From NCBI GenBank assembly GCA_020052645.1, contig JAGVOQ010000009.1, positions 1-64,000 on the forward strand: 64,000 nucleotides of DNA. Direction: 5' to 3'. This stretch comes from Candidatus Omnitrophota bacterium (GTDB lineage: Bacteria; Omnitrophota; Gorgyraeia; Velamenicoccales; Velamenicoccaceae). Every line of letters starts with the position of its first letter. Positions within the stretch are counted from its first letter, which is position 1. A model generated the notes under the pieces. The model made no database searches and was not told the DNA's origin. It saw only the letters and a list, made by a program, of their open reading frames with translations. This document shows, one piece after another, positions 1 to 64,000 of the stretch. The translations under genes were made by a program, and so were the position numbers.

Positions 1-97
1 CCAGCGCATACGGGATAAGAAATTACCTGAGTAGACTTCGGGATTAAATTTGTAAGGAAAAATAAACCATTTTATAGGCAAATTTAAGGAGGGTTTT

Positions 98-229
98 ATG
101 GGGCGCAAAGCCTTAGGGCCATCAAAGAAGAAAGCATGCGACATGAGGAGAGATTGTAAGAAAAAGAAACAGCCGGGGCATGAAGCGAAAGTTAGCGAAG
201 GCGCTCATCATCATACTCGGCCGTTTTAG
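98..229 (+). CDS. small basic His/Cys-containing protein (43 aa), not in supplied ORF list
   Basis: ATG after AAGGAGGG ribosome-binding site; MGRKALGPSKKKACDMRRDCKKKKQPGHEAKVSEGAHHHTRPF*. Confidence 0.5.
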   Translation: MGRKALGPSKKKACDMRRDCKKKKQPGHEAKVSEGAHHHTRPF

Positions 230-249
230 AGCTTTATTTTTTTAAAAGC

Positions 250-624
250 ATGATAAAATTTTTGAATCTTGCCATTGGTGGAATACTTGGGACAGTGTCG
301 CGCTATGTCTTGGGAGGCCTTGTTTATCGAAGTTTCGGCACAGGGTTTCCTTATGGGACGCTTGCGGTTAATCTTTTGGGCTGTTTTGTGATAGGTTTTC
401 TTGCGGCGATGGCAGAAAAGAAATTCATATTAGGCACTGATGTGCGTACATTCTGGATGATTGGTTTTTGCGGCGCTTTTACGACGTTTTCGACACTTAT
501 TTTTGAAACAGACGGTTTGATTCGCGACGGTCAGATAGCGCGCGCATCCATAAATATCGTATTGAGCGTAGTCTTTGGTTTTATTCTTTTTAGGATAGGT
601 GCCTATATTGCGGAGGTTATATGA
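250..624 (+). CDS. crcB: CrcB/Fluc-type fluoride channel
   Basis: GxxxRY N-terminus, NxxG and GFCGAFTTFST motifs, four hydrophobic segments. Confidence 0.9.
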   Translation: MIKFLNLAIGGILGTVSRYVLGGLVYRSFGTGFPYGTLAVNLLGCFVIGFLAAMAEKKFILGTDVRTFWMIGFCGAFTTFSTLIFETDGLIRDGQIARASINIVLSVVFGFILFRIGAYIAEVI

Positions 625-965
625 AGATTCCAAGTGAAGGCAAGCTTTTAAGAATTTTTATCGGTGAGGCGGATAAATGGGAGGGCAAGCCCCTTTATGA
701 AGAGATCGTTCTTTTGGCTAGGAAGATGGGCATGGCAGGCGCTACAGCTATCAAGGGATTTCAGGGGTTTGGCTGTAAAAGCCATATGCATACGTCAAAA
801 TTATTGCGGCTTTCCGAAGATTTACCTATTATTATCGAAATGGTTGATAGCGAAGAAAAAATCAATCAGTTTCTGCCGCATCTGGACGATATGGTAAAAG
901 AAGGGCTGATTACTTTAGAAAAGGCGCAGGTGATTTTGTATCAGGCGTCGCAAGCTAAGATTTAG
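621..965 (+). CDS. DUF190 family protein
   Basis: LLRIFIGEADKWEGKPLYEEIV..ARKMGMAGATAIKGFQGFG motif; overlaps crcB, a common pairing. Confidence 0.85.
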   Translation: MKIPSEGKLLRIFIGEADKWEGKPLYEEIVLLARKMGMAGATAIKGFQGFGCKSHMHTSKLLRLSEDLPIIIEMVDSEEKINQFLPHLDDMVKEGLITLEKAQVILYQASQAKI

Positions 966-1091
966 CCTGAGTGGTATTTTTTGAGTGTCTTTTTATTTTT
1001 AAAAACGTTATAATAAGAAAGTAAAAAAGACTTCAAGTTTTTGTTCAGGTCTTTAAAATAAATCAAATGATCCGTTTGTCGAAAGTCTGTA

Positions 1092-1232
1092 TTTTATACC
1101 CCGCGGCCTCTAAATCGCGCTTTTAAAAGGCAGGCCTGGCCATGGGCAGGATTTACTATGATTGCATTAAGGTTGGCCGCTTGGGTATTTCGCCCTAAGG
1201 GAATTTTTGGCTTAAAGCTCGGGTGGGCTCTA
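1092..1232. repeat. dispersed structured repeat, copy A (other copy 32853-32963)
   Basis: TTTATACCCCGCGGCC...GGCCGCTTGGGTATTTCGCCCTAAGGGAAT...GGCTTAAAGCTCGGGTGGGCTC; long-range pairing TACCC-GCGGCC with GGCCGC-GGGTA. Confidence 0.65.
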
Positions 1233-1547
1233 TTTATTGTTGTTTTGTGCGGTTTGAAGTTTACTGCTTGTAGTTTTTCTCAAAGCAATGATCCGCAATA
1301 TAGCGTTGCAACTTTAGCAGGAGAAGTTGTAAGTATTGATTTTAAGGCCTCGACATTTGTATTGAGAACGCCGGATAAAAAAGAATTCACATTTGTTTTT
1401 CCGCTCGTAGCGAAAATTTTTAAAGGGTCTGAACGGATTGATTTTTCTCGTCTTGAAAAACATGACGAGGTTACGATTATATACTTAAGCGAAAGCGTGG
1501 ATATCCGGAAGGTTATGCGCATCACTGTTGAAAATCCGATTGAATAG
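1158..1547 (+). CDS. hypothetical protein; annotated N-terminus overlaps a dispersed repeat so true start is probably downstream
   Basis: ORF; first ~22 codons are the repeat sequence also found at 32.9 kb. Confidence 0.45.
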   Translation: MIALRLAAWVFRPKGIFGLKLGWALFIVVLCGLKFTACSFSQSNDPQYSVATLAGEVVSIDFKASTFVLRTPDKKEFTFVFPLVAKIFKGSERIDFSRLEKHDEVTIIYLSESVDIRKVMRITVENPIE

Positions 1548-1561
1548 AAAGAGGATGGCAT

Positions 1562-1798
1562 ATGTCTGATATACAGGAGAAGCCTCAGGCTCCATGGTAT
1601 TTTAAGAAATCCGCAGTGATTGTCGCGTTTTTGTGCGTGGGCCCCTTGGCGCTGCCTTTGTTATGGCTGAATCCGCAAACCAAGCTGGTTAATAAGATCT
1701 GGATAAGCGTTGTTGTTTTGGTGTTGACCTATTTGCTTTATTTGTGGACAAAACAATCTATTGAGGTAATCAATGAATATTATAAACAGATGTTGTAG
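1562..1798 (+). CDS. small membrane protein
   Basis: two hydrophobic segments, SD AGAGGA upstream. Confidence 0.6.
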   Translation: MSDIQEKPQAPWYFKKSAVIVAFLCVGPLALPLLWLNPQTKLVNKIWISVVVLVLTYLLYLWTKQSIEVINEYYKQML

Positions 1799-2366
1799 GC
1801 TAGAGCGCGTCAGAAGAAAGAGTATTTATATTTTTATTATGGGCATGGTTTTTTGTTGTTTTGCCAGCTTTGTTTTTGCGCAAGTGTGCACGGTTAAGCT
1901 TAAAGACGGAAATGTATTGCGGGGAAAAGTTGTTTCTAAAGAGAATGGCGTCTATAAGATTCAGACTCTTACTTTAGGCCTTTTGTCTGTTGCCCAAGCG
2001 GATATTGCGTCTATTGAAGAAGCTGCGTCTCAAGGCCAGGCCTCTGAAGCGTCTACGTATCAATCTCGTTCGAATCAGTCTTCTTCGCCCGTGGGATCTT
2101 CGTTGCCTCAGGTTTCGCCGGAGGCGATGGAGTCGTATCGTCAGAAAATAGCGGCGAATCCTCAGATTATGGACACGGTATCTTCTTTAGCTGAAGACAA
2201 AGAAGTTCTTGAAATATTTTCCGATCCAGAACTCAAAGACGCCATTCTTCGTCAAGATGTCGAGTATTTAAAAAATAACGAGAAGTTTTTAAAAATGGCC
2301 GATCACCCGGCACTTCAAAAAATTGTCCAGGAGCTGAGCAGCCAGGAGAGCGAAAGCGGGAACTAA
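1773..2366 (+). CDS. exported hypothetical protein
   Basis: hydrophobic N-terminal signal ending FAQ, then KLKDGNVLRGKVVSKENGVYKIQT. Confidence 0.6.
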   Translation: MNIINRCCRLERVRRKSIYIFIMGMVFCCFASFVFAQVCTVKLKDGNVLRGKVVSKENGVYKIQTLTLGLLSVAQADIASIEEAASQGQASEASTYQSRSNQSSSPVGSSLPQVSPEAMESYRQKIAANPQIMDTVSSLAEDKEVLEIFSDPELKDAILRQDVEYLKNNEKFLKMADHPALQKIVQELSSQESESGN

Positions 2367-2379
2367 AAAGGAAGGTTTT

Positions 2380-2628
2380 ATGAGCGAGAAAATTAAAATT
2401 AATTTTGGCTCTGAAATGGTAGATGCAACGCCTGTTGAGATCGATCAGGCGAATGAGTATTTCAATCAGTATTTTTTAGATGACAAAACTGTTTTAAAAA
2501 TGAAGTTAGTCGCCACAAAAGTTTTTCGTATCGACGATCGCTATGATCAAGAGGGCAATCCTGTTTATTTTGTTCAATCCACCAATGTCCTTTCTGTTAA
2601 CAGCCCTCAGGATTTAAAAAAGAAATAA
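2380..2628 (+). CDS. hypothetical protein (82 aa)
   Basis: ORF with SD GGAAGG upstream. Confidence 0.6.
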   Translation: MSEKIKINFGSEMVDATPVEIDQANEYFNQYFLDDKTVLKMKLVATKVFRIDDRYDQEGNPVYFVQSTNVLSVNSPQDLKKK

Positions 2629-2634
2629 GCGACG

Positions 2635-2752
2635 GCATAACTTACGCCTGTCTGCCGGTAGACAGGGAAGTCTACACGACGTAAGTTATGCGCCGGAGCT
2701 TATCCTTGACATTTACCCCAAGGATTTTATTTTAAATGTAAATGTCAAGGAT
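2635..2752. repeat. bipartite hairpin element, copy 1
   Basis: perfect 12-bp IR GCATAACTTACG/CGTAAGTTATGC (2635-2646/2680-2691) plus perfect 15-bp IR ATCCTTGACATTTAC/GTAAATGTCAAGGAT (2702-2716/2738-2752). Confidence 0.7.
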
Positions 2753-2968
2753 CAATTCAGGGATGCTTCAGAGGGCTACACTTTATATTCTATAAAGTGT
2801 CTGCTTATTGGGTAACTGCATTTCAGGTATTTTTTTCTCCTTGAGTTTTTGCCAAACCAATCATATTTTAATACTCAAAAGCCGAATAGGGGTGAAATTT
2901 TATTACTGTTAGCTTCGGCGTCAAATTAATGTGAAATTTTAAAAAAAATTTCTGCATGACACCGGAGT

Positions 2969-3017
2969 GGAAACATCCACAAAGCGGATGTTTCCAAGAA
3001 AGCGCTTTCTTGGAAAC
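2969..3017. promoter_or_regulatory. two overlapping, mutually exclusive hairpins
   Basis: GGAAACATCC-acaaagc-GGATGTTTCC (2969-2995) overlaps 28-bp perfect palindrome GTTTCCAAGAAAGCGCTTTCTTGGAAAC (2990-3017). Confidence 0.5.
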
Positions 3018-3108
3018 CCACTTTTCCCCTTGTTTCTGAGTCTTATATCAGTAAACTTGTTAATACGAAAGGAGCAAGGTGCGAGAGAGTCGCGCTAAAC
3101 ATTTGCTC

Positions 3109-3138
3109 AAGGCTGGCGAAGAGGAGCCAGCCTTTTCC
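3109..3138 (+). terminator. putative intrinsic terminator
   Basis: AAGGCTGGC-gaagagga-GCCAGCCTTTT stem-loop with T-rich tail. Confidence 0.5.
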
Positions 3139-3261
3139 CTTTTAGGGGGCATTTAAAGAGTTTTTTGCTTAAACTCGGCTTTGTTTGGATAAAGAGGCCG
3201 GGTTTTTTTGTTCAAAATCGCTTTTATCCTAAGGCTCGGCAAGGTATAATTGGATGAAGCC

Positions 3262-3355
3262 AGAACTCATGGAAGCAAAGCTTCCATAAGTTCTTTGGCT
3301 GAATTCATCCTTGACATTTTCCCGGGTGAATTTGTTTAAGGTAAATGTCAAGGAT
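3262..3355. repeat. bipartite hairpin element, copy 2
   Basis: AGAACTCATGGAAG/CTTCCATAAGTTCT plus ATCCTTGACATTT../..AAATGTCAAGGAT. Confidence 0.7.
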
Positions 3356-3562
3356 CTGTTTTATTCCACTAGCTTTAAATCTTTGACAGAGAGATGAAAG
3401 AGATGAGTAATATTTAACTTATCAAAGTTTTCATAAGTTATTTAGCTCAATTCTTGAGCACCACATTGTAAAATTTCAGCGTACCTTGCTATATAAGGAG
3501 TAGCAAGGTACGCGCTTGTTGTGCGAAATCCCGCGATAGCGGGAATTCTAAAAGGAGTTTTT

Positions 3563-3874
3563 ATGGTTGAAAGTTCTGGAAAGGCTTTAATGTCAGACAG
3601 TCAGGAAATCCAAAATATGATCGCTCAGGTTTTTTCACAAGCTTCAAAAGCTTTGCCTAATCCTAAAATGCCGTCTTGGGTTGAAGCTGCAGCTAAATTT
3701 ATAGAGGTTCATCCCTGGATTTCTTTGATTGTAGCCTTAGGCGTCATTCTTCTGGTCACGGTCATAATCCGGGAACTCATATGTTCTTATTTAAAGACGA
3801 ATGAGGTTATGGCACGGCTCAAAAGAATCGAAGAAAAGTTAAATAATTTGGATTCAAAAGACATTAAACAGTAA
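3563..3874 (+). CDS. membrane-anchored hypothetical protein
   Basis: ATG 3563 after AAAGGAG; one TM segment and C-terminal coiled coil. Confidence 0.6.
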
Positions 3875-3884
3875 GAGAGAGTGG

Positions 3885-5243
3885 ATGATGGATGAGAAAA
3901 TATTATTAAAAGAAAAAGATATTCCGACGCAGTGGTATAACATTCAGGCGGATTTGCCGTCGCCTTTAGCGCCACCGATAAATCCCGCGACAAAAAAACC
4001 TCTTAACCCGAAAGATCTGTTGCCGATTTTTCCTAAAGAACTTATTCAGCAGGAATTAAGCTTGAAGCGCTGGATTGATATTCCTGATGAGATTCGTCAG
4101 ATTTATAAGATCTGGAGACCGACGGTGCTGCATCGCGCCTTTAGGTTGGAAAAGGCCTTAAAGACCCCGGCGAGGATATATTATAAAGATGAATCTGTAA
4201 GCCCTGCGGGAAGCCATAAAGCCAATACTGCGATCGCGCAGGCTTACTATAATAAAAAAGAAGAGGTGAAAAGAATTTGCACGGAAACCGGCGCTGGCCA
4301 GTGGGGTTCGGCTTTGGCTCATGCCTGTAATATTTTTAATCTTAAGTGCACGGTTTACATGGTCCGGGTCAGCTACGAACAGAAGCCTTTCCGTAAATCC
4401 CTTATGCATATCTGGGGCGCAGAGGTGTTTCCATCTCCAACGAATAAAACGCATGCCGGCCGGCAGATCCAAAAAAGATTTCCTCATACGGCAGGAAGCT
4501 TAGGTATCGCGATCTCCGAAGCGGTGGAAGACGCGGCAACCCATAAAGATGCTAAATATTCTTTGGGCAGCGTTTTGAATCACGTGCTTCTGCATCAAAG
4601 TGTTATTGGTCTTGAAGTTAAGCATCAATTGAAAATAGCTGGCGAGAAGGCGGATGTGCTCGTTGGCTGTGTGGGCGGCGGAAGCAATTTTGCAGGGCTC
4701 GTGTTCCCATTTGTTAAAGATAAATTGAATGGTAAGGATATTGATTTTGTGGCGGTTGAGCCTACGGCGTGTCCGACCATGACAAAGGGCCCGTTTTGCT
4801 ATGATTTCGGCGATACAGCGAAGCTCACGCCTCTTTTAAAAATGTATACTTTGGGTCATAGTTTTGTGCCGCCAGGCATTCACGCCGGGGGCTTGAGATA
4901 CCATGGGTGCGCGCCATTGGTGAGTCTTTTAGTAAACAAGAAAATTGTTCGTCCCTTTGCGGTTCATCAGACAGAAATTTTTAAAGCGGCGATCCTCTTT
5001 GCAAAAACCGAAGGCCATCTACCGGCGCCTGAAACGGCTCACGCGATCCACGCGGGAATCGTTGAGGCCTTAAAGGCCAAGGCGCAGAAGAAATCCAAAT
5101 GCATCGTTATTAATTACAGCGGGCATGGTCATTTCGATCTGGCTGCGTATGATAATTACTTGGGCGGGCATTTGAAGGATTATCATTATCCCGAAGAGTT
5201 GATCCATAAGGCGCTCAATGAGTTGAAGTGTCTAGGAGTTTAA
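3885..5243 (+). CDS. trpB: tryptophan synthase beta chain, TrpB2-like
   Basis: [17 protein letters not shown]-lysine motif, [19 protein letters not shown]; long TrpB2-type N-terminus. Confidence 0.9.
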
Positions 5244-5249
5244 AAATCA

Positions 5250-5326
5250 GGCGAAAGGTTAAGGTTAAAGGCCTAAGGAAAAGATTTTTGTTTTTCTTAG
5301 CCTAAGCCTTAGCCTTAACCTTTGCC
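5250..5326. repeat. intergenic inverted repeat built from degenerate hexamers
   Basis: left arm GGCGAA AGGTTA AGGTTA AAGGCC TAAGGA; right arm TTAGCC TAAGCC TTAGCC TTAACC TTTGCC. Confidence 0.65.
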
Positions 5327-5342
5327 AAAAGAAAGGGTTGAA

Positions 5343-5663
5343 ATGGTAACTTATGAAGAGTTTAGGAAAACAGAATTGAAGATTGGCACCATTAAAGAAG
5401 TTCAGGCGCATCCCAATGCGGACAAACTTTACGTGTTGAAAGTAGACGTCGGAGGTGTGATCAAGCAATTGGTCGCGGGCGTCCGTCTTTTTTATGGTGA
5501 AGATGTTTTAAAAGAAAAACAGGTTGTTGTGGTCGATAATCTTGAGCCTGCGGTGATCCGCGGGATTGAAAGCCAGGGGATGGTCCTTGCGGCGTCTGAT
5601 GCAACAGGGATTTCTATTCTTTCTCCTGACCGGCGGGTGGTTGAGGGCAGCGTGGTTAAATAA
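5343..5663 (+). CDS. tRNA-binding (MetG C-terminal/CsaA-like) domain protein
   Basis: KTELKIGTIKEVQAHPNADKLYVLKVDVG and GMVLAAS OB-fold signature. Confidence 0.85.
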   Translation: MVTYEEFRKTELKIGTIKEVQAHPNADKLYVLKVDVGGVIKQLVAGVRLFYGEDVLKEKQVVVVDNLEPAVIRGIESQGMVLAASDATGISILSPDRRVVEGSVVK

Positions 5664-5841
5664 ACACCAAAATTTGAACCTATGATTTAATGGGTGCCTT
5701 TAGTGAAATCCACCGAAGCCCGACGATGCTTTATGTGATGCATCTTGTCTGAGTTTTGTCTGATTTTTTACCGTCAAACAGCTGCGGTTTTTGGCGAAGG
5801 TGGATAAGGGGTGGGTAAATTTTCTTAAGCCAATTTAAAAG

Positions 5842-6231
5842 ATGAAAGTCCTGACAAAAGAGCTGGAATTTAAGACCAAGGGCAACAACGATATCATTAA
5901 CATTACGGATAGCGTCTTAAGCCTTGTTGAAAAATCTGGGGTTAGCGAAGGCACAGCCACTCTTTTTGTCGTGGGTTCAACAGCAGGCCTTTCCACGTGT
6001 GAATACGAACCCGCTCTGGTCAGTGATATTAAAAAAATTTTTGAGAAATTGGTGCCTCGCGATGTTTCTTACGCCCATGATGACACTTGGGGCGATGCCA
6101 ATGGGTACGCGCATTTGAGAGCTACGCTTTTTAAGGCCGTCTCTTGTTGTTCCTATTATGAAGGGGCATTTAACTTTAGGGATATGGCAGCAGATCATTT
6201 TAATCGAAGCGCGAAATTCTTAGGCTTTTAA
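5842..6231 (+). CDS. YjbQ/UPF0047 family protein
   Basis: ITDSVLSLVEKSG.. GTATLFVVGSTAGLSTCEYEPALVSDI; DDTWGDANGYAHLRATL. Confidence 0.85.
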   Translation: MKVLTKELEFKTKGNNDIINITDSVLSLVEKSGVSEGTATLFVVGSTAGLSTCEYEPALVSDIKKIFEKLVPRDVSYAHDDTWGDANGYAHLRATLFKAVSCCSYYEGAFNFRDMAADHFNRSAKFLGF

Positions 6232-6249
6232 GCCTAAGGATGAAGTCGC

Positions 6250-6321
6250 GATGATATCCCGCTTAAGTGTCGCTAAAAATATCGTAGAGATTTTTGCGAC
6301 ATCTTACGAAGCGGGATCATC
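6250..6321. repeat. long intergenic hairpin
   Basis: GATGATatCCCGCTT..TGTCGCtAAAAAT..ATTTTTGCGACA..AAGCGGGATCATC nested pairing; second hairpin ACGGGC-ttta-GCCCGT follows. Confidence 0.55.
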
Positions 6322-6420
6322 CAAGGAAAGAAACCACGGGCTTTTAGCCCGTAGAGATTCATTGGATTTCGATAATCGCGCTAGGCAGCGCAGGGTTGTG
6401 GTAACTTTTCAGGGGGTTTG

Positions 6421-6942
6421 ATGCACCACGTTCGACAATTTGTGCCGCAGTCTGTTTGTTTATCGTGCCAGGGATGTTGTCGGTATGCCGAGCGCGATAC
6501 GGTTTGGGCGCCTGTCTTTCTTTTTGAGGAGATCGTCGAATTAACGCAAAAGAATGTCTTGCCTGTTTGCTTGTTCACGCATTCCTATGTCCACAAGAAA
6601 GAGGCGGTCCGGATCGACTTGATAGAAGAAGAGGGTGGTTTCATCTGTCCTTGTTTTGACAGTAAAAAAAATACCTGTAAAATTTATGCGTTCCATCCTC
6701 TGGATTGTCAGCTCTATCCTTTTCTTCTGGTTGCAAGAGATGGAAAAAAGTATTTGGCTCTTGATGAACACTGTCCGTATACGCAAGAGCAAAAGAACCT
6801 TTTAGAATTTAAGAAATATGTCGAAGAACTTACGTTGTGGCTTCATACAAAGGAATTTTTTGCGATCGCCGCTGCCAACCCGGCAATATTCCAAGAGTAT
6901 CCCGGTAAGATCGAGCTCTTGGCGTCCTTATCTTTTTCTTGA
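6421..6942 (+). CDS. YkgJ-type zinc/iron-chelating cysteine cluster protein
   Basis: CLSCQGCCRY, CPCFDSKKNTCKIYAFHPLDCQLYPF motifs. Confidence 0.8.
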   Translation: MHHVRQFVPQSVCLSCQGCCRYAERDTVWAPVFLFEEIVELTQKNVLPVCLFTHSYVHKKEAVRIDLIEEEGGFICPCFDSKKNTCKIYAFHPLDCQLYPFLLVARDGKKYLALDEHCPYTQEQKNLLEFKKYVEELTLWLHTKEFFAIAAANPAIFQEYPGKIELLASLSFS

Positions 6943-6957
6943 ACTTCGCAAACACCT

Positions 6958-7863
6958 ATGGTATTTCATTCTCTTAACATTAACGATAAGCCGCTTTTTT
7001 ACCGGTTTGCCCATCAAAAGCCGCACGTTTTATCTGTCTACGCTTTCGAAAATATTTTTATCTGGCGTTTTTTATTTGATATCCGCTGGGTCAAAATCGA
7101 TAATGCGCTTTGTTTATTTTTTAAAGATGGCGTAGGGATGTTTATGCCTTTGCCGCCATTAGGAAAACAAAGCAAAAAAGTTTTAGATGTTTGTTTTTCG
7201 GTGATGGAAGAATTTAATCATAACAAAGACATGTCGCGCATTGAGAATGTTGAAAAAGAAGAGTTGGCTGTTTTTAAGGCCCTCGGGTACCGGTTTTATG
7301 AAAAAGGACAGGAATATATTGTTGCGCAAAAAGATATTGCCGCATACAAGGGCAATCGGTTTAAACATAAGCGTGCCCTGGCGAATTTTTTTAAGAAGAA
7401 TACGGTCTATGAGGTCCGGGATTATTCTCATAAATTTAAAGAAGGCGTATTGACGTTATACCGCCGATGGATGAGTGAGCGCGTTTCAAAAAATAAAGAT
7501 TCGATTTACTGCGCGATGCTTGAGGACAGCTTTAAAGCGCTCAGTAAATTATTGGCTCATTATGAAGAGCTGGACGTGAGGGCAAAGGTTGTTTTTTGCG
7601 ACGGGAAGCTCGCTGCCTTTACATCGGGCGTCCCGATCTCGGATTCGATTTTTTGTATCAATTTTGAGATCGCTGATTTGTCTTATAAGGGTCTTGCGGC
7701 TTTTATTTTTAGCGCATTTGCGGAAAGCCTAAAAAGCTATGCATGGATTAATATCATGGATGATTCAGGGATCGAGAATATCAAAAAAACCAAGCTGACA
7801 TTTAAGCCGGCGCAGATTTTAAGTTCTTATACCGCACTTCTTGAGTCAGAAGAAGTTTGTTGA
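6958..7863 (+). CDS. DUF2156-like phosphatidylglycerol lysyltransferase C-domain protein
   Basis: NxKHKRALANFFKKN..VRDY, FTSGVPISDSIFCINFEIADLSYKGL. Confidence 0.7.
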   Translation: MVFHSLNINDKPLFYRFAHQKPHVLSVYAFENIFIWRFLFDIRWVKIDNALCLFFKDGVGMFMPLPPLGKQSKKVLDVCFSVMEEFNHNKDMSRIENVEKEELAVFKALGYRFYEKGQEYIVAQKDIAAYKGNRFKHKRALANFFKKNTVYEVRDYSHKFKEGVLTLYRRWMSERVSKNKDSIYCAMLEDSFKALSKLLAHYEELDVRAKVVFCDGKLAAFTSGVPISDSIFCINFEIADLSYKGLAAFIFSAFAESLKSYAWINIMDDSGIENIKKTKLTFKPAQILSSYTALLESEEVC

Positions 7864-8004
7864 GGGGATTCACGATTTACGCTAAAATGACTCTCATTCA
7901 AAGAGGGATGATCTCAGCACTGTAGAAACCTTTGCCCAAGGGCGCAGAGGTGTGAAGATGATCTAAAGCGGGATGTCGCTAGATATTTATGTTTAAGGTG
8001 CTCC

Positions 8005-10389
8005 ATGTTTAAAAAATATATTTATTTATTCCTGGTTGTTGTCTTCGGTCTCTACGCCGGCTGTTCGTCGCCGTCTGCAGATGTTTTAAAAGCAGATAAG
8101 TTGGCCCGTGCTTCGGGTGAGGCTTATCAATCGGCTGTCCGGTTGTATCAGAAGGCGTTTAAGGCCGAGCGCAATAGTAAAAAAAGAGACGCACTCGCGC
8201 TCAAGCTTGGGACTATTTGTTTTAAGGTTGGCGATTATGCGCAGGCTATTCTTTATCTAGAGCCTCTAAAGACAAAAGAAGCAGGGATGGTTTTGGCGCA
8301 ATCCTTGTTTAAAAATTCTGATTTTACAGGGGCACTTGAAATTTTTAACAACATCGGTCTAAAAGGGGACGCTGCTTATCTCTACGCCTATGGACTGACG
8401 CTTGAAAAAAATAATCTTTATGATCAGGCCTTGCGTCTTTACGCGCTTGTTAAAGGCGATGCTTCTTTGCAGGTAAAAGCCCAAGAACGTATCGCGGCCA
8501 TTAATCTTTTAAGCGGAGGCGCGCTGGATGAGTCAACAAAGGCCTTGATTCAGAAGAGCCCTGGACTAGAGGCCTATCCGCAAGCGAGCGCCATTTATCT
8601 TTTGACGGATGAGAATATAACACTCCAATCCGACAATCACTTAGTTACTGATTTTCATTATTGCATCAAGATTTTAAATGACCGTGGTAAAGAGAAATTC
8701 GGCGAGGTTTCGATACCGTATGACTCGACCTATGAAAAATTAGAGTTGACGTATGCGCGTACCATTAAGCCTGACGGCACGGTTGTGACAGTGGGCGATA
8801 AAAATATAAGAGATGTCTCTTTATACCTGAATTTTCCCATGTACAGCAATGCCCGCGTAAAGATCGTCTCTATGCCGGAAGTGGCTGTTGGATCGGTGAT
8901 TGAATATAAGGGAAGGATCGCCACCTCAGAGCTTCCCGGTCCTGGCAAAGAAGATTTTGGCACTCCGTATTGGCTGGCCGCTGACGAGCCCATCATTCAC
9001 GAGAAGTGTGTTATTCGCATTCCAAAAAACAAGATGATGAGATATAAGCTCATGAACAGCGCGTATAATACTCACGGTTATGACATGACTCCTAAAATGT
9101 CCGAAGAAAAAAACGACAAGATTTATTCTCTTTCATTTGATCATGTGCCGCAAATCATCCCCGAGCCCGGGATGCCTCCCGTCGCCCGTGTTAATCCTTA
9201 TGTTTTATTTTCTACTTTTAAAAGCTGGCAGGATATCTTTGATTGGTGGCAGAAATTTTATCAAGACAAGCTGGCTGTGGATCTTGACATGAAATCAAAA
9301 GTGGCGCTTCTCGTCAAGGGTAAAAAAACGCAGGAAGAAAAAATAAGGGCAATCTATAATTTCTGCGCCCAGGATATTCGTTATGTGGCTGTTGAATACG
9401 GGCAGGCCGGTTATGAGCCTCACAAGGCCACGGAAATTTTCAAGAATAAGTATGGTGATTGCAAAGATAAGGCGATCCTTTTGATCAGCATGCTTTCGGT
9501 TGCCGGCATTGAGGCGTATCCTGTTTTGATCAGTACCGCTGATTCTTATAGCGTCGAGGAAGACATGCCGAGCCTTATGTTCAATCATGCGATTGCAGCA
9601 ACCAAACTTAAAGGGAAGCTTATTTTTATGGATGCGACCGCCTCAACCGCTTCCTTCGGGGATCTCCCGAGCGGTGACGAAGATCAAAGGGTGCTCGTGT
9701 TTTATAAAGATCATTATGAGCTTATTAAAACGCCGCAATCAATGCCGGAGGATAATAAGGTTTCAACGCGCATGGATATTAAGGTCAATAAAGACGAGAG
9801 CGTTCAAGTGTGGCGTCGAGTTGATTCTCGCGGTCAATTCGGGCAGGGGCAGCGTTATTGGTTAAAGTTTACGATGCCAATTCTTATAGAAGAGACTCTA
9901 AAGCAGAAGGCTATGGCTATCGCTGAAAATGCGGTTTTAAAAAAATACGAAGTTAAAAATGCGGATGATTTAGATAAGCCTGTTTCTTTGGAATATACCT
10001 TTACAGCGCCGAGATATTTTGTCAAAGCTGGAAAAGATCGGATCATTCATCAGTTAAGCGATGTGAATGATGGGCTCGTTGTTAAAGAAACCCGCATGTA
10101 TCCTATAGATTTTTCAAGCTTTTATTCATCAGAAGAAACAATAGAAGTTGAATTACCTCAACATCTTGCGGTAAGATATATACCAGCCCCTGTTGAAGTG
10201 GCCAACAAGTGGTTTACCTTTATCAGCAGGTACAGCCACAAGGACAAAAGGAAGCTTACGTTTTACGCGATGCAGAAGAGAAATGAAAAAATCGTCAATG
10301 TCGCGGAGTATGACGCCTATAAAAAAATAATCCAGGACCTGGTGTCTAAGTTAAATCAGCAAGTTATTCTTGAAGAAACGAAGAGGTAG
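8005..10389 (+). CDS. DUF3857 / transglutaminase-like lipoprotein with N-terminal TPR
   Basis: lipobox YAGC; KYGDCKDKAILLISML transglutaminase motif; DUF3857 region. Confidence 0.85.
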   Translation: MFKKYIYLFLVVVFGLYAGCSSPSADVLKADKLARASGEAYQSAVRLYQKAFKAERNSKKRDALALKLGTICFKVGDYAQAILYLEPLKTKEAGMVLAQSLFKNSDFTGALEIFNNIGLKGDAAYLYAYGLTLEKNNLYDQALRLYALVKGDASLQVKAQERIAAINLLSGGALDESTKALIQKSPGLEAYPQASAIYLLTDENITLQSDNHLVTDFHYCIKILNDRGKEKFGEVSIPYDSTYEKLELTYARTIKPDGTVVTVGDKNIRDVSLYLNFPMYSNARVKIVSMPEVAVGSVIEYKGRIATSELPGPGKEDFGTPYWLAADEPIIHEKCVIRIPKNKMMRYKLMNSAYNTHGYDMTPKMSEEKNDKIYSLSFDHVPQIIPEPGMPPVARVNPYVLFSTFKSWQDIFDWWQKFYQDKLAVDLDMKSKVALLVKGKKTQEEKIRAIYNFCAQDIRYVAVEYGQAGYEPHKATEIFKNKYGDCKDKAILLISMLSVAGIEAYPVLISTADSYSVEEDMPSLMFNHAIAATKLKGKLIFMDATASTASFGDLPSGDEDQRVLVFYKDHYELIKTPQSMPEDNKVSTRMDIKVNKDESVQVWRRVDSRGQFGQGQRYWLKFTMPILIEETLKQKAMAIAENAVLKKYEVKNADDLDKPVSLEYTFTAPRYFVKAGKDRIIHQLSDVNDGLVVKETRMYPIDFSSFYSSEETIEVELPQHLAVRYIPAPVEVANKWFTFISRYSHKDKRKLTFYAMQKRNEKIVNVAEYDAYKKIIQDLVSKLNQQVILEETKR

Positions 10390-10431
10390 GGACAGAAGAC
10401 TGTTAGTATAAAAAATTTAACCCGCCGCTTG

Positions 10432-10465
10432 AGTATCCTAAAAAACTTAAAAGAGTTTTTTAGGA
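10432..10465. repeat. perfect intergenic hairpin
   Basis: TATCCTAAAAAACT..AGTTTTTTAGGATA. Confidence 0.5.
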
Positions 10466-10617
10466 TAAGCGTCGAGGTTCATTCGCCCCCTAAATTTATT
10501 TCATAACAGTGGGGCTCATGAAGGAAAGAAAACTTTACTCCGTATTTTTCTAAATTAGAGAAATTAATGTAGAAAATCCGGAGTTCACTCGTTCGCCATT
10601 GAAGCAATAGCGAACTC

Positions 10618-11049
10618 ATGAAGGAGGGCATAGGGATGCCGGCACCAAAGGGACGCAAAAGCGAAGACCTAGATTTTCAGATGAGTTTTTACGAGGGCGT
10701 TTTAAAAGAAAATCCGAATTTTGTAGAGGCTTTGATCGCTTTGGGTGAGATCTACACTAAAAAAGGCATGTACGATAAGGGTTTAAAGATTGATAAGAAG
10801 CTTTCCAGATTGCGGCCTGATAATCCCATCATACATTATAATTTGGCCTGCAGCCTTTCTTTGCTCGGAGAACTATCGAATTCATTCAAAGCCATTAAGC
10901 AAGCCATCGAGCTGGGATATAACGATTTTATTTTTATGAATAACGATCCGGATTTGGCCAATTTGCGTAGCGACGAACGTTTTATCGAACTGGTTAAGAA
11001 AGTTAAGGGAGGCTCGCTAAATACTCCTGATGTCCAGCGAAACCGTTAG
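10618..11049 (+). CDS. TPR-repeat protein
   Basis: NPNFVEALIALGEIYTKKGMYDKGLKID..RPDNPIIHYNLACSLSLLGE. Confidence 0.75.
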   Translation: MKEGIGMPAPKGRKSEDLDFQMSFYEGVLKENPNFVEALIALGEIYTKKGMYDKGLKIDKKLSRLRPDNPIIHYNLACSLSLLGELSNSFKAIKQAIELGYNDFIFMNNDPDLANLRSDERFIELVKKVKGGSLNTPDVQRNR

Positions 11050-12166
11050 TTTGAAAACTTCAGCTTCCGCCCAAAAATATCAGGCGATTAAAAATCGCCT
11101 GTTTCTTTTTAATCTTTGTCTTGAATTCGGCTTTCTTATTATTTTTATTGTTTCGGGCGCTTCGCTTTTTTTAAGGGTACGCCTGGCGGAATTGGGCGGC
11201 TCTTTTTTTTCGCTCAATGCTTTATACCTTGTTTGTTTTTGTTCAATCGCTTTTTTTCTTTCGTTGCCTTTGGAGTTTTACGAAGGATTTATTTTAGAAC
11301 ATCGGTTCGGTCTTTCGCGTGAAAGCGGTTTGGCCTGGCTGAAAGATGTGTTAAAGAAATCGTATTTTTCTTTTCTCATCTTTTTGGTTATGGTCGAAGC
11401 GGTTTATTATTTTCTTTTACATTTTCCTGAAACCTGGTGGCTTTGCGCCGCGTTTTTTTGGTTTTTTATAACGGTGGTCCTGACCAAGATTTCACCTCAA
11501 TGGATTTTGCCCCTTTTTTTTCATCCGACCCCGCTTTCGGAAGGATTTCTAAAAGAAAGGATTGAAATGTTCCTAAGCAGGTATTCTATTTCCTGCAAAA
11601 AAGTTTCGGTTCTCGATTTTTCAAAAAAAACTGTCAAAGCCAACGCGCTTGTTGCCGGCCTAGGAGCCTCGAAGGAGATTTTTTTAAGCGACACCCTGGT
11701 TGAGGAATTTTCGCCTGATGAAATTGAGGTTGTGCTGGCTCATGAGATCGGCCATTATATCCATCGTGATTCTTTTAAATTAATCGGCGTAAATCTCGTT
11801 ACGACGGTTATTTCTTATTTTATAACAAGCATTTTTTTTAACAGGCTTGTTTCTTTTTTCGGCCTAAACGGAATAAGCGACGTGGCGGGCCTGCCGCTTT
11901 TATTGATAAGTTTTATTTTTTTGAGCATGATTCTCTTGCCTTTGCAAAATGGTATGGCGAGGGCGCTGGAGCATAGGGCGGATGTTTTTTCTGTTTGCGC
12001 CACAGGAAATCCAAAGGCTTTCGTTTCCGCCATGATGCGGCTGGGCGAAAAAAATCTTTCTGAATTTTCTCCGTCTAAGATTAAAGAGATATTTTTGTAT
12101 GATCATCCGCCTTTGTCCAAAAGAATCGAATGGGCCGAAGGCCTGTACGATGCAAAAAATCCATGA
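11030..12166 (+). CDS. M48-family membrane zinc metallopeptidase (Ste24/HtpX-like)
   Basis: VVLAHEIGHYIHRD HExxH motif, multiple TM segments, EHRADVFS. Confidence 0.9.
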   Translation: MSSETVSLKTSASAQKYQAIKNRLFLFNLCLEFGFLIIFIVSGASLFLRVRLAELGGSFFSLNALYLVCFCSIAFFLSLPLEFYEGFILEHRFGLSRESGLAWLKDVLKKSYFSFLIFLVMVEAVYYFLLHFPETWWLCAAFFWFFITVVLTKISPQWILPLFFHPTPLSEGFLKERIEMFLSRYSISCKKVSVLDFSKKTVKANALVAGLGASKEIFLSDTLVEEFSPDEIEVVLAHEIGHYIHRDSFKLIGVNLVTTVISYFITSIFFNRLVSFFGLNGISDVAGLPLLLISFIFLSMILLPLQNGMARALEHRADVFSVCATGNPKAFVSAMMRLGEKNLSEFSPSKIKEIFLYDHPPLSKRIEWAEGLYDAKNP

Positions 12167-14085
12167 AAAAAAATAATCCCAGCGATCGAAGACGATATAC
12201 AAGGCTTGACCATCTCATCCCTGTTGAATTTCAATTTTGTGATTCTAATCAGAAACTCGGCGATTCAAAATGGTATCACGCGTTTAGCCAGGATATCGGC
12301 CAGGGCGGGTTGCGTTTGACGGTTAACCATCTTTCGGAGGCGGAAGTTCTTCTTTTAAATGATAAAACTGTTTTATTGTCGCTGCTCGTTCATATTCCTG
12401 TAGGGGAAAAAGAAATACACGCCACGGCTCACGCTGTTTGGTTCCAGGAGTTAAAAAAAGAACCTTTTCGCCAGGTGGCCATTGGGATCTCCTATGAATC
12501 GATTCATCCGAAAGACAGGCAAAGACTTCTGCAGTATGTCTATTTTAGGAGGTTGATCAAGACATTGGCTGTTGTGTTCACGATTTTTTTAGGTGTTGTT
12601 GTTGTCGGTACCGGGTTTCTAGATGTCCGTTTACGCTTTGAAAACGAACAGCTTTTGAAGAATTTATCTTCTAATTTTCAGCACACGGATTTATTAGAAA
12701 AAAACAGGGATAGTTTGAAATTACAGATGGATAGCCTTCAGTTTTTATTGTCTCAGTCTGACCGTAAGATTGAAAGGTTACAGAAGCAGTTGGTTCTTGT
12801 GCGTGCAGATGACCACGCGTCGACGCTTCGTTTAAAAGAGACTTTGGTTTTTTTAAGAAAAAATCAGGAGGCATTTAAGACGGATTTGTCGAAGCTGAAA
12901 GAGGAAAAAAATCTCGCCGATAATAATGTCATGGTTCAGAGAAAGGAGATGTCTCTTTTGGAAAATAAAATTTTGGATAAATTATATCACTGGCTCTCTG
13001 TCCATCAGAATCGCCTGACAGGTTTGATATCCAGTTATGAAGGCGCTGCGGCTGTCGAAGATTGGGCTTTTACTTATGACCAGGCTTTGGCGGTCATCGC
13101 CTTTGTCCATGCCAGGGATTTTTCAGCAGCATCAAAGATTTTAGATTTTTATCTAAGCGCACAAAAGATCGACAATGGGGCGGTGGCTAATGCGTATTAC
13201 GCCTCTAATGGTGAAATTGCCGAATGTGTCGCGCATGCAGGCCCAAATATCTGGCTGGCTTTAGCCATGGCGCACTATATGGATAAAACTAAAGATATGC
13301 GCTATTTGTCGTTTGTTGAAGGTCTGGCGCGTTGGTTATTTTCTTATCAGGATGCGGATGGAGGTCTAAAAGGCGGTCCGACAATAGCCTGGTATAGCAC
13401 AGAACATAACTTAGACGCGTATGCTTTTTATAAGATGTTAGCTAAATTGACACAGGATCAGTCTTATGAGCAACGCGCCCAGCAGACTTTGTCCTGGTTG
13501 AATAAGAATGCTTTTTCACGGCTTGGTGCGCCGCTGATTAAGAGAGGGAAAGGGGATGCTACGATCGCCACAGATACTTACGCGTGGTCAATTACAGCCA
13601 TCGGCCCTTCCATGTTGGCAGCCCAGGGCATGAATCCCGACGAAATTATGGAATTTGCGATTAATCATTGCAGTGTAAGCGTTGATTATACAAAGATGGA
13701 TGGTGCTAAAGCTAGGATCAAGGGGTTTGATTTTGCCAAAAGCGAACATATGGCGCGCGGTGGTGTAATCTCGTGCGAATGGACCGCTCAGATGATCCTG
13801 GCAATGAAAATTATGGCCCAGGCGCATCAACAGGAGGGACGCGAAGATAAGGCCTTGGCTTATAGCCGTTTGGCCGAAGCTTATATTTCGGATTTGAGTA
13901 AAATGATTATTACCAGCCCTTCTCCTGTCGGGCAGGGAGATTTTTGTCTTCCTTATGCTTCTCATGAATCTGCAGATACAGGGCATGGATGGCGTACTCC
14001 TGAGGGGCGTAAGACCGGTTCAGTGGCTGCTACGACGTATGCGATTTTAGCCATGAGAGGGATCAATCCCTTAAGATTGGAATGA
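12163..14085 (+). CDS. PilZ-domain protein with coiled coil and alpha/alpha-toroid-like C-terminal domain
   Basis: DRRRYTRLDHLIPVEF PilZ start; TM segment; coiled coil; (GG)LKGGP.. repeats typical of six-hairpin folds. Confidence 0.65.
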   Translation: MKKNNPSDRRRYTRLDHLIPVEFQFCDSNQKLGDSKWYHAFSQDIGQGGLRLTVNHLSEAEVLLLNDKTVLLSLLVHIPVGEKEIHATAHAVWFQELKKEPFRQVAIGISYESIHPKDRQRLLQYVYFRRLIKTLAVVFTIFLGVVVVGTGFLDVRLRFENEQLLKNLSSNFQHTDLLEKNRDSLKLQMDSLQFLLSQSDRKIERLQKQLVLVRADDHASTLRLKETLVFLRKNQEAFKTDLSKLKEEKNLADNNVMVQRKEMSLLENKILDKLYHWLSVHQNRLTGLISSYEGAAAVEDWAFTYDQALAVIAFVHARDFSAASKILDFYLSAQKIDNGAVANAYYASNGEIAECVAHAGPNIWLALAMAHYMDKTKDMRYLSFVEGLARWLFSYQDADGGLKGGPTIAWYSTEHNLDAYAFYKMLAKLTQDQSYEQRAQQTLSWLNKNAFSRLGAPLIKRGKGDATIATDTYAWSITAIGPSMLAAQGMNPDEIMEFAINHCSVSVDYTKMDGAKARIKGFDFAKSEHMARGGVISCEWTAQMILAMKIMAQAHQQEGREDKALAYSRLAEAYISDLSKMIITSPSPVGQGDFCLPYASHESADTGHGWRTPEGRKTGSVAATTYAILAMRGINPLRLE

Positions 14086-14744
14086 TTGAAAAACAGAGAT
14101 TGTTAAAGGTTTACGAGAAGCTTTATCGCGCCTTCGGACCTCAGGGTTGGTGGCCGGCAGATACAGCTTTTGAGGTGATCCTGGGTGCTATTCTGACCCA
14201 GAGTACTTCCTGGCAGAATGTCGAACGCGCCATCACGAATCTAAAAAATGCCAATTCTCTGTCGTTTAAGAAATTATCAAAAATGAAAATGCATCGGCTG
14301 GCGCAATTGATAAAGCCCGCCGGTTATTATAATGTAAAAGCAAAGAGGTTAAAAAATTTTATTTTGTTCCTTAAAAAAAATTATTCCGGAGACCTTAACC
14401 GGATGAAGAAAAAAGATACTCTTGTTTTGCGCCGGCAACTTTTGTCCATTTGCGGCATTGGGCCTGAAACTGCGGATTCAATTCTTTTGTATGCTTTGCA
14501 AAAACCTGTTTTTGTGGTAGATGCTTATACGCGGCGCATATTTTCAAGGCATGGTTTTGTGGAAAAAGATGTTGATTATGAAACCCTGCAGCGTCTTTTC
14601 ACGCGAGCGTTGCCGTCTCAAAACAGGCTGTTCAATGAATACCATGCGCTTTTGGTGCGCCTGGGAAAAGAATTCTGCAAAAAAACAAAAATGAAGTGCC
14701 CGGCATGCCCCTTAGGGGGCGCGATGGGGCGTCTTTCTCTTTAA
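14082..14744 (+). CDS. endonuclease III-family (HhH-GPD) protein
   Basis: ILTQSTSWQNVERAI, LLSICGIGPETADSILLYAL..FVVDAYTRRIFSRHG; C-x6-C-x2-C C-terminus. Confidence 0.85.
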   Translation: MIEKQRLLKVYEKLYRAFGPQGWWPADTAFEVILGAILTQSTSWQNVERAITNLKNANSLSFKKLSKMKMHRLAQLIKPAGYYNVKAKRLKNFILFLKKNYSGDLNRMKKKDTLVLRRQLLSICGIGPETADSILLYALQKPVFVVDAYTRRIFSRHGFVEKDVDYETLQRLFTRALPSQNRLFNEYHALLVRLGKEFCKKTKMKCPACPLGGAMGRLSL

Positions 14745-14872
14745 GAATCATTGAGCCGTGTTGTTAAAAACGAATAAGAGTTTTATTTTTTTAGCCTGGT
14801 ATAATTATTGAAAGCTCGGTTTTTTATTTAAGAAGAGTTTGTTGGTTCTAAAAGAGAAGATGAGGTGCTTTT

Positions 14873-16348
14873 ATGAAGTCATTATTGACCAAGAGAACCC
14901 TTGCCTTAGGTCTTTTGTTTTTTTTCGCCTTTTCTTTGAGGTTTTCTTTTATAAGCAAGGGTCCTTTTCACTACGATGCCCTTGATTTGGCGTTGGCTTC
15001 TCAAAAGACGCTTGAGACCGGAAGGCTTGTTTACGAGTCCCACGGGACTGGGTTCCCTTTGACGGTCCTTGCCGGGGCGTTCACCCTTAAATTCTTAAAA
15101 TTTTTTGGCAGTACTGATCCTGTATTCAGTGTAAATTTTATGAGTGTTGTCACCGGGGCCCTGGGCGTTATTATTTTATTTTTCTTGGTTGAGAGGCTTT
15201 TTGGTTTTCGAAGAGCTATTTTTTCAGCAGCGCTTTTTTCCTGTTTCGGGCCGTATGTTGCGATCTCGACTTTTGGCAAGAGCCTGACATTAAGCATCTG
15301 TTTTGCCCTGGCCAGTATTTATTATATGCTGCGGTTCTTAGAAGAAAATAAGCATCATCATTTTCTTTACTCCGCGGTGTTCTTGGGATTTTGTATGGCG
15401 GCCAGGCTTTCTGATGTCCTTATCGCTTTGCCGATTTTATATATTTATTTTAGCTTCAAACCTTTGACGTATATACGAATTAAGTTTTTTGTCGTTTATG
15501 CGATTATCGTTCTGTTCGTCGGAGGGTTTTGGTATGTACCGTTACTTTTAGATAGAGGGCTCAATCCTTTTATTACTATTTTGTCCACTGGGTCTCAGGC
15601 TCAGTATTTGGGAGTTTTTTCTGAGCTTTTGGGGCTAGCGTCTTATTGGTTGACGATTATTTTTCAGCCTTCAGGATTGATATTGATTGTGGCGGGTTTT
15701 TTATCATTAATTGTGAAAGCGAAGAGAAAAGAATTCTTTTTTCTCCTGATCTGGTTTTTATCTCTTCATTTATTTTACGGCAATGTTTCTTCTATGGGTT
15801 TAAGATATTTGGTCATCGCTTGGATCCCATTGATCATCGCCCAGGGGGTTTTCTTAGGAAGCTTAAAAGGAAAGAGGGTTGTTGCGGCGGGCATTGTCGT
15901 GTTTCTTATCATAGCTGTTCAGTTTATTGAATTTGCCCCTGCTTTAGAATTCAGGCATCGTCATGCGTTGCAAAAAAGTTTCGCAGAGTGGGTCGCAAAA
16001 AAAACACCACCTGATGCTGTTATTATCGCGATGGATGAAAGTTTATTTTTAAGGTATTACGGCAAGAGGAATACACTTGCGCATCCGATCACCACAAGCC
16101 GGAATTTTATGGATAATTATTTTGATAATAATGTTGATCGCCTGCTTCAGGAAGGACGCGATGTCTACGTGATCTCGACGGCTTTCTTGACCTATGATCC
16201 AAAAGAATTATTTCGCGAAGAACTTTTTAACAGGTATGATGTGATTTTAGTCGGAGAGCATAGAAACGAAGATTGGCATCATGCTTTGCTGCATCTGGAA
16301 ATATTTAATGAGCAGCTCTATCAACTGAAATGGAAGTCTTATTCATGA
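14873..16348 (+). CDS. polytopic glycosyltransferase (GT39/PMT-like)
   Basis: FHYDALDLALASQ near N-terminus and ~10 TM segments. Confidence 0.65.
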   Translation: MKSLLTKRTLALGLLFFFAFSLRFSFISKGPFHYDALDLALASQKTLETGRLVYESHGTGFPLTVLAGAFTLKFLKFFGSTDPVFSVNFMSVVTGALGVIILFFLVERLFGFRRAIFSAALFSCFGPYVAISTFGKSLTLSICFALASIYYMLRFLEENKHHHFLYSAVFLGFCMAARLSDVLIALPILYIYFSFKPLTYIRIKFFVVYAIIVLFVGGFWYVPLLLDRGLNPFITILSTGSQAQYLGVFSELLGLASYWLTIIFQPSGLILIVAGFLSLIVKAKRKEFFFLLIWFLSLHLFYGNVSSMGLRYLVIAWIPLIIAQGVFLGSLKGKRVVAAGIVVFLIIAVQFIEFAPALEFRHRHALQKSFAEWVAKKTPPDAVIIAMDESLFLRYYGKRNTLAHPITTSRNFMDNYFDNNVDRLLQEGRDVYVISTAFLTYDPKELFREELFNRYDVILVGEHRNEDWHHALLHLEIFNEQLYQLKWKSYS

Positions 16349-17253
16349 AAAAAAAATCAGGTGTTGTAGCGATCATCGGTCGTCCCAATGTTGGCAAGTC
16401 GACTCTCTTGAACCGTTTGGTAGGCGAAAAGGTAGCGATTGTTTCGTCTATCCCGCAGACAACGCGCAATCAGATACGGGCGATTCTTAATAATGAGCAG
16501 GGCCAAATCGTTTTTATAGATACGCCGGGGCTGCATGTCTCCAGGCATGCATTAGATCGAGCCATGACGAGCGCGATCACTGATTCTCTCATGGGGGCTG
16601 ATGTTGTTATTCATCTTGTCGATGCGACAGAGCAGATTGGTGAAGAAGAGGCGTTGGTGATGGAGCGATTGGGGAAGCTGACGGTTCCTATTGTTTTAGC
16701 GCTTAATAAAATTGATAGAAGCCCAAGACATCTCGAGGATTATCTTCACATGTGGGAAAAAAAACTCAAAAAACCTTTAAGCGAAATGACGCATCGCGTT
16801 GTGCCGATTCCGATGTCAGCCTTAGTAGGGACTAATGTCGATGCGTTGCTAAAAGAATTGTTCAAGCGGCTGCCTGAAGGCGAGCCCCTATATCCTGAAA
16901 ACGTTTTAACTGATTTTCCCCGTCAGCTGACGATTCAGGATATTATTCGCGAAAAACTTCTTCTTTATATCAGAGAAGAGCTGCCTTTTTCTGTCGCTGT
17001 TTTTGCTGAAGAGATTGTCGAACGGAGCAAGAAACTCACCTATGTAAAGGCGTCTATTTTGGTTGAACGCGAATCTCAAAAGGCCATCGTCATAGGGCAT
17101 AAGGGAGAGCTTTTAAAAAAGGTGGGAGAGGCTGCGAGAAAAGAACTGGAAAAAATGTACGAAAAAAAGTTTTATCTAGACCTTTGGGTGGATGTTGATA
17201 AAGGCTGGAAGCAAAATAACGGACTTTTGAGGCAGATGGGATACATTCTTTAA
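16345..17253 (+). CDS. era: GTPase Era
   Basis: GRPNVGKSTLLN, QTTRNQIRA, DTPGLH, LNKID, C-terminal KH domain. Confidence 0.97.
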   Translation: MKKKSGVVAIIGRPNVGKSTLLNRLVGEKVAIVSSIPQTTRNQIRAILNNEQGQIVFIDTPGLHVSRHALDRAMTSAITDSLMGADVVIHLVDATEQIGEEEALVMERLGKLTVPIVLALNKIDRSPRHLEDYLHMWEKKLKKPLSEMTHRVVPIPMSALVGTNVDALLKELFKRLPEGEPLYPENVLTDFPRQLTIQDIIREKLLLYIREELPFSVAVFAEEIVERSKKLTYVKASILVERESQKAIVIGHKGELLKKVGEAARKELEKMYEKKFYLDLWVDVDKGWKQNNGLLRQMGYIL

Positions 17254-17349
17254 AAGAATAATAGTTTTAAGTTTCACGTCTATGCATTTTGACGTGTGAC
17301 CTGTCCCCTTCGAGGAGGCTTGCGCACTGACCTGTAGCGGAATGGTGAG

Positions 17350-18492
17350 ATGATTAACAAAAAACGTCTTATTAAATTAACGCAAGATTTGGTTAAGATC
17401 AATTCGGAGAATCCTCCGGGTGATGAGCGGCAATTGGTTGCTTTCGTGGCGCGCACTCTTAAAAAAATGGGGCTTAAACATAAGATTTATACATTCAGTC
17501 CCAAGAGGGATAATATTTTAGCGGTTTTAAAAGGCAAGGACAGGACAAAATCGCTTTTGTTGACGCCTCATTTGGATACGGTCCCTGCGGGGCAAGGGTG
17601 GCACGCTTCTCCTTTTTCAGGCGAGATACGAAAGGCGCGTCTTTATGGCCGCGGGGCAACTGACTGTAAAGTCAATTGTGCTGTTGCTTTGGAAGTTTTG
17701 AACAGTTTGATCGAGGATAATTTTAAACCCGAGCATGACATTATCTTTTTGGCCACCGCTGATGAAGAGACAGGGTCTTTGAAGGGGCTTATCCCGATTT
17801 TGGAAAAAAATATCGTTCGTCCTGCCGCGGCCCTCATCCTGGATGCGGATGAATTCAATGTTATTATCGCCCAAAAGGGATTGCTTCATTTAAAAGTTTC
17901 TGTGAAGGGCCGTAAGGCCCATGGGGCATATCCTGAACGAGGCATTAATGCCATTGATCAGGCTGTACGCCTGATCAATATTTTAAAAAGAATGAAATTT
18001 TCTTATTCCCCTCATCGTCTTTTAAAACCTCCGACGGTTAACATCGGCACGATCTGTGGCGGAGACAAGGTGAATATGGTCGCGGATTGGTGTTTTTTTG
18101 AAGCGGACTTGAGATTTTTGCCCGGAATGCAGGCGCGTTTGATCTTAGCAAAAGTAAAAAAAGCCTTTGATAAAACAAAGATATCTTATTCCTTAAAAAT
18201 AAATGACGTTCAGTATCCGTATGAGATCAGCCCGAAGCATCCTCTTGTGTCATCGCTTAAAGAAGCAGCTCAAACGATTGTTAAAGAATCAAGAGTCAAG
18301 GGCAGCGAAGGCGCGACAGTCATTACTTTTTTTAAAAAGAAAAATATCCCTGCGGTTGCGACCGGGTATGGGGTTTCGGGGTGCGCGCATATCACGGACG
18401 AATATGTAACCTTAGGTAACCTTTACCGCGGTGCTTTAGTATTGGAACGTTTTGTTAAGATGTTTGATAAAAAGATAGAAGATAGAAGATAG
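17350..18492 (+). CDS. M20-family peptidase (ArgE/DapE/CPG2)
   Basis: LLTPHLDTVPAGQGWHASPFSGEI, GRGATDCKVNCAVAL, ADEETGS. Confidence 0.9.
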   Translation: MINKKRLIKLTQDLVKINSENPPGDERQLVAFVARTLKKMGLKHKIYTFSPKRDNILAVLKGKDRTKSLLLTPHLDTVPAGQGWHASPFSGEIRKARLYGRGATDCKVNCAVALEVLNSLIEDNFKPEHDIIFLATADEETGSLKGLIPILEKNIVRPAAALILDADEFNVIIAQKGLLHLKVSVKGRKAHGAYPERGINAIDQAVRLINILKRMKFSYSPHRLLKPPTVNIGTICGGDKVNMVADWCFFEADLRFLPGMQARLILAKVKKAFDKTKISYSLKINDVQYPYEISPKHPLVSSLKEAAQTIVKESRVKGSEGATVITFFKKKNIPAVATGYGVSGCAHITDEYVTLGNLYRGALVLERFVKMFDKKIEDRR

Positions 18493-18583
18493 AAGATACC
18501 TGCCTGCCGGCAGGCAGGGAAGATAGAAAGAGATTAAAGACTAAAAAGTTTTATCCATTTTCGATTTTCTATCTTCCATTTTC
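18471..18583. repeat. intergenic inverted repeat built from degenerate heptamers
   Basis: left GAAGATA x4 interrupted by a 20-bp palindrome; right CATTTTC GATTTTC TATCTTC CATTTTC (18556-18583). Confidence 0.7.
18499..18518. repeat. 20-bp perfect GC palindrome
   Basis: CCTGCCTGCCGGCAGGCAGG, flanked on both sides by GAAGATA. Confidence 0.75.
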
Positions 18584-18651
18584 AAACTTTTCAATTATCA
18601 AAAAACAAAAGCAATTGAAGAATTAATAAAAAAAGGCTAGAATAGGTTCCT

Positions 18652-19620
18652 ATGAAAAATATTATAGTTAACAAAAGGCCTCGTTTGAAAAATCCTATTC
18701 TTGTAGCTGCCTGGCCTGGGATGGGGGATGTGGCTTTGAAGGCCGCTCTGTATTTAAAGGATAAGCTTTCTTGCGTGGAATTCGCCTCAATGTCCGCAGA
18801 GGAGTATTTTCACCCTTCAGGCGTATGGATCGATAACTCACTTGTTCATATCCCTGAACAGACGGTGGGAAAATTCTATTTTTATAAAAATTCCGCGTCT
18901 GGCCCGGATATCGTGATTTTTTTAAGCGACGCGCAGCCTTTTATTGAAAAAGGGCACAGTTATGCTAAAGAGATCGTTGATTTTGCTCTATCTTTAAAGA
19001 TTAAAATGATCTATACGTTTGCGGCCATGCCTTTGCCGATGGAACACACCCAAATGCCTCAGGTTCATGTGGCAGCGACAAGCAAAGAACTTTGCGATTC
19101 TTTTTCCAAAAAGAATCTTAAGTTGATGGTTACAGGGCAGATCAGCGGTTTGAATGGTTTAATTTTGGGCGTGGCCAAAGAAAAAGGGATCGATGGGGTT
19201 TGCCTTTTAGGCGAGATACCTATTTATACGATCCAGATCGAAAACCCCTTAGCTTCGATGGCTGTCCTTTCTGTCTTAACTCAAACCCTCGGGCTAACTT
19301 GTGATCTTTCAGATCTGCGTAAGCATGCAGAAGAAATTAATCAGGAAATAGAGCACCTGATCGAGTATTTAAAAAATCCTCCTGAAGAAGAGAGGCCGAT
19401 CGATGAAACCGAAGTGGATCTGTTTAAAAAGGGCCTCGCCGACGCGCCTAGCCTTCCTGATTCCGCCCGAAGCCGTATTGATGAGCTTTTTATTCTTGCC
19501 AAGAAAGATCTTTCCAAGGCCATGGAGCTTAAGAAAGAATTGGACAAGTGGAATATTTACGAAAAATACGAAGATCATTTTCTCGATTTATTTAAAAAAC
19601 CTCCCAAGAAACAAAATTAA
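18652..19620 (+). CDS. PAC2-family (proteasome-assembly-chaperone-like) protein
   Basis: LVAAWPGMGDVALKAALYL, GEIPIYTIQIENPLAS. Confidence 0.8.
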   Translation: MKNIIVNKRPRLKNPILVAAWPGMGDVALKAALYLKDKLSCVEFASMSAEEYFHPSGVWIDNSLVHIPEQTVGKFYFYKNSASGPDIVIFLSDAQPFIEKGHSYAKEIVDFALSLKIKMIYTFAAMPLPMEHTQMPQVHVAATSKELCDSFSKKNLKLMVTGQISGLNGLILGVAKEKGIDGVCLLGEIPIYTIQIENPLASMAVLSVLTQTLGLTCDLSDLRKHAEEINQEIEHLIEYLKNPPEEERPIDETEVDLFKKGLADAPSLPDSARSRIDELFILAKKDLSKAMELKKELDKWNIYEKYEDHFLDLFKKPPKKQN

Positions 19621-19695
19621 AACGGCGTTTTTGCGTTTTTCATATCCACGCTGGCGAAGAAACCAATTATCAAAACAATAACGTGAGGGTCATGG

Positions 19696-20304
19696 ATGGC
19701 ACTTAAGCTGATTTTATGCGATTTGGGCAATGTGCTTATTCGTTTTGATCATCGTATTGCCGTTAAGAAGATCCTTGCCCACACCTCAAAGACTTTTGAC
19801 CAGGCCTACTCGATTTTTTTTGATTCGCCTTTGACGAAAGATTTCGAAGAGGGAAAGATATCTTCAGAAATTTTTTTCAAAGAATTGACGGCAAAGCTTG
19901 ATTTAAGAAATTTAACATTTAAGGATTTTGTCCCGCTTTGGAATGATATTTTTTTTGATAACCCCGGGATCGAAGCGCTGCTTTTGGCCCTAAGACGCCG
20001 CTATCACTTACACATGATTTCCAATATCAATGTGTTGCATCATGCCTATCTTTGTGAAACATACCCTAAGATTTTCAATTTTTTTGACAAAGTATATCTT
20101 TCTTATGAGGTGGGTTGTTGTAAGCCTGACGTCGCGATCTATAAGCGCGCGGTTTTGGAATGCGGATATCAATTTGATGAAACCCTTTATACGGATGACC
20201 GAGCGGATCTTATTGAAGAAGCAAGAAAAATCGGGATCCCATCGGTTTTATTTAAAGGCGTAAAAGATTTAAAAAAAGAATTAGAGAAAAAAAATATTTT
20301 ATGA
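19696..20304 (+). CDS. HAD-superfamily hydrolase
   Basis: LILCDLGNVLIRFD, MISNINVLHHAY, GCCKPDVAIYKRA, YTDDRADLIEEA. Confidence 0.9.
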   Translation: MALKLILCDLGNVLIRFDHRIAVKKILAHTSKTFDQAYSIFFDSPLTKDFEEGKISSEIFFKELTAKLDLRNLTFKDFVPLWNDIFFDNPGIEALLLALRRRYHLHMISNINVLHHAYLCETYPKIFNFFDKVYLSYEVGCCKPDVAIYKRAVLECGYQFDETLYTDDRADLIEEARKIGIPSVLFKGVKDLKKELEKKNIL

Positions 20305-21059
20305 AAGAAAGACTTGTGCTTGTCAAAACGCGTCAGTTATCGAAACAATATGCCTTTCAGTCTTTTTTTAAAAGGAAGAACGTAGAGGCTGTCAAGGGCC
20401 TGGACTTAGAAATTTATGATGGAGAGATCTTTGGATTCGTCGGCCCTAATGGAGCCGGGAAAACAACGACCTTGAATATGTTGGTGGGCATTACCGAAGC
20501 GACAGGCGGTGAGATCGAGATGTTCGGCCGGCCTTTTAAAGCGGGGGATATCGAACCTCTTCGGTATATTGGTTATGTGCCTGAGACGACATCGTTGCCG
20601 GATTATTTTACCATTGTCGGCATTCTCGATTTTTATGCCCAGCTTTTCGGCATCCCAAAAAAGATAAAACGCGAGCGCATCGGACGATTGCTTGACATGG
20701 TGGGATTGTTTGATGAGCGCTACACCTTGATCAAAAATCTCTCGATGGGGCAGCGTCGGTTGGTCGATTTTATGCAGGCATTAATCAATGATCCCCGCCT
20801 GGTTCTTTTGGATGAACCGACCGTCTATCTGGATCCCGTCATCATGGAGCGGTTCCGCTTGATCTTAAACACCCTGCGTAAGCAAGGCAAGGCGATCTTA
20901 ATGTCGAGTCATATCTTGCCTGAAGTCGAGAAGCTTTCGGATCGCGTGGCGATCATTCATCGAGGCGTCCTTCTTAAAGTAGGTCCTAAAAAAGACTTCA
21001 TGCAGCATGGCTCAATAGAAAAGGAGTTTTTAAAGCTTGTTAAAGACAACCATTCTTAA
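20301..21059 (+). CDS. ABC transporter ATP-binding protein
   Basis: GPNGAGKTTTLNML Walker A, LSMGQRR signature, LVLLDEP Walker B. Confidence 0.95.
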   Translation: MKERLVLVKTRQLSKQYAFQSFFKRKNVEAVKGLDLEIYDGEIFGFVGPNGAGKTTTLNMLVGITEATGGEIEMFGRPFKAGDIEPLRYIGYVPETTSLPDYFTIVGILDFYAQLFGIPKKIKRERIGRLLDMVGLFDERYTLIKNLSMGQRRLVDFMQALINDPRLVLLDEPTVYLDPVIMERFRLILNTLRKQGKAILMSSHILPEVEKLSDRVAIIHRGVLLKVGPKKDFMQHGSIEKEFLKLVKDNHS

Positions 21060-21861
21060 AAAGTTGAAGCAGTGGCGTTTGGTCGCCGTTATCGCCAAAG
21101 ATGTTCGGCGCTCGGCTCTTAAAGAGAGGATGCTTTACGGTTTTCTTCTATTGGCACTTCTTTTTGTTCTTATGGCCAATGTCCCTTTTATAGTCAAAGA
21201 CCCAAAAGTATTTGATAATCAGCCGCCGGAAGTTGCCGCGGTCCAGATCGGATTTGTTTCGATCAATATTTTTATTCTTTTAATAGCTATTTTTATATCT
21301 TTGACGACTCTGCAGAATTTTCTGGCTAAAGAGAAGCTGGCCTTACTTTTGTCTAAGCCTGTCTGGCGCTGGCAAATCATTGAAGGAATTATCCTTGGGC
21401 TCTATCAGATGATCTTCTTAAATTGGTTTTTGTTGACGGCCGGCGTTTGGCTCGTTGTTTTTTCCCACACAAAGAGTTTAAGCTTCTATATTTGGCAGGG
21501 TATGAGCGTTACGGCGCTCCTGGCCTTTTTTTATGTTACTCTTGTCGTGTTTTTTTACTGCATCTTGCCTAATATCATGGCCGGGCTTTTTACTTTTTTT
21601 ATGCTTATCGCCGGTTTTGGGGTTAATTTTGCCCATGATATGTTCGCCCGTGGGCCGTACCCGTTTTTCTTACGAAAAAGCCTGATTCTTGGCCTAAATG
21701 TTTTGCCAAAAATCAATGATCTCTGGGGCGTTTCGATGCGTTCTTTAAAATTATTCCGCATTGACGTTCACCCGACGCCGATTATCCTGCATACAATCCT
21801 CTTGATCATCGTTTTAAATATTCTCACTTCATTTAAATTCCGCCGGTTCGGACGCACATAA
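21037..21861 (+). CDS. ABC transporter permease (ABC-2 type)
   Basis: overlaps ATPase gene; 6 TM segments; LAKEKLALLLSKPVWRW. Confidence 0.85.
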   Translation: MLKTTILKKLKQWRLVAVIAKDVRRSALKERMLYGFLLLALLFVLMANVPFIVKDPKVFDNQPPEVAAVQIGFVSINIFILLIAIFISLTTLQNFLAKEKLALLLSKPVWRWQIIEGIILGLYQMIFLNWFLLTAGVWLVVFSHTKSLSFYIWQGMSVTALLAFFYVTLVVFFYCILPNIMAGLFTFFMLIAGFGVNFAHDMFARGPYPFFLRKSLILGLNVLPKINDLWGVSMRSLKLFRIDVHPTPIILHTILLIIVLNILTSFKFRRFGRT

Positions 21862-21866
21862 CGAAA

Positions 21867-21895
21867 AATCGGGTTTTTAACACCCGTTTTTTGAA
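21867..21895 (+). terminator. intrinsic terminator
   Basis: CGGGTtttttaaCACCCG followed by T-run. Confidence 0.6.
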
Positions 21896-22013
21896 AAAAA
21901 ATCATTTTTTGTACGAATTATCAAAAAAGTTTGTTAAAATAGATTTTTTTTGATAAATATTTTTTCTCCGTCGGCAAAAAAAATATTTATTTGGGCAATC
22001 GGCTGAATAAATC

Positions 22014-22042
22014 TTGACAATAAAAATTTAATGTGATAATTT
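22014..22042 (+). promoter_or_regulatory. sigma70-type promoter
   Basis: TTGACA - 17 bp - TAATTT. Confidence 0.55.
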
Positions 22043-22098
22043 CTAAATAGGGTACAAAAAAAATTTTACAGGGAGATTCAAATTAAAATTATTCTTAA

Positions 22099-22134
22099 AA
22101 GGGGACTCTAGAAAAGCGAGGGTCCCCTTTTTTC
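22099..22134 (+). terminator. intrinsic terminator between promoter and ATP-grasp gene
   Basis: AGGGGAC-tctagaaaagcgagg-GTCCCCTTTTTT. Confidence 0.65.
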
Positions 22135-22148
22135 TTTGGTGATTAATC

Positions 22149-23153
22149 ATGAAAATTGGTTTTACATATGATTTGAAGAGTGACTACAGGCGTACGTCGA
22201 GTTCGCCGAAAGATGCTCTGGCTGAGTTTGATCATAAAGTGACGATCGAGCGGATCATTAAGGCGATTGAAAGCGGCGGGCATGAAGTTGTTAAGATCGG
22301 TAACGCGCGTAACCTTTTAAAAAAAATCGATCGTTTGGATGTTGATATTGTTTTCAACCTCTGCGAAGGATTGGGAAACCGCAACAGGGAATCCGAAGTC
22401 CCTGTGATCTTGGATATGTACCGCATCCCTTATGTGGGTTCTGACGGGTTGAGCTTAGGGGTTACTCTAGATAAGGTTGTCGCTAAAAAAGCATTTTTGG
22501 CTGATGGGGTGCCGACTCCGAAATATTTTGTTGTGGATCATCTCAATGGGGCTTTTCACTTAGGTTCTATGAAATTTCCTTTTATCGTCAAGCCTCGTCA
22601 CGAAGGGTCGTCTAAGGGGATTTCGGATGATTCTATTTGTTTAAACGAGGAGGAGCTTAGGCTTCAGGTCAAAAGGATCACTGACGTGTATCGTCAGTCG
22701 GCGTTAATCGAAGAATTTATTGATGGCAGCGAATTCACTGTTTTAGTGATTGGAAATGAAAACCCTGTGGCATTGACGCCAGTCCAGATAGGTATTTGCG
22801 GTAAGCTTGAGCTTGGCCGGCTGGTCTACACCTCCAGGCGTGTTACTAATACAGATATTAAATATATTTGTCCGCCGGTTATTTCAAAGACGCTTGACCG
22901 TCGTCTGCGTGAGGTTGCCTGCAGCGCTTATCGTGCGGTTGAATGCCGGGATTTCGGTCGCGTTGATTTTCGCGTTGATCTTTCGGGCCGTCCTTATGTC
23001 TTAGAGATCAACCCGTTGCCTTCTTTATCCGTAGAAGATGTATTTCCTTTGATCGCAGAGGCTGAAGGCATGACATTCGATGGCCTGGTCGTCAAAATTA
23101 TTGATATAGGCCTTGTGCGTAATGGTATCAACAAAAAAAGGAGGAAGTCCTGA
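22149..23153 (+). CDS. ATP-grasp ligase, D-alanine-D-alanine ligase-like
   Basis: FPFIVKPRHEGSSKGI, ALIEEFIDGSEFTVLVIG, DFGRVDFRVDLSGRPYVLEINPLPSL. Confidence 0.85.
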   Translation: MKIGFTYDLKSDYRRTSSSPKDALAEFDHKVTIERIIKAIESGGHEVVKIGNARNLLKKIDRLDVDIVFNLCEGLGNRNRESEVPVILDMYRIPYVGSDGLSLGVTLDKVVAKKAFLADGVPTPKYFVVDHLNGAFHLGSMKFPFIVKPRHEGSSKGISDDSICLNEEELRLQVKRITDVYRQSALIEEFIDGSEFTVLVIGNENPVALTPVQIGICGKLELGRLVYTSRRVTNTDIKYICPPVISKTLDRRLREVACSAYRAVECRDFGRVDFRVDLSGRPYVLEINPLPSLSVEDVFPLIAEAEGMTFDGLVVKIIDIGLVRNGINKKRRKS

Positions 23154-23206
23154 GCTCGTCTATTACCGAACTTCAAGCGTCTCCTTCGATCCTTCGTCGT
23201 TCTTCG

Positions 23207-24316
23207 GTGGGGGATTACAAAAGGATTCCCATCTGGAAAGATATTCCGGAAGAAGTATGGGAAGATTGGCAATGGCAGATTAAGAACAGGATAACAACCC
23301 TGGATGCAATTTCTCAATTTTTGATTTTGACGCCCTCTGAAGAAGAGGGGATAAAAAAGTCTCATGGCCGTCTTTCGATGGCGCTCACTCCGCATTGGGT
23401 GACGCTGATGGATCCTAACGATCCTGAGTGTCCTGTGCGCAGGCAGGCTGTTCCTTTGGCGGATGAATTCCGTTTTGGCACTAATGAATTCGTAGACCCC
23501 TGCGCTGAAGACAGGGATTCTCCTGTCCCGGGCCTGGTCCATCGTTATCCGGATAGGGTCCTTTTGTTGGCCACAGAGCAGTGTGCGATGTATTGTCGGC
23601 ATTGCACGCGCCGCAGGCTTGTTGGAGAAAAACAGGTTTCGTCCGTAAATTCCAAAACAATCGACGCGGCTGTTGATTACATCAGGGCCAACAAAAAGAT
23701 CCGCGATGTGTTGATTTCCGGCGGTGATCCTTTCATGCTGGATACGCAAGAGTTGGAAGAAATCCTTAAAAAGATAACCAATATTCCTCATGTTGAGTTT
23801 GTGCGCTTGGGCACGCGATTGCCTGTTACATTGCCGCAGCGCATCACTGAATCACTGGTTGCTATGTTAAAAAAATACAAGCCTCTTTGGGTCAGCATTC
23901 ATTTTAACCATCCTAAGGAAATCTCAAAAAGGTGCAAGGTCGCCTGTGACATGCTGGCCGATAGTGGAATTCCATTGGGAAGCCAGACAGTATTGCTTAA
24001 AGGAATCAATGACAAGCCTTACATCATGAAAAAACTGATGCAGGATCTTTTAAAAATACGCGTGCGTCCCTATTATATTTATCAGTGCGATCTCGTGAAA
24101 GGAACCGCGCATTTTCGGACTCCCGTAGCTGTTGGGATCAATATTATTGAAAAATTACGCGGATTTACTTCAGGGTACGCGGTGCCGACTTATGTGGTAG
24201 ATGCGCCCGGAGGTGGAGGTAAAATTCCTGTTGGCCCGAGCTATCTTATTTCACAGGATAAGGGAAAGCATGTTTTGCGTAATTATAAAGGAAAAATATA
24301 TACCTATATCGAGTAA
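23207..24316 (+). CDS. KamA-family lysine 2,3-aminomutase-like radical SAM protein (start may be upstream near 23149)
   Basis: EQCAMYCRHCTRRRLVG CxxxCxxC, HVEFVRLGTRLPVTLPQRIT, VVDAPGGGGKIPV. Confidence 0.9.
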   Translation: MGDYKRIPIWKDIPEEVWEDWQWQIKNRITTLDAISQFLILTPSEEEGIKKSHGRLSMALTPHWVTLMDPNDPECPVRRQAVPLADEFRFGTNEFVDPCAEDRDSPVPGLVHRYPDRVLLLATEQCAMYCRHCTRRRLVGEKQVSSVNSKTIDAAVDYIRANKKIRDVLISGGDPFMLDTQELEEILKKITNIPHVEFVRLGTRLPVTLPQRITESLVAMLKKYKPLWVSIHFNHPKEISKRCKVACDMLADSGIPLGSQTVLLKGINDKPYIMKKLMQDLLKIRVRPYYIYQCDLVKGTAHFRTPVAVGINIIEKLRGFTSGYAVPTYVVDAPGGGGKIPVGPSYLISQDKGKHVLRNYKGKIYTYIE

Positions 24317-24345
24317 TAAGTAATTTTTAAGTGTGTTTTCGCTCG

Positions 24346-24382
24346 AAAATCTCCAAAAAGTTGTTTTTTTGGAGATTTTTTG
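24346..24382 (+). terminator. intrinsic terminator
   Basis: AAAATCTCCAAAAA..TTTTTTTGGAGATTTTTT. Confidence 0.7.
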
Positions 24383-24651
24383 TTTTTAAGGAACCCTCAA
24401 TGAGGGACTAAGGGGATTTTATTGACGATGCGAATTTTATCCATTATAATAGAAACCTATCATGTTGTTTTACAATCATTTAAAAAAATACCCGCCAACG
24501 TTTAAATTGTATTATTTAATCGCCTCTCTCTTTTAAGAGAAGGTGAAGCAGCGTGAGAATCCTAAAACTTGAAAAAGAGCTTTCGGCTTTTTAAGGGGCC
24601 GAGATCAGCTTTGCATATCGTTTGAATCTTTTTTAACTAAGGAGATGAAAA

Positions 24652-26610
24652 ATGGATAATGTTAAGCCCGAAGCTAAAAGGAGTATCGTTTTTGTTTCAC
24701 ATGCGCAGGCTGGTAAGACATCTTTGGTTGAAGCTCTTTTGTTCGCCGGCGGCATGACCACCCGCAAAGGCAAGATCATTGAGGGCAACACGGTAAGTGA
24801 TTATAATACGGACGAAATTGAGCGTAAGAACTCCATCAACTCCAGTATTTTAAATCTAAACTGGAAGAATCATTTTATTCAGATTGTTGATACGCCGGGT
24901 TACGCGGATTTTATCTCGGACATGATTGCGGGAACCCGTTCTGTCGACGGAGCGGTTTTGGTGATCGATGCTTCGGGTGGTATCGAGATTGGGACCGAGC
25001 GGGCCTGGGAGCTTTTGGAAGAAAACAGCCTGCCGCGCATTATTTTCATCAATAAGATCGAAAAAGAAAATATCAATGTTGACCATGTGATTGAAGATCT
25101 TCACGAACGGTTTTCAAAAAAAGCCTGTGTTTTAAAGATACCGTTTTCATCTGAGCTGACGGAAACGATCGCGGAGACAGATGATGTTTTAATTGAAAAG
25201 TATTTAGAAGGAAAAGAAATAAAAGAGGAAGAGTTAAAAAAAGCTTTAAAGGCGGCTGTTATTCAGGGAAAAATTTATCCTATTGTTGCGGGATCGGCTT
25301 TTACAGACCAAGGGGTTAAGGAATTATTGGATTGCATGGTGGATTATTTGCCTTCGCCGGTTGAGAGAAAACCCTTAAGCGCAACAGAACCGAATACAGG
25401 CGAAAAAAAAGAAGTTAAGCCAAGCGAGGAAGCCCCATTTTCTGCTCTTGTTTTTAAATCGATTTCCGATCCCTTTGTGGGTCAGTTGACGGTTTTAAGG
25501 ATTTTTTCAGGAAAACTCGCGTCCAACAGCGGTTTTTTTAATGTGACGCGTCAGACAAAAGAGAGGATTGGCCAGCTCATGATTCTCGAGGGAAAAGAGC
25601 AGCGGCCGATTCAATGCGCGTCGGCAGGTGATATCGTGGCCGTGGCCAAGCTTAAAGAAACATTTTTAGGTGATTCTTTAGCTGACGAGAAAATGCCGAT
25701 CTTGTTCGATCCGGTTGTTTTCCCAGAACCTGTTTTTTCGTCATCGGTAAAACCGAAAACGCGCCAGGACGAAGAGAAGATATCAGAGGCCTTGCACAAG
25801 TTGTGTGCGAGCGATCCGACATTTAAAGTTTCGCGCGATTCTCAGACGAAAGAAACCGTGATTTCCGGCATGGGGGATCAGCATATTGATGTGATGGTGA
25901 AGCGCCTGAAAGATCGTTACAATGTTTCTGTTGAAATAGGTACGCCAAAAATTCCTTACAAGGAAACAATAAAGAAAGTGGCTAAGGCCCAGGGGAAGCA
26001 TAAAAAGCAGTCCGGCGGCCGTGGTCAGTACGGTGATGTTTGGATCGAGCTGCAGCCATTGGAGCGCGGAAAGAGTTTTGAGTTTGTGGATAAGGTTGTC
26101 GGAGGCGCGATCCCGCGGAATTTTATTCCGTCGATCGAGAAAGGGATCCGCAATGCCATGGTTGATGGCGTTGTGACCAGTTTTCCCGTGGTAGATGTCA
26201 AGGTTGTTGTTTATGACGGTTCTTATCATGATGTTGATTCGTCGGATATCGCTTTCCAGATTGCCGGAGCCCAAGCGTTTCGAAAGGCCGTGATGGAAGC
26301 AACTCCTATATTGCTTGAGCCTATCATGGATGTTGAAATAACCGTGCCTGAGGAATATATGGGCACGATCCCTTCGGATCTTAATTCTCGGCGGGGACGT
26401 GTTCAAGGCGTGGAGGCGCGTTTGAAGAACGAAACCATCAAGGCTTCTGTGCCGTTGGCTGAAATGTTTCGCTACGCAACGGACCTAAGGTCGATGACCG
26501 GAGGCCGTGGAAGCTACATCATGAGGTATTCTCATTACGAGGAAGTTCCGCAGAAGATTGCGCAATCCCTGGTTGCGCAGTTCCCGCGGCATAAACACGA
26601 AGAGGAATGA
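24652..26610 (+). CDS. elongation factor G-like translational GTPase (FusA2-type paralogue)
   Basis: SHAQAGKTSL G1, DTPGYADF G3, INKIE G4, EF-G domains IV/V. Confidence 0.9.
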   Translation: MDNVKPEAKRSIVFVSHAQAGKTSLVEALLFAGGMTTRKGKIIEGNTVSDYNTDEIERKNSINSSILNLNWKNHFIQIVDTPGYADFISDMIAGTRSVDGAVLVIDASGGIEIGTERAWELLEENSLPRIIFINKIEKENINVDHVIEDLHERFSKKACVLKIPFSSELTETIAETDDVLIEKYLEGKEIKEEELKKALKAAVIQGKIYPIVAGSAFTDQGVKELLDCMVDYLPSPVERKPLSATEPNTGEKKEVKPSEEAPFSALVFKSISDPFVGQLTVLRIFSGKLASNSGFFNVTRQTKERIGQLMILEGKEQRPIQCASAGDIVAVAKLKETFLGDSLADEKMPILFDPVVFPEPVFSSSVKPKTRQDEEKISEALHKLCASDPTFKVSRDSQTKETVISGMGDQHIDVMVKRLKDRYNVSVEIGTPKIPYKETIKKVAKAQGKHKKQSGGRGQYGDVWIELQPLERGKSFEFVDKVVGGAIPRNFIPSIEKGIRNAMVDGVVTSFPVVDVKVVVYDGSYHDVDSSDIAFQIAGAQAFRKAVMEATPILLEPIMDVEITVPEEYMGTIPSDLNSRRGRVQGVEARLKNETIKASVPLAEMFRYATDLRSMTGGRGSYIMRYSHYEEVPQKIAQSLVAQFPRHKHEEE

Positions 26611-26619
26611 AACGAAGCC

Positions 26620-26710
26620 ACAACTTATAAAGCGATAGCGCATATAAGTTGTTTGCCGGAATTTGACTATTGACAGCTACCTAAAAATTTATTTTAAAGG
26701 TAAGCGTCAG
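26620..26710. repeat. bipartite hairpin element, copy 3 (degenerate)
   Basis: ACAACTTATA/TATAAGTTGT then TTGACAGCTACCT/AAGGTAAGCGTCAG. Confidence 0.5.
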
Positions 26711-26850
26711 GGATTTTCCCGCCATTAATCTTAAAATCATGGCGGGATCCCGCCGAAGAAGTTAAAAAAAATGAGGCGGGAAATTCGCGCGTATAGCTTA
26801 TGTCACAAAAAACGTTCCATAAGTTATGCGCTCATTGAAGAAAGGTTCAT

Positions 26851-27552
26851 ATGAAAGCAGCTGTGTTTGGGATACCGGATTTTTTGTTTGGAAAAAAGGC
26901 TTTGTCTGATGAACGTTTGGATAAGCTCAAAGAGCTTTATCGTTCTGTCAAAGTGACACCGGTCCAGGTTGAATTCACGACGGAGAAAGACTTAAAAGTG
27001 GCCGATGCCGTTGTGTGTCTGGATGAGAAAAAATTAGACCTCTTGATTTTGGACATGGAGGTTGTGGAGTCAAAGTTGGAGCGCTCGGAAACAGAGGACG
27101 AAAAGAAATTATTAAAACGGTGCCAGGAGTATTTGGAAAAAGAAGTCTCCTTGTGCGAGGGTGATTTTAGCGACGAGGAAAAGAAGTGGCTTGCGAACAA
27201 TAATTTTGTCAGTGTCAAGCCTGTTGTATTTATCACAAAAAATGAAATGGAACAATTTCCGGCTTTAGTGAAAAAAGTGTATAAAGAGGCCGGCCGTATC
27301 TCATTTTTAACCGGCGGAGTTAAGGAATCGCGCGGCTGGGAGATCCGAAAAGGGGCGACGGCTGTTGATGCGGCGCATGCCATTCATTCGGATATTGCGC
27401 GTGGTTTTATTCGCGCGGAAGTGATGAGCTATGATGATCTGATTAAAGTCGGTAATGTCAATCAGGCAAAAAACGAAGGACATCTACGTCAGGAAGGCAA
27501 AGAATATATTGTTAAAGACGGCGATGTGATGGAATTCAAATTTAGTGTATAA
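26851..27552 (+). CDS. YchF-like protein lacking a recognisable GTPase core; helical + TGS region
   Basis: FLTGGVKESRGWEIRKGATAVDAAHAIHSDIARGFIRAEVMSYDDLI..EGKEYIVKDGDVMEFKF. Confidence 0.8.
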   Translation: MKAAVFGIPDFLFGKKALSDERLDKLKELYRSVKVTPVQVEFTTEKDLKVADAVVCLDEKKLDLLILDMEVVESKLERSETEDEKKLLKRCQEYLEKEVSLCEGDFSDEEKKWLANNNFVSVKPVVFITKNEMEQFPALVKKVYKEAGRISFLTGGVKESRGWEIRKGATAVDAAHAIHSDIARGFIRAEVMSYDDLIKVGNVNQAKNEGHLRQEGKEYIVKDGDVMEFKFSV

Positions 27553-27554
27553 AT

Positions 27555-27630
27555 CAGGTATCCGGGATCGGGCAACAGGTATCGGCGAAAACAAATAATA
27601 TTTTTTCCGTTCCCTGATGCCTGTTGCCGG
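27555..27630. repeat. intergenic inverted repeat built from degenerate heptamers
   Basis: CAGGTAT CCGGGAT CGGGCAA CAGGTAT CGGCGAA ... TTTTCCG TTCCCTG ATGCCTG TTGCCGG. Confidence 0.7.
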
Positions 27631-27657
27631 AAGAATAATATTTAAAAAGGAAAAATT

Positions 27658-29229
27658 ATGCTTAAAATCAAACGTGCGTTGATCAGTGTTTCAGACAAAA
27701 CAGGCATTGTTGAATTCGCTAAGATTCTTCGCTCGTTCGACGTCGAGATCATTTCAACCGGCGGAACGGCAAAAATTTTAAAGAATGAGAATATTGATGT
27801 CATCGAGATGTCAGACTATACAGGGTTTCCTGAAATACTGGATGGGCGGGTTAAGACCCTGCATCCGAAAATTCATGGCGGCTTACTTTCTTTGCGTGAT
27901 AACCTTAAACACATGAAGACCATTGAACAAGAAGGCATAGGCCTGATCGACATGGTTGTGGTGAACCTCTATCCTTTTAAAAAAACTATTCAGAAAGAGG
28001 GCGTTGAGCTCCAGGACGCGATTGAAAATATTGATATTGGCGGTCCGTCGATGCTCAGGTCCGCGGCAAAGAATTATCGCTCTGTCGCTGTTGTGTCAGA
28101 CTCTTCTTTCTACCTTAAGCTTATTTCGGAATTAAAAGAAAATAACGGCAGCCTTTGTTTAAAGACGTGCGAGCGCCTGGCAATAGAGGTTTTTAAGTTG
28201 ACTTCGTCTTATGACGCAGAGATATCAAGATTTTTAGGGAAACGTTTAACGGATGCAAGCGCCGGTTATGAGGCGCTGCCAGCGACGCTCGAATTAAATT
28301 TAGAAAAAATAACAGACTTGAGGTACGGAGAGAATCCCCATCAAAAAGCCGCTCTTTATAAAGATATGAATGTGCTTACGGCGTTATCTTTGGCGCAGGC
28401 GAAACAACTGCATGGCAAAGAGCTCTCTTTTAACAACTACATGGATTTAAATACAGCTTTTGAAATTATCAGGGATTTCGAGCTGCCTGTGGCTTGTATC
28501 ATTAAACATAACAATCCCACGGGTGTTGCGCAGAACATGAGTTTGGCTAAAGCCTTTCGTCAGGCGTTCTCAACAGATCCACTGTCAGCTTTTGGAGGGA
28601 TCATTGGTTTAAATCGGCGCGTGGATGAAGATACGGCAAAAGAAATTTTAAAAAGCGGTTTTATGGAGTGTGTTTTGGCCCAAGGATTTGATGTTAAGGC
28701 TTTGTCTTTGTTAAAGGCTAAGAAAAATTTACGTTTATTGGAAATTCCATTTGGGACAAAAGATCACGGGGGAGGCTTTGATATAAAAAAGATTCAAGGC
28801 GGCTATTTGGTCCAGGAGGCTGATCGGGAAGATTTCAATATTTCAAGCCTTCAAATCGTGACAAAAAAGAAACCGACAAAGAAGCAGGTGGAATCCTTGC
28901 TCTTCGCGTGGAAAGTTGTTAAACATGTTAAATCCAATGCCATTGTTTTGGCGAAAGATGTATCGACCGTCGGCATAGGCATGGGACAGACGAGCCGCGT
29001 GGATTCTGTTTTTATGGCTGTTAAGCGAGCCCAAAAACGTTCCCGCGGTGCGGTTTTGGCGAGCGATGCTTTTTTGCCCAAAGAAGATAACGTGGTTTTG
29101 GCTAAAAAAGCAGGCATCCAGGCGATCATTCAGCCTGGCGGTTCTATTGAGGATAAAAACGTTATTTCCGCCGCGGATCGTGCGGGTATCGTTATGGTGT
29201 TTACAGGATTTAGACACTTCAAGCATTGA
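27658..29229 (+). CDS. purH: bifunctional AICAR formyltransferase/IMP cyclohydrolase
   Basis: RALISVSDKTGIVEFAK, LRYGENPHQKAALY, IKHNNPTGVA, C-terminal VMVFTGFRHFKH. Confidence 0.97.
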   Translation: MLKIKRALISVSDKTGIVEFAKILRSFDVEIISTGGTAKILKNENIDVIEMSDYTGFPEILDGRVKTLHPKIHGGLLSLRDNLKHMKTIEQEGIGLIDMVVVNLYPFKKTIQKEGVELQDAIENIDIGGPSMLRSAAKNYRSVAVVSDSSFYLKLISELKENNGSLCLKTCERLAIEVFKLTSSYDAEISRFLGKRLTDASAGYEALPATLELNLEKITDLRYGENPHQKAALYKDMNVLTALSLAQAKQLHGKELSFNNYMDLNTAFEIIRDFELPVACIIKHNNPTGVAQNMSLAKAFRQAFSTDPLSAFGGIIGLNRRVDEDTAKEILKSGFMECVLAQGFDVKALSLLKAKKNLRLLEIPFGTKDHGGGFDIKKIQGGYLVQEADREDFNISSLQIVTKKKPTKKQVESLLFAWKVVKHVKSNAIVLAKDVSTVGIGMGQTSRVDSVFMAVKRAQKRSRGAVLASDAFLPKEDNVVLAKKAGIQAIIQPGGSIEDKNVISAADRAGIVMVFTGFRHFKH

Positions 29230-29246
29230 ATAAAGTTACATTATTT

Positions 29247-29352
29247 CGTTGCACGTATCACGTTACACGTAACACGTGAAAAGACTTCTGTTGATTTGAT
29301 TCATCCTGAGCAAACAGTGAGACGTGGAACGTGAGACTTGTGACCTGTGACG
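29247..29352. repeat. intergenic inverted repeat built from CGTNNCA heptamers
   Basis: CGTTGCA CGTATCA CGTTACA CGTAACA CGTGAAA ... TGAGACG TGGAACG TGAGACT TGTGACC TGTGACG. Confidence 0.75.
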
Positions 29353-29379
29353 AAAATAGTAAAAAGATTTTAGTCAAAA

Positions 29380-30756
29380 ATGACCTACGACGAAGCCATC
29401 CTGTTTTTAGAATCCCTTGTTAATTATGAAAAGAAGGCGCCGCTTTCTTACAAGGCTTCTTTTAAATTAGACAGGATGAAGAAATTTCTCTCTTATATAG
29501 GCAATCCCCAGAAAGATTTAAAAGTCGTTCATGTTGCAGGGACCAAGGGTAAGGGGTCGACAGCCTGTTTTATCGCCAACATCTTAAAAGAAGGGGGTTG
29601 GCGCGTCGGTCTTTATACCTCGCCGCATTTAAAGGATTTCCGTGAGCGTATACGGATATTAGACCCTAACAATACAGCGGATGAGCAAGCCTGCTTCCCG
29701 GGGATGATATTAAAAAATGATTTTAGCGCTATTCTGGAAACATTAAAACCTTCGATTGAAACGTTCGGGATTTCGTCTCATCTTTTGGGGGCTCTCACTT
29801 TTTTTGAAGTTTTAACAGCTGTGGCTTTTATCTATTTTCGTAATAGAAATGTTGACTTTGCGGTTTTAGAAACAGGATTGGGCGGTCGTTTTGACGCAAC
29901 GAATATCGCGGAAGCCCTTGTCTCGGTGATAACGCCTGTCAGCTATGACCATGAACATATTTTAGGTTCAACTTTAGCTGAGATCGCTTTTGAGAAAGCG
30001 GGAATCATAAAATCTACTAATTGCAAAACAAGCGACGGGTTTTGTGTATCTGTTACAGCTGCCCAGGAGCGTGAGGTCTTGACTGTTTTGAGGCGCAGGG
30101 CGGATACAGAGGGGAGTGTCTTATTTGAAATGAATAAGGATTTTCTTTTTAAAAGGCTCAACGGCGATTTATCGAGCCAGGATTTTTTTTATAGTGGCCT
30201 AAGCGATAATTCTTTTTTCTTAAAGACTCGAATGCTCGGGATCCATCAATTGGTGAATGCGTCTTTGGCCCTGGCCGCCTGTGAAGCCTTGTCATTATTC
30301 GGGATTAAGGTGAGGAGTGATGCTTTAAGCGCGGGGATCGGGAAGGCATTTTGGCCGGGGCGTCTGGAAGTTGTCCGCACCCAGCCATTTGTTATTTTGG
30401 ATGGGGCGCACAACAAAGATTCAACAACGCGGCTGATCTATTTTCTTCAGAGGGAATTTAAAAACTACAGGAAGTGGCTTGTGTTTGGCGCTTCCATGGA
30501 TAAAGACATCAAAGGGATCGCGGAGCTTCTTGATCCTTTTGTTCATAAAATCATTTTGACGCGATCAACAAATCCGCGGGCTGCGGATCCTGAAAAAGTC
30601 CTGGCTCCTTATTTTAAAAACAATGTTGTGCGTATTACTCGTTCAGTGGAAGAGGCCATGGAGATCATAAGCAAGGAAGTCCAACCCCAAGATGTCGCTG
30701 TTATCACAGGGTCTCTTTTTGTTGTGGGCGAGGCCAGGGATATATGCCGCAAATAG
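29380..30756 (+). CDS. folC: folylpolyglutamate/dihydrofolate synthase
   Basis: HVAGTKGKGSTACFIANILK, LYTSPHLKDFRERI, LETGLGGRFDATN. Confidence 0.95.
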   Translation: MTYDEAILFLESLVNYEKKAPLSYKASFKLDRMKKFLSYIGNPQKDLKVVHVAGTKGKGSTACFIANILKEGGWRVGLYTSPHLKDFRERIRILDPNNTADEQACFPGMILKNDFSAILETLKPSIETFGISSHLLGALTFFEVLTAVAFIYFRNRNVDFAVLETGLGGRFDATNIAEALVSVITPVSYDHEHILGSTLAEIAFEKAGIIKSTNCKTSDGFCVSVTAAQEREVLTVLRRRADTEGSVLFEMNKDFLFKRLNGDLSSQDFFYSGLSDNSFFLKTRMLGIHQLVNASLALAACEALSLFGIKVRSDALSAGIGKAFWPGRLEVVRTQPFVILDGAHNKDSTTRLIYFLQREFKNYRKWLVFGASMDKDIKGIAELLDPFVHKIILTRSTNPRAADPEKVLAPYFKNNVVRITRSVEEAMEIISKEVQPQDVAVITGSLFVVGEARDICRK

Positions 30757-32153
30757 AGGCTCATAACGATACGATTGCGGCCATTGCTACGGCTATTGGT
30801 CAAGGGGCGATTGGCATAGTGCGCCTGAGCGGCCCACACGCGGTTTTTATTGTTGATCAAATATTTCTGGCCAAGAACAAAAAATCTCTCAAAAATCTTA
30901 AAACGTATTCTTGCCGTTACGGTTGGATCGTTCAAAACAAAAAAAAGAGCGGGCTAGAAGAACGGATTATCGATGAAGTGCTTGTTCTTGTGATGCGCGC
31001 CCCTTCAAGCTACACAAGAGAAGATGTCGTCGAGATTCATTCTCATGGCGGCTCGCGGGTCCTGGCACTCATCTTGGAAAGAGTTTTAGAAAGCGGCGCG
31101 CGGCTGGCTCAACCTGGTGAGTTTACCCGAAGAGCGTTTTTAAACGGCCGTATTGATTTAGCCCAGGCTGAAGCGGTCTTAGATATTATACAGGCCAAGA
31201 GCGATTTGGCTTTAAAAAATAGTCAGGACCAATTATCCGGGAACATTTCGCGTAAGATTTCTGAGCTAAAGAATGAGCTCCTTGAAATTTTAGCGGATGT
31301 CGAAGCAGGAATAGATTTTAGCGAAGAGGCAGCCGTTTTAAACGAGAGAGAAAATGTTCTTTTAAGGTTGAGGCGTGTATCTGGCGCTGTTAAGAGACTT
31401 CTGGAGAGCAGTTTTCAGGGAAGGTTGATTCGCGAGGGCTTAAAAGTTGTCATCTACGGCCGGCCGAATGTCGGCAAGTCTTCGCTTTTAAATGCAATTT
31501 TAAAACAAGAACGGGCTATTGTTACGCCGGTGGCGGGCACAACGCGCGATACGATTGAAGAATCTATCAATATCAAGGGTTTAGCCGTGCGCCTGATCGA
31601 TACCGCGGGAATCTTGAAATATCGCGACGCCATTGAGAAGGAAGCGATCGCAAGAACAAAAAAAGCTTTGAAAGATTGCGACCTGGTGCTTTTTGTTTTT
31701 GACGGAAGTCGGCCTTTAACCAAAGAAGACGAGGTATTGGCTAAACAGGTACAGGGCAAGAAAATTATAAATATCGTTAACAAAAATGATAAAACGCTTA
31801 AGATTGATTTAGCTCGCGTCCGCCGTCTTTGTTCAAAAGAACCTCTTTTGGTTTCTGCGCGGAGTGGCGCGCACATCGGAGAGTTGGAAGAGGAACTTTT
31901 TAATACGGTATTTGATAAGGGATTAATTTCGACAGAAGGCCTTGTTATTTCCAATGTACGCCATATTGATATTTTAAAACGCGCGTTTAAGAGCTTAGGA
32001 ATGTGTGAGGATACATTGAATCAGGGGTATTCAATGGAATTTGCAGCGCTTGATTTGAAGAAAGCGGTAGAAACGATAGGAGAGTTGACAGGAGACATCA
32101 GGACGGAAGAAGTCCTGGATAGGATTTTTGCTAAATTTTGTTTGGGGAAATAA
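30744..32153 (+). CDS. mnmE: tRNA modification GTPase MnmE
   Basis: DTIAAIATAIGQGAIGIVRLSG, GRPNVGKSSLLN, C-terminal FCLGK. Confidence 0.97.
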   Translation: MPQIEAHNDTIAAIATAIGQGAIGIVRLSGPHAVFIVDQIFLAKNKKSLKNLKTYSCRYGWIVQNKKKSGLEERIIDEVLVLVMRAPSSYTREDVVEIHSHGGSRVLALILERVLESGARLAQPGEFTRRAFLNGRIDLAQAEAVLDIIQAKSDLALKNSQDQLSGNISRKISELKNELLEILADVEAGIDFSEEAAVLNERENVLLRLRRVSGAVKRLLESSFQGRLIREGLKVVIYGRPNVGKSSLLNAILKQERAIVTPVAGTTRDTIEESINIKGLAVRLIDTAGILKYRDAIEKEAIARTKKALKDCDLVLFVFDGSRPLTKEDEVLAKQVQGKKIINIVNKNDKTLKIDLARVRRLCSKEPLLVSARSGAHIGELEEELFNTVFDKGLISTEGLVISNVRHIDILKRAFKSLGMCEDTLNQGYSMEFAALDLKKAVETIGELTGDIRTEEVLDRIFAKFCLGK

Positions 32154-32156
32154 AAA

Positions 32157-32251
32157 TGTATCACGTACTACGTCTCACGTATCACGTTAAAATTGAAAAG
32201 ACCTGCCACCCGGCAGGCAGGCGTGCGACGTGAAACATGTGACGTGCAACG
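32157..32251. repeat. intergenic inverted repeat built from CGTNNCA heptamers, loop contains 20-bp palindrome
   Basis: TGTATCA CGTACTA CGTCTCA CGTATCA CGTTAAA ... TGCGACG TGAAACA TGTGACG TGCAACG; CCTGCCACCCGGCAGGCAGG at 32202-32221. Confidence 0.75.
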
Positions 32252-32278
32252 GGAGAGTAATTTTAAAACGAGGTAATC

Positions 32279-32836
32279 ATGGATAAGAAGAAGTTAAAAA
32301 AAGCTGCGATAATGTTATTGGAGGCCGTTGGAGAAAACCCGCGCCGAAAAGACCTTTTTGATACACCTGCTCGCGTGGCCGATATGTACGAAGAGATTTT
32401 GGCCGGGATATCTTTAGACCCTGAAAAAGAGCTGGAAGTTGTTCTTGATCAAAAACACGAGGAGATCGTTCTTTTAAAAGGGATTCCTTTGTATTCCGTC
32501 TGTGAACATCACTTGCTGCCTTTTATCGGCCGTGCCCATGTAGCCTATATCCCTAAGGGCGGCCGCGTGACGGGTTTAAGCAAGATTGCCCGCGTCGTGG
32601 AAATTTTATCCAAACGCCTCCAGGTTCAGGAGCGTCTGACCACGCAGATTGCCAGCGTCATCATGAAAAAACTTAAACCCATGGGCGTTATGGTTGTGAT
32701 CGAAGCGGAACACTTGTGCATGAGCATGCGGGGGATTAACAAACCCGGTATTCAAACTGTGACCAGCGCTGTGCGCGGCGTCTTTCAGCAGAATGAAAAG
32801 ACACGTTCAGAGACCTTGGCCCTTATGAAGGGGTAG
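32279..32836 (+). CDS. folE: GTP cyclohydrolase I
   Basis: [32 protein letters not shown]. Confidence 0.95.
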
Positions 32837-32852
32837 TCCGTTTTTTTAAAGA

Positions 32853-32963
32853 AATTTTATACCCCGCGGCCTAAAACCGCGCCTTTGAAAGACGCGCTTG
32901 GTTGTGGCCGCTTGGGTATTCCGCCCTAAAGGAATCCCGGGCTTAAGCCTGGGTGGGCTCCAT
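32853..32963. repeat. dispersed structured repeat, copy B (see 1092-1232)
   Basis: TTTATACCCCGCGGCC...GGCCGCTTGGGTATTCCGCCCTAAAGGAATCCCGGGCTTAAGCCTGGGTGGGCTCC. Confidence 0.7.
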
Positions 32964-32991
32964 TAGAAACTTTCCTTATCATGAGTCATCC

Positions 32992-33792
32992 ATGAATTAT
33001 CTGGACGCGTTAGAGAATAAGACTATTTATATTGTTCGTGAGGCCTATAGCCGATTCAGGAATTGCGGCCTTTTATGGTCTATGGGCAAAGATTCAACAA
33101 CGCTTTTATGGATTACGCGCAAGGCCTTCTTCGGGAAGATTCCCTTTCCCGTCATTCATATCGATACAAGTTTTAAATTTCAGGAAATCTATTCTTTTCG
33201 GGATACCATTGTTAAAAAATGGGGCCTTAATCTTTTGGTGAGCCAAAACAAAGACGCTCTGAACAAAGGAATGAATCCTGGTTCCTCTAAGTTTGATTGT
33301 TGCCACGCGCTTAAAACTGAGGCTTTAAGAGAAACCATTAAAACGCACGGCTTTGAGGCGCTTTTATTGGCGATCCGTCGGGATGAGCATGGCATTCGGG
33401 CCAAAGAACGCTATTTTTCGCCGCGTGATTTTAATTTTAATTGGGATTATACAGATCAACCACCGGAACTCTGGGATTTTTATAAATCTCAGACGGGTTT
33501 AAAAGAGCATCTTCGTATTCATCCAATGCTTCACTGGACCGAGTTGGATATATGGAGATATGTCCAAAAAGAAAAAATCCCAGTGATCGACCTGTATTTG
33601 GCTAAAAATAATAAGAGGTATCGAAGCATCGGGTGCGCGACGTGCTGCGCGCCGGTGGAATCAAGGGCTGACAGCATAAAAAAAATTGTCCGTGAATTGG
33701 AAGAGACGAAGACATCTGAGCGTAGCGGCAGGGCTCAGGACAAAGAAGACGTCTATACGATGCAACGGTTGAGAAGTTTAGGTTATATGTGA
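32992..33792 (+). CDS. cysD: sulfate adenylyltransferase small subunit-like (CysD/PAPS reductase family)
   Basis: LLWSMGKDSTTLLWI PP-loop, HIDTSFKFQEIYSFRD, GCATCCAPVES; followed by cysN. Confidence 0.85.
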   Translation: MNYLDALENKTIYIVREAYSRFRNCGLLWSMGKDSTTLLWITRKAFFGKIPFPVIHIDTSFKFQEIYSFRDTIVKKWGLNLLVSQNKDALNKGMNPGSSKFDCCHALKTEALRETIKTHGFEALLLAIRRDEHGIRAKERYFSPRDFNFNWDYTDQPPELWDFYKSQTGLKEHLRIHPMLHWTELDIWRYVQKEKIPVIDLYLAKNNKRYRSIGCATCCAPVESRADSIKKIVRELEETKTSERSGRAQDKEDVYTMQRLRSLGYM

Positions 33793-35033
33793 TGAATGAA
33801 TTGATCAAATTGGTTATCTGCGGGCATGTGGATCACGGTAAGTCGACGTTGATCGGCCGATTATTGCTGGATACCAAGTCTTTGACGGATGAAAAAGTCC
33901 TGGAGCTTGAAAATATCTCCTCTCAAAATAAAAAAGAGGTGGACCTGGCGTTTTTGACGGATCAGTTTGAAGAAGAGCGCAAGGAAAACAAGACCATTGA
34001 TACAACAGAAATATATTTTAAGACCAAGAAGCGCAGGTATTGCCTTATCGATACGCCCGGGCATGTCGAGTTTATAAAAAATATGATGACCGGCGCGACT
34101 CACGCCGATGCCGGGATCCTTGTCATTGATGTTGAGGAAGGCATAAAAGAACAGACGATGAGGCACCTTGTTTTTTTAGGCTCGGTAGGTATTAAGAAAA
34201 TCATCGTCTGTGTCAATAAAATGGACCTAGTCGCTTTTGACTGCAAAAGATTCCGGGATATTGAAAAAAATATCCGTGAATTTCTGGCGCGCCTTAAGAT
34301 CAAACCTCTATATATTCTTCCTGTCTCGGCAAAAAAAGGCGCAAATATTTTAAAAAAAGAGAAAGTTTTAGCCTGGTTTCTAGGGCCATCTTTGATCAAG
34401 GCCTTGGATGCGCTAGCCCTTAAAATTCATGAAGGCCGCAGGCCTTTGAGGCTGCCGATCCAGGATGTTTATCGCGAGGAGGATGCGACAATTTTTGTCG
34501 GCCAAATTGAATCAGGGGGATTAAAGACCAATCAAAAAGTAGTTTTATTTCCCGGGCGTAAAGTTACACAAGTTTCTTCAATAAAAATTTTTGAAAAGAA
34601 AAGAAAAGCTGCTTTTGCGGGGGAGAATATTGGCTTTACTTTAAAAGATCCACGAGCGGTTGCAAGAGGGAGTGTCGTTTGTCAGAAGGAAAATGCCCCT
34701 GCTGAGTGTGATCATTTTACAGGCAGTGTTTTTTGGTTGTCTTTTGAGCCTCTTATCAAATCCAAGAAAATGATTTTACGAAGCGTCACACAGGAGGTTG
34801 GTTGTCAGTGTGTATGCATCGAGGCGCGGATAGATTCTTCTGTCTTTAAGATTTTAGAGCATGACGCCGAGTATTTAAAAGAGAATGAACTGGGCAAGGT
34901 ATCTTTTAAAACAGAGAGGCCTGTTGTCCTCGAACCTTTTGATTTTATCCGGCCTATGGGTAGATTCATCTTGGAGTGCCAGGGGGTTGTCTGCGGTGTT
35001 GGCATTATCGGGGGCCAATCTCTTTCGTTATGA
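33792..35033 (+). CDS. cysN: sulfate adenylyltransferase GTPase subunit
   Basis: GHVDHGKSTLIGRLL, DTPGHVEFIKNMMTGATHADA, VNKMDLV; no APS-kinase extension. Confidence 0.9.
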   Translation: MNELIKLVICGHVDHGKSTLIGRLLLDTKSLTDEKVLELENISSQNKKEVDLAFLTDQFEEERKENKTIDTTEIYFKTKKRRYCLIDTPGHVEFIKNMMTGATHADAGILVIDVEEGIKEQTMRHLVFLGSVGIKKIIVCVNKMDLVAFDCKRFRDIEKNIREFLARLKIKPLYILPVSAKKGANILKKEKVLAWFLGPSLIKALDALALKIHEGRRPLRLPIQDVYREEDATIFVGQIESGGLKTNQKVVLFPGRKVTQVSSIKIFEKKRKAAFAGENIGFTLKDPRAVARGSVVCQKENAPAECDHFTGSVFWLSFEPLIKSKKMILRSVTQEVGCQCVCIEARIDSSVFKILEHDAEYLKENELGKVSFKTERPVVLEPFDFIRPMGRFILECQGVVCGVGIIGGQSLSL

Positions 35034-36418
35034 CGAAAAAAATTTTACTTCTTTTTTGTTTTTTCTTATTCGTCCTTCTGATTCTTTTTATCTCAATTAT
35101 TAAAAAAGAAACCGTCCGGCCTAATGTCATTCTTATCATGGCTGATGCGCTCAGGCCTGATCACTTGAGTTGTTACGGGTATGCGCGTCTGACAAGCCCT
35201 TCTTTGGATTCTTTTGCTAAAATTTCAACGATATACCGTCATACTTTTTCTTCTGCCAGCTGGACGATCCCTTCTGGATATTCATTATTAACGTCTCTTC
35301 ATCCGGTTGAACACCGCATGAGATCTTGGGGTTCTGTTTTGGATACGCGAACCCCGAATATTATTTCTAGCTTACATAAGAAAGGTTATTCAATCGGTAT
35401 ATTTGGCGATCAGGAGTTATTTTTTAAGAATATTGAACAAAACTTTGGCGACGTGTTGAACGGTTTTCATGTTTCGTCCGATCCTTTTGATGCGACTAAG
35501 AATGCTTTAGAGTGGATCGATTCCAAAAAATCACCGTTTTTTTTATGGATTTATTATTTAGCACCGCATCGGCCGTATCGCCCTTTAGAGCCTTATAAGC
35601 ATATGTTTGCGGCGTCCTCGGATGTTCGCGTGCCGATTAAAAAAACCGAAAAGTCTTATGAAGGGGGCTGGGATTATCTGCCTGAAATGTTTACTGAAAA
35701 TAATATCGATGATCCGTCTTATTATGTGTCTCAGTATGACGGCGCTATCCGTACTGTTGACGAAGAGATCGGCAAACTTTTAAAGGCTTTAAAAGAAAAA
35801 AATCTTTTTGATAATAGCCTGATCATTTTTACTTCTGATCATGGCGAAAGCATGGGGGAACATCATCTCTATTTTAATCATCTCTACACGCTGTTTAACG
35901 AGATTGTGAAAGTCCCTCTGGTGATTAAAAACCCCGGCCAAAGAGAAGGTAGGGTTGTTCAAGAAAATACCGGCTTGGTGGATATCTTTCCTACGATCTG
36001 CGATGCCGTCGGTTTAAAGAAACACAAGGACTTTAAGGGCGTTGCGCTGGCAGGCTTAAAATCCGGCAATCGCCTGTTTTTGGCCTCAGCCGCGCCTTTG
36101 GGCAGAGAATGGATTACCGCGGTTATTGAAGGCGATTGGAAGTTGATAAAATATGCGCATTCTATGGATAGCGACACAGAGTATATTAAGATATTTTTTC
36201 CGCAATATCCCAAAAGCCTGTATCAGCTTTTTAATATTAAAGAGGATCCTTCGGAATTGGTGAATTTAATTAAAGAAAGGAACGATATTTTTTTACGTTT
36301 GAGGCAATATTTGGATAGGGCAGAGGCCTTTGACGCTGGGGCTGAAGTCGAAGTCGGCGCGTTTGCGCTTGATGAAGATTCCAAGAAAAGATTAAAAAGT
36401 TTAGGCTATGCGCAATGA
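35030..36418 (+). CDS. sulfatase-fold (alkaline phosphatase superfamily) membrane-anchored protein
   Basis: ATGA overlap with cysN; NVILIMADALRPDHLSCYGY; SASWTIPSGYSLLTS; FTSDHGESMGEH. Confidence 0.85.
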   Translation: MTKKILLLFCFFLFVLLILFISIIKKETVRPNVILIMADALRPDHLSCYGYARLTSPSLDSFAKISTIYRHTFSSASWTIPSGYSLLTSLHPVEHRMRSWGSVLDTRTPNIISSLHKKGYSIGIFGDQELFFKNIEQNFGDVLNGFHVSSDPFDATKNALEWIDSKKSPFFLWIYYLAPHRPYRPLEPYKHMFAASSDVRVPIKKTEKSYEGGWDYLPEMFTENNIDDPSYYVSQYDGAIRTVDEEIGKLLKALKEKNLFDNSLIIFTSDHGESMGEHHLYFNHLYTLFNEIVKVPLVIKNPGQREGRVVQENTGLVDIFPTICDAVGLKKHKDFKGVALAGLKSGNRLFLASAAPLGREWITAVIEGDWKLIKYAHSMDSDTEYIKIFFPQYPKSLYQLFNIKEDPSELVNLIKERNDIFLRLRQYLDRAEAFDAGAEVEVGAFALDEDSKKRLKSLGYAQ

Positions 36419-36424
36419 GTGTTT

Positions 36425-38488
36425 TTAAAGGAGCGCTTCCCCGTCAAGATCCATTTGTTTTATTTCTTCGCTAGAAAAACCCGCAAGGCTTAAGATTGTC
36501 GGCGCCACGTCGTAGATCGAGACAAGATTTTTTCCGATCGGTTTGTTGATGAAGAAAATTCCTGGGACGAGTGATGGATCAAACATGTGGTCTCCGGACC
36601 ATTTCTTTAGATTGTCTTCTAGTAGTGATTCCGGGACGGCTCCTATGCCTGTTTGCCAGGAAGCCCTGGTGCCGATGGCAAACCCAAGAATAATGTCAGG
36701 GGCGTCTTTTACAAAGGGCCCTTTGTAAATATCTTCTTTTTTGTATGCGCGGTGGATGATGGGTTGTTTGGTTTTTTCATCTATCCAATTTTCTAGTTTT
36801 TCAGACAATTCTTTTTTAAGCAATTCTGTTTCTGCGCCCGGTGAAACAATGCCTTGGCTCTCTCGGTCTTTTTGATTAATATAAATCCCGCCAAATCCTA
36901 AGGCGTAAGCTTTTGTTTGAGACCAGTCGATATTTTTCAACAGGCCTTCACGATCCGGTTTTAAAGGATCTTTAAGTTTCAAATACCCGTTTTCTTTAAG
37001 CCAGGTATTGACGTTGGCGCATCTTTTAAATGTGTTAAATCCATGATCTGATAAAACGATCAATATCGTGTCTTTATCTATTTTATTTAAGATTTCTCCT
37101 AAGAGTGCGTCGAATTTTTTATACCACATATCGATCGTATCTTTGTATTGCTTGGATGTTTCCTGATCGTGCATGGGGTGCGCGGGATCAATGGCGCGCC
37201 AGAACATGTGTTGGATGATGTCTGATGCGTCGAAATAGGAGAAGAGGACGCCTTCATGGAATCGCCCCAATTCATAATCCAACAAATCTTTTTTTTCTTT
37301 GAAAATTTCATCAGCTTCCTGGAGCAATTGTTTTTCGTCCATGCGGAGTTCATTGACTGACCAGGTGTCGATGGGCATGCCTTGTGTGTGAAAGAGGCCA
37401 AGGTGTTCGGCGATTTCTTTACTGTATCCTTTTGGGTGAGAAATAGCCTGGTAAGGGGCCCTAGGGTCGAATTGGATAGGGCTGATATAAAGTTTAAATT
37501 CAGGTTCGATTGAAACCAGAAAGAATTTGAAGATGCCGCGGATATTTTTTAAAAAACCGATGTTGAAAGCGACGTCTTGCCATGCGCTCCATTGTCCTTC
37601 ATGAAGGTTGATGTGGGAACCGGAGTGTTCAATGACGATGCTTTTTTTGTCTGGCGCGATAATCGTTTTAAAAGGAACGCGCACCTGTTTTGTCATGCCG
37701 TCATTCATCTTCTGGCGTGGACCTATCAGGCTAAGAATAAATTCAGGTTCTTTTTTGACATGAAATACATTTCCACCTATATCTTTTTTTGAATCGAGTG
37801 TTTCGCTGGTATAGAAAGTAAAAGTTCCTTCAGTCCCCAAAATGTCTGGAACGCCCATTCCTGAGAGCATGCGGCCTTTGATGGCGTCAGGCGGAAATGC
37901 TACAGGACAATCCAAAATGACAGAAGGAATTCCTGCTTGTGTTAAAGTTTTCCAGAATGGCCGTCCTTTAAGTGTTTTTTGGGCATAAGCGCCGTTGATC
38001 TTGGTTGTCGCAAGATCTATTTTGTAGTCTTTGGGATTTCTGACGATGAAATCGAAGATACCGTTTTTTCCGGGATTCTGTCCTGTTGAAAAACCAGCCC
38101 AGGCCACAGGCGATTGAGCAGGATTTGTTGTTATTAGGCGTCGATAAGCGCCTTGTTGTTTGAGGCGGGCAAAATTTGGGAGTTGCCCTTTTTCTAGCAG
38201 AGATTCAATTTTCGAGGCATCCAGGCCGTCAAAACCTAAGATCACGATTTTTGTATTAATGCGCGGAGATGTTTTTTTTATCATATAATAGACAGTGACA
38301 GAAAGTAAAAGGACAATGAGCGTTAGGATAAGGAGCAGTACTATTCTCCTCTTTTTTTTAAAAAAATTAAATATTTTTTTTAAAAATATCAACCCAAGGC
38401 TGAAGAAGCCCACCAATAAAGAAAGAAGCCAGCCGCCAGCATTGAAAATAGTGAATCCGCTTCCAGGGTCGATATAGCCTAAAAACAT
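36425..38488 (-). CDS. type I phosphodiesterase/nucleotide pyrophosphatase-family protein
   Basis: VILGFDGLDASKIESLLEKGQLPNF, QSPVAWAGFSTGQNPGKNGIFDF, LIVLSDHGF. Confidence 0.85.
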   Translation of the reverse strand: MFLGYIDPGSGFTIFNAGGWLLSLLVGFFSLGLIFLKKIFNFFKKKRRIVLLLILTLIVLLLSVTVYYMIKKTSPRINTKIVILGFDGLDASKIESLLEKGQLPNFARLKQQGAYRRLITTNPAQSPVAWAGFSTGQNPGKNGIFDFIVRNPKDYKIDLATTKINGAYAQKTLKGRPFWKTLTQAGIPSVILDCPVAFPPDAIKGRMLSGMGVPDILGTEGTFTFYTSETLDSKKDIGGNVFHVKKEPEFILSLIGPRQKMNDGMTKQVRVPFKTIIAPDKKSIVIEHSGSHINLHEGQWSAWQDVAFNIGFLKNIRGIFKFFLVSIEPEFKLYISPIQFDPRAPYQAISHPKGYSKEIAEHLGLFHTQGMPIDTWSVNELRMDEKQLLQEADEIFKEKKDLLDYELGRFHEGVLFSYFDASDIIQHMFWRAIDPAHPMHDQETSKQYKDTIDMWYKKFDALLGEILNKIDKDTILIVLSDHGFNTFKRCANVNTWLKENGYLKLKDPLKPDREGLLKNIDWSQTKAYALGFGGIYINQKDRESQGIVSPGAETELLKKELSEKLENWIDEKTKQPIIHRAYKKEDIYKGPFVKDAPDIILGFAIGTRASWQTGIGAVPESLLEDNLKKWSGDHMFDPSLVPGIFFINKPIGKNLVSIYDVAPTILSLAGFSSEEIKQMDLDGEALL

Positions 38489-38694
38489 CGTTTCTTCGTT
38501 ATTTTTTGAATGCGTTCACCCCGTTAGAGAACTTTGTTCTTTAACGGGGTTCATAGAGAATAAGTTATAGCCATTATAGATATTAAAACGTTTTTAGTCA
38601 AAAGATTGCTCTAATATGGTTCTAAGATTGGGTAGGTTGTTGTTAAAATAATGATAATATTTTTTAGCTAGTTGCATTATAATGATAGGCAACT

Positions 38695-39138
38695 ATGGAT
38701 TATACTCAAGGACGGATTGGTCGGATTTTTTTATTGAAGTTTAAGGATGATGATATTGTCGTAAAAACTTTGGAGATGTTTGCGTCCAAAGAACGGTTAC
38801 GTTCGGGCATGTTCGTATTTTTGGGAGCGCTTAAAAAAGGACATTTGGTGGCAGGGCCTAAAAAACCTGTGGTGCCCCCTGAGCCTTATTGGTTGAAGTT
38901 TAAAGATGCCTGGGAGGTTTTTGGAGTTGGGAGTATTTTTTCAAATAAAAAAGGCAAGCCCCAAATCCATGTGCATACCAGCATGGGGAAGAAAACAAAA
39001 GTCCTTACCGGGTGTTTAAGAAAAGATTCCAAGGTGTTTTTGGTGATTGAAGCGGTTGTATTTGAGTTAAAAGGAGTAAAGGCTTTAAAAGACATAGATC
39101 CTTCTACGGGATTGAATCTTCTGAGGATTTTTCACTGA
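38695..39138 (+). CDS. PPC/DUF296 domain protein
   Basis: GMFVFLGALKKGHLV, KGKPQIHVHTSMG, TGCLRKDSKVFLVIEAVV. Confidence 0.8.
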   Translation: MDYTQGRIGRIFLLKFKDDDIVVKTLEMFASKERLRSGMFVFLGALKKGHLVAGPKKPVVPPEPYWLKFKDAWEVFGVGSIFSNKKGKPQIHVHTSMGKKTKVLTGCLRKDSKVFLVIEAVVFELKGVKALKDIDPSTGLNLLRIFH

Positions 39139-39154
39139 AGGTTTTAGATAGAAC

Positions 39155-39262
39155 TCTAACCCAGAAAGGGTAGGCCTTCCTGATTCCGTATAAAGGAAGG
39201 GTCTAACCCAGGAAGGGTAGACCTTCCTGATTCCGTATAAAGGAAGGGTCCAACCCAGGAAG
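39155..39262. repeat. 47-bp tandem direct repeat, ~2.3 copies
   Basis: tctaacccag(g/a)aagggtag(g/a)ccttcctgattccgtataaaggaaggg at 39155 and 39202, partial at 39249. Confidence 0.85.
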
Positions 39263-39431
39263 TTTGTTCTTTTGTTAAAGGCAAAATCAAGGTATGAATA
39301 TTTGATCCCTGGCTTAAGCGTTTGTAAATTTTCTCGCCAGCACGATTGGACAGAAAATTTACTTCACAAGCTGCGGGATTGATTTAGAAGGGTAGAAAAA
39401 TCTATAATAAGGCAAAATCAAGGAGGTTGGT

Positions 39432-39710
39432 ATGGCGCTAAAGTCTATTGAGGTGATGTGCGTGCCGTGTAAGAAATGTGAAGGTCTCGAGATGAAGATT
39501 CGTGAAATGGTGAAAAATATTGAAGCGACCTATAAAACGAAGATTCCCTGTGAATACAAGTTCACGCCGCATTTAAGGGATATCGGCAAATTTTCTTTAA
39601 ATGCCGCTCAGGCGCCGATCATTATTGTTAATGGTATTGTCGAATTTGCCGGCCGGGTGGATTTTATTCTTTTGAGAAGAAAATTAGACGCCTTGTATAA
39701 GATGGGTTGA
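39432..39710 (+). CDS. small thioredoxin-fold protein
   Basis: MCVPCKKCEGLE CxxC, APIIIVNGIVEFAGRV. Confidence 0.65.
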   Translation: MALKSIEVMCVPCKKCEGLEMKIREMVKNIEATYKTKIPCEYKFTPHLRDIGKFSLNAAQAPIIIVNGIVEFAGRVDFILLRRKLDALYKMG

Positions 39711-39747
39711 AGGAGTTTTTTTAAAAAAGATATAAAAAGGGGTAGCT

Positions 39748-40380
39748 ATGAAAAAGCATTTTTTTTGTTTTTTGTTGTTGGGCGTCTTGGTACCGTTTGT
39801 ATCGGGGTGTGCGACAATTGATAAGGCCAAGCGGGTAGATCTTTTGGAGAAAAGAGTTACTGAGCTGCAGGATGAAATACAGAGGCTACAGCAGGAAAAA
39901 GACAGCGAACTGGAAAGAGCGAAAAAGGATTTAACGGCAACCCTGTCTAAAGAATTAGGGGCGTATCAGGCTAAACTTGAGATGACCGAACGGGGCCTGG
40001 TGATTACTTTCTTGGCTGAGATCTTTTTCGATTCCGGAAAAGCAGACATGCGTTCTGAAGGCAAGCCGATTTTGGAAAAGGTCGCAAAAGTTTTAAATAA
40101 AGACGTGGCTGGCTCAGACGTTGCGATTGAAGGGCACACGGATTCTGACCCGATCAAGCGTTCGGGGTGGAAATCCAATTGGGAATTATCTTCATCCCGG
40201 GCATTGGCTGTTTTGCATTATTTTGTTGATGAGGGTCATATTAAGCCACCCAGGCTTTCTGCAGATGCCTACGGAGAATTCAGACCTGTGGCTTCTAATG
40301 ATACGCGCGAAGGTAAGCAGAAAAATCGAAGGGTTGAAATCGTTATTTTGCCTTCCAACGTCAAGAAAATCAAAGACTAG
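39748..40380 (+). CDS. OmpA/Pal-family peptidoglycan-binding lipoprotein
   Basis: lipobox VSGC; FDSGKADMRSEGKPILEKVA, IEGHTDSDPI, NRRVEIVI. Confidence 0.9.
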   Translation: MKKHFFCFLLLGVLVPFVSGCATIDKAKRVDLLEKRVTELQDEIQRLQQEKDSELERAKKDLTATLSKELGAYQAKLEMTERGLVITFLAEIFFDSGKADMRSEGKPILEKVAKVLNKDVAGSDVAIEGHTDSDPIKRSGWKSNWELSSSRALAVLHYFVDEGHIKPPRLSADAYGEFRPVASNDTREGKQKNRRVEIVILPSNVKKIKD

Positions 40381-40403
40381 GAACACACACAAAGGCATGG
40401 ACT

Positions 40404-41537
40404 TTGTCTTTTTTAAAGAGCATTCTTTTTAAAAAATGTTTTTTTATTTTTTTCCTAGGCATCGTCGTCGTTGCTGAAGCTGAATTCCTTTCTAGGGGAT
40501 TCTATCCGGTGGTGCAAATCGAAAAAATCAGCGCTGTCGGTGATCCTATTGCGGCGAATGGGCGTTTTAAATTATCAAAAGATCCGGTTCTTTTGTATGA
40601 ATGGAAAGAGTGGCCTCAAAGATTTTTACCGAAAAAAGCTAAAAACATATTCAGGATCATTGTCTTAGGGGATTCGGTTACTCTGCATCCCGATGGGATC
40701 TTGGATGATTATTTTCCCAAGAAGTGCGAAGAATTCCTCAATCAAGGCCTCCCGAAAGCCCGTTTCGAAGTGATTAATTTTGGAATTCCCGGATACAATA
40801 CGCATCAGGAAGTCAGGCTCCTTGAGACGCAGTTGTTGTCTTATGCGCCGGATTTGGTGATCCTCGGTTATTGTTCAAGAAATGATCGTACGGTTAAGCG
40901 CAGGGTTGTCAGATATAAAGAAGGAGTTTTTTCAAGCGATGTGGCTGAAAGCTATCCTTATGTCGATAGTGGAGGGTCTTCGTTAATCAAAGGCTTGATG
41001 AGGCATTCTTATTTTTATCGTATGCTTAATGCCGCGATTGTTACGTACTTTGATGAGTCGTATTGGCAGAAGTTTAAGAATAATGCTCTCGATTTTAAAA
41101 TGCCCAAAGGCTTTATTGACTTAAGGAGCAGAATTTTTTCTTTTTATCAATTTTGGGACAAGGGCTGGACTGAAAGATTTTTTAAAACAATGGCTCAGGA
41201 TTTTAAAGCTCAAGTGAAGTATTTTGATTATTCTTTTGAGACCCAAGGCGCCGTGAAAAAGCTCAAAAATCTATCAGAGAAAGAAGGATTTGATCTTTTG
41301 GTGGTGGTGTTCCCGAATTTAGCCACTGGGCCTCAGGTTGAGAGCGATTGGATCATGGAATTATGCCGTGCTCAAAATATTAAGGCTTTGGATTTAAGGC
41401 CGGTTTTTGAAGTGTCGGGGTTTGAGAATGTTCGGCTGTCATCCCGTGATTTGGTGCACCTGAATTCTTTGGGGCATGTTTTGACCGCGCGAAAAATAGC
41501 TAAATATTTGTCAAAAGAATTTGATCTCACTCAATGA
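40404..41537 (+). CDS. SGNH/GDSL-hydrolase-family protein
   Basis: FRIIVLGDSVTLHPDG block I; GIPGYNTHQE; HLNSLGH C-terminal catalytic H. Confidence 0.75.
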   Translation: MSFLKSILFKKCFFIFFLGIVVVAEAEFLSRGFYPVVQIEKISAVGDPIAANGRFKLSKDPVLLYEWKEWPQRFLPKKAKNIFRIIVLGDSVTLHPDGILDDYFPKKCEEFLNQGLPKARFEVINFGIPGYNTHQEVRLLETQLLSYAPDLVILGYCSRNDRTVKRRVVRYKEGVFSSDVAESYPYVDSGGSSLIKGLMRHSYFYRMLNAAIVTYFDESYWQKFKNNALDFKMPKGFIDLRSRIFSFYQFWDKGWTERFFKTMAQDFKAQVKYFDYSFETQGAVKKLKNLSEKEGFDLLVVVFPNLATGPQVESDWIMELCRAQNIKALDLRPVFEVSGFENVRLSSRDLVHLNSLGHVLTARKIAKYLSKEFDLTQ

Positions 41538-42550
41538 AAAAATTATTTAAAGGCCTCGCTTTTCTTTTTATATCTCTCCTGTTAGCGCTCTTTTTTTTAG
41601 AGTTTACCGCGCGCTTTATCGTCAAGCAGCCTTATTACGCGTTTCCAGACGGTTATTTTGTTCCTAATGAATTTTATGGATACGCCCTGGCTAAGGATTT
41701 TAAAGGCCGGTATGCGCAGCCTGAGTTTAACATTTCTATTGATACGAACAGCGACGGCTTAAGAGACATAGAGCATGATTCAATTGTCCGGGCATTTAAA
41801 ATATTGGCGCTAGGGGATTCTTTTTCTTTCGGAGTTGGGGTTGAACTTGAAAGTACATATTTGAGCCGGCTTGAACAGGCGTTGAATCAGGATTGCGGGC
41901 AGGAGAAATTTTCGGTTATTAAGGCCGGTGTCGTCGGTTACTCGACCTTTAACGAAAAGATCTATTTAATCAAAAAAGGGTTGAGCTATCAGCCTGATCT
42001 GGTTTTGATTCAATTTTGGTGGGATGATCTTGGAGTGGATCGTATCACGTATTTATCTCACATGGGTTTTTTGACTCAAGGCCCGATAAAAAATCCTCAA
42101 GATTTTAGACTTTTTTTAAATAGGCATGTGCGGTCCTACGCGTTGCTTCGAAGAGTTTTTAGCGCGATCTCTGAAAAGTCTTTGTTCCCTTTGAGGCTCG
42201 CAAATGATGATGAGGATCGCCTCGTCCTCGAGGCCAAGGCGGCTGTAACCTTAAAGGAGTTTAAAGAGATAGAGGCGCTGTGCGCGCTTAACCATGCAAA
42301 GTGTTTATTTGTCCTCATTCCTCCTAAGGAATTTGTTTTTAAAAAAAATTCTTCCTGGGATTATTTTTGTACCGTGTTAAGTAATAATAAGGTGCCCTAT
42401 GTTGATCTTTTGCCTGTTTTAAAAAATGCACAAGCAACAGAAAGGCCTGTTTTTTTTAATATTGATCTTCACTTAAATCAGAATGGGCACAAGGTTGTGG
42501 CACAAGAATTGAGTCGTTTTCTTTGCGGCGCGCATTTTCTTAAGAAATGA
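41534..42550 (+). CDS. SGNH/GDSL-hydrolase-family protein
   Basis: FKILALGDSFSFGVGVE; GVVGYSTFNE; DLHLNQNGH. Confidence 0.8.
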   Translation: MKKLFKGLAFLFISLLLALFFLEFTARFIVKQPYYAFPDGYFVPNEFYGYALAKDFKGRYAQPEFNISIDTNSDGLRDIEHDSIVRAFKILALGDSFSFGVGVELESTYLSRLEQALNQDCGQEKFSVIKAGVVGYSTFNEKIYLIKKGLSYQPDLVLIQFWWDDLGVDRITYLSHMGFLTQGPIKNPQDFRLFLNRHVRSYALLRRVFSAISEKSLFPLRLANDDEDRLVLEAKAAVTLKEFKEIEALCALNHAKCLFVLIPPKEFVFKKNSSWDYFCTVLSNNKVPYVDLLPVLKNAQATERPVFFNIDLHLNQNGHKVVAQELSRFLCGAHFLKK

Positions 42551-42601
42551 TGCGGCAGGGGAAGGTTGTAATTTTTAGAAGACAGAGGCTAAAATAAAAA
42601 A

Positions 42602-44299
42602 ATGCTTAAAATTACCCAAAGACGTATTTTGATATTTGTCGGTGCTGTTGTTTTATCGGGCTTTTTGGCTGGATTCTTTTTTTTACTTAAAAAGCCCGCG
42701 GCTTTTAAAAAAACCAGGCCTAAGATTGTTTTGTTCTGCTTGGATGGGGCTACGTGGACCTTAATGAAGCCGCTTTTGGATAAAAATGAGTTGCCTCATT
42801 TCAAAGCATTGATGGAAAACGGCGCTTCTGGCTCTCTTTATTCAGATGATGCTTTTTCTCCTCCTTGTTGGGTCAGCATTGCGACCGGCAAGAATAGTCA
42901 AAAGCACAATGTTCACACGTTTCTCGATAGTTCTAATAGGAAGGCCCGTTTCTTGTGGGATATCCTTTCTGAAGCGCGCATAAATGTAGGGGTGTTCAAT
43001 TGGTTAATGAATCCTTGTGAAAATATTAACGGCGTAAGCTACAGCTGCCATCCTATTATTAAAAACCCTTGCACGTATCCTTCGCTTTTTACCTCACCGC
43101 TTTTTTTTGCTCAAATCATGAAGGAGGCCATGCTCGCTCGTCTTCCTCGATGGGAATCTGTGGAAATTTATAAGTTTCTTGATCCAGCGGATAAGATGTT
43201 AGGCCATATAAATAGGTTTCTCATCGAACGCTATCGATTAGAGTTTATTGCGGTCGGTTATTTCGGCGCGGATGCTTTTCAACACCGGTATTGGGGGGCT
43301 TATGCGCCTGAGTATTTTGATGTTTCGCAAAATGAAGTTGAAGAGAAGGGGGCTTTAATAAACTCCTATTATAGAAAAATGGATCGGTTGTTAGGTTATT
43401 TTATAAAAAATGACTACACCATTATTTTTATTTCTGATCATGGTTTTTGCCGCAATGATAAAGGCGCCGGGCCGAGGTTAATAAAATATTTTAATTTGAA
43501 TTCTAATAAGCAGCACATAAATTTTTTAATGAATATTTTTCTAGAGAAATTGGGTTTTCTTGTTTTTATTCCTAAGCCGGAAGACGGCGGCCAGATCGAT
43601 TTTTCAAAGACAGAAGCTTTCTTTTATAATAACCCTAAGAAAGGAATTTTTGGAATACGGATCAACAGGGCCCTGTTCCAAGAGGACGGCTTGAGGAATT
43701 ACAGAAGGAAAATTTTCTTGACGTTTAAAGAAGCGCATTTTGAAACCGGCGAAAACATCTTTGTCAATGTCAGGGAAAATCAGAATCCCCATAATGTCGA
43801 TGAGCCTGATGTTGTTTTTGTTATGAGCCCTGTTTTTAAGAGAAAGGACCTCATTGTTACAGAGGCCAAAGGGAATGATCTGCATCTTTCAAATGTCGAA
43901 CTTTTTGATTTTAAAAAACGCGTGCTTTCACAAATTATTGCTGGCAGTAAAAAAATTGCTTTAAAAGAGCTGATCGATTATTCTCATGATGGGGTGCATG
44001 AGCATGAAGGAGTGATCATTATGTCAGGGCCGCATATTAAAAAAAATCATTACATTGATGGCGCTAATCTTTTGGATGTTACGCCGACAATCCTTTATTT
44101 GTTAGGGTTCGCTGTGGGCCGGGATATGGACGGTCATGTTCTTGTAAATGCGCTGGAGCCTGATTTTATCGCAAAAAATCCGATAGAGTTTATCGATTCC
44201 TATGAGGACGAAAAGTATTTTGCTAAAGGAGAGAAAAAAGGAGCTAAGAATATTGAAATAGATCTCAAGCGTATGCGTAGTTTGGGGTACGCTCAATAA
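42602..44299 (+). CDS. alkaline-phosphatase-superfamily (type I phosphodiesterase-like) protein
   Basis: KIVLFCLDGATWTLMKPLLDKNELPHF, SPPCWVSIATGKNSQKHNVHTF, FISDHGF. Confidence 0.85.
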   Translation: MLKITQRRILIFVGAVVLSGFLAGFFFLLKKPAAFKKTRPKIVLFCLDGATWTLMKPLLDKNELPHFKALMENGASGSLYSDDAFSPPCWVSIATGKNSQKHNVHTFLDSSNRKARFLWDILSEARINVGVFNWLMNPCENINGVSYSCHPIIKNPCTYPSLFTSPLFFAQIMKEAMLARLPRWESVEIYKFLDPADKMLGHINRFLIERYRLEFIAVGYFGADAFQHRYWGAYAPEYFDVSQNEVEEKGALINSYYRKMDRLLGYFIKNDYTIIFISDHGFCRNDKGAGPRLIKYFNLNSNKQHINFLMNIFLEKLGFLVFIPKPEDGGQIDFSKTEAFFYNNPKKGIFGIRINRALFQEDGLRNYRRKIFLTFKEAHFETGENIFVNVRENQNPHNVDEPDVVFVMSPVFKRKDLIVTEAKGNDLHLSNVELFDFKKRVLSQIIAGSKKIALKELIDYSHDGVHEHEGVIIMSGPHIKKNHYIDGANLLDVTPTILYLLGFAVGRDMDGHVLVNALEPDFIAKNPIEFIDSYEDEKYFAKGEKKGAKNIEIDLKRMRSLGYAQ

Positions 44300-44309
44300 A
44301 ACAAAAATT

Positions 44310-44425
44310 TCAAACAAAATAATTCCTATCCAAGCTTCTATATTGAATGGCCTCGGCAATATGTTTGACTCCAATATTTTCATCCTGCGACAGATCGCTG
44401 ATTGTACGGGCGATTTTGGTGACCC
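44310..44425 (-). pseudogene. diverged remnant of comM/yifB 3' end (second copy)
   Basis: minus strand reads [35 protein letters not shown]; intact gene end reads [35 protein letters not shown]. Confidence 0.85.
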
Positions 44426-44550
44426 CACCACTAATTTGTTGCATTTCTTTTTAATGAAGATTAAGTTTGAGCTGGTTGTTGAAATGTCTTACGTTTCTTA
44501 TTATCCTACAATGACAGGGGTATAATTTTATGATAAAATTAGTTTTATAA

Positions 44551-45873
44551 ATGAATACTATCACATTAAATTTCAAGAAAGTTATACTACTTTTGTGTAT
44601 TTTTATATTTTTATTGGCCTTGAGCATTTTAACAATAGGAAGGCTTAGAAAACCTAATATTATATTGATCACGCTCGACGCTCTTAGGGCAGATCATTTA
44701 ACTTGCTATGGCTATAAGATGCCCACGTCTCCTTTTCTTGATGAATTTACAAAAGACGCATTTCTTTTTGAAAAGGCTGTTGCCCAAAGTGCGAGCACTG
44801 TTCCTTCTGTTGCCTCAATGTTTACTTCCAGATATCCGTATACTGATTGCCTGGTAACTAAATCCTTTACCTTGGGCAAGTATTCTACGACTATAACGGA
44901 GTTTCTTAGGGCTAAAGGGTATGAGACGTACGCTATTGTAGGACATACTTATGTTTCAAGAAAATTTGGTTTTGATAGAACTTTCAGTCATTATGATGAC
45001 AATGCTGGTAAAATAAGGAATGCGGATGAATTAACAAGAGCAACAATTCAATTACTGAAAGAAAAGAAAAATATCAAACCATTCTTTCTGTGGCTTCATT
45101 ACAGAGAACCACATTCTCCTTATAGCCCTCCCTTGAAATATATTCAGATGTTTTCTAACAATGGGTTTATCAGCGAAGAGAATACGCTTGATGTTTATAC
45201 TATTTATGGGCGTAATAAAACTCTTTCTAAAGAAGATATTCGCACATTAACCAATTCATACGATGGGAATATAAGATTCTTGGATGATAATCTAAGAGAG
45301 CTGTTTGCGTATTTAAAGCAAACCGGTTTATTGCAAAAATCGATAATACTAATAATGGCAGATCATGGGGAGAGTCTTGGAGAACACAATATTTTTGACC
45401 ATAATGAGTTATATTACGGGATTCTGAGAGTTCCTTTGATTATTAGAATCCCTAACATGAAAGGGAGGCATATTTTTTATCCCGTAGCTTTAGTGGACAT
45501 TTTTCCAACTATATTAGAGTTAGTCGGCGGAAAGAATATCCCAGGGTTAAATCAATTGCGGGGAGAAAGTGTATTTCGTAATAAGAAATTGCAAAGAGCG
45601 TTGTTTTCAGAAAATCGAGATAGAACTTCATTGATTGTTGATAATTTCAGGCTTTTCCGTAATGCTAAAGGTAAATATGAATTATATGATATACATAGCG
45701 ATCCTGCGGAATTCGATAATTTAGTTTCAAAAGATCAGAGGGTAGTCCATTTATTGAAACAAAAAATGGACTCTTTTCTGGAATCTTCCCAATGCGCGCC
45801 TACCAGCGACGACAGTTTTTCACTAGATGTAAATACTAAAGAAAGACTGAGAAGCTTAGGATATATTCAGTAG
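44551..45873 (+). CDS. sulfatase-fold (alkaline phosphatase superfamily) membrane-anchored protein
   Basis: NIILITLDALRADHLTCYGY; SASTVPSVASMFTS; IMADHGESLGEH; C-terminal LRSLGYIQ. Confidence 0.85.
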   Translation: MNTITLNFKKVILLLCIFIFLLALSILTIGRLRKPNIILITLDALRADHLTCYGYKMPTSPFLDEFTKDAFLFEKAVAQSASTVPSVASMFTSRYPYTDCLVTKSFTLGKYSTTITEFLRAKGYETYAIVGHTYVSRKFGFDRTFSHYDDNAGKIRNADELTRATIQLLKEKKNIKPFFLWLHYREPHSPYSPPLKYIQMFSNNGFISEENTLDVYTIYGRNKTLSKEDIRTLTNSYDGNIRFLDDNLRELFAYLKQTGLLQKSIILIMADHGESLGEHNIFDHNELYYGILRVPLIIRIPNMKGRHIFYPVALVDIFPTILELVGGKNIPGLNQLRGESVFRNKKLQRALFSENRDRTSLIVDNFRLFRNAKGKYELYDIHSDPAEFDNLVSKDQRVVHLLKQKMDSFLESSQCAPTSDDSFSLDVNTKERLRSLGYIQ

Positions 45874-45928
45874 CGCTTTCCTGTTTTATCTCGAAACAAA
45901 AACTATTTTTTAAAAATTAAGAGTGACG

Positions 45929-47239
45929 TTACGTAAAGAATTCTCTATCCAAGCTTCTGTATTGAATGGCCTCGGCAATATGGTTGATACCAATGTTTTC
46001 ATCCTGCGCAAGATCGCTGATCGTGCGAGCGATTTTTAAAATTTTGTCGTAAGCCCTTGCCGAAAGTCGAAATTCTTCAATGGCAGTTTTTAAGAGGTTT
46101 TGTGCCGCAGAGTCGAGAAGGCAATATTTTTTTATCTGCTGGTGGCTCATCGTGGAGTTGAAGAGGTTGGCATCATTTTTGAATCGTTCTTTTTGGATGC
46201 GCTGTGCAGACAGGACTCTTTCTTTAATCGTTTTCGAAGATTCCGATGCCTCGGTGCTTACTAATTCGTGATATTTAACGCTGGGGACTTCCATGTGGAT
46301 GTCTATCCTGTCCAAAAGAGGTCCTGAAATTTTTGTGCGGTATCTGTTGATCTCTCGCGGGGTGCATCGACACGTTTGTCTTGCTTGCCCTTGTGTACCA
46401 CAAGGGCAGGGGTTCATGGCGCATACGAGCATGAAAGAAGCCGGAAAAGTGAGTGATTTAGCAATGCGCGCCACGCGAATGGTTCCGTCTTCTAAAGGTT
46501 GACGCAACGCCTCAAGGACATTGCGATGGAACTCTGGGAGTTCATCTAAAAATAAAACTCCATTGTGGGCAAGGCTTATCTCGCCGGGTTGAGGTGTAGA
46601 TCCTCCGCCGACAAGCGCCACATCCGAAATGGTATGATGAGGCGACCGAAAAGGTCTTTGATGAATAAGCCCGATCTTGGCATCAACAAGCCCGACCGCA
46701 GAATGGATCTTTGTTGTTTCTAAAGATTCCTCTTCGCTTAATTCCGGCAAAATGGTTGTCAGCCGTTTAGCCAGCATTGTCTTGCCGCTGCCAGGAGGCC
46801 CTACAAAAAGAATATTGTGCCGTCCTGAAGCGGCGATCTCAAGGGCCCTTTTAGCAGACCACTGGCCTTTTACTTCCGAGAAATCAAGCGTAGATGAGAG
46901 GGTTTCTTGGTAAATTTTTGGATCAGGACAACAGCAAAGCGAATTTTGAGGATCAAAAAGTAACTCCGTTGTTTCTTTAAGTGTTTTTACGCCAAAGACT
47001 TTCGATTCTTTTACAATAGCTGCTTCATTGGCATTGATAAAAGGAAGGATAATATTTTTTAGCCCCTGTTTTCTTAAATACAGGGTCATGGCCAGAGCGC
47101 CTTTGATGCTTCTAAGCGCACCGTTTAAGGCTAATTCACCGATAAAATAATAATCATTGAGCTTTTCTTTGTTGATCTGGCCAGAGGCCGCAAGGATACC
47201 AAGGGCGATGGCTAAATCAAATGCAGATCCTTCTTTTTT
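45929..47239 (-). pseudogene. comM: comM/yifB Mg-chelatase-like AAA+ gene, 3' fragment (interrupted by element)
   Basis: KKEGSAFDLAIALGILAASGQI, GPPGSGKTMLAKRL, FLDELPEF, CNPCPCG; starts at element junction. Confidence 0.92.
47233..47239. repeat. left integration core (attL side), CTTTTTT
   Basis: identical 7-bp core at 63117-63123; recombining at this core restores the comM reading frame. Confidence 0.75.
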
Positions 47240-47351
47240 AGTGTAAGTCCTCATTTTGCAAATCACTCCTTATCTCTTAAATTCCCAAACAGTTACACGA
47301 TTTAGAAGTCTGACGGATTTTTTGTATTTTTAACATAAGGAGCATGACTTA

Positions 47352-47798
47352 ATGAACACAACCCTTAATGATTTGATATTTCCTTGCAAGGATTGTTCGA
47401 GACCTTGTGAGGATTACGCCAGGGCAAGAAATAAGCCCTATGCGAAACCTTGCCCGGAGTTAGAAAAGTTTCTCTGGGATTCAATTCAAAAAAAGAAATT
47501 TGATTATACAAAAGAAACAGCACGTCCATCTTCGGGTGGGAAATTAGCTTCTTTGGTTCGTTCGGCACTTATAGAAGCCAATTTAACATACAAGGAAATG
47601 ACTCTTACCGAAAAACTTTTGCAGGAAGACGATTTGAATTTCTTAGCAACTGGTAAACAAAGCAAGTTGTGGTTTAAGACGGAACAGGTCTATGAAGATG
47701 CAATGGATAACTGCTTGTTCTTTGGCGATACCAAACGCTTTGAAGAAATTATCGGGCTTAATCAAGAGCACCCGAGAGAGCGAGGAAGAAGACGATGA
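47352..47798 (+). CDS. element hypothetical protein, Cys-rich N-terminus
   Basis: ORF near left end; FPCKDCSRPCEDYARARNKPYAKPC. Confidence 0.6.
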   Translation: MNTTLNDLIFPCKDCSRPCEDYARARNKPYAKPCPELEKFLWDSIQKKKFDYTKETARPSSGGKLASLVRSALIEANLTYKEMTLTEKLLQEDDLNFLATGKQSKLWFKTEQVYEDAMDNCLFFGDTKRFEEIIGLNQEHPRERGRRR

Positions 47799-48295
47799 AA
47801 CTAATAAATGACCCAGATATTTGTTTTGCTTTTGGATTTAATGAGAATGTTTCAGAGAGGGAACGAGTAAGGATTTTATCCGAAAGCATAAGGAATATTA
47901 AAAAGAAGCTCCGCAGAGTTATTGAGATTCGTCCCGGAGGAGAACCACTCTTAGATAGGATTGGAATTAGGAAACTTAAATCTTGGAAGACGACGAAAAA
48001 CCATGTCCCGAAGCCAGAACGGATACTTGATGCTTTTAAAACAAGCGAGTGGCAAGAGAAACTCTTAGAATCCACAACAGACCCAGTTGATAGGGCGTTA
48101 CTTGATATTTATTTCACTTGTCGAAAGAAAGAGAAGGATGGAATTACCCCAAAAAGGCTTAATCAGGCTGAAATAGCCCTAGAGTTGAAGAAGATAGGCA
48201 TAGATTTAACTCAGACAGCCGTATCCAGAAGACTCCAACGCATAAAAACAGGGGGTAAACTACAACCTAATCTAATAGATGAGAGCGAGAAATAG
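47795..48295 (+). CDS. element HTH-containing protein
   Basis: RLNQAEIALELKKIGIDLTQTAVSRRLQRIK HTH-like; 4-bp overlap with upstream gene. Confidence 0.55.
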   Translation: MKLINDPDICFAFGFNENVSERERVRILSESIRNIKKKLRRVIEIRPGGEPLLDRIGIRKLKSWKTTKNHVPKPERILDAFKTSEWQEKLLESTTDPVDRALLDIYFTCRKKEKDGITPKRLNQAEIALELKKIGIDLTQTAVSRRLQRIKTGGKLQPNLIDESEK

Positions 48296-48350
48296 ATTCA
48301 CATAATTTTATTTTAATTAAATATTGATAATAACTTAAAAGGAGTTTCTT

Positions 48351-48536
48351 ATGGGAAAAATCGAGATGAGCCTGATTGAGATGGCAAGTTGCCTAGGGAA
48401 GCATCCTTCAACCATCCGTTACCACATTAGAAAAGGCAACATCATGCCTGAAACGGTTATAAAAAATAACCGAATAGCGTATGTTTTTGACTTGTTGGAT
48501 TTTGAACGTTTTAAAGAAATACTCAGAGAGGATTAA
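48351..48536 (+). CDS. small HTH protein
   Basis: SLIEMASCLGKHPSTIRYHIRKGNIMPE; AAAAGGAG upstream. Confidence 0.6.
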   Translation: MGKIEMSLIEMASCLGKHPSTIRYHIRKGNIMPETVIKNNRIAYVFDLLDFERFKEILRED

Positions 48537-48695
48537 ATGAGTAAACAACCAACCTATGAGGACTTAATGTTTGTTGTTAGCGTCTTAGAGAAAAACAAAC
48601 AAGAGATTAAAGATTTAAGGAATTTAATTTACAAGCTGATTTTCGATAAAAAAGGGAACGAAATCAACAATAGAATCACAAAGTTCATGAACTAA
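48537..48695 (+). CDS. small hypothetical protein (52 aa), not in supplied ORF list
   Basis: ATG immediately after upstream stop; MSKQPTYEDLMFVVSVLEKNKQEIKDLRNLIYKLIFDKKGNEINNRITKFMN*. Confidence 0.5.
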   Translation: MSKQPTYEDLMFVVSVLEKNKQEIKDLRNLIYKLIFDKKGNEINNRITKFMN

Positions 48696-48708
48696 TGAAG
48701 GAGGAACA

Positions 48709-49002
48709 ATGGAACAAGGACAAAAGCTACAAGGAACAGTTAAATGGTTTTCAATCCGCAAAGGGTATGGATTTATAACGACTACAGACGGTATTGATTA
48801 CTTCGTTTATTTTGAAGACGTTATGAGCCAAGATAGTTATAAATTCTTAGACGCTGGGGATAAGGTGGAGTTTTCAGTAGGAAAGGCAAGAGACGGCAGA
48901 ACAAAGGCGGTTGACGTTGTTAAAATACCATTAAAACCTATTCCACCAGAAATAGTGCAAAAGGTCTATGATTCTTTCCTTACAACGGACAGAGGTGAGT
49001 AA
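48709..49002 (+). CDS. cold-shock-domain protein
   Basis: LQGTVKWFSIRKGYGFITTTDGIDYFVYFEDV CSD signature. Confidence 0.85.
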   Translation: MEQGQKLQGTVKWFSIRKGYGFITTTDGIDYFVYFEDVMSQDSYKFLDAGDKVEFSVGKARDGRTKAVDVVKIPLKPIPPEIVQKVYDSFLTTDRGE

Positions 49003-49881
49003 ATGCCGAACAATAAACTAATTGAAGAAAAAACTCTCAAGCGAACTGGGGGATGGGCTAAGATTCCCAATTTCATTATAGATACTGGTATTTGGGCTAA
49101 GCTAAATCCAAATGCAAAGGCTGTTTATATTGTTATCCTTAGCCACGCTCATTATCAGACAGGAGTTTGTAGCCCTAATAGAGAAACAGTCGCTAAGGAA
49201 GCCGGGATTAATGTTGATGGGTTTTTTAAGGCAAGGCAGGAACTAGAAGAAGAGGGATTAATCCAGACCTGGAGACGAAAAATTAATTGCCAATGGAACT
49301 ATAAGATTATAAAAACCCCTGAAGAACAACGAGAGGCGTTAGATAAGTTACGGAGTAAATCCATAGCTAACATAGGCAAGGGTGGTAATGTACGGAATCA
49401 ATCCATAGCTTATCTCAAGGATGATAAGGGTAGATTCATCAAAAGTGATGAGAAGGTACGGAATGAATCCATACCTCCAGTACGGAATGAATCCATAACT
49501 AACCTTCACCGGAATGAATCCATAACTAAAGAGAATATAAGAATAAATACTAAAGAGAATAGCAACACAGGCTCGTCTTCGGCTGTCTTTCAGAGCCAAG
49601 CCTCGCCTGTTCTAACTGAAGACAACCTTAAAAACAGTTGTTTAGCGGTAGCTGAACCTTGCGAAGCGGGGGTCGGCGTAATCTCAGCTCCCGAGTCGAG
49701 CGTTGAACAGCTCCTCTTAAAAACGGGGTTGTTTAATGGTTCTGAGGAGCGGGTCGGTTTCAAGGTTGTGGCTTTACGAGCCGAGAGGTTTCCTAGCCGT
49801 ATGCTTTTGGGCTGGGGGGTCGCAGAAAATGATATTCCGCCTATTTTAGATGCTCTCAACTTAGAAGTCGCTAGGGTTTAA
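49003..49881 (+). CDS. winged-HTH replication-initiator-like protein (HTH_36 / lambda-O-like layout)
   Basis: GGWAKIPNFIIDTGIWAKLNPNAKAVYIVILSHAHYQTGVCSPNRETVAKEAGINVDGFFKARQELEEEGLI; central repeats VRNESI. Confidence 0.7.
   Translation: MPNNKLIEEKTLKRTGGWAKIPNFIIDTGIWAKLNPNAKAVYIVILSHAHYQTGVCSPNRETVAKEAGINVDGFFKARQELEEEGLIQTWRRKINCQWNYKIIKTPEEQREALDKLRSKSIANIGKGGNVRNQSIAYLKDDKGRFIKSDEKVRNESIPPVRNESITNLHRNESITKENIRINTKENSNTGSSSAVFQSQASPVLTEDNLKNSCLAVAEPCEAGVGVISAPESSVEQLLLKTGLFNGSEERVGFKVVALRAERFPSRMLLGWGVAENDIPPILDALNLEVARV
49349..49527. repeat. five iteron-like 20-bp repeats inside the Rep-like gene
   Basis: TACGGAATGAATCCATAnCT-type units at 49349, 49391, 49457, 49481, 49508; units are imperfect palindromes. 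Confidence 0.75.
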
Positions 49882-49925
49882 AAGAATTATGCGGAAAATA
49901 ACAAGGACAAACGAAAGGGCTAACA

Positions 49926-50075
49926 ATGAAGAGAACTGAAGCAATAGACTGGGAAGCTGAAGAACTTCGAAAAGATATCCAAAAATGGATGGATGATTAT
50001 TACATGACAAACTATGGCTTAAGCTACAGAGAATTTATCCTGATGGATGCACAAGTAAAACAGGATAATAGCTAA
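49926..50075 (+). CDS. small hypothetical protein (49 aa), not in supplied ORF list
   Basis: MKRTEAIDWEAEELRKDIQKWMDDYYMTNYGLSYREFILMDAQVKQDNS*. Confidence 0.45.
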   Translation: MKRTEAIDWEAEELRKDIQKWMDDYYMTNYGLSYREFILMDAQVKQDNS

Positions 50076-50105
50076 ACATAATTCGGCGAAAGACAAAAAG
50101 GGCAC

Positions 50106-50612
50106 ATGAGAGAATTATCACCTAAGGAACTAAGATTCATAGAGCTCTATCTGAACTCAGACAATATAGCAACCTACTGCAACGCTACAGAAAGCTACTG
50201 CCAGGCTTACCAGCTAAATAATCGTAATTTGGCGGGAGTCAAAGGGAGCCTATTGTTAAGAAAAGGTAGGGTAAAACGTTATAAGGAGGAAGTAATGAGT
50301 GAATTTAAGATTGATGTAAGCAAACACTTGAGAACACTGGACAAAAAGCTAGATTCCCTCACAGAAGAGGGCAAAATCAGCAAAGAAGAGCTCATGGCAA
50401 TAAGATTACTGGCTGAGACAGAAGGCAAGATAGGTTCAAAGAGTAATATCCAGGCTGTTCAGATTCAAGTGGGGAGCAATGGGCAGATAAACTTAGAAAC
50501 TATGGGGTTATTTACTCTCTTAGAGCTACAGAAGAAGATTGAAGAGCAGTTAGAAAATAAGTTAAAGAGCCTAAACATGAATAAGACTGAAGGAGCAGAA
50601 CAAACAAGTTAA
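50106..50612 (+). CDS. phage terminase small subunit-like protein
   Basis: LSPKELRFIELYLNSDNIATYCNATESYCQAYQ..GVKGSLLLRKGRVKRYKEEV matches the TerS N-terminal HTH pattern. Confidence 0.65.
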   Translation: MRELSPKELRFIELYLNSDNIATYCNATESYCQAYQLNNRNLAGVKGSLLLRKGRVKRYKEEVMSEFKIDVSKHLRTLDKKLDSLTEEGKISKEELMAIRLLAETEGKIGSKSNIQAVQIQVGSNGQINLETMGLFTLLELQKKIEEQLENKLKSLNMNKTEGAEQTS

Positions 50613-51316
50613 AACTTATTTGGTATAGGATTAGAGAGTATTTGTAAGCACAGAATTGTTTAGGGGACTATTTTGGTTTAGGAAGGCTTTAGTTTTAGCT
50701 TTAGCTCCCAGTAATACTTAAAGCTCTTTATCTCTGATACTGAGGTTGATACTGTCTCTCATTCGATAGGATATAGATATAAAGCATACCCACCCACAGG
50801 AACCCACCCATAGGAAACAATAACAACATAGTAGTAAAAATATTATAGTTCAGGTTCAGTCGGTTAATAATAATCTAAGTTTAGACCCACCCGGCGGTAC
50901 CCAGGGCATACCCCCCAGCCGAGGGGTGTGTAGAACATATTACGATTCGGATATTTTTATATCAGAAACCAAATTCCCGGGCTACAAGCTACTTCGAGAA
51001 CTTGACATGTTTGTTTTTCTGAGCACAAAACAAGCCTTCTGTGGGGTCTTTAAGCCATATTGCTACGCCTAGAAATTACAAGCTCAATTCCAATCCAAAT
51101 TTTGCAATAGTTTTTCAAAATCCTTTAGAACTTTTTTAGCAACATCACACTTTTTGAGTTCTGCAAAACTCCCTCACAAAAAAGGGCACTATTTCGCCTA
51201 GGATGCCCCAGGTTGCATCGAGGTCTTCTAAACACACTGGGAGACGATTTAAAGGGCGTGAGCACAAAATCAGTTTTGAGTTCGTTGATTGTAGGGCAAA
51301 TTTCGAGAGGTGAGTT

Positions 51317-51877
51317 TTAAACGATTGGTATGCGACGAATACTATTCTCAAAATCGGGGATGTTGTCTGGGTAAAACACGATATTTATTCCGTTTGGGTC
51401 AACGGCGCTTTTCTGCTTTAGTGCTTGTGCGCAATATGGTTTCCCATAAAACAGATGAAAGAATTTCTCTTTCTTTTGGTCTGGGTCAGGTGTCGGGTCA
51501 ACTCCCTCTGATTCACAGATAGAGATTGTGTCAATGCAGGATATAGGTTTTAGGATGAGAGCGTAATGTGCATGGGCAGACTTCATTGCTTCAGCGCCGT
51601 AGTTTTTCTCAACTTCCATCTTAGCGGTGCTTGATGCGATTGAATAAAAATAATTTCCAGTTCCCGCCACGCTACCTAAACCTTGCCGACATTTCTCTTG
51701 AAACTGCTCAATCGATAAATTGTTGGGATTTTTGGCATTTCTATTTTCCTGACCCGTAGGGATATCTAGGGCGTATGTCCCTATGGTGGTTCTATAGATT
51801 TTTTCTCCTGGTTTTAGGATAAAAGTATGCTTTGATATATCTATTTTTCTTAAGTCAATATCGTCTTTTGTTCGCAT
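51317..51877 (-). CDS. element hypothetical protein (possible cargo)
   Basis: 186-aa ORF; no firm family. Confidence 0.5.
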   Translation of the reverse strand: MRTKDDIDLRKIDISKHTFILKPGEKIYRTTIGTYALDIPTGQENRNAKNPNNLSIEQFQEKCRQGLGSVAGTGNYFYSIASSTAKMEVEKNYGAEAMKSAHAHYALILKPISCIDTISICESEGVDPTPDPDQKKEKFFHLFYGKPYCAQALKQKSAVDPNGINIVFYPDNIPDFENSIRRIPIV

Positions 51878-51899
51878 CTTTGTTCATTGCAGGTCAGAT

Positions 51900-52370
51900 T
51901 TACTTACTCGTGTAGTCATTAAGTAGTTTCTTCTTCTGTTCATCAAACTCGCCTTTGGTGATAAGTCTGTCGGATAGTAACTTATTAAGAGTTTTAATTT
52001 TGGTTTCTAATTCATTATTGTTCGTCTGGACATCTATTTTCTGGTCGGATTTTACATCGCCAATAACTTTTATAACTTGTGTTGGGTCTTTGGTGCTGTC
52101 AAAGTCTCCTTTTGCCCCAAATGCGGCGACTTTACCTTCTTGGATACAAACAAAGTAAGGTTCGTAATTTGCCCATTGAGCTGGTTCAGCCGATGGCACA
52201 AGGCGATAATTCAAATATTCTTTATCTCCTATTGCCGCTGTGCTGTCGGGTTTCCCCATCTTCTTTATAACTTCTTCTTTGCTCATTCCAATGCTAATTT
52301 GGTTAAGTTGACTAGCAGTAGCACAACCATATAAACCTAAACATAACAATAAAGTAATTAGTTTTTTCAT
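51900..52370 (-). CDS. BamE/SmpA-like lipoprotein with C-terminal SHOCT-like motif
   Basis: lipobox LYGC; IGMSKEEVIKKMGKPD; LNKLLSDRLITKGEFDEQKKKLL. Confidence 0.7.
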   Translation of the reverse strand: MKKLITLLLCLGLYGCATASQLNQISIGMSKEEVIKKMGKPDSTAAIGDKEYLNYRLVPSAEPAQWANYEPYFVCIQEGKVAAFGAKGDFDSTKDPTQVIKVIGDVKSDQKIDVQTNNNELETKIKTLNKLLSDRLITKGEFDEQKKKLLNDYTSK

Positions 52371-52387
52371 CTTCGCCTCCGATTAGG

Positions 52388-52747
52388 TCAATGAGGAATC
52401 AATTTTTTCACGAACAAATAAAGCAGTGTTGAAATACTTAATGCAACTCCGTAAAAAACGATGGAATTTTTTAGGGTGTGGTTTCGGGTAGAATTTGATT
52501 TATTTTTATAGATTTTACCTGAACCCAGGTCTTTAATAAATTCGTCTACCGCTTTGTCCATTGATTCTTGAAATTCTTTATATTTTTCTTCACCCAGTGT
52601 TTTTCTGAGTTCATTGTCTCTTTCTCTGAAGTCTTTTTCTTGTTTCTCCTTTGTCCTCTTTAGTCCTTCCGCAGTTCTTGTGATGTAAACATTAAGAAAA
52701 TGGAAAAGCAATAGAACAAAGCAAAGAGAAGCAAGAATTAGTACCAT
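52388..52747 (-). CDS. small membrane protein
   Basis: TM segments at both ends. Confidence 0.5.
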   Translation of the reverse strand: MVLILASLCFVLLLFHFLNVYITRTAEGLKRTKEKQEKDFRERDNELRKTLGEEKYKEFQESMDKAVDEFIKDLGSGKIYKNKSNSTRNHTLKNSIVFYGVALSISTLLYLFVKKLIPH

Positions 52748-52865
52748 ATTCGCCTCCAGGGTTAATTAAAAACATTCTATCACTCAAGGAGACTTATGCC
52801 AGAACAAAATATAAATCAATTTAAAAACAATCAAACAAAACGAAATATAACGAAAGGTAAGACAA

Positions 52866-53720
52866 ATGAGTAATTGGGGAGACAATTTTGCAAATGCTTT
52901 CTTGCATAGTAGGGAAATGGCACAGCAAAGAAGCATGGTTCAAATGAGGATTGACGCCGAACTCGGAACGAGAGGTTATGAGAGGATGGAAGGCTCTGAC
53001 ATTAAAGACTATCTTGTAAATCAACAACGTCCTTCATATTCCACAAAAGATGAAGGTTCAGCCGTCATACCTACTGATTCAAAACTTACCAACGGTCAGG
53101 TTTTAAATAAGACAGGTCAGGTAGTCGGTGAATATGCCCCTGGTTATGAACCTAAACCTTTGAAGGATACTGAGCAGACGGGTAGCGTCATTCGAGTCGG
53201 GAATAATTATTATCGATGGAACGAAGACCTGGCAAAAAGAATCTCAGGTCAGGCAATTAAGCCGACAGTAAAAGACCTTAATAAATCTTTCTCTGGAGTG
53301 GCTAAAACTTTTAATCTTCCAGGCGGAAATTTAACCGTTACAAATAAACAAGGTGTTTCCCATGTCGATATTGTACCTACACAAGAGCAGACTCAGCAAC
53401 CCATCGCTCAACCTGTTTCTTCGGCTCCGAATGATTTAGAAATGAGAAAATCTATGATGCAACAGGCTGTTCAAAACGCCGTAAAGCAGGGTGCTTCTCA
53501 GGATGAAATCATGGCTGGGATTCAGGAAGAAGGCTTTAATCCAAATGAATTTATGAATCTATCTATGGCACAACCTCAAGATAATCTTCGTCAATATGCT
53601 TTAAATGGTGTTTTAGGTGGAGTGGGTTTTTCTCAAATGAGTAATGATGATATTAAACGTGTTCTTATTAATCAACTCGAACGTAAAGTAAAAAAATACA
53701 CAGGAAGGGCGGTTGTATAA
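52866..53720 (+). CDS. phage-like structural/accessory protein
   Basis: SD GAAAGG; operon with 53721 gene. Confidence 0.5.
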   Translation: MSNWGDNFANAFLHSREMAQQRSMVQMRIDAELGTRGYERMEGSDIKDYLVNQQRPSYSTKDEGSAVIPTDSKLTNGQVLNKTGQVVGEYAPGYEPKPLKDTEQTGSVIRVGNNYYRWNEDLAKRISGQAIKPTVKDLNKSFSGVAKTFNLPGGNLTVTNKQGVSHVDIVPTQEQTQQPIAQPVSSAPNDLEMRKSMMQQAVQNAVKQGASQDEIMAGIQEEGFNPNEFMNLSMAQPQDNLRQYALNGVLGGVGFSQMSNDDIKRVLINQLERKVKKYTGRAVV

Positions 53721-56264
53721 ATGGGAAAGTTTTTAGAAAAATATCTACAACCAGGGAAGGGTATCAAAGATTATTTATTTGAGCCCATCTCTAAACAACT
53801 AACAGGAAAATCATTAGGAGAACGAGCAGACCTTCTTAACAAGGCAGGAAATGCTATCGCTGATAAAGCCGGAATGAGTGGTAAACCTTTATCCGTTACC
53901 GAGGCATTTATTAAACAACTCCCTTCAGCAGTGGGTCAGGCTTTAATTCAAACAGCAGACCTATCACCAGCAGATGTGGCTTTGATGGCTGGGACTGCCG
54001 GAGTAGCAAGAATCCCTGTTGCAGGGACTACCGTCGGAGCAATAGCAAAGACAGTTCCTGTTGGGAGAGGTTTCGTCCAAGGCGTTAAAGAGTTAGGCAA
54101 GACAGCCCAAGTGGTAGAACAAGCCCTCCCGGGAGCCATCACGCCAGAGCCGATAGTTAAAGAACCGCCGATTCGGACTCCTGAGCAATTCGCAGAGAAT
54201 ATTAACCTAACAAAATTTCCTGAAGATGTCCGAGGAAAGGTCTATGAAGTTATTACTGATAAACCTTCCATAGGCAAGACGCCAAAGGTTTCCGATGAAG
54301 AACTCTTTAAGATGGCGAGTGAATTAAAAGGGACTCCGACTATAAACTATCTTTCAAACTTAAAAGAAGGAACGGTTGAAGCTGAAGCCTTAAAGCTAAG
54401 ACAAGGAAACACTCAGCTAATCAGAGATGTATTAAAACAAGACCTTACTCAACTAAAGGACGGTCTCGATGGATTGATTGAAGACGGACTTACTAAACAA
54501 AGAAAAGTCGCATCTATCTTCGGTCGTGGTTTACGACAGCAGAAACTCCCGGCTGATGAACAGCAAGGGATGGCATTTTTGATTGACGATAAAATAACAG
54601 CTATCAAGAGAGACCCTATTCTTGGAAAAGATGCGGAGCTAATTGGTTCTTTAACAAAATTAAGAGACACAGTTGTTGATAAAGAGTTTAATCCTACGAT
54701 GTGGAATAAAGTCTATTCTGGCTGGATGAACTCTATTTTAAGTAATCCTATGACCCACATTGTCAATACTGCAAGTAATACGTTATTCACTCTGGCGAAA
54801 ATCCCTGAGAAGTTTGCAAGTGCTATGTGGGATTTACCAATTTCAGCTGTAACGGGCAAGAGAACTCAATACTTCGGTGAAATTCCAGCAATGGTTAAGG
54901 GCTTAATGAGCAAAGAGAAACTACCCGTCGAGCTTATGCCGGGTTCCAAGATTGAACATTTCTCTCAACCAATAAAAGGAATGGCGGGAAAGATAATAGG
55001 TACCCCGGGGAATCTATTGCAACTTGAGGACAATCTTGCAAAGAACACAATAGGCAGAATGGAGTTATATGCTCAAAGGTATGCTGGAAAGACAGGAGCA
55101 GAATTAACAGAGGCTGTTCAAAACGAACAACTCTATAGGACTTTTCAGAATGAACCTAACGCAATAGCAAAGGCATTGATGCACGTAAGAGACAAAGTGC
55201 CCGGACTTCGTTATGTAGTTCCATTCTTAAAGACACCAGCGAATCTGATTGACCGGGGACTAGAAAGAACCCCTTTAGTTCTTGGAAAGATTCTTTATAA
55301 AGGAGCCACTAAGACATACACCCAGGAAGAATTATCAAAAGACTTGGGGCTTTTAAGTCTCGGTTCAACACTTGCAGGATGGATTGCCTGGCAAAAGGTA
55401 AAAGGAAACATAACAGGCAACGCTCCGGAGAAACCAGCAGATAGAGATGCTTTCTATAGGCAAGGCAAGAAACCAAATGCAATAAAAGTCGGTGAATATT
55501 GGGTTCCGTTAGACAGGCTTGAGCCAGTAGGTTCAGCTTTTTCAATCATCGCTAACCTAATACAAGATTATCAGAATAGCGATAAAGACCTTTCTTCGGA
55601 AAAAGTCTTAGATGCCGTTGGTGGATTAGCAAAGACCTTAACGAATAAGACCTATCTGTCAGGAATGACGAACTTTATTAAGGCAACTTCAGACCCGGAG
55701 ATGTATGGAGCAAGTTGGCTCCGTAGAATTTCTTCGGGAGCGGTGCCTAATGCTTTGAGTTTTTTAGCTCAAATTAAAGACCCGTATTATAGAGAAGCGA
55801 ATAGCGTTCTTGATTATCTCAAAGCAAAGGTGCCTGGGTTATCAGAGACTCTTCCTACTAAACTTAATGCCTTTGGTGAACCAGTTAAACGAGATGTCTT
55901 AAATATCGGAAAAGAGAAACCTTCTCAACTAGAGACTTCTATTGCTGATACTCCAATAGGTTTTCCGTCGAAGATGGCGGGGAAAGTGAAGATGTCCCCA
56001 GATACTTATCACAAGGTTTTAATGCTCTCTGGCGGGACGATTAAAAAAGACATAGAAACTTTGGCGAGTAATCCAGAGTTTAGGAAGCTACCTCAAGCTG
56101 ACCGGGAGAAGATTGTCGCTGACGTTGTGGCACGTGCCAGGAGAGACGTAAAAAAGAAAGTCCTTAGTAATCTTGTTCAACCAATAAAGCCATCACATGC
56201 AGAATTGGAAAAGTTCAGAGTATTCGGTAAGAGTGATTTTTATAAAAAGTATGGCACAAAATAA
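53721..56264 (+). CDS. large phage internal-virion/ejection-like protein (847 aa)
   Basis: WMNSILSNPMTHIVNTASNTL and DRDAFYRQGKKPNAIKVGEYWVPLDRLEPVGSAFSIIANL resemble large podovirus-like internal proteins. Confidence 0.5.
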   Translation: MGKFLEKYLQPGKGIKDYLFEPISKQLTGKSLGERADLLNKAGNAIADKAGMSGKPLSVTEAFIKQLPSAVGQALIQTADLSPADVALMAGTAGVARIPVAGTTVGAIAKTVPVGRGFVQGVKELGKTAQVVEQALPGAITPEPIVKEPPIRTPEQFAENINLTKFPEDVRGKVYEVITDKPSIGKTPKVSDEELFKMASELKGTPTINYLSNLKEGTVEAEALKLRQGNTQLIRDVLKQDLTQLKDGLDGLIEDGLTKQRKVASIFGRGLRQQKLPADEQQGMAFLIDDKITAIKRDPILGKDAELIGSLTKLRDTVVDKEFNPTMWNKVYSGWMNSILSNPMTHIVNTASNTLFTLAKIPEKFASAMWDLPISAVTGKRTQYFGEIPAMVKGLMSKEKLPVELMPGSKIEHFSQPIKGMAGKIIGTPGNLLQLEDNLAKNTIGRMELYAQRYAGKTGAELTEAVQNEQLYRTFQNEPNAIAKALMHVRDKVPGLRYVVPFLKTPANLIDRGLERTPLVLGKILYKGATKTYTQEELSKDLGLLSLGSTLAGWIAWQKVKGNITGNAPEKPADRDAFYRQGKKPNAIKVGEYWVPLDRLEPVGSAFSIIANLIQDYQNSDKDLSSEKVLDAVGGLAKTLTNKTYLSGMTNFIKATSDPEMYGASWLRRISSGAVPNALSFLAQIKDPYYREANSVLDYLKAKVPGLSETLPTKLNAFGEPVKRDVLNIGKEKPSQLETSIADTPIGFPSKMAGKVKMSPDTYHKVLMLSGGTIKKDIETLASNPEFRKLPQADREKIVADVVARARRDVKKKVLSNLVQPIKPSHAELEKFRVFGKSDFYKKYGTK

Positions 56265-56277
56265 ACAGGAGGAATAA

Positions 56278-56946
56278 ATGGAGAACGAAAACGTTGTAGA
56301 GAACCAACCTCAACAAGAGACACCGCAGGTAGAGCAACCCCCAACCATTGAGGAGCAAGAAAAGCGAATAGAATATTTTCTGAAAAAGAAAAATCTATAT
56401 CATCTGAAAGAGAACGTGCTTAACGAAGTTGCAAATGTCGAAAAAGAAATGGAAAAAGTTGGTATAGACCCAAAGAGTGTTTCCTTGCAAGACCTTAAAC
56501 AGGGACGAGCTTTACCAGAAACGGTTCAGATTGCTTTCGAGAAGCTAGAGAAGGCAAGAATTAGAGCCACAGGTTCTCTTGCACACGCTGTTAGAGAGGC
56601 TGATAAATCAGGTGAATTGGTGAACTTCAAAGACGAATACAACAATGTCCAGAAACAAATTGTCGCCGAGGAACAAAGGAAGAAGCATCTCTCCGAGGCT
56701 TATGAAAAAATGCAGAATCATCCTACAAAAGAAAATCGCATGGAATATGTGAAAATTGGGGTGGGCTTAGATACAAAGCCTTTTGGGACGTTACGTGCAA
56801 AGGATGATGTTGACCTCGTGAAGAGACACCAAGAAGGTATGCAAGGAATTAGAGAAAGAATAAATGAGGAAAATAGAAGAATGACTGCGATGAAACCTGG
56901 ATTCTCTAAATTACGTGGCGACCAAAGACCAATTGGAGAAAGATAA
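56278..56946 (+). CDS. coiled-coil phage-like protein
   Basis: ORF, SD GGAGGA, operon position. Confidence 0.55.
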   Translation: MENENVVENQPQQETPQVEQPPTIEEQEKRIEYFLKKKNLYHLKENVLNEVANVEKEMEKVGIDPKSVSLQDLKQGRALPETVQIAFEKLEKARIRATGSLAHAVREADKSGELVNFKDEYNNVQKQIVAEEQRKKHLSEAYEKMQNHPTKENRMEYVKIGVGLDTKPFGTLRAKDDVDLVKRHQEGMQGIRERINEENRRMTAMKPGFSKLRGDQRPIGER

Positions 56947-57332
56947 TGTCAGAAGGAATGGTGAAGTCGGCAGTTCAAACGATGCGGGAGAATATCGCTT
57001 CCAGAGCACCACTCCCCCAAGGGTATGTCCCAAGCGAACCTTATCCAAAGCTCTTTAATATGCTTGAAGTCTGGGGCTCTGACACAGACGATAGAGAAGT
57101 TCATGAGAAGGCGAAGTTTATTTATGAAGCCCTGAAAGGGGAAGGAGAACCTCTCGAGAAGTTGGTTTCTCTTTTTACTGAACTAGGAGCAACTCCTGTT
57201 GGGGACACGAAATTAAATCGGGTCTATAGGTATTTAAAACTCAAGAATGAAGCAAAAAAAGTCATGCAACACTTTGACGTTCTCGCAGGGGAAATGAACT
57301 CTTTAAAGAAAGACGATAAGAGCGAAGAATAA
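56946..57332 (+). CDS. hypothetical protein
   Basis: 1-bp overlap with upstream gene. Confidence 0.5.
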   Translation: MSEGMVKSAVQTMRENIASRAPLPQGYVPSEPYPKLFNMLEVWGSDTDDREVHEKAKFIYEALKGEGEPLEKLVSLFTELGATPVGDTKLNRVYRYLKLKNEAKKVMQHFDVLAGEMNSLKKDDKSEE

Positions 57333-57339
57333 AAGAACC

Positions 57340-57404
57340 GGGGCTACCCTCCTTACCTCGGATGGGTTTCATTCTCTTGGCTCTCCGAGGTTTGCCCCTT
57401 TTTT
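57340..57404 (+). terminator. long-stem intrinsic terminator closing the 52866-57332 operon
   Basis: GGGGC..CCTCGG..CCGAGG..GCCCCTTTTTT. Confidence 0.7.
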
Positions 57405-57501
57405 GAAAAAATCTCTCTCTAGGATTGTCTAAGTTACATTATTTCACGTCGAACCTTACTATATCACCCCATGTTTTGAGCACAAACAACGGAGTTGATT
57501 A

Positions 57502-57666
57502 ATGCCGAGAAAAAAGAAAGTATCAAAGTATCCAGTAGGATTAATGACAGAAGAAGAACGAAGACTATTTAGAATCTATACAACGATATGCCCGACTTGT
57601 GAATCAAGAAATACTTGTAGTATTTGCCCTGAGGGGTTAGAGAAGAGTGCTTGGGGGTGTTATTGA
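57502..57666 (+). CDS. small Cys-rich (putative zinc-binding) protein, not in supplied ORF list
   Basis: MPRKKKVSKYPVGLMTEEERRLFRIYTTICPTCESRNTCSICPEGLEKSAWGCY*. Confidence 0.45.
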   Translation: MPRKKKVSKYPVGLMTEEERRLFRIYTTICPTCESRNTCSICPEGLEKSAWGCY

Positions 57667-58148
57667 GGAACGACAACAGAGGGGTCTTTCTTATATCTGT
57701 CAATAAAATCAATATAATTATCTACAATTCCAAAAAGATATTTTGGATATTCTTCATTCGGAAATTCTTCCTTCCATAATTTAGGGTTGAACCAAACCCA
57801 TATTTTGAGTCTTTCCATAAGTGAATCATGTATTGAGTTTAATTCTATGGAGGATGGTTGCTTTTCGCCACGTTTCTCAAGTTGGTCTTTAAAGTAAAGA
57901 ATTAGCCCATTGACTACTTTTTCTCTTTCCCATTGTATTTTGAGCTTGGGTTCAAGAGTAAGATATAAGAACGCAAAGGTGTATAGAATTATCAACAGCC
58001 ACCACGAATGCCCTGCTAACTGAATTTTGGTGATTGCATTATCTAAAGCTCCAATCAGAGTGAGGGGTACGAGAATAGCAAGAGTTGCTATTGGGATGTA
58101 TGGTATCGCTAGAAGAAGATTAATCCAAAACTTTCTTTCTTTATTCAT
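57660..58148 (-). CDS. membrane protein
   Basis: MNKERKFWINLLLAIPYIPIATLAILVPL; overlaps the upstream gene's stop. Confidence 0.5.
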   Translation of the reverse strand: MNKERKFWINLLLAIPYIPIATLAILVPLTLIGALDNAITKIQLAGHSWWLLIILYTFAFLYLTLEPKLKIQWEREKVVNGLILYFKDQLEKRGEKQPSSIELNSIHDSLMERLKIWVWFNPKLWKEEFPNEEYPKYLFGIVDNYIDFIDRYKKDPSVVVPQ

Positions 58149-58705
58149 CTTTGCCTCAATGTTCTTATCGCCCAAATGGTGAAGCGGATGAGCCAAAAAA
58201 GTGGATAAAGCAAACAGGAGAATACCTTTACTCTGCTATCTGCGTAGTCATGCAAAGCCTCCAAGAGCATTACTTCTTCTTTAGTAATGTAACTATATTT
58301 TACCTTTACACATAAATCGGCAATGATTCCAGATAGTTGATAGATAATGAAAGATATGAGTAGAAATAGGAGTAGAATTAATCCTTCTCTCGCCACTATC
58401 CGCCTGTAGTTTTTTTTCGTTTGTGGCTGTATGGGGATTTGTTGTGTAATAGTTGTTTCGTCGCTTAAGTTGAAATGACCCAAAATATACGGGGCAATAG
58501 GGGAAAATTGTAAACCAACGCTTATCGTTCTTTTATTCTGCTTTTCGGCTTGTATTATTACGGTCGCTATGGCATTTGCAGTTGTTGAAGCAAGAAGACC
58601 ACCGTTTTTTACTATTTCTTCTTGGATGTATTCTGTAGCCCTTATTGCGGAAATTGTTTCTGGGAGTTTAATCTCAAAAATATTTGATTCTTTCTGTTCG
58701 CTCAT
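58145..58705 (-). CDS. membrane protein
   Basis: two TM regions. Confidence 0.5.
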   Translation of the reverse strand: MSEQKESNIFEIKLPETISAIRATEYIQEEIVKNGGLLASTTANAIATVIIQAEKQNKRTISVGLQFSPIAPYILGHFNLSDETTITQQIPIQPQTKKNYRRIVAREGLILLLFLLISFIIYQLSGIIADLCVKVKYSYITKEEVMLLEALHDYADSRVKVFSCLLYPLFWLIRFTIWAIRTLRQR

Positions 58706-58715
58706 TTATGTGTCC

Positions 58716-58925
58716 TTATGGTTTTTGAATAGATAAAACAGGCATGGCACGACACCATTTTCCGTTTGTGGGGTCTCCGATTTGGATAGTTCCTGTTATC
58801 CTATTGAACCGATAGGTGTAAAGTCCGCTCCCTACCGATTGATAAAGCTCATATTTTGGAAAACAAATATAGAATAATATAGCCACTAACATCGCCATAA
58901 CGAATAAATAGATTAGTTTTTTCAT
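58716..58925 (-). CDS. small membrane/exported protein
   Basis: N-terminal hydrophobic segment; ATGA-like operon spacing. Confidence 0.45.
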   Translation of the reverse strand: MKKLIYLFVMAMLVAILFYICFPKYELYQSVGSGLYTYRFNRITGTIQIGDPTNGKWCRAMPVLSIQKP

Positions 58926-58926
58926 A

Positions 58927-59127
58927 TCATTTCTCCTTCCACCACATATTAAGAGGTTTCACTTCTTTATTCTTCAGCCACCTATCAATCTTCTCCAACT
59001 CAAACTTCACCAAGCCACCAATCTTATAGTGTGGAATCCTTTGTTCGTGAACCCATCGATATAGAGTGCTTTTCTTGACGTCTAAGTATTCGGCGAGAGC
59101 GTCCACTCCTACAAAACGTTTAGGCAT
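58927..59127 (-). CDS. AlpA/excisionase-family HTH protein (candidate Xis)
   Basis: VDALAEYLDVKKSTLYRWVHEQRIPHYKIGGLVKFELEKIDRWL HTH_17 signature. Confidence 0.8.
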   Translation of the reverse strand: MPKRFVGVDALAEYLDVKKSTLYRWVHEQRIPHYKIGGLVKFELEKIDRWLKNKEVKPLNMWWKEK

Positions 59128-59134
59128 CTTTGCC

Positions 59135-59488
59135 TTAAAGTTTTATTTCTAGGAATTTTCCCTGAGTGTTCCAAGTTGGAATATATTGTTTCTTTTCTGT
59201 AAGTTCAATTTTAAGTTTTTTAAGGATAGAGCGACAGGCAATAGCTGAGGTGGATGCTTCTTGAGGATTAGTTGCTTTTAATTTATAGGAGTTTTGACTC
59301 ATTTCTTTGACGGGCTTAATTGCCAGGGAGCGTTTCTTATCGTCGTAGAGCAAATCAACAAATTTTACGTTCTTAAAATGGAGATTCATTACCGCAGAAT
59401 TAAGGTAGATGATTCCCCTGACCCCAAAACTAACTACGGGTTTATCGTGTGATGCTGTCCAATGCTTCTTTAAAACTTCGTATCCCAT
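59135..59488 (-). CDS. element hypothetical protein
   Basis: first gene of minus operon, divergent from XRE gene. Confidence 0.5.
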   Translation of the reverse strand: MGYEVLKKHWTASHDKPVVSFGVRGIIYLNSAVMNLHFKNVKFVDLLYDDKKRSLAIKPVKEMSQNSYKLKATNPQEASTSAIACRSILKKLKIELTEKKQYIPTWNTQGKFLEIKL

Positions 59489-59541
59489 AAAAACAATACT
59501 ACCACAGCGAAAGAGAAGTGCAAGTTTTTTTTAAAAATACC

Positions 59542-59569
59542 TTGACAAGATTAAATTCTAGTGTAAACT
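59542..59569 (+). promoter_or_regulatory. sigma70-type promoter in divergent regulatory region
   Basis: TTGACA-16-TAAACT; repeated AGTGTAAAC words and AAACA-taag-TGTTT dyad downstream. Confidence 0.45.
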
Positions 59570-59896
59570 CTTTGTTAAAAGGTGAAACGAAAGTGTAAAC
59601 ATAAGTGTTTGTAATGTGGCAATAGCACAGATTCGAATCATTGCTCTCAGATTTGCTGAAAGACTTAAAGAATACCACCCATTTGTGTGGATATATTTTT
59701 TATGAGCATAATAAGGAAGCAAAATATTTTAAAAAATTTTCGTGCTCAAATTTTGAATTTTGAGCTTAAAACAGGTTGCTAATATATGAGGATAGTGAAA
59801 GGTTTTTGGGGGGGTAATGGTGAATAGGTGCTTGTAGCACCCTTTTTTTACCAAAAAACATTGCATTTCAAATCAAACAGAAAGGATGGTGAGAAT

Positions 59897-60115
59897 ATGT
59901 ATAGAGACGCATTCAATTTAACGCTTTACCGTAAACGTGCGGGTCTTACGCAGGGGCAACTCGCAGAAAAGCTGGGTATCAAGAGGCAAGTCCTTGCTTT
60001 ATGGGAAAAGGGCGAGTGTTATCCACGCATTGAGACTGCGGTTGATATTGGGCGAGTGCTTGATACCGACCCAAGCTTGATATTTCCAGAGATGTTTAAA
60101 GTTATACCAAAATAG
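59897..60115 (+). CDS. XRE-family HTH regulator
   Basis: LYRKRAGLTQGQLAEKLGIKRQVLALWEKGECYPRIETAVDIGRVL. Confidence 0.85.
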   Translation: MYRDAFNLTLYRKRAGLTQGQLAEKLGIKRQVLALWEKGECYPRIETAVDIGRVLDTDPSLIFPEMFKVIPK

Positions 60116-60137
60116 GACGAATAAATAAATAACAAAA

Positions 60138-60596
60138 ATGGAGGAATTGATGAATTTTTTGTTTAAAGAAGCCTTGATTAGGCATTATTGTGATGCAAGA
60201 AACACTCTTGAAAACCTTCCAGCCTATAAAAGAGAAGAAAAAATTAAAATGTCTCTACTTAGGGAAAAGCAAATTAATGAACTTGATAAGGCATTGGCAT
60301 TAACTTCTAAACTCGCTGAAAAATACAAGGGGTTGGTGCCAAACAATGTCTTTTGTGATGCTTCAGAAATAACCTTGAGTAATGCTTTATCAGAAATTAA
60401 TTCAACAAAAAGAAATGAGTTTTTTGAAGAAAAGAAAATAGCTTCAGATGGAATTATAAGCCTCATTACAGATAAAGGCTATTTTATGGAATATGCAAAA
60501 TTTATTTATCAGGCTGAATTAGTAGATAAAATCGAACAAGAATTGAAACAAGCCAATTTAAACCCGGAAGAAGTTTATCAGGATTCGAAAAAATAG
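60138..60596 (+). CDS. element hypothetical protein
   Basis: ORF, SD GGAGG. Confidence 0.5.
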   Translation: MEELMNFLFKEALIRHYCDARNTLENLPAYKREEKIKMSLLREKQINELDKALALTSKLAEKYKGLVPNNVFCDASEITLSNALSEINSTKRNEFFEEKKIASDGIISLITDKGYFMEYAKFIYQAELVDKIEQELKQANLNPEEVYQDSKK

Positions 60597-60608
60597 GAGA
60601 ATGACCAA

Positions 60609-61187
60609 ATGACCAATATTATGATTGAGAGCCCTATCTGTGGGCTTACCAGAACGAGCACGAAAGACCAGGATGGGGAATCGACTCTTTTTGCACTGAA
60701 AGGTTATGCAGAAAGAAATGGCTTCACCTTCCAGGAAATTTATTTTGACAGGGGATATTCTGGATGCAACACAGACCGCCCGGCTTATCAAAGAATGCTT
60801 GAGGACATGAGGACGGGGAAGTTTAAAACCTTGATAGTGCCTAAGCTCGACAGGCTCGGAAGGTCTATAGCAAACCTAGTGGATTTAATGGGCGAATTGA
60901 AGAATAAAAAAATTCGCCTCATCTCTTTAGGGGACGGTGTTGATACTGCCCAGGACGACCCTATGACGAGAGCTTTTTGGCAAATGCTTGGTGTATTTGC
61001 AGAGCTTGAAGCTGAAATGATTAGAATGAGAGTTAAAGCGGGGCATGAAGTAGCAAAAGCCAATGGACAACACATAGGACGACCAAAAGGCTCAGGCGAT
61101 AAGAGAAAACGTTCTGTAAGTGGTTATCAACTTCGCTATAAAGGCACAACACCAGAACAGCGTAAACTTGGAAAGCGGGGTATTTAA
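60609..61187 (+). CDS. small serine recombinase (resolvase/invertase)
   Basis: TRTSTKDQ catalytic Ser, FDRGYSGCNTDRPAYQRML, VPKLDRLGRS, FAELEAEMIRMR. Confidence 0.9.
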   Translation: MTNIMIESPICGLTRTSTKDQDGESTLFALKGYAERNGFTFQEIYFDRGYSGCNTDRPAYQRMLEDMRTGKFKTLIVPKLDRLGRSIANLVDLMGELKNKKIRLISLGDGVDTAQDDPMTRAFWQMLGVFAELEAEMIRMRVKAGHEVAKANGQHIGRPKGSGDKRKRSVSGYQLRYKGTTPEQRKLGKRGI

Positions 61188-61510
61188 TGGCAAGTATCTA
61201 CGATTCCGACATGGTTAGATTGCCAAGTATTCACGTTCCTGAGTGGCAAAAACATAAGTTAGATTCATGGCTCAGGGTTTACAACTGGAATTACTCTGAT
61301 TTTATTCGTGAAATAATATTTGAGCTTAGGGTAAGTTTCGGGACTGCAACGCCTAATTTAGTAAATCCCCGTCGTGATTGTAAAGAAGCAGTTGGAAGAG
61401 TGATAGACACCATTATTGATAGGGCTGGACTCGAAGGAAAAATTGAAAGCAAGACGCCTGAGTTTGTGATTAAAGGGCAGAAAGGTAGTAGGCAATATGG
61501 AAAACGTTAA
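61187..61510 (+). CDS. element hypothetical protein
   Basis: TAATG overlap with resolvase. Confidence 0.45.
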   Translation: MASIYDSDMVRLPSIHVPEWQKHKLDSWLRVYNWNYSDFIREIIFELRVSFGTATPNLVNPRRDCKEAVGRVIDTIIDRAGLEGKIESKTPEFVIKGQKGSRQYGKR

Positions 61511-61596
61511 TAAAAGAGCGGATGAAGATAAAGAGAAGCACTTTTGGGAACTTTATAAAAAAATAGTTGAGCGTAGAATAGCCAAAAACCTAAACA

Positions 61597-63072
61597 ATGG
61601 AAACAAAGAAAAGAGCCAGTCTATATCTTCGGGTCTCAACGCTTGAACAAGCTGTTTCAGAGCGTACTTCATTAGAGACACAGCGTGAGCGAGGAATTGC
61701 TCTTGCTGTTTCAAAGGGATTTTTGCCTCCGAGAGATGAAGATATTTACACAGACGCTTCAAGCGGGTTTAGTCTTGATGAGCGTCCTGCTTTGGAAAAA
61801 TTAAGAAATAAAATAAAAAATAAACTTGTTGATGCTGTAATCGTTTGGAAAATTGACAGATTGGCTCGTAACACCCTGGACTCACTGACAATAGCCAAAG
61901 AGTTTAAGGATAATGGGGTAGGTATTTATTCTGTAGTTGATTCTATTGATACGTCTAGCAAAGAAGGTGACATATACTTTAAGTTTCTTTCAATTTTTGC
62001 CGAGATGGAAAGGGAAGCTATCCGAGAGCGAATGATGTCTGGAAGATATGCAAAAACTTCAAGAGATGGAACCAATTTCGGTGCTGAGGCTCCCTTTGGA
62101 TATAAGACAGAAAATAAGAAATTCATAATCATAGAAGAAGAAGCTAGAATCATTTCTTCAATTTATGAACTTTATTTGCAACTTAAGAGCGTTCAGAAAG
62201 TTGCTAGGGTATTAAAAGACAGTGGAACATCAGCCAGGATAAACCTCGACGATAAACAAGTTAGAAGAATCTTAAGAAATCCAAAATATAGAGGACAGCA
62301 CAAGGTCAAAGATAAAATATATCCTGGTTCTCATGAGCCGATTATCAGTTCCGATATTTATGACAGGGTTCAGGATTTGCTTAACAACAATTTTCAAAAA
62401 CATAAAAAGATGGGTAAGGTGGCTCCGGGTTTTATTTTAAGAGACGTAGCTATTTGTGGACACTGTGGTAGGCAGATGGTTCAAATTCAAACACAAAGCA
62501 CGATTCAGGGAAAGAGACTTTTGTATTATGGTTGTGCTCTTAGAAGGAAAAGAAAGAATCGGAACCCTAAAAACAATTGCGTTCATAAGGTGGGTCATAA
62601 AAAATTTGAATTTGAAGAAGAGGCTATTGATACAATTAGCCATCACATAAACGAATCAATGAAGAATGAGGATTATCTATTACGGCATATCTACACGACG
62701 TCTAGGCAAGAAGTTGACCGCATCAAGGGGCAGATTCAGACCCAGGAGAGGTCATTAGATTCCAGAAAAAAGGCTAAGGAGAGGGCATTAAAGCTGTTTA
62801 CTTTAACTGGTGATTCTGACGCAGAGATTCTTTTTAGAAATAGCATCGGGGAGATTAGGGAAATTGAGGATAGAATTAAAAGATTGAGGGTTGACCTTGA
62901 GAAGGCAAAGAGCTCTCGTGAGGATTTAAAGGAGAAAAAGAGTTTTTACGAAAACTTTATGGACAACTTGAAGGAGGCAGATGACGAAGAGAAGAGAGAT
63001 TTGATTAATAGCGTTGTAAGTTCTTTAAAATCATATAATTCTGGAAAAATCGAGATTGAATATGCTTTTTAA
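61597..63072 (+). CDS. large serine recombinase (integrase)
   Basis: SLYLRVSTLEQ catalytic Ser, WKIDRLARN, recombinase domain, zinc ribbon GHCGRQMVQIQ..YYGCALRRK..NNCVH, C-terminal coiled coil; adjacent to right junction. Confidence 0.95.
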   Translation: METKKRASLYLRVSTLEQAVSERTSLETQRERGIALAVSKGFLPPRDEDIYTDASSGFSLDERPALEKLRNKIKNKLVDAVIVWKIDRLARNTLDSLTIAKEFKDNGVGIYSVVDSIDTSSKEGDIYFKFLSIFAEMEREAIRERMMSGRYAKTSRDGTNFGAEAPFGYKTENKKFIIIEEEARIISSIYELYLQLKSVQKVARVLKDSGTSARINLDDKQVRRILRNPKYRGQHKVKDKIYPGSHEPIISSDIYDRVQDLLNNNFQKHKKMGKVAPGFILRDVAICGHCGRQMVQIQTQSTIQGKRLLYYGCALRRKRKNRNPKNNCVHKVGHKKFEFEEEAIDTISHHINESMKNEDYLLRHIYTTSRQEVDRIKGQIQTQERSLDSRKKAKERALKLFTLTGDSDAEILFRNSIGEIREIEDRIKRLRVDLEKAKSSREDLKEKKSFYENFMDNLKEADDEEKRDLINSVVSSLKSYNSGKIEIEYAF

Positions 63073-63116
63073 GGAGGTGGAACGAGGGGTAAGAGAATAT
63101 TGCAACATCAGGACAC

Positions 63117-63123
63117 CTTTTTT
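63117..63123. repeat. right integration core (attR side), CTTTTTT
   Basis: same 7-bp core as 47233-47239. Confidence 0.75.
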
Positions 63124-63342
63124 TACATTAGCAGGGGCAAGATTAACAGTGATTTTATCTGCGGGGTAGTCAAATCCGCTATTTTTGATGCTAGAGCGGA
63201 CTCTTTCTTTACTTTCTTTAATGGCAGAGTCAGGAAGGCCAACAATGGATATGCATGGCAGTCCTCTAGAGACATCAACTTCGATCTCCACAGGATAAGC
63301 GTCAATCCCTAAGATTCCAAAACTATGCAACTTTGCTAACAT
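63124..63342 (-). pseudogene. comM: comM/yifB 5' fragment (interrupted by element)
   Basis: MLAKLHSFGILGIDAYPVEIEVDVSRGLPCISIVGLPDSAIKESKERVRSSIKNSGFDYPADKITVNLAPANVK, canonical ComM/YifB N-terminus. Confidence 0.93.
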
Positions 63343-63504
63343 TTCAGGACTAAAAGCGCTTGATTTTTTTAGTAGTTATAACTATAATAGGTAAGTTAAA
63401 TTCGAAGTTCCTTGAGGGATTCGTTGCGGGAAAAGAACATTCTTGCCTATTAAACTATCATAGGGCGTGTATTTTGTCAATAGGTACATGAGAGTGGTAT
63501 AGTT

Positions 63505-64000
63505 ATGAAAATAGCATTTTTGGGTCTTATTTCAGCTTTATTAGTAGGGGTCTCTACCTTTGGCGTATATAAATCCGTTGATTTGTCCCGTAAGAACGGA
63601 GAGCTAGAGGTGTCTCTAAAGAACGCCCAGGAAGAACTCTCAATTACAAAAAAGTCCTTAAGTGAGAATAGGGCTGCTCGTATTCAGATGGAAGAAGACC
63701 TTAATGTGATGCAGATTAAGATGGACCAGAAAGAGAAAGAAGCGAAAGATCATTTGCGTCAAATAGCGGAATTGACTAAGAAGACTGGCGAGGTGGAACA
63801 GACCGATGCAGCCATGGCGTCTATCTATAACGCCATGTCCGATCAAATCATGCGGTTGGAATTTGAAAATGCTGAAATGCGCCGTAAACTTTCTTCGGTT
63901 CATGAATTGAAAAAGGCTATAAAAAACGCACAAATACAAAGACATAAGGTTATCGTCCGTTCTAAAAAGGCCGTCGTAAAAAAAGAGATCAAACAGAGAA
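63505..64000 (+). CDS. membrane-anchored coiled-coil protein, partial (runs off window)
   Basis: open frame from ATG 63505: MKIAFLGLISALLVGVSTFGVYKSVDLSRKNGELEVSLKNAQEELSITKKSL.. Confidence 0.75.
   Translation, partial: MKIAFLGLISALLVGVSTFGVYKSVDLSRKNGELEVSLKNAQEELSITKKSLSENRAARIQMEEDLNVMQIKMDQKEKEAKDHLRQIAELTKKTGEVEQTDAAMASIYNAMSDQIMRLEFENAEMRRKLSSVHELKKAIKNAQIQRHKVIVRSKKAVVKKEIKQR

Follow-up and report, generated by a model that had tools for sequence, protein, structure and literature searches.

A 15.88-kb element integrated in the window analysed here, a stretch of 64,000 nt, is likely to be a phage satellite. From its sequence, it is best read as the representative of a new family of Omnitrophota satellites that would depend on a podovirus helper and select their own DNA for packaging. 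It probably also supplies some of the ejection apparatus itself, a claim that is less sure than its satellite status. No reports of phage satellites in the Omnitrophota were found in the literature.

The element (~47233-63123) splits the host comM gene, and its length of about 15,884 bp follows from the positions of two copies of CTTTTTT, the core common to both of its ends; a short attachment core is the expectation for a serine integrase. Joining the flanks in silico yields a single intact comM ORF of 509 aa, and the break site read from the intact comM of five relatives (...LAPANVKK/EGSAFDL..., with the slash at the break) matches the ends of both pieces in the window. The extent of ~15.9 kb given in a preliminary description of this DNA hence corresponds to real ends, placed exactly at the comM break:

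45929..47242, minus strand: C-terminal part of comM (yifB-like Mg-chelatase family ATPase), host gene; 67-59% identity to intact relatives
47233..47239, no strand: left attachment core CTTTTTT, at the comM break (codon ~78), from comM orthologues and flank join
63117..63123, no strand: right attachment core CTTTTTT, from comM orthologues and flank join
63118..63342, minus strand: N-terminal part of comM, from intact comM of relatives

Between these ends, comparison of the element ORFs with Pfam and PHROGs profiles reveals genes for integration, regulation and replication. The serine integrase, AlpA-like protein, XRE regulator and Rep that the preliminary description had placed at 61597, 58927, 59897 and 49003 are all found there with profile matches, and the iterons that it saw inside the Rep gene are five 26-nt copies. 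No lytic gene was seen among the element's ORFs, comparison of the accessory genes with defence-system profiles returned nothing convincing, and the rep protein has no match in IMG/VR or phage records. The genes and repeats outside the TerS and ejection regions are the following:

47352..47798, plus strand: 148-aa ORF; no convincing Pfam/PHROGs family match
47795..48295, plus strand: 166-aa ORF with a C-terminal winged helix (ArgR-like DNA-binding, weak; PF01316 1.4e-5, below cut-off)
48351..48536, plus strand: small HTH protein (MerR/excisionase-like, weak; Pfam/PHROGs)
48709..49002, plus strand: cold-shock-domain protein (PF00313 1.7e-16; 32% to the second element's counterpart)
49003..49881, plus strand: replication initiator, DnaD/O-like Rep (phrog_186 2.8e-15)
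49348..49532, plus strand: five 26-nt iterons within the rep gene, candidate origin (repeat search)
51317..51877, minus strand: accessory gene, 186 aa; no family match
51900..52370, minus strand: accessory lipoprotein-like gene (BamE-like/SHOCT, weak; Pfam)
52388..52747, minus strand: accessory membrane protein, 119 aa, with two hydrophobic stretches
56946..57332, plus strand: 128-aa ORF (compared with Pfam/PHROGs)
57660..58196, minus strand: accessory membrane-protein-like gene (Pfam/PHROGs and hydrophobicity)
58145..58705, minus strand: accessory membrane-protein-like gene (Pfam/PHROGs and hydrophobicity)
58927..59127, minus strand: AlpA-like excisionase/activator (HTH_17 PF12728 1.4e-13; phrog_66 4.2e-11)
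59897..60115, plus strand: XRE-type regulator (ATG at 59897, ORF 59828-60115; HTH_3 PF01381 2e-11)
60138..60596, plus strand: 152-aa ORF (compared with Pfam/PHROGs)
60609..61187, plus strand: small serine recombinase, invertase/resolvase catalytic domain (PF00239 5.8e-37; 32% to the second element's)
61187..61510, plus strand: 107-aa ORF; no match
61597..63072, plus strand: large serine integrase (phrog_95 3e-101; PF00239, PF07508, PF13408)

A profile search of 392 Omnitrophota genomes recovered an ejection protein of similar size in one other, distantly related genome, so that the group as found across these genomes of the class comprises just two elements, both from draft genomes and with hosts in different families. 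The second element lies on contig PLNN01000041.1 of Candidatus Omnitrophota fen_1320 and spans 14.3 kb between 19-bp att repeats that correspond to the 3' end of tRNA-Asp. It carries a tyrosine integrase, an AlpA-like protein, XRE regulators, a small serine recombinase, a P4/D5-like primase and a cold-shock protein, together with a block in which TerS is followed by genes for proteins of 296, 872 and 247 aa; TerL, portal and capsid were not seen in it. Blastp finds homology between the elements for TerS, the 284/296-aa pair, the ejection protein, the small recombinase and the cold-shock protein; Rep differs (DnaD/O-like in the window, P4/D5-like primase in fen_1320). The comparison of the two gene sets indicates that the conserved core is a TerS-x-ejection-y block, kept while integrase and replication genes were apparently exchanged. 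The large serine integrase, which the preliminary description had contrasted with a tyrosine integrase, was rejected as a defining trait of the group, since its counterpart in the second element is the tyrosine integrase at tRNA-Asp.

The first component of this core is the terminase small subunit, listed here with two candidate sites for its binding:

50106..50612, plus strand: TerS (phrog_51 4.9e-9; PF03592 1e-4; relative adjoins TerL; 34% to the second element's TerS)
50348..50373, plus strand: candidate pac motif copy inside terS (TCCCTCACAGAAGAGGGCA), from repeat search; can fold as a hairpin
51163..51204, plus strand: candidate pac/TerS-binding motif in the non-coding stretch that follows terS; also conserved in the second element

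The PF03592 match falls below Pfam's own cut-off, and phrog_51 is matched by three proteins: the TerS of both elements and a relative in an IMG/VR contig (L053). This relative shows 38% identity in the N-terminal part and lies 1.2 kb upstream of a TerL gene (phrog_2 6e-33). A PDB sequence search with TerS gave no meaningful match, and the structure model (pLDDT 42), with helices followed by a beta hairpin and a further helix, is too uncertain to be of use. The identity of TerS is thus supported by sequence and genomic context, which provide better evidence than the fold model, and the preliminary TerS call survives through that context, because the relative adjoins a true TerL.

In both elements, terS is followed on its 3' side by a gene-free stretch of 0.7-0.9 kb, and the two stretches have in common a 42-nt motif, GCAAAA-TCCCTCACAAA..AGGGCA..CG.CTAGGAT. 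Its score for the post-terS interval was reached by none of 2000 dinucleotide shuffles of both stretches, and in a comparison of the whole elements it is unexceptional (blastn E=0.19). The pattern TCCCTCACA-N2-10-AGGGCA occurs at two sites in the element's own genome and one in the second genome, all at terS, and the reversed control pattern has no match in either; the pattern was derived from the very sites at which it was then counted, and the motif is therefore a lead to a pac site and not proof of one. It is absent from podophage G148, described below, and from the other phage loci examined, which fits a satellite-specific candidate pac site.

The component that sets these elements apart is a gene homologous to that for the large podophage ejection protein, flanked by two further genes of the core:

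52866..53720, plus strand: 284-aa core protein adjoining the ejection protein (second-element homologue of 296 aa, 27% over 268 aa, blastp E 8e-22)
53721..56264, plus strand: internal virion (ejection) protein, 847 aa (phrog_6651 1.6e-24)
56278..56946, plus strand: 222-aa core protein, on the 3' side of the ejection-protein gene (second-element counterpart of 247 aa by position; 32% in global alignment)

In podophages, ejection proteins are kept in the head and build the channel for DNA entry (PMC8954989, PMC11784390), and infectivity requires them (PMC8954989). The 847-aa protein is 58% identical to the 872-aa protein of the second element and, uninterrupted over 640 aa, 57% identical to a 1465-aa protein of G148 (IMG/VR contig IMGVR_UViG_3300044712_001016), identified as a podophage by its TerL, portal, capsid, tail and internal virion proteins; identity to the internal virion proteins of marine podophages is 22-30%. 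The ejection protein is the sole gene that G148 and the element have in common. Its other viral relatives (L020, L021, L059-L064) are longer proteins, which belong to podophages wherever their neighbours are readable, and several of those on viral contigs adjoin podophage tail genes. A tree of six sequences groups the two satellite proteins in one clade (95/96) with G148 nearest, its deeper branching order being unsure because the two outgroup branches are long. A PDB sequence search with the ejection protein gave no meaningful match. The 222/247-aa pair has no blastp match between the elements, and no homology was found between the 284- and 222-aa proteins and the gp14-/gp15-like ejection partners of phages. 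As to G148 itself, it has a TerS of another kind and no tie to an Omnitrophota host.

The main alternative to a satellite that loads its own ejection protein is a decoy role, in which the homologue would poison the virions of the helper or of rival phages, or block the entry of later phages. Satellites often hamper their helpers (PMC6092414), and the satellite proteins, with 847-872 aa, are shorter than the complete phage relatives found (at least 976 aa), as a dominant-negative form might be. Against this stand the unbroken alignment of the conserved region to the phage protein over 640 aa and the conservation of the linked partner, and we consider such an interference or exclusion element unlikely. 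It would in any event overlap with the reading preferred here, since the element would remain a satellite.

Less probable still is a defective prophage, that is, a podovirus prophage stripped of its head, portal and TerL genes in which integrase, regulators, rep, TerS and ejection genes remain. TerS and the ejection protein are indeed phage genes, and an integrase can occur together with proteins of this type in podophages (MW202801), but the same short gene set recurs in two elements from different families, whose att ends are clean and whose ORFs are unbroken, and comparison of the ORFs of podophage G148 with the element turned up no piece of TerL, portal or capsid. Moreover, codon positions 1, 2 and 3 of the ejection-protein gene differ between the elements by 35, 26 and 63%, with silent sites saturated and no stops; this pattern and the intact frames point to long-term, strong purifying selection on the protein.

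The profile check also bears out the earlier observation that capsid, portal and TerL are missing: no ORF of the element matched TerL, portal, capsid or tail families in Pfam or PHROGs. To say that there is no structural gene would be wrong, because the 847-aa ORF at 53721-56264, overlooked in the preliminary description, is a virion gene. An autonomous virus with structural proteins that escape recognition, to which the several ORFs lacking a family match might be attributed, is highly improbable, given that these ORFs encode just 54-284 aa, that TerL is normally easily recognised and has no match, that the second element likewise has no TerL, portal or capsid, and that the uncertain model of the 284-aa protein (pLDDT 46) displays no obvious capsid layout.

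The co-resident helper prophage for which the preliminary description had suggested looking was not found in intact form in the element's own genome (about 90% complete), where a profile search detected no podovirus portal; such portals occur in 12 of the 392 genomes of the class. The sole TerL found in the own genome, on contig C26, is a true one that belongs to an unrelated island, which contains type III restriction genes but lacks genes for a head. A TerL profile match on C31 proved false, the protein being PhoH, and a podovirus-like portal in the second genome is a fragment on a 3.3-kb contig. The capsid profile search of the own genome was uninformative, since its control gave no match either. 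Scans of IMG/VR found no element-like contig and no satellite of this kind. The helper may be a virulent phage or may be missing from the assembly, as with other satellites (PMC10803314, PMC11389934).

In the satellite model, infection by a podovirus helper would lead to excision of the element through its integrase and AlpA-like protein, and to replication from the iterons. The satellite TerS would then recognise its own pac-like site at terS and recruit the helper's TerL, so that helper capsids would be filled with satellite DNA. The satellite ejection protein would be built into the particles in place of the helper protein, probably together with the products of the two neighbouring genes, and the satellite DNA would be delivered by a partly own ejection apparatus. 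That the helper's ejection apparatus is in this way replaced by the satellite's own, yielding hybrid virions with a helper exterior from an element that makes no heads or tails, is advanced tentatively, as an account that falls a little short of probable. Were the model true, the stages of the phage cycle that satellites can take over would number three, with DNA delivery added to head size and packaging, and under the replacement reading a satellite could control how, and into which cells, its DNA enters. The TerS-ejection block, as the conserved core, furthermore provides a key by which other satellites of this kind can be sought in uncultured phyla.

With respect to classification, both elements agree in sequence with what defines a satellite in general, a mobile element without a full virion gene set. 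The window element also resembles PICIs in having integrase, replication module and regulator in conserved order, with AlpA-like and XRE regulators present, and both elements resemble them in size (15.88 and 14.3 kb, for a PICI size of about 12-15 kb). The absence of phage structural genes, however, is a PICI criterion (PMC6092414) with which the 847-aa ejection protein is at odds, and the element is hence not to be filed as a PICI; nor is it a cfPICI, because neither element has capsid genes by Pfam or PHROGs. Of the PICI-type satellite put forward in the preliminary description, the satellite part stands, backed by a bounded second element with a common core, and the PICI assignment falls with the ejection-protein gene.

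No reports of phage satellites with ejection proteins were found in the limited open-access literature, including for PICMI, P4, PLE, VEIME and tycheposon satellites. The latter are alike in being small integrated elements dependent on a helper phage, but PICMIs are organised as int-alpA-prim and are devoid of capsid-remodelling genes (PMC10803314). The cfPICIs, which also supply part of the virion, form their own capsids (PMC11389934), whereas the window element has an ejection protein and no capsid. The PICIs, including SaPIs, share with it an integrase, an AlpA-type regulator, their own rep/ori, TerS, a size of ~15 kb and the lack of capsid, portal and TerL; the window element differs from them in its ejection-protein gene, its conserved ejection block, its serine integrase and its phylum. 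Lastly, among podophage ejection proteins (T7 gp14/15/16 type; phrog_6651), the large internal virion protein of G148 and of cyanophage/roseophage-type podophages is a homologue of the 847-aa protein, which is shorter, however, and is encoded on an element that carries no head or tail genes.

The accessory genes of the window satellite lie on the minus strand in two slots (51317-52747 and 57660-58925), one on either side of the ejection block, and encode lipoprotein-like and membrane proteins together with a 186-aa protein without an assigned family; the second element, the satellite of Candidatus Omnitrophota fen_1320, carries no accessory genes at the positions matching these two slots. Both satellites have kept, on top of the integrase, a small serine recombinase comprising the catalytic domain only (60609-61187 in the window; 12641-13183 in L019, the locus with the second element). 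At 1.5 kb past comM, a partial second copy of the comM 3' end (44316-44426, minus strand; 37 aa, 78% identical) looks like the remnant of an older insertion or duplication.

Elsewhere in the genome from which the window comes, an island on contig C26 (L017, 189-15589) bears a TerL gene (phrog_38, 6e-98), a gene in the TerS position, a serine integrase, type III restriction genes and a ParB-methyltransferase, with no head or tail genes between these coordinates. The bin harbouring the second element also contains a 3.3-kb contig (C31; L042/L050) with a podovirus-type portal gene (phrog_156, 1e-69), possibly a trace of a helper, a presumed podovirus whose particles would carry satellite DNA. On the IMG/VR phage contig 3300035660_001176 (L053), genes for a small serine recombinase and for AlpA-like and primase-like proteins accompany a TerS-TerL pair that shows relationship to the TerS of the satellite.
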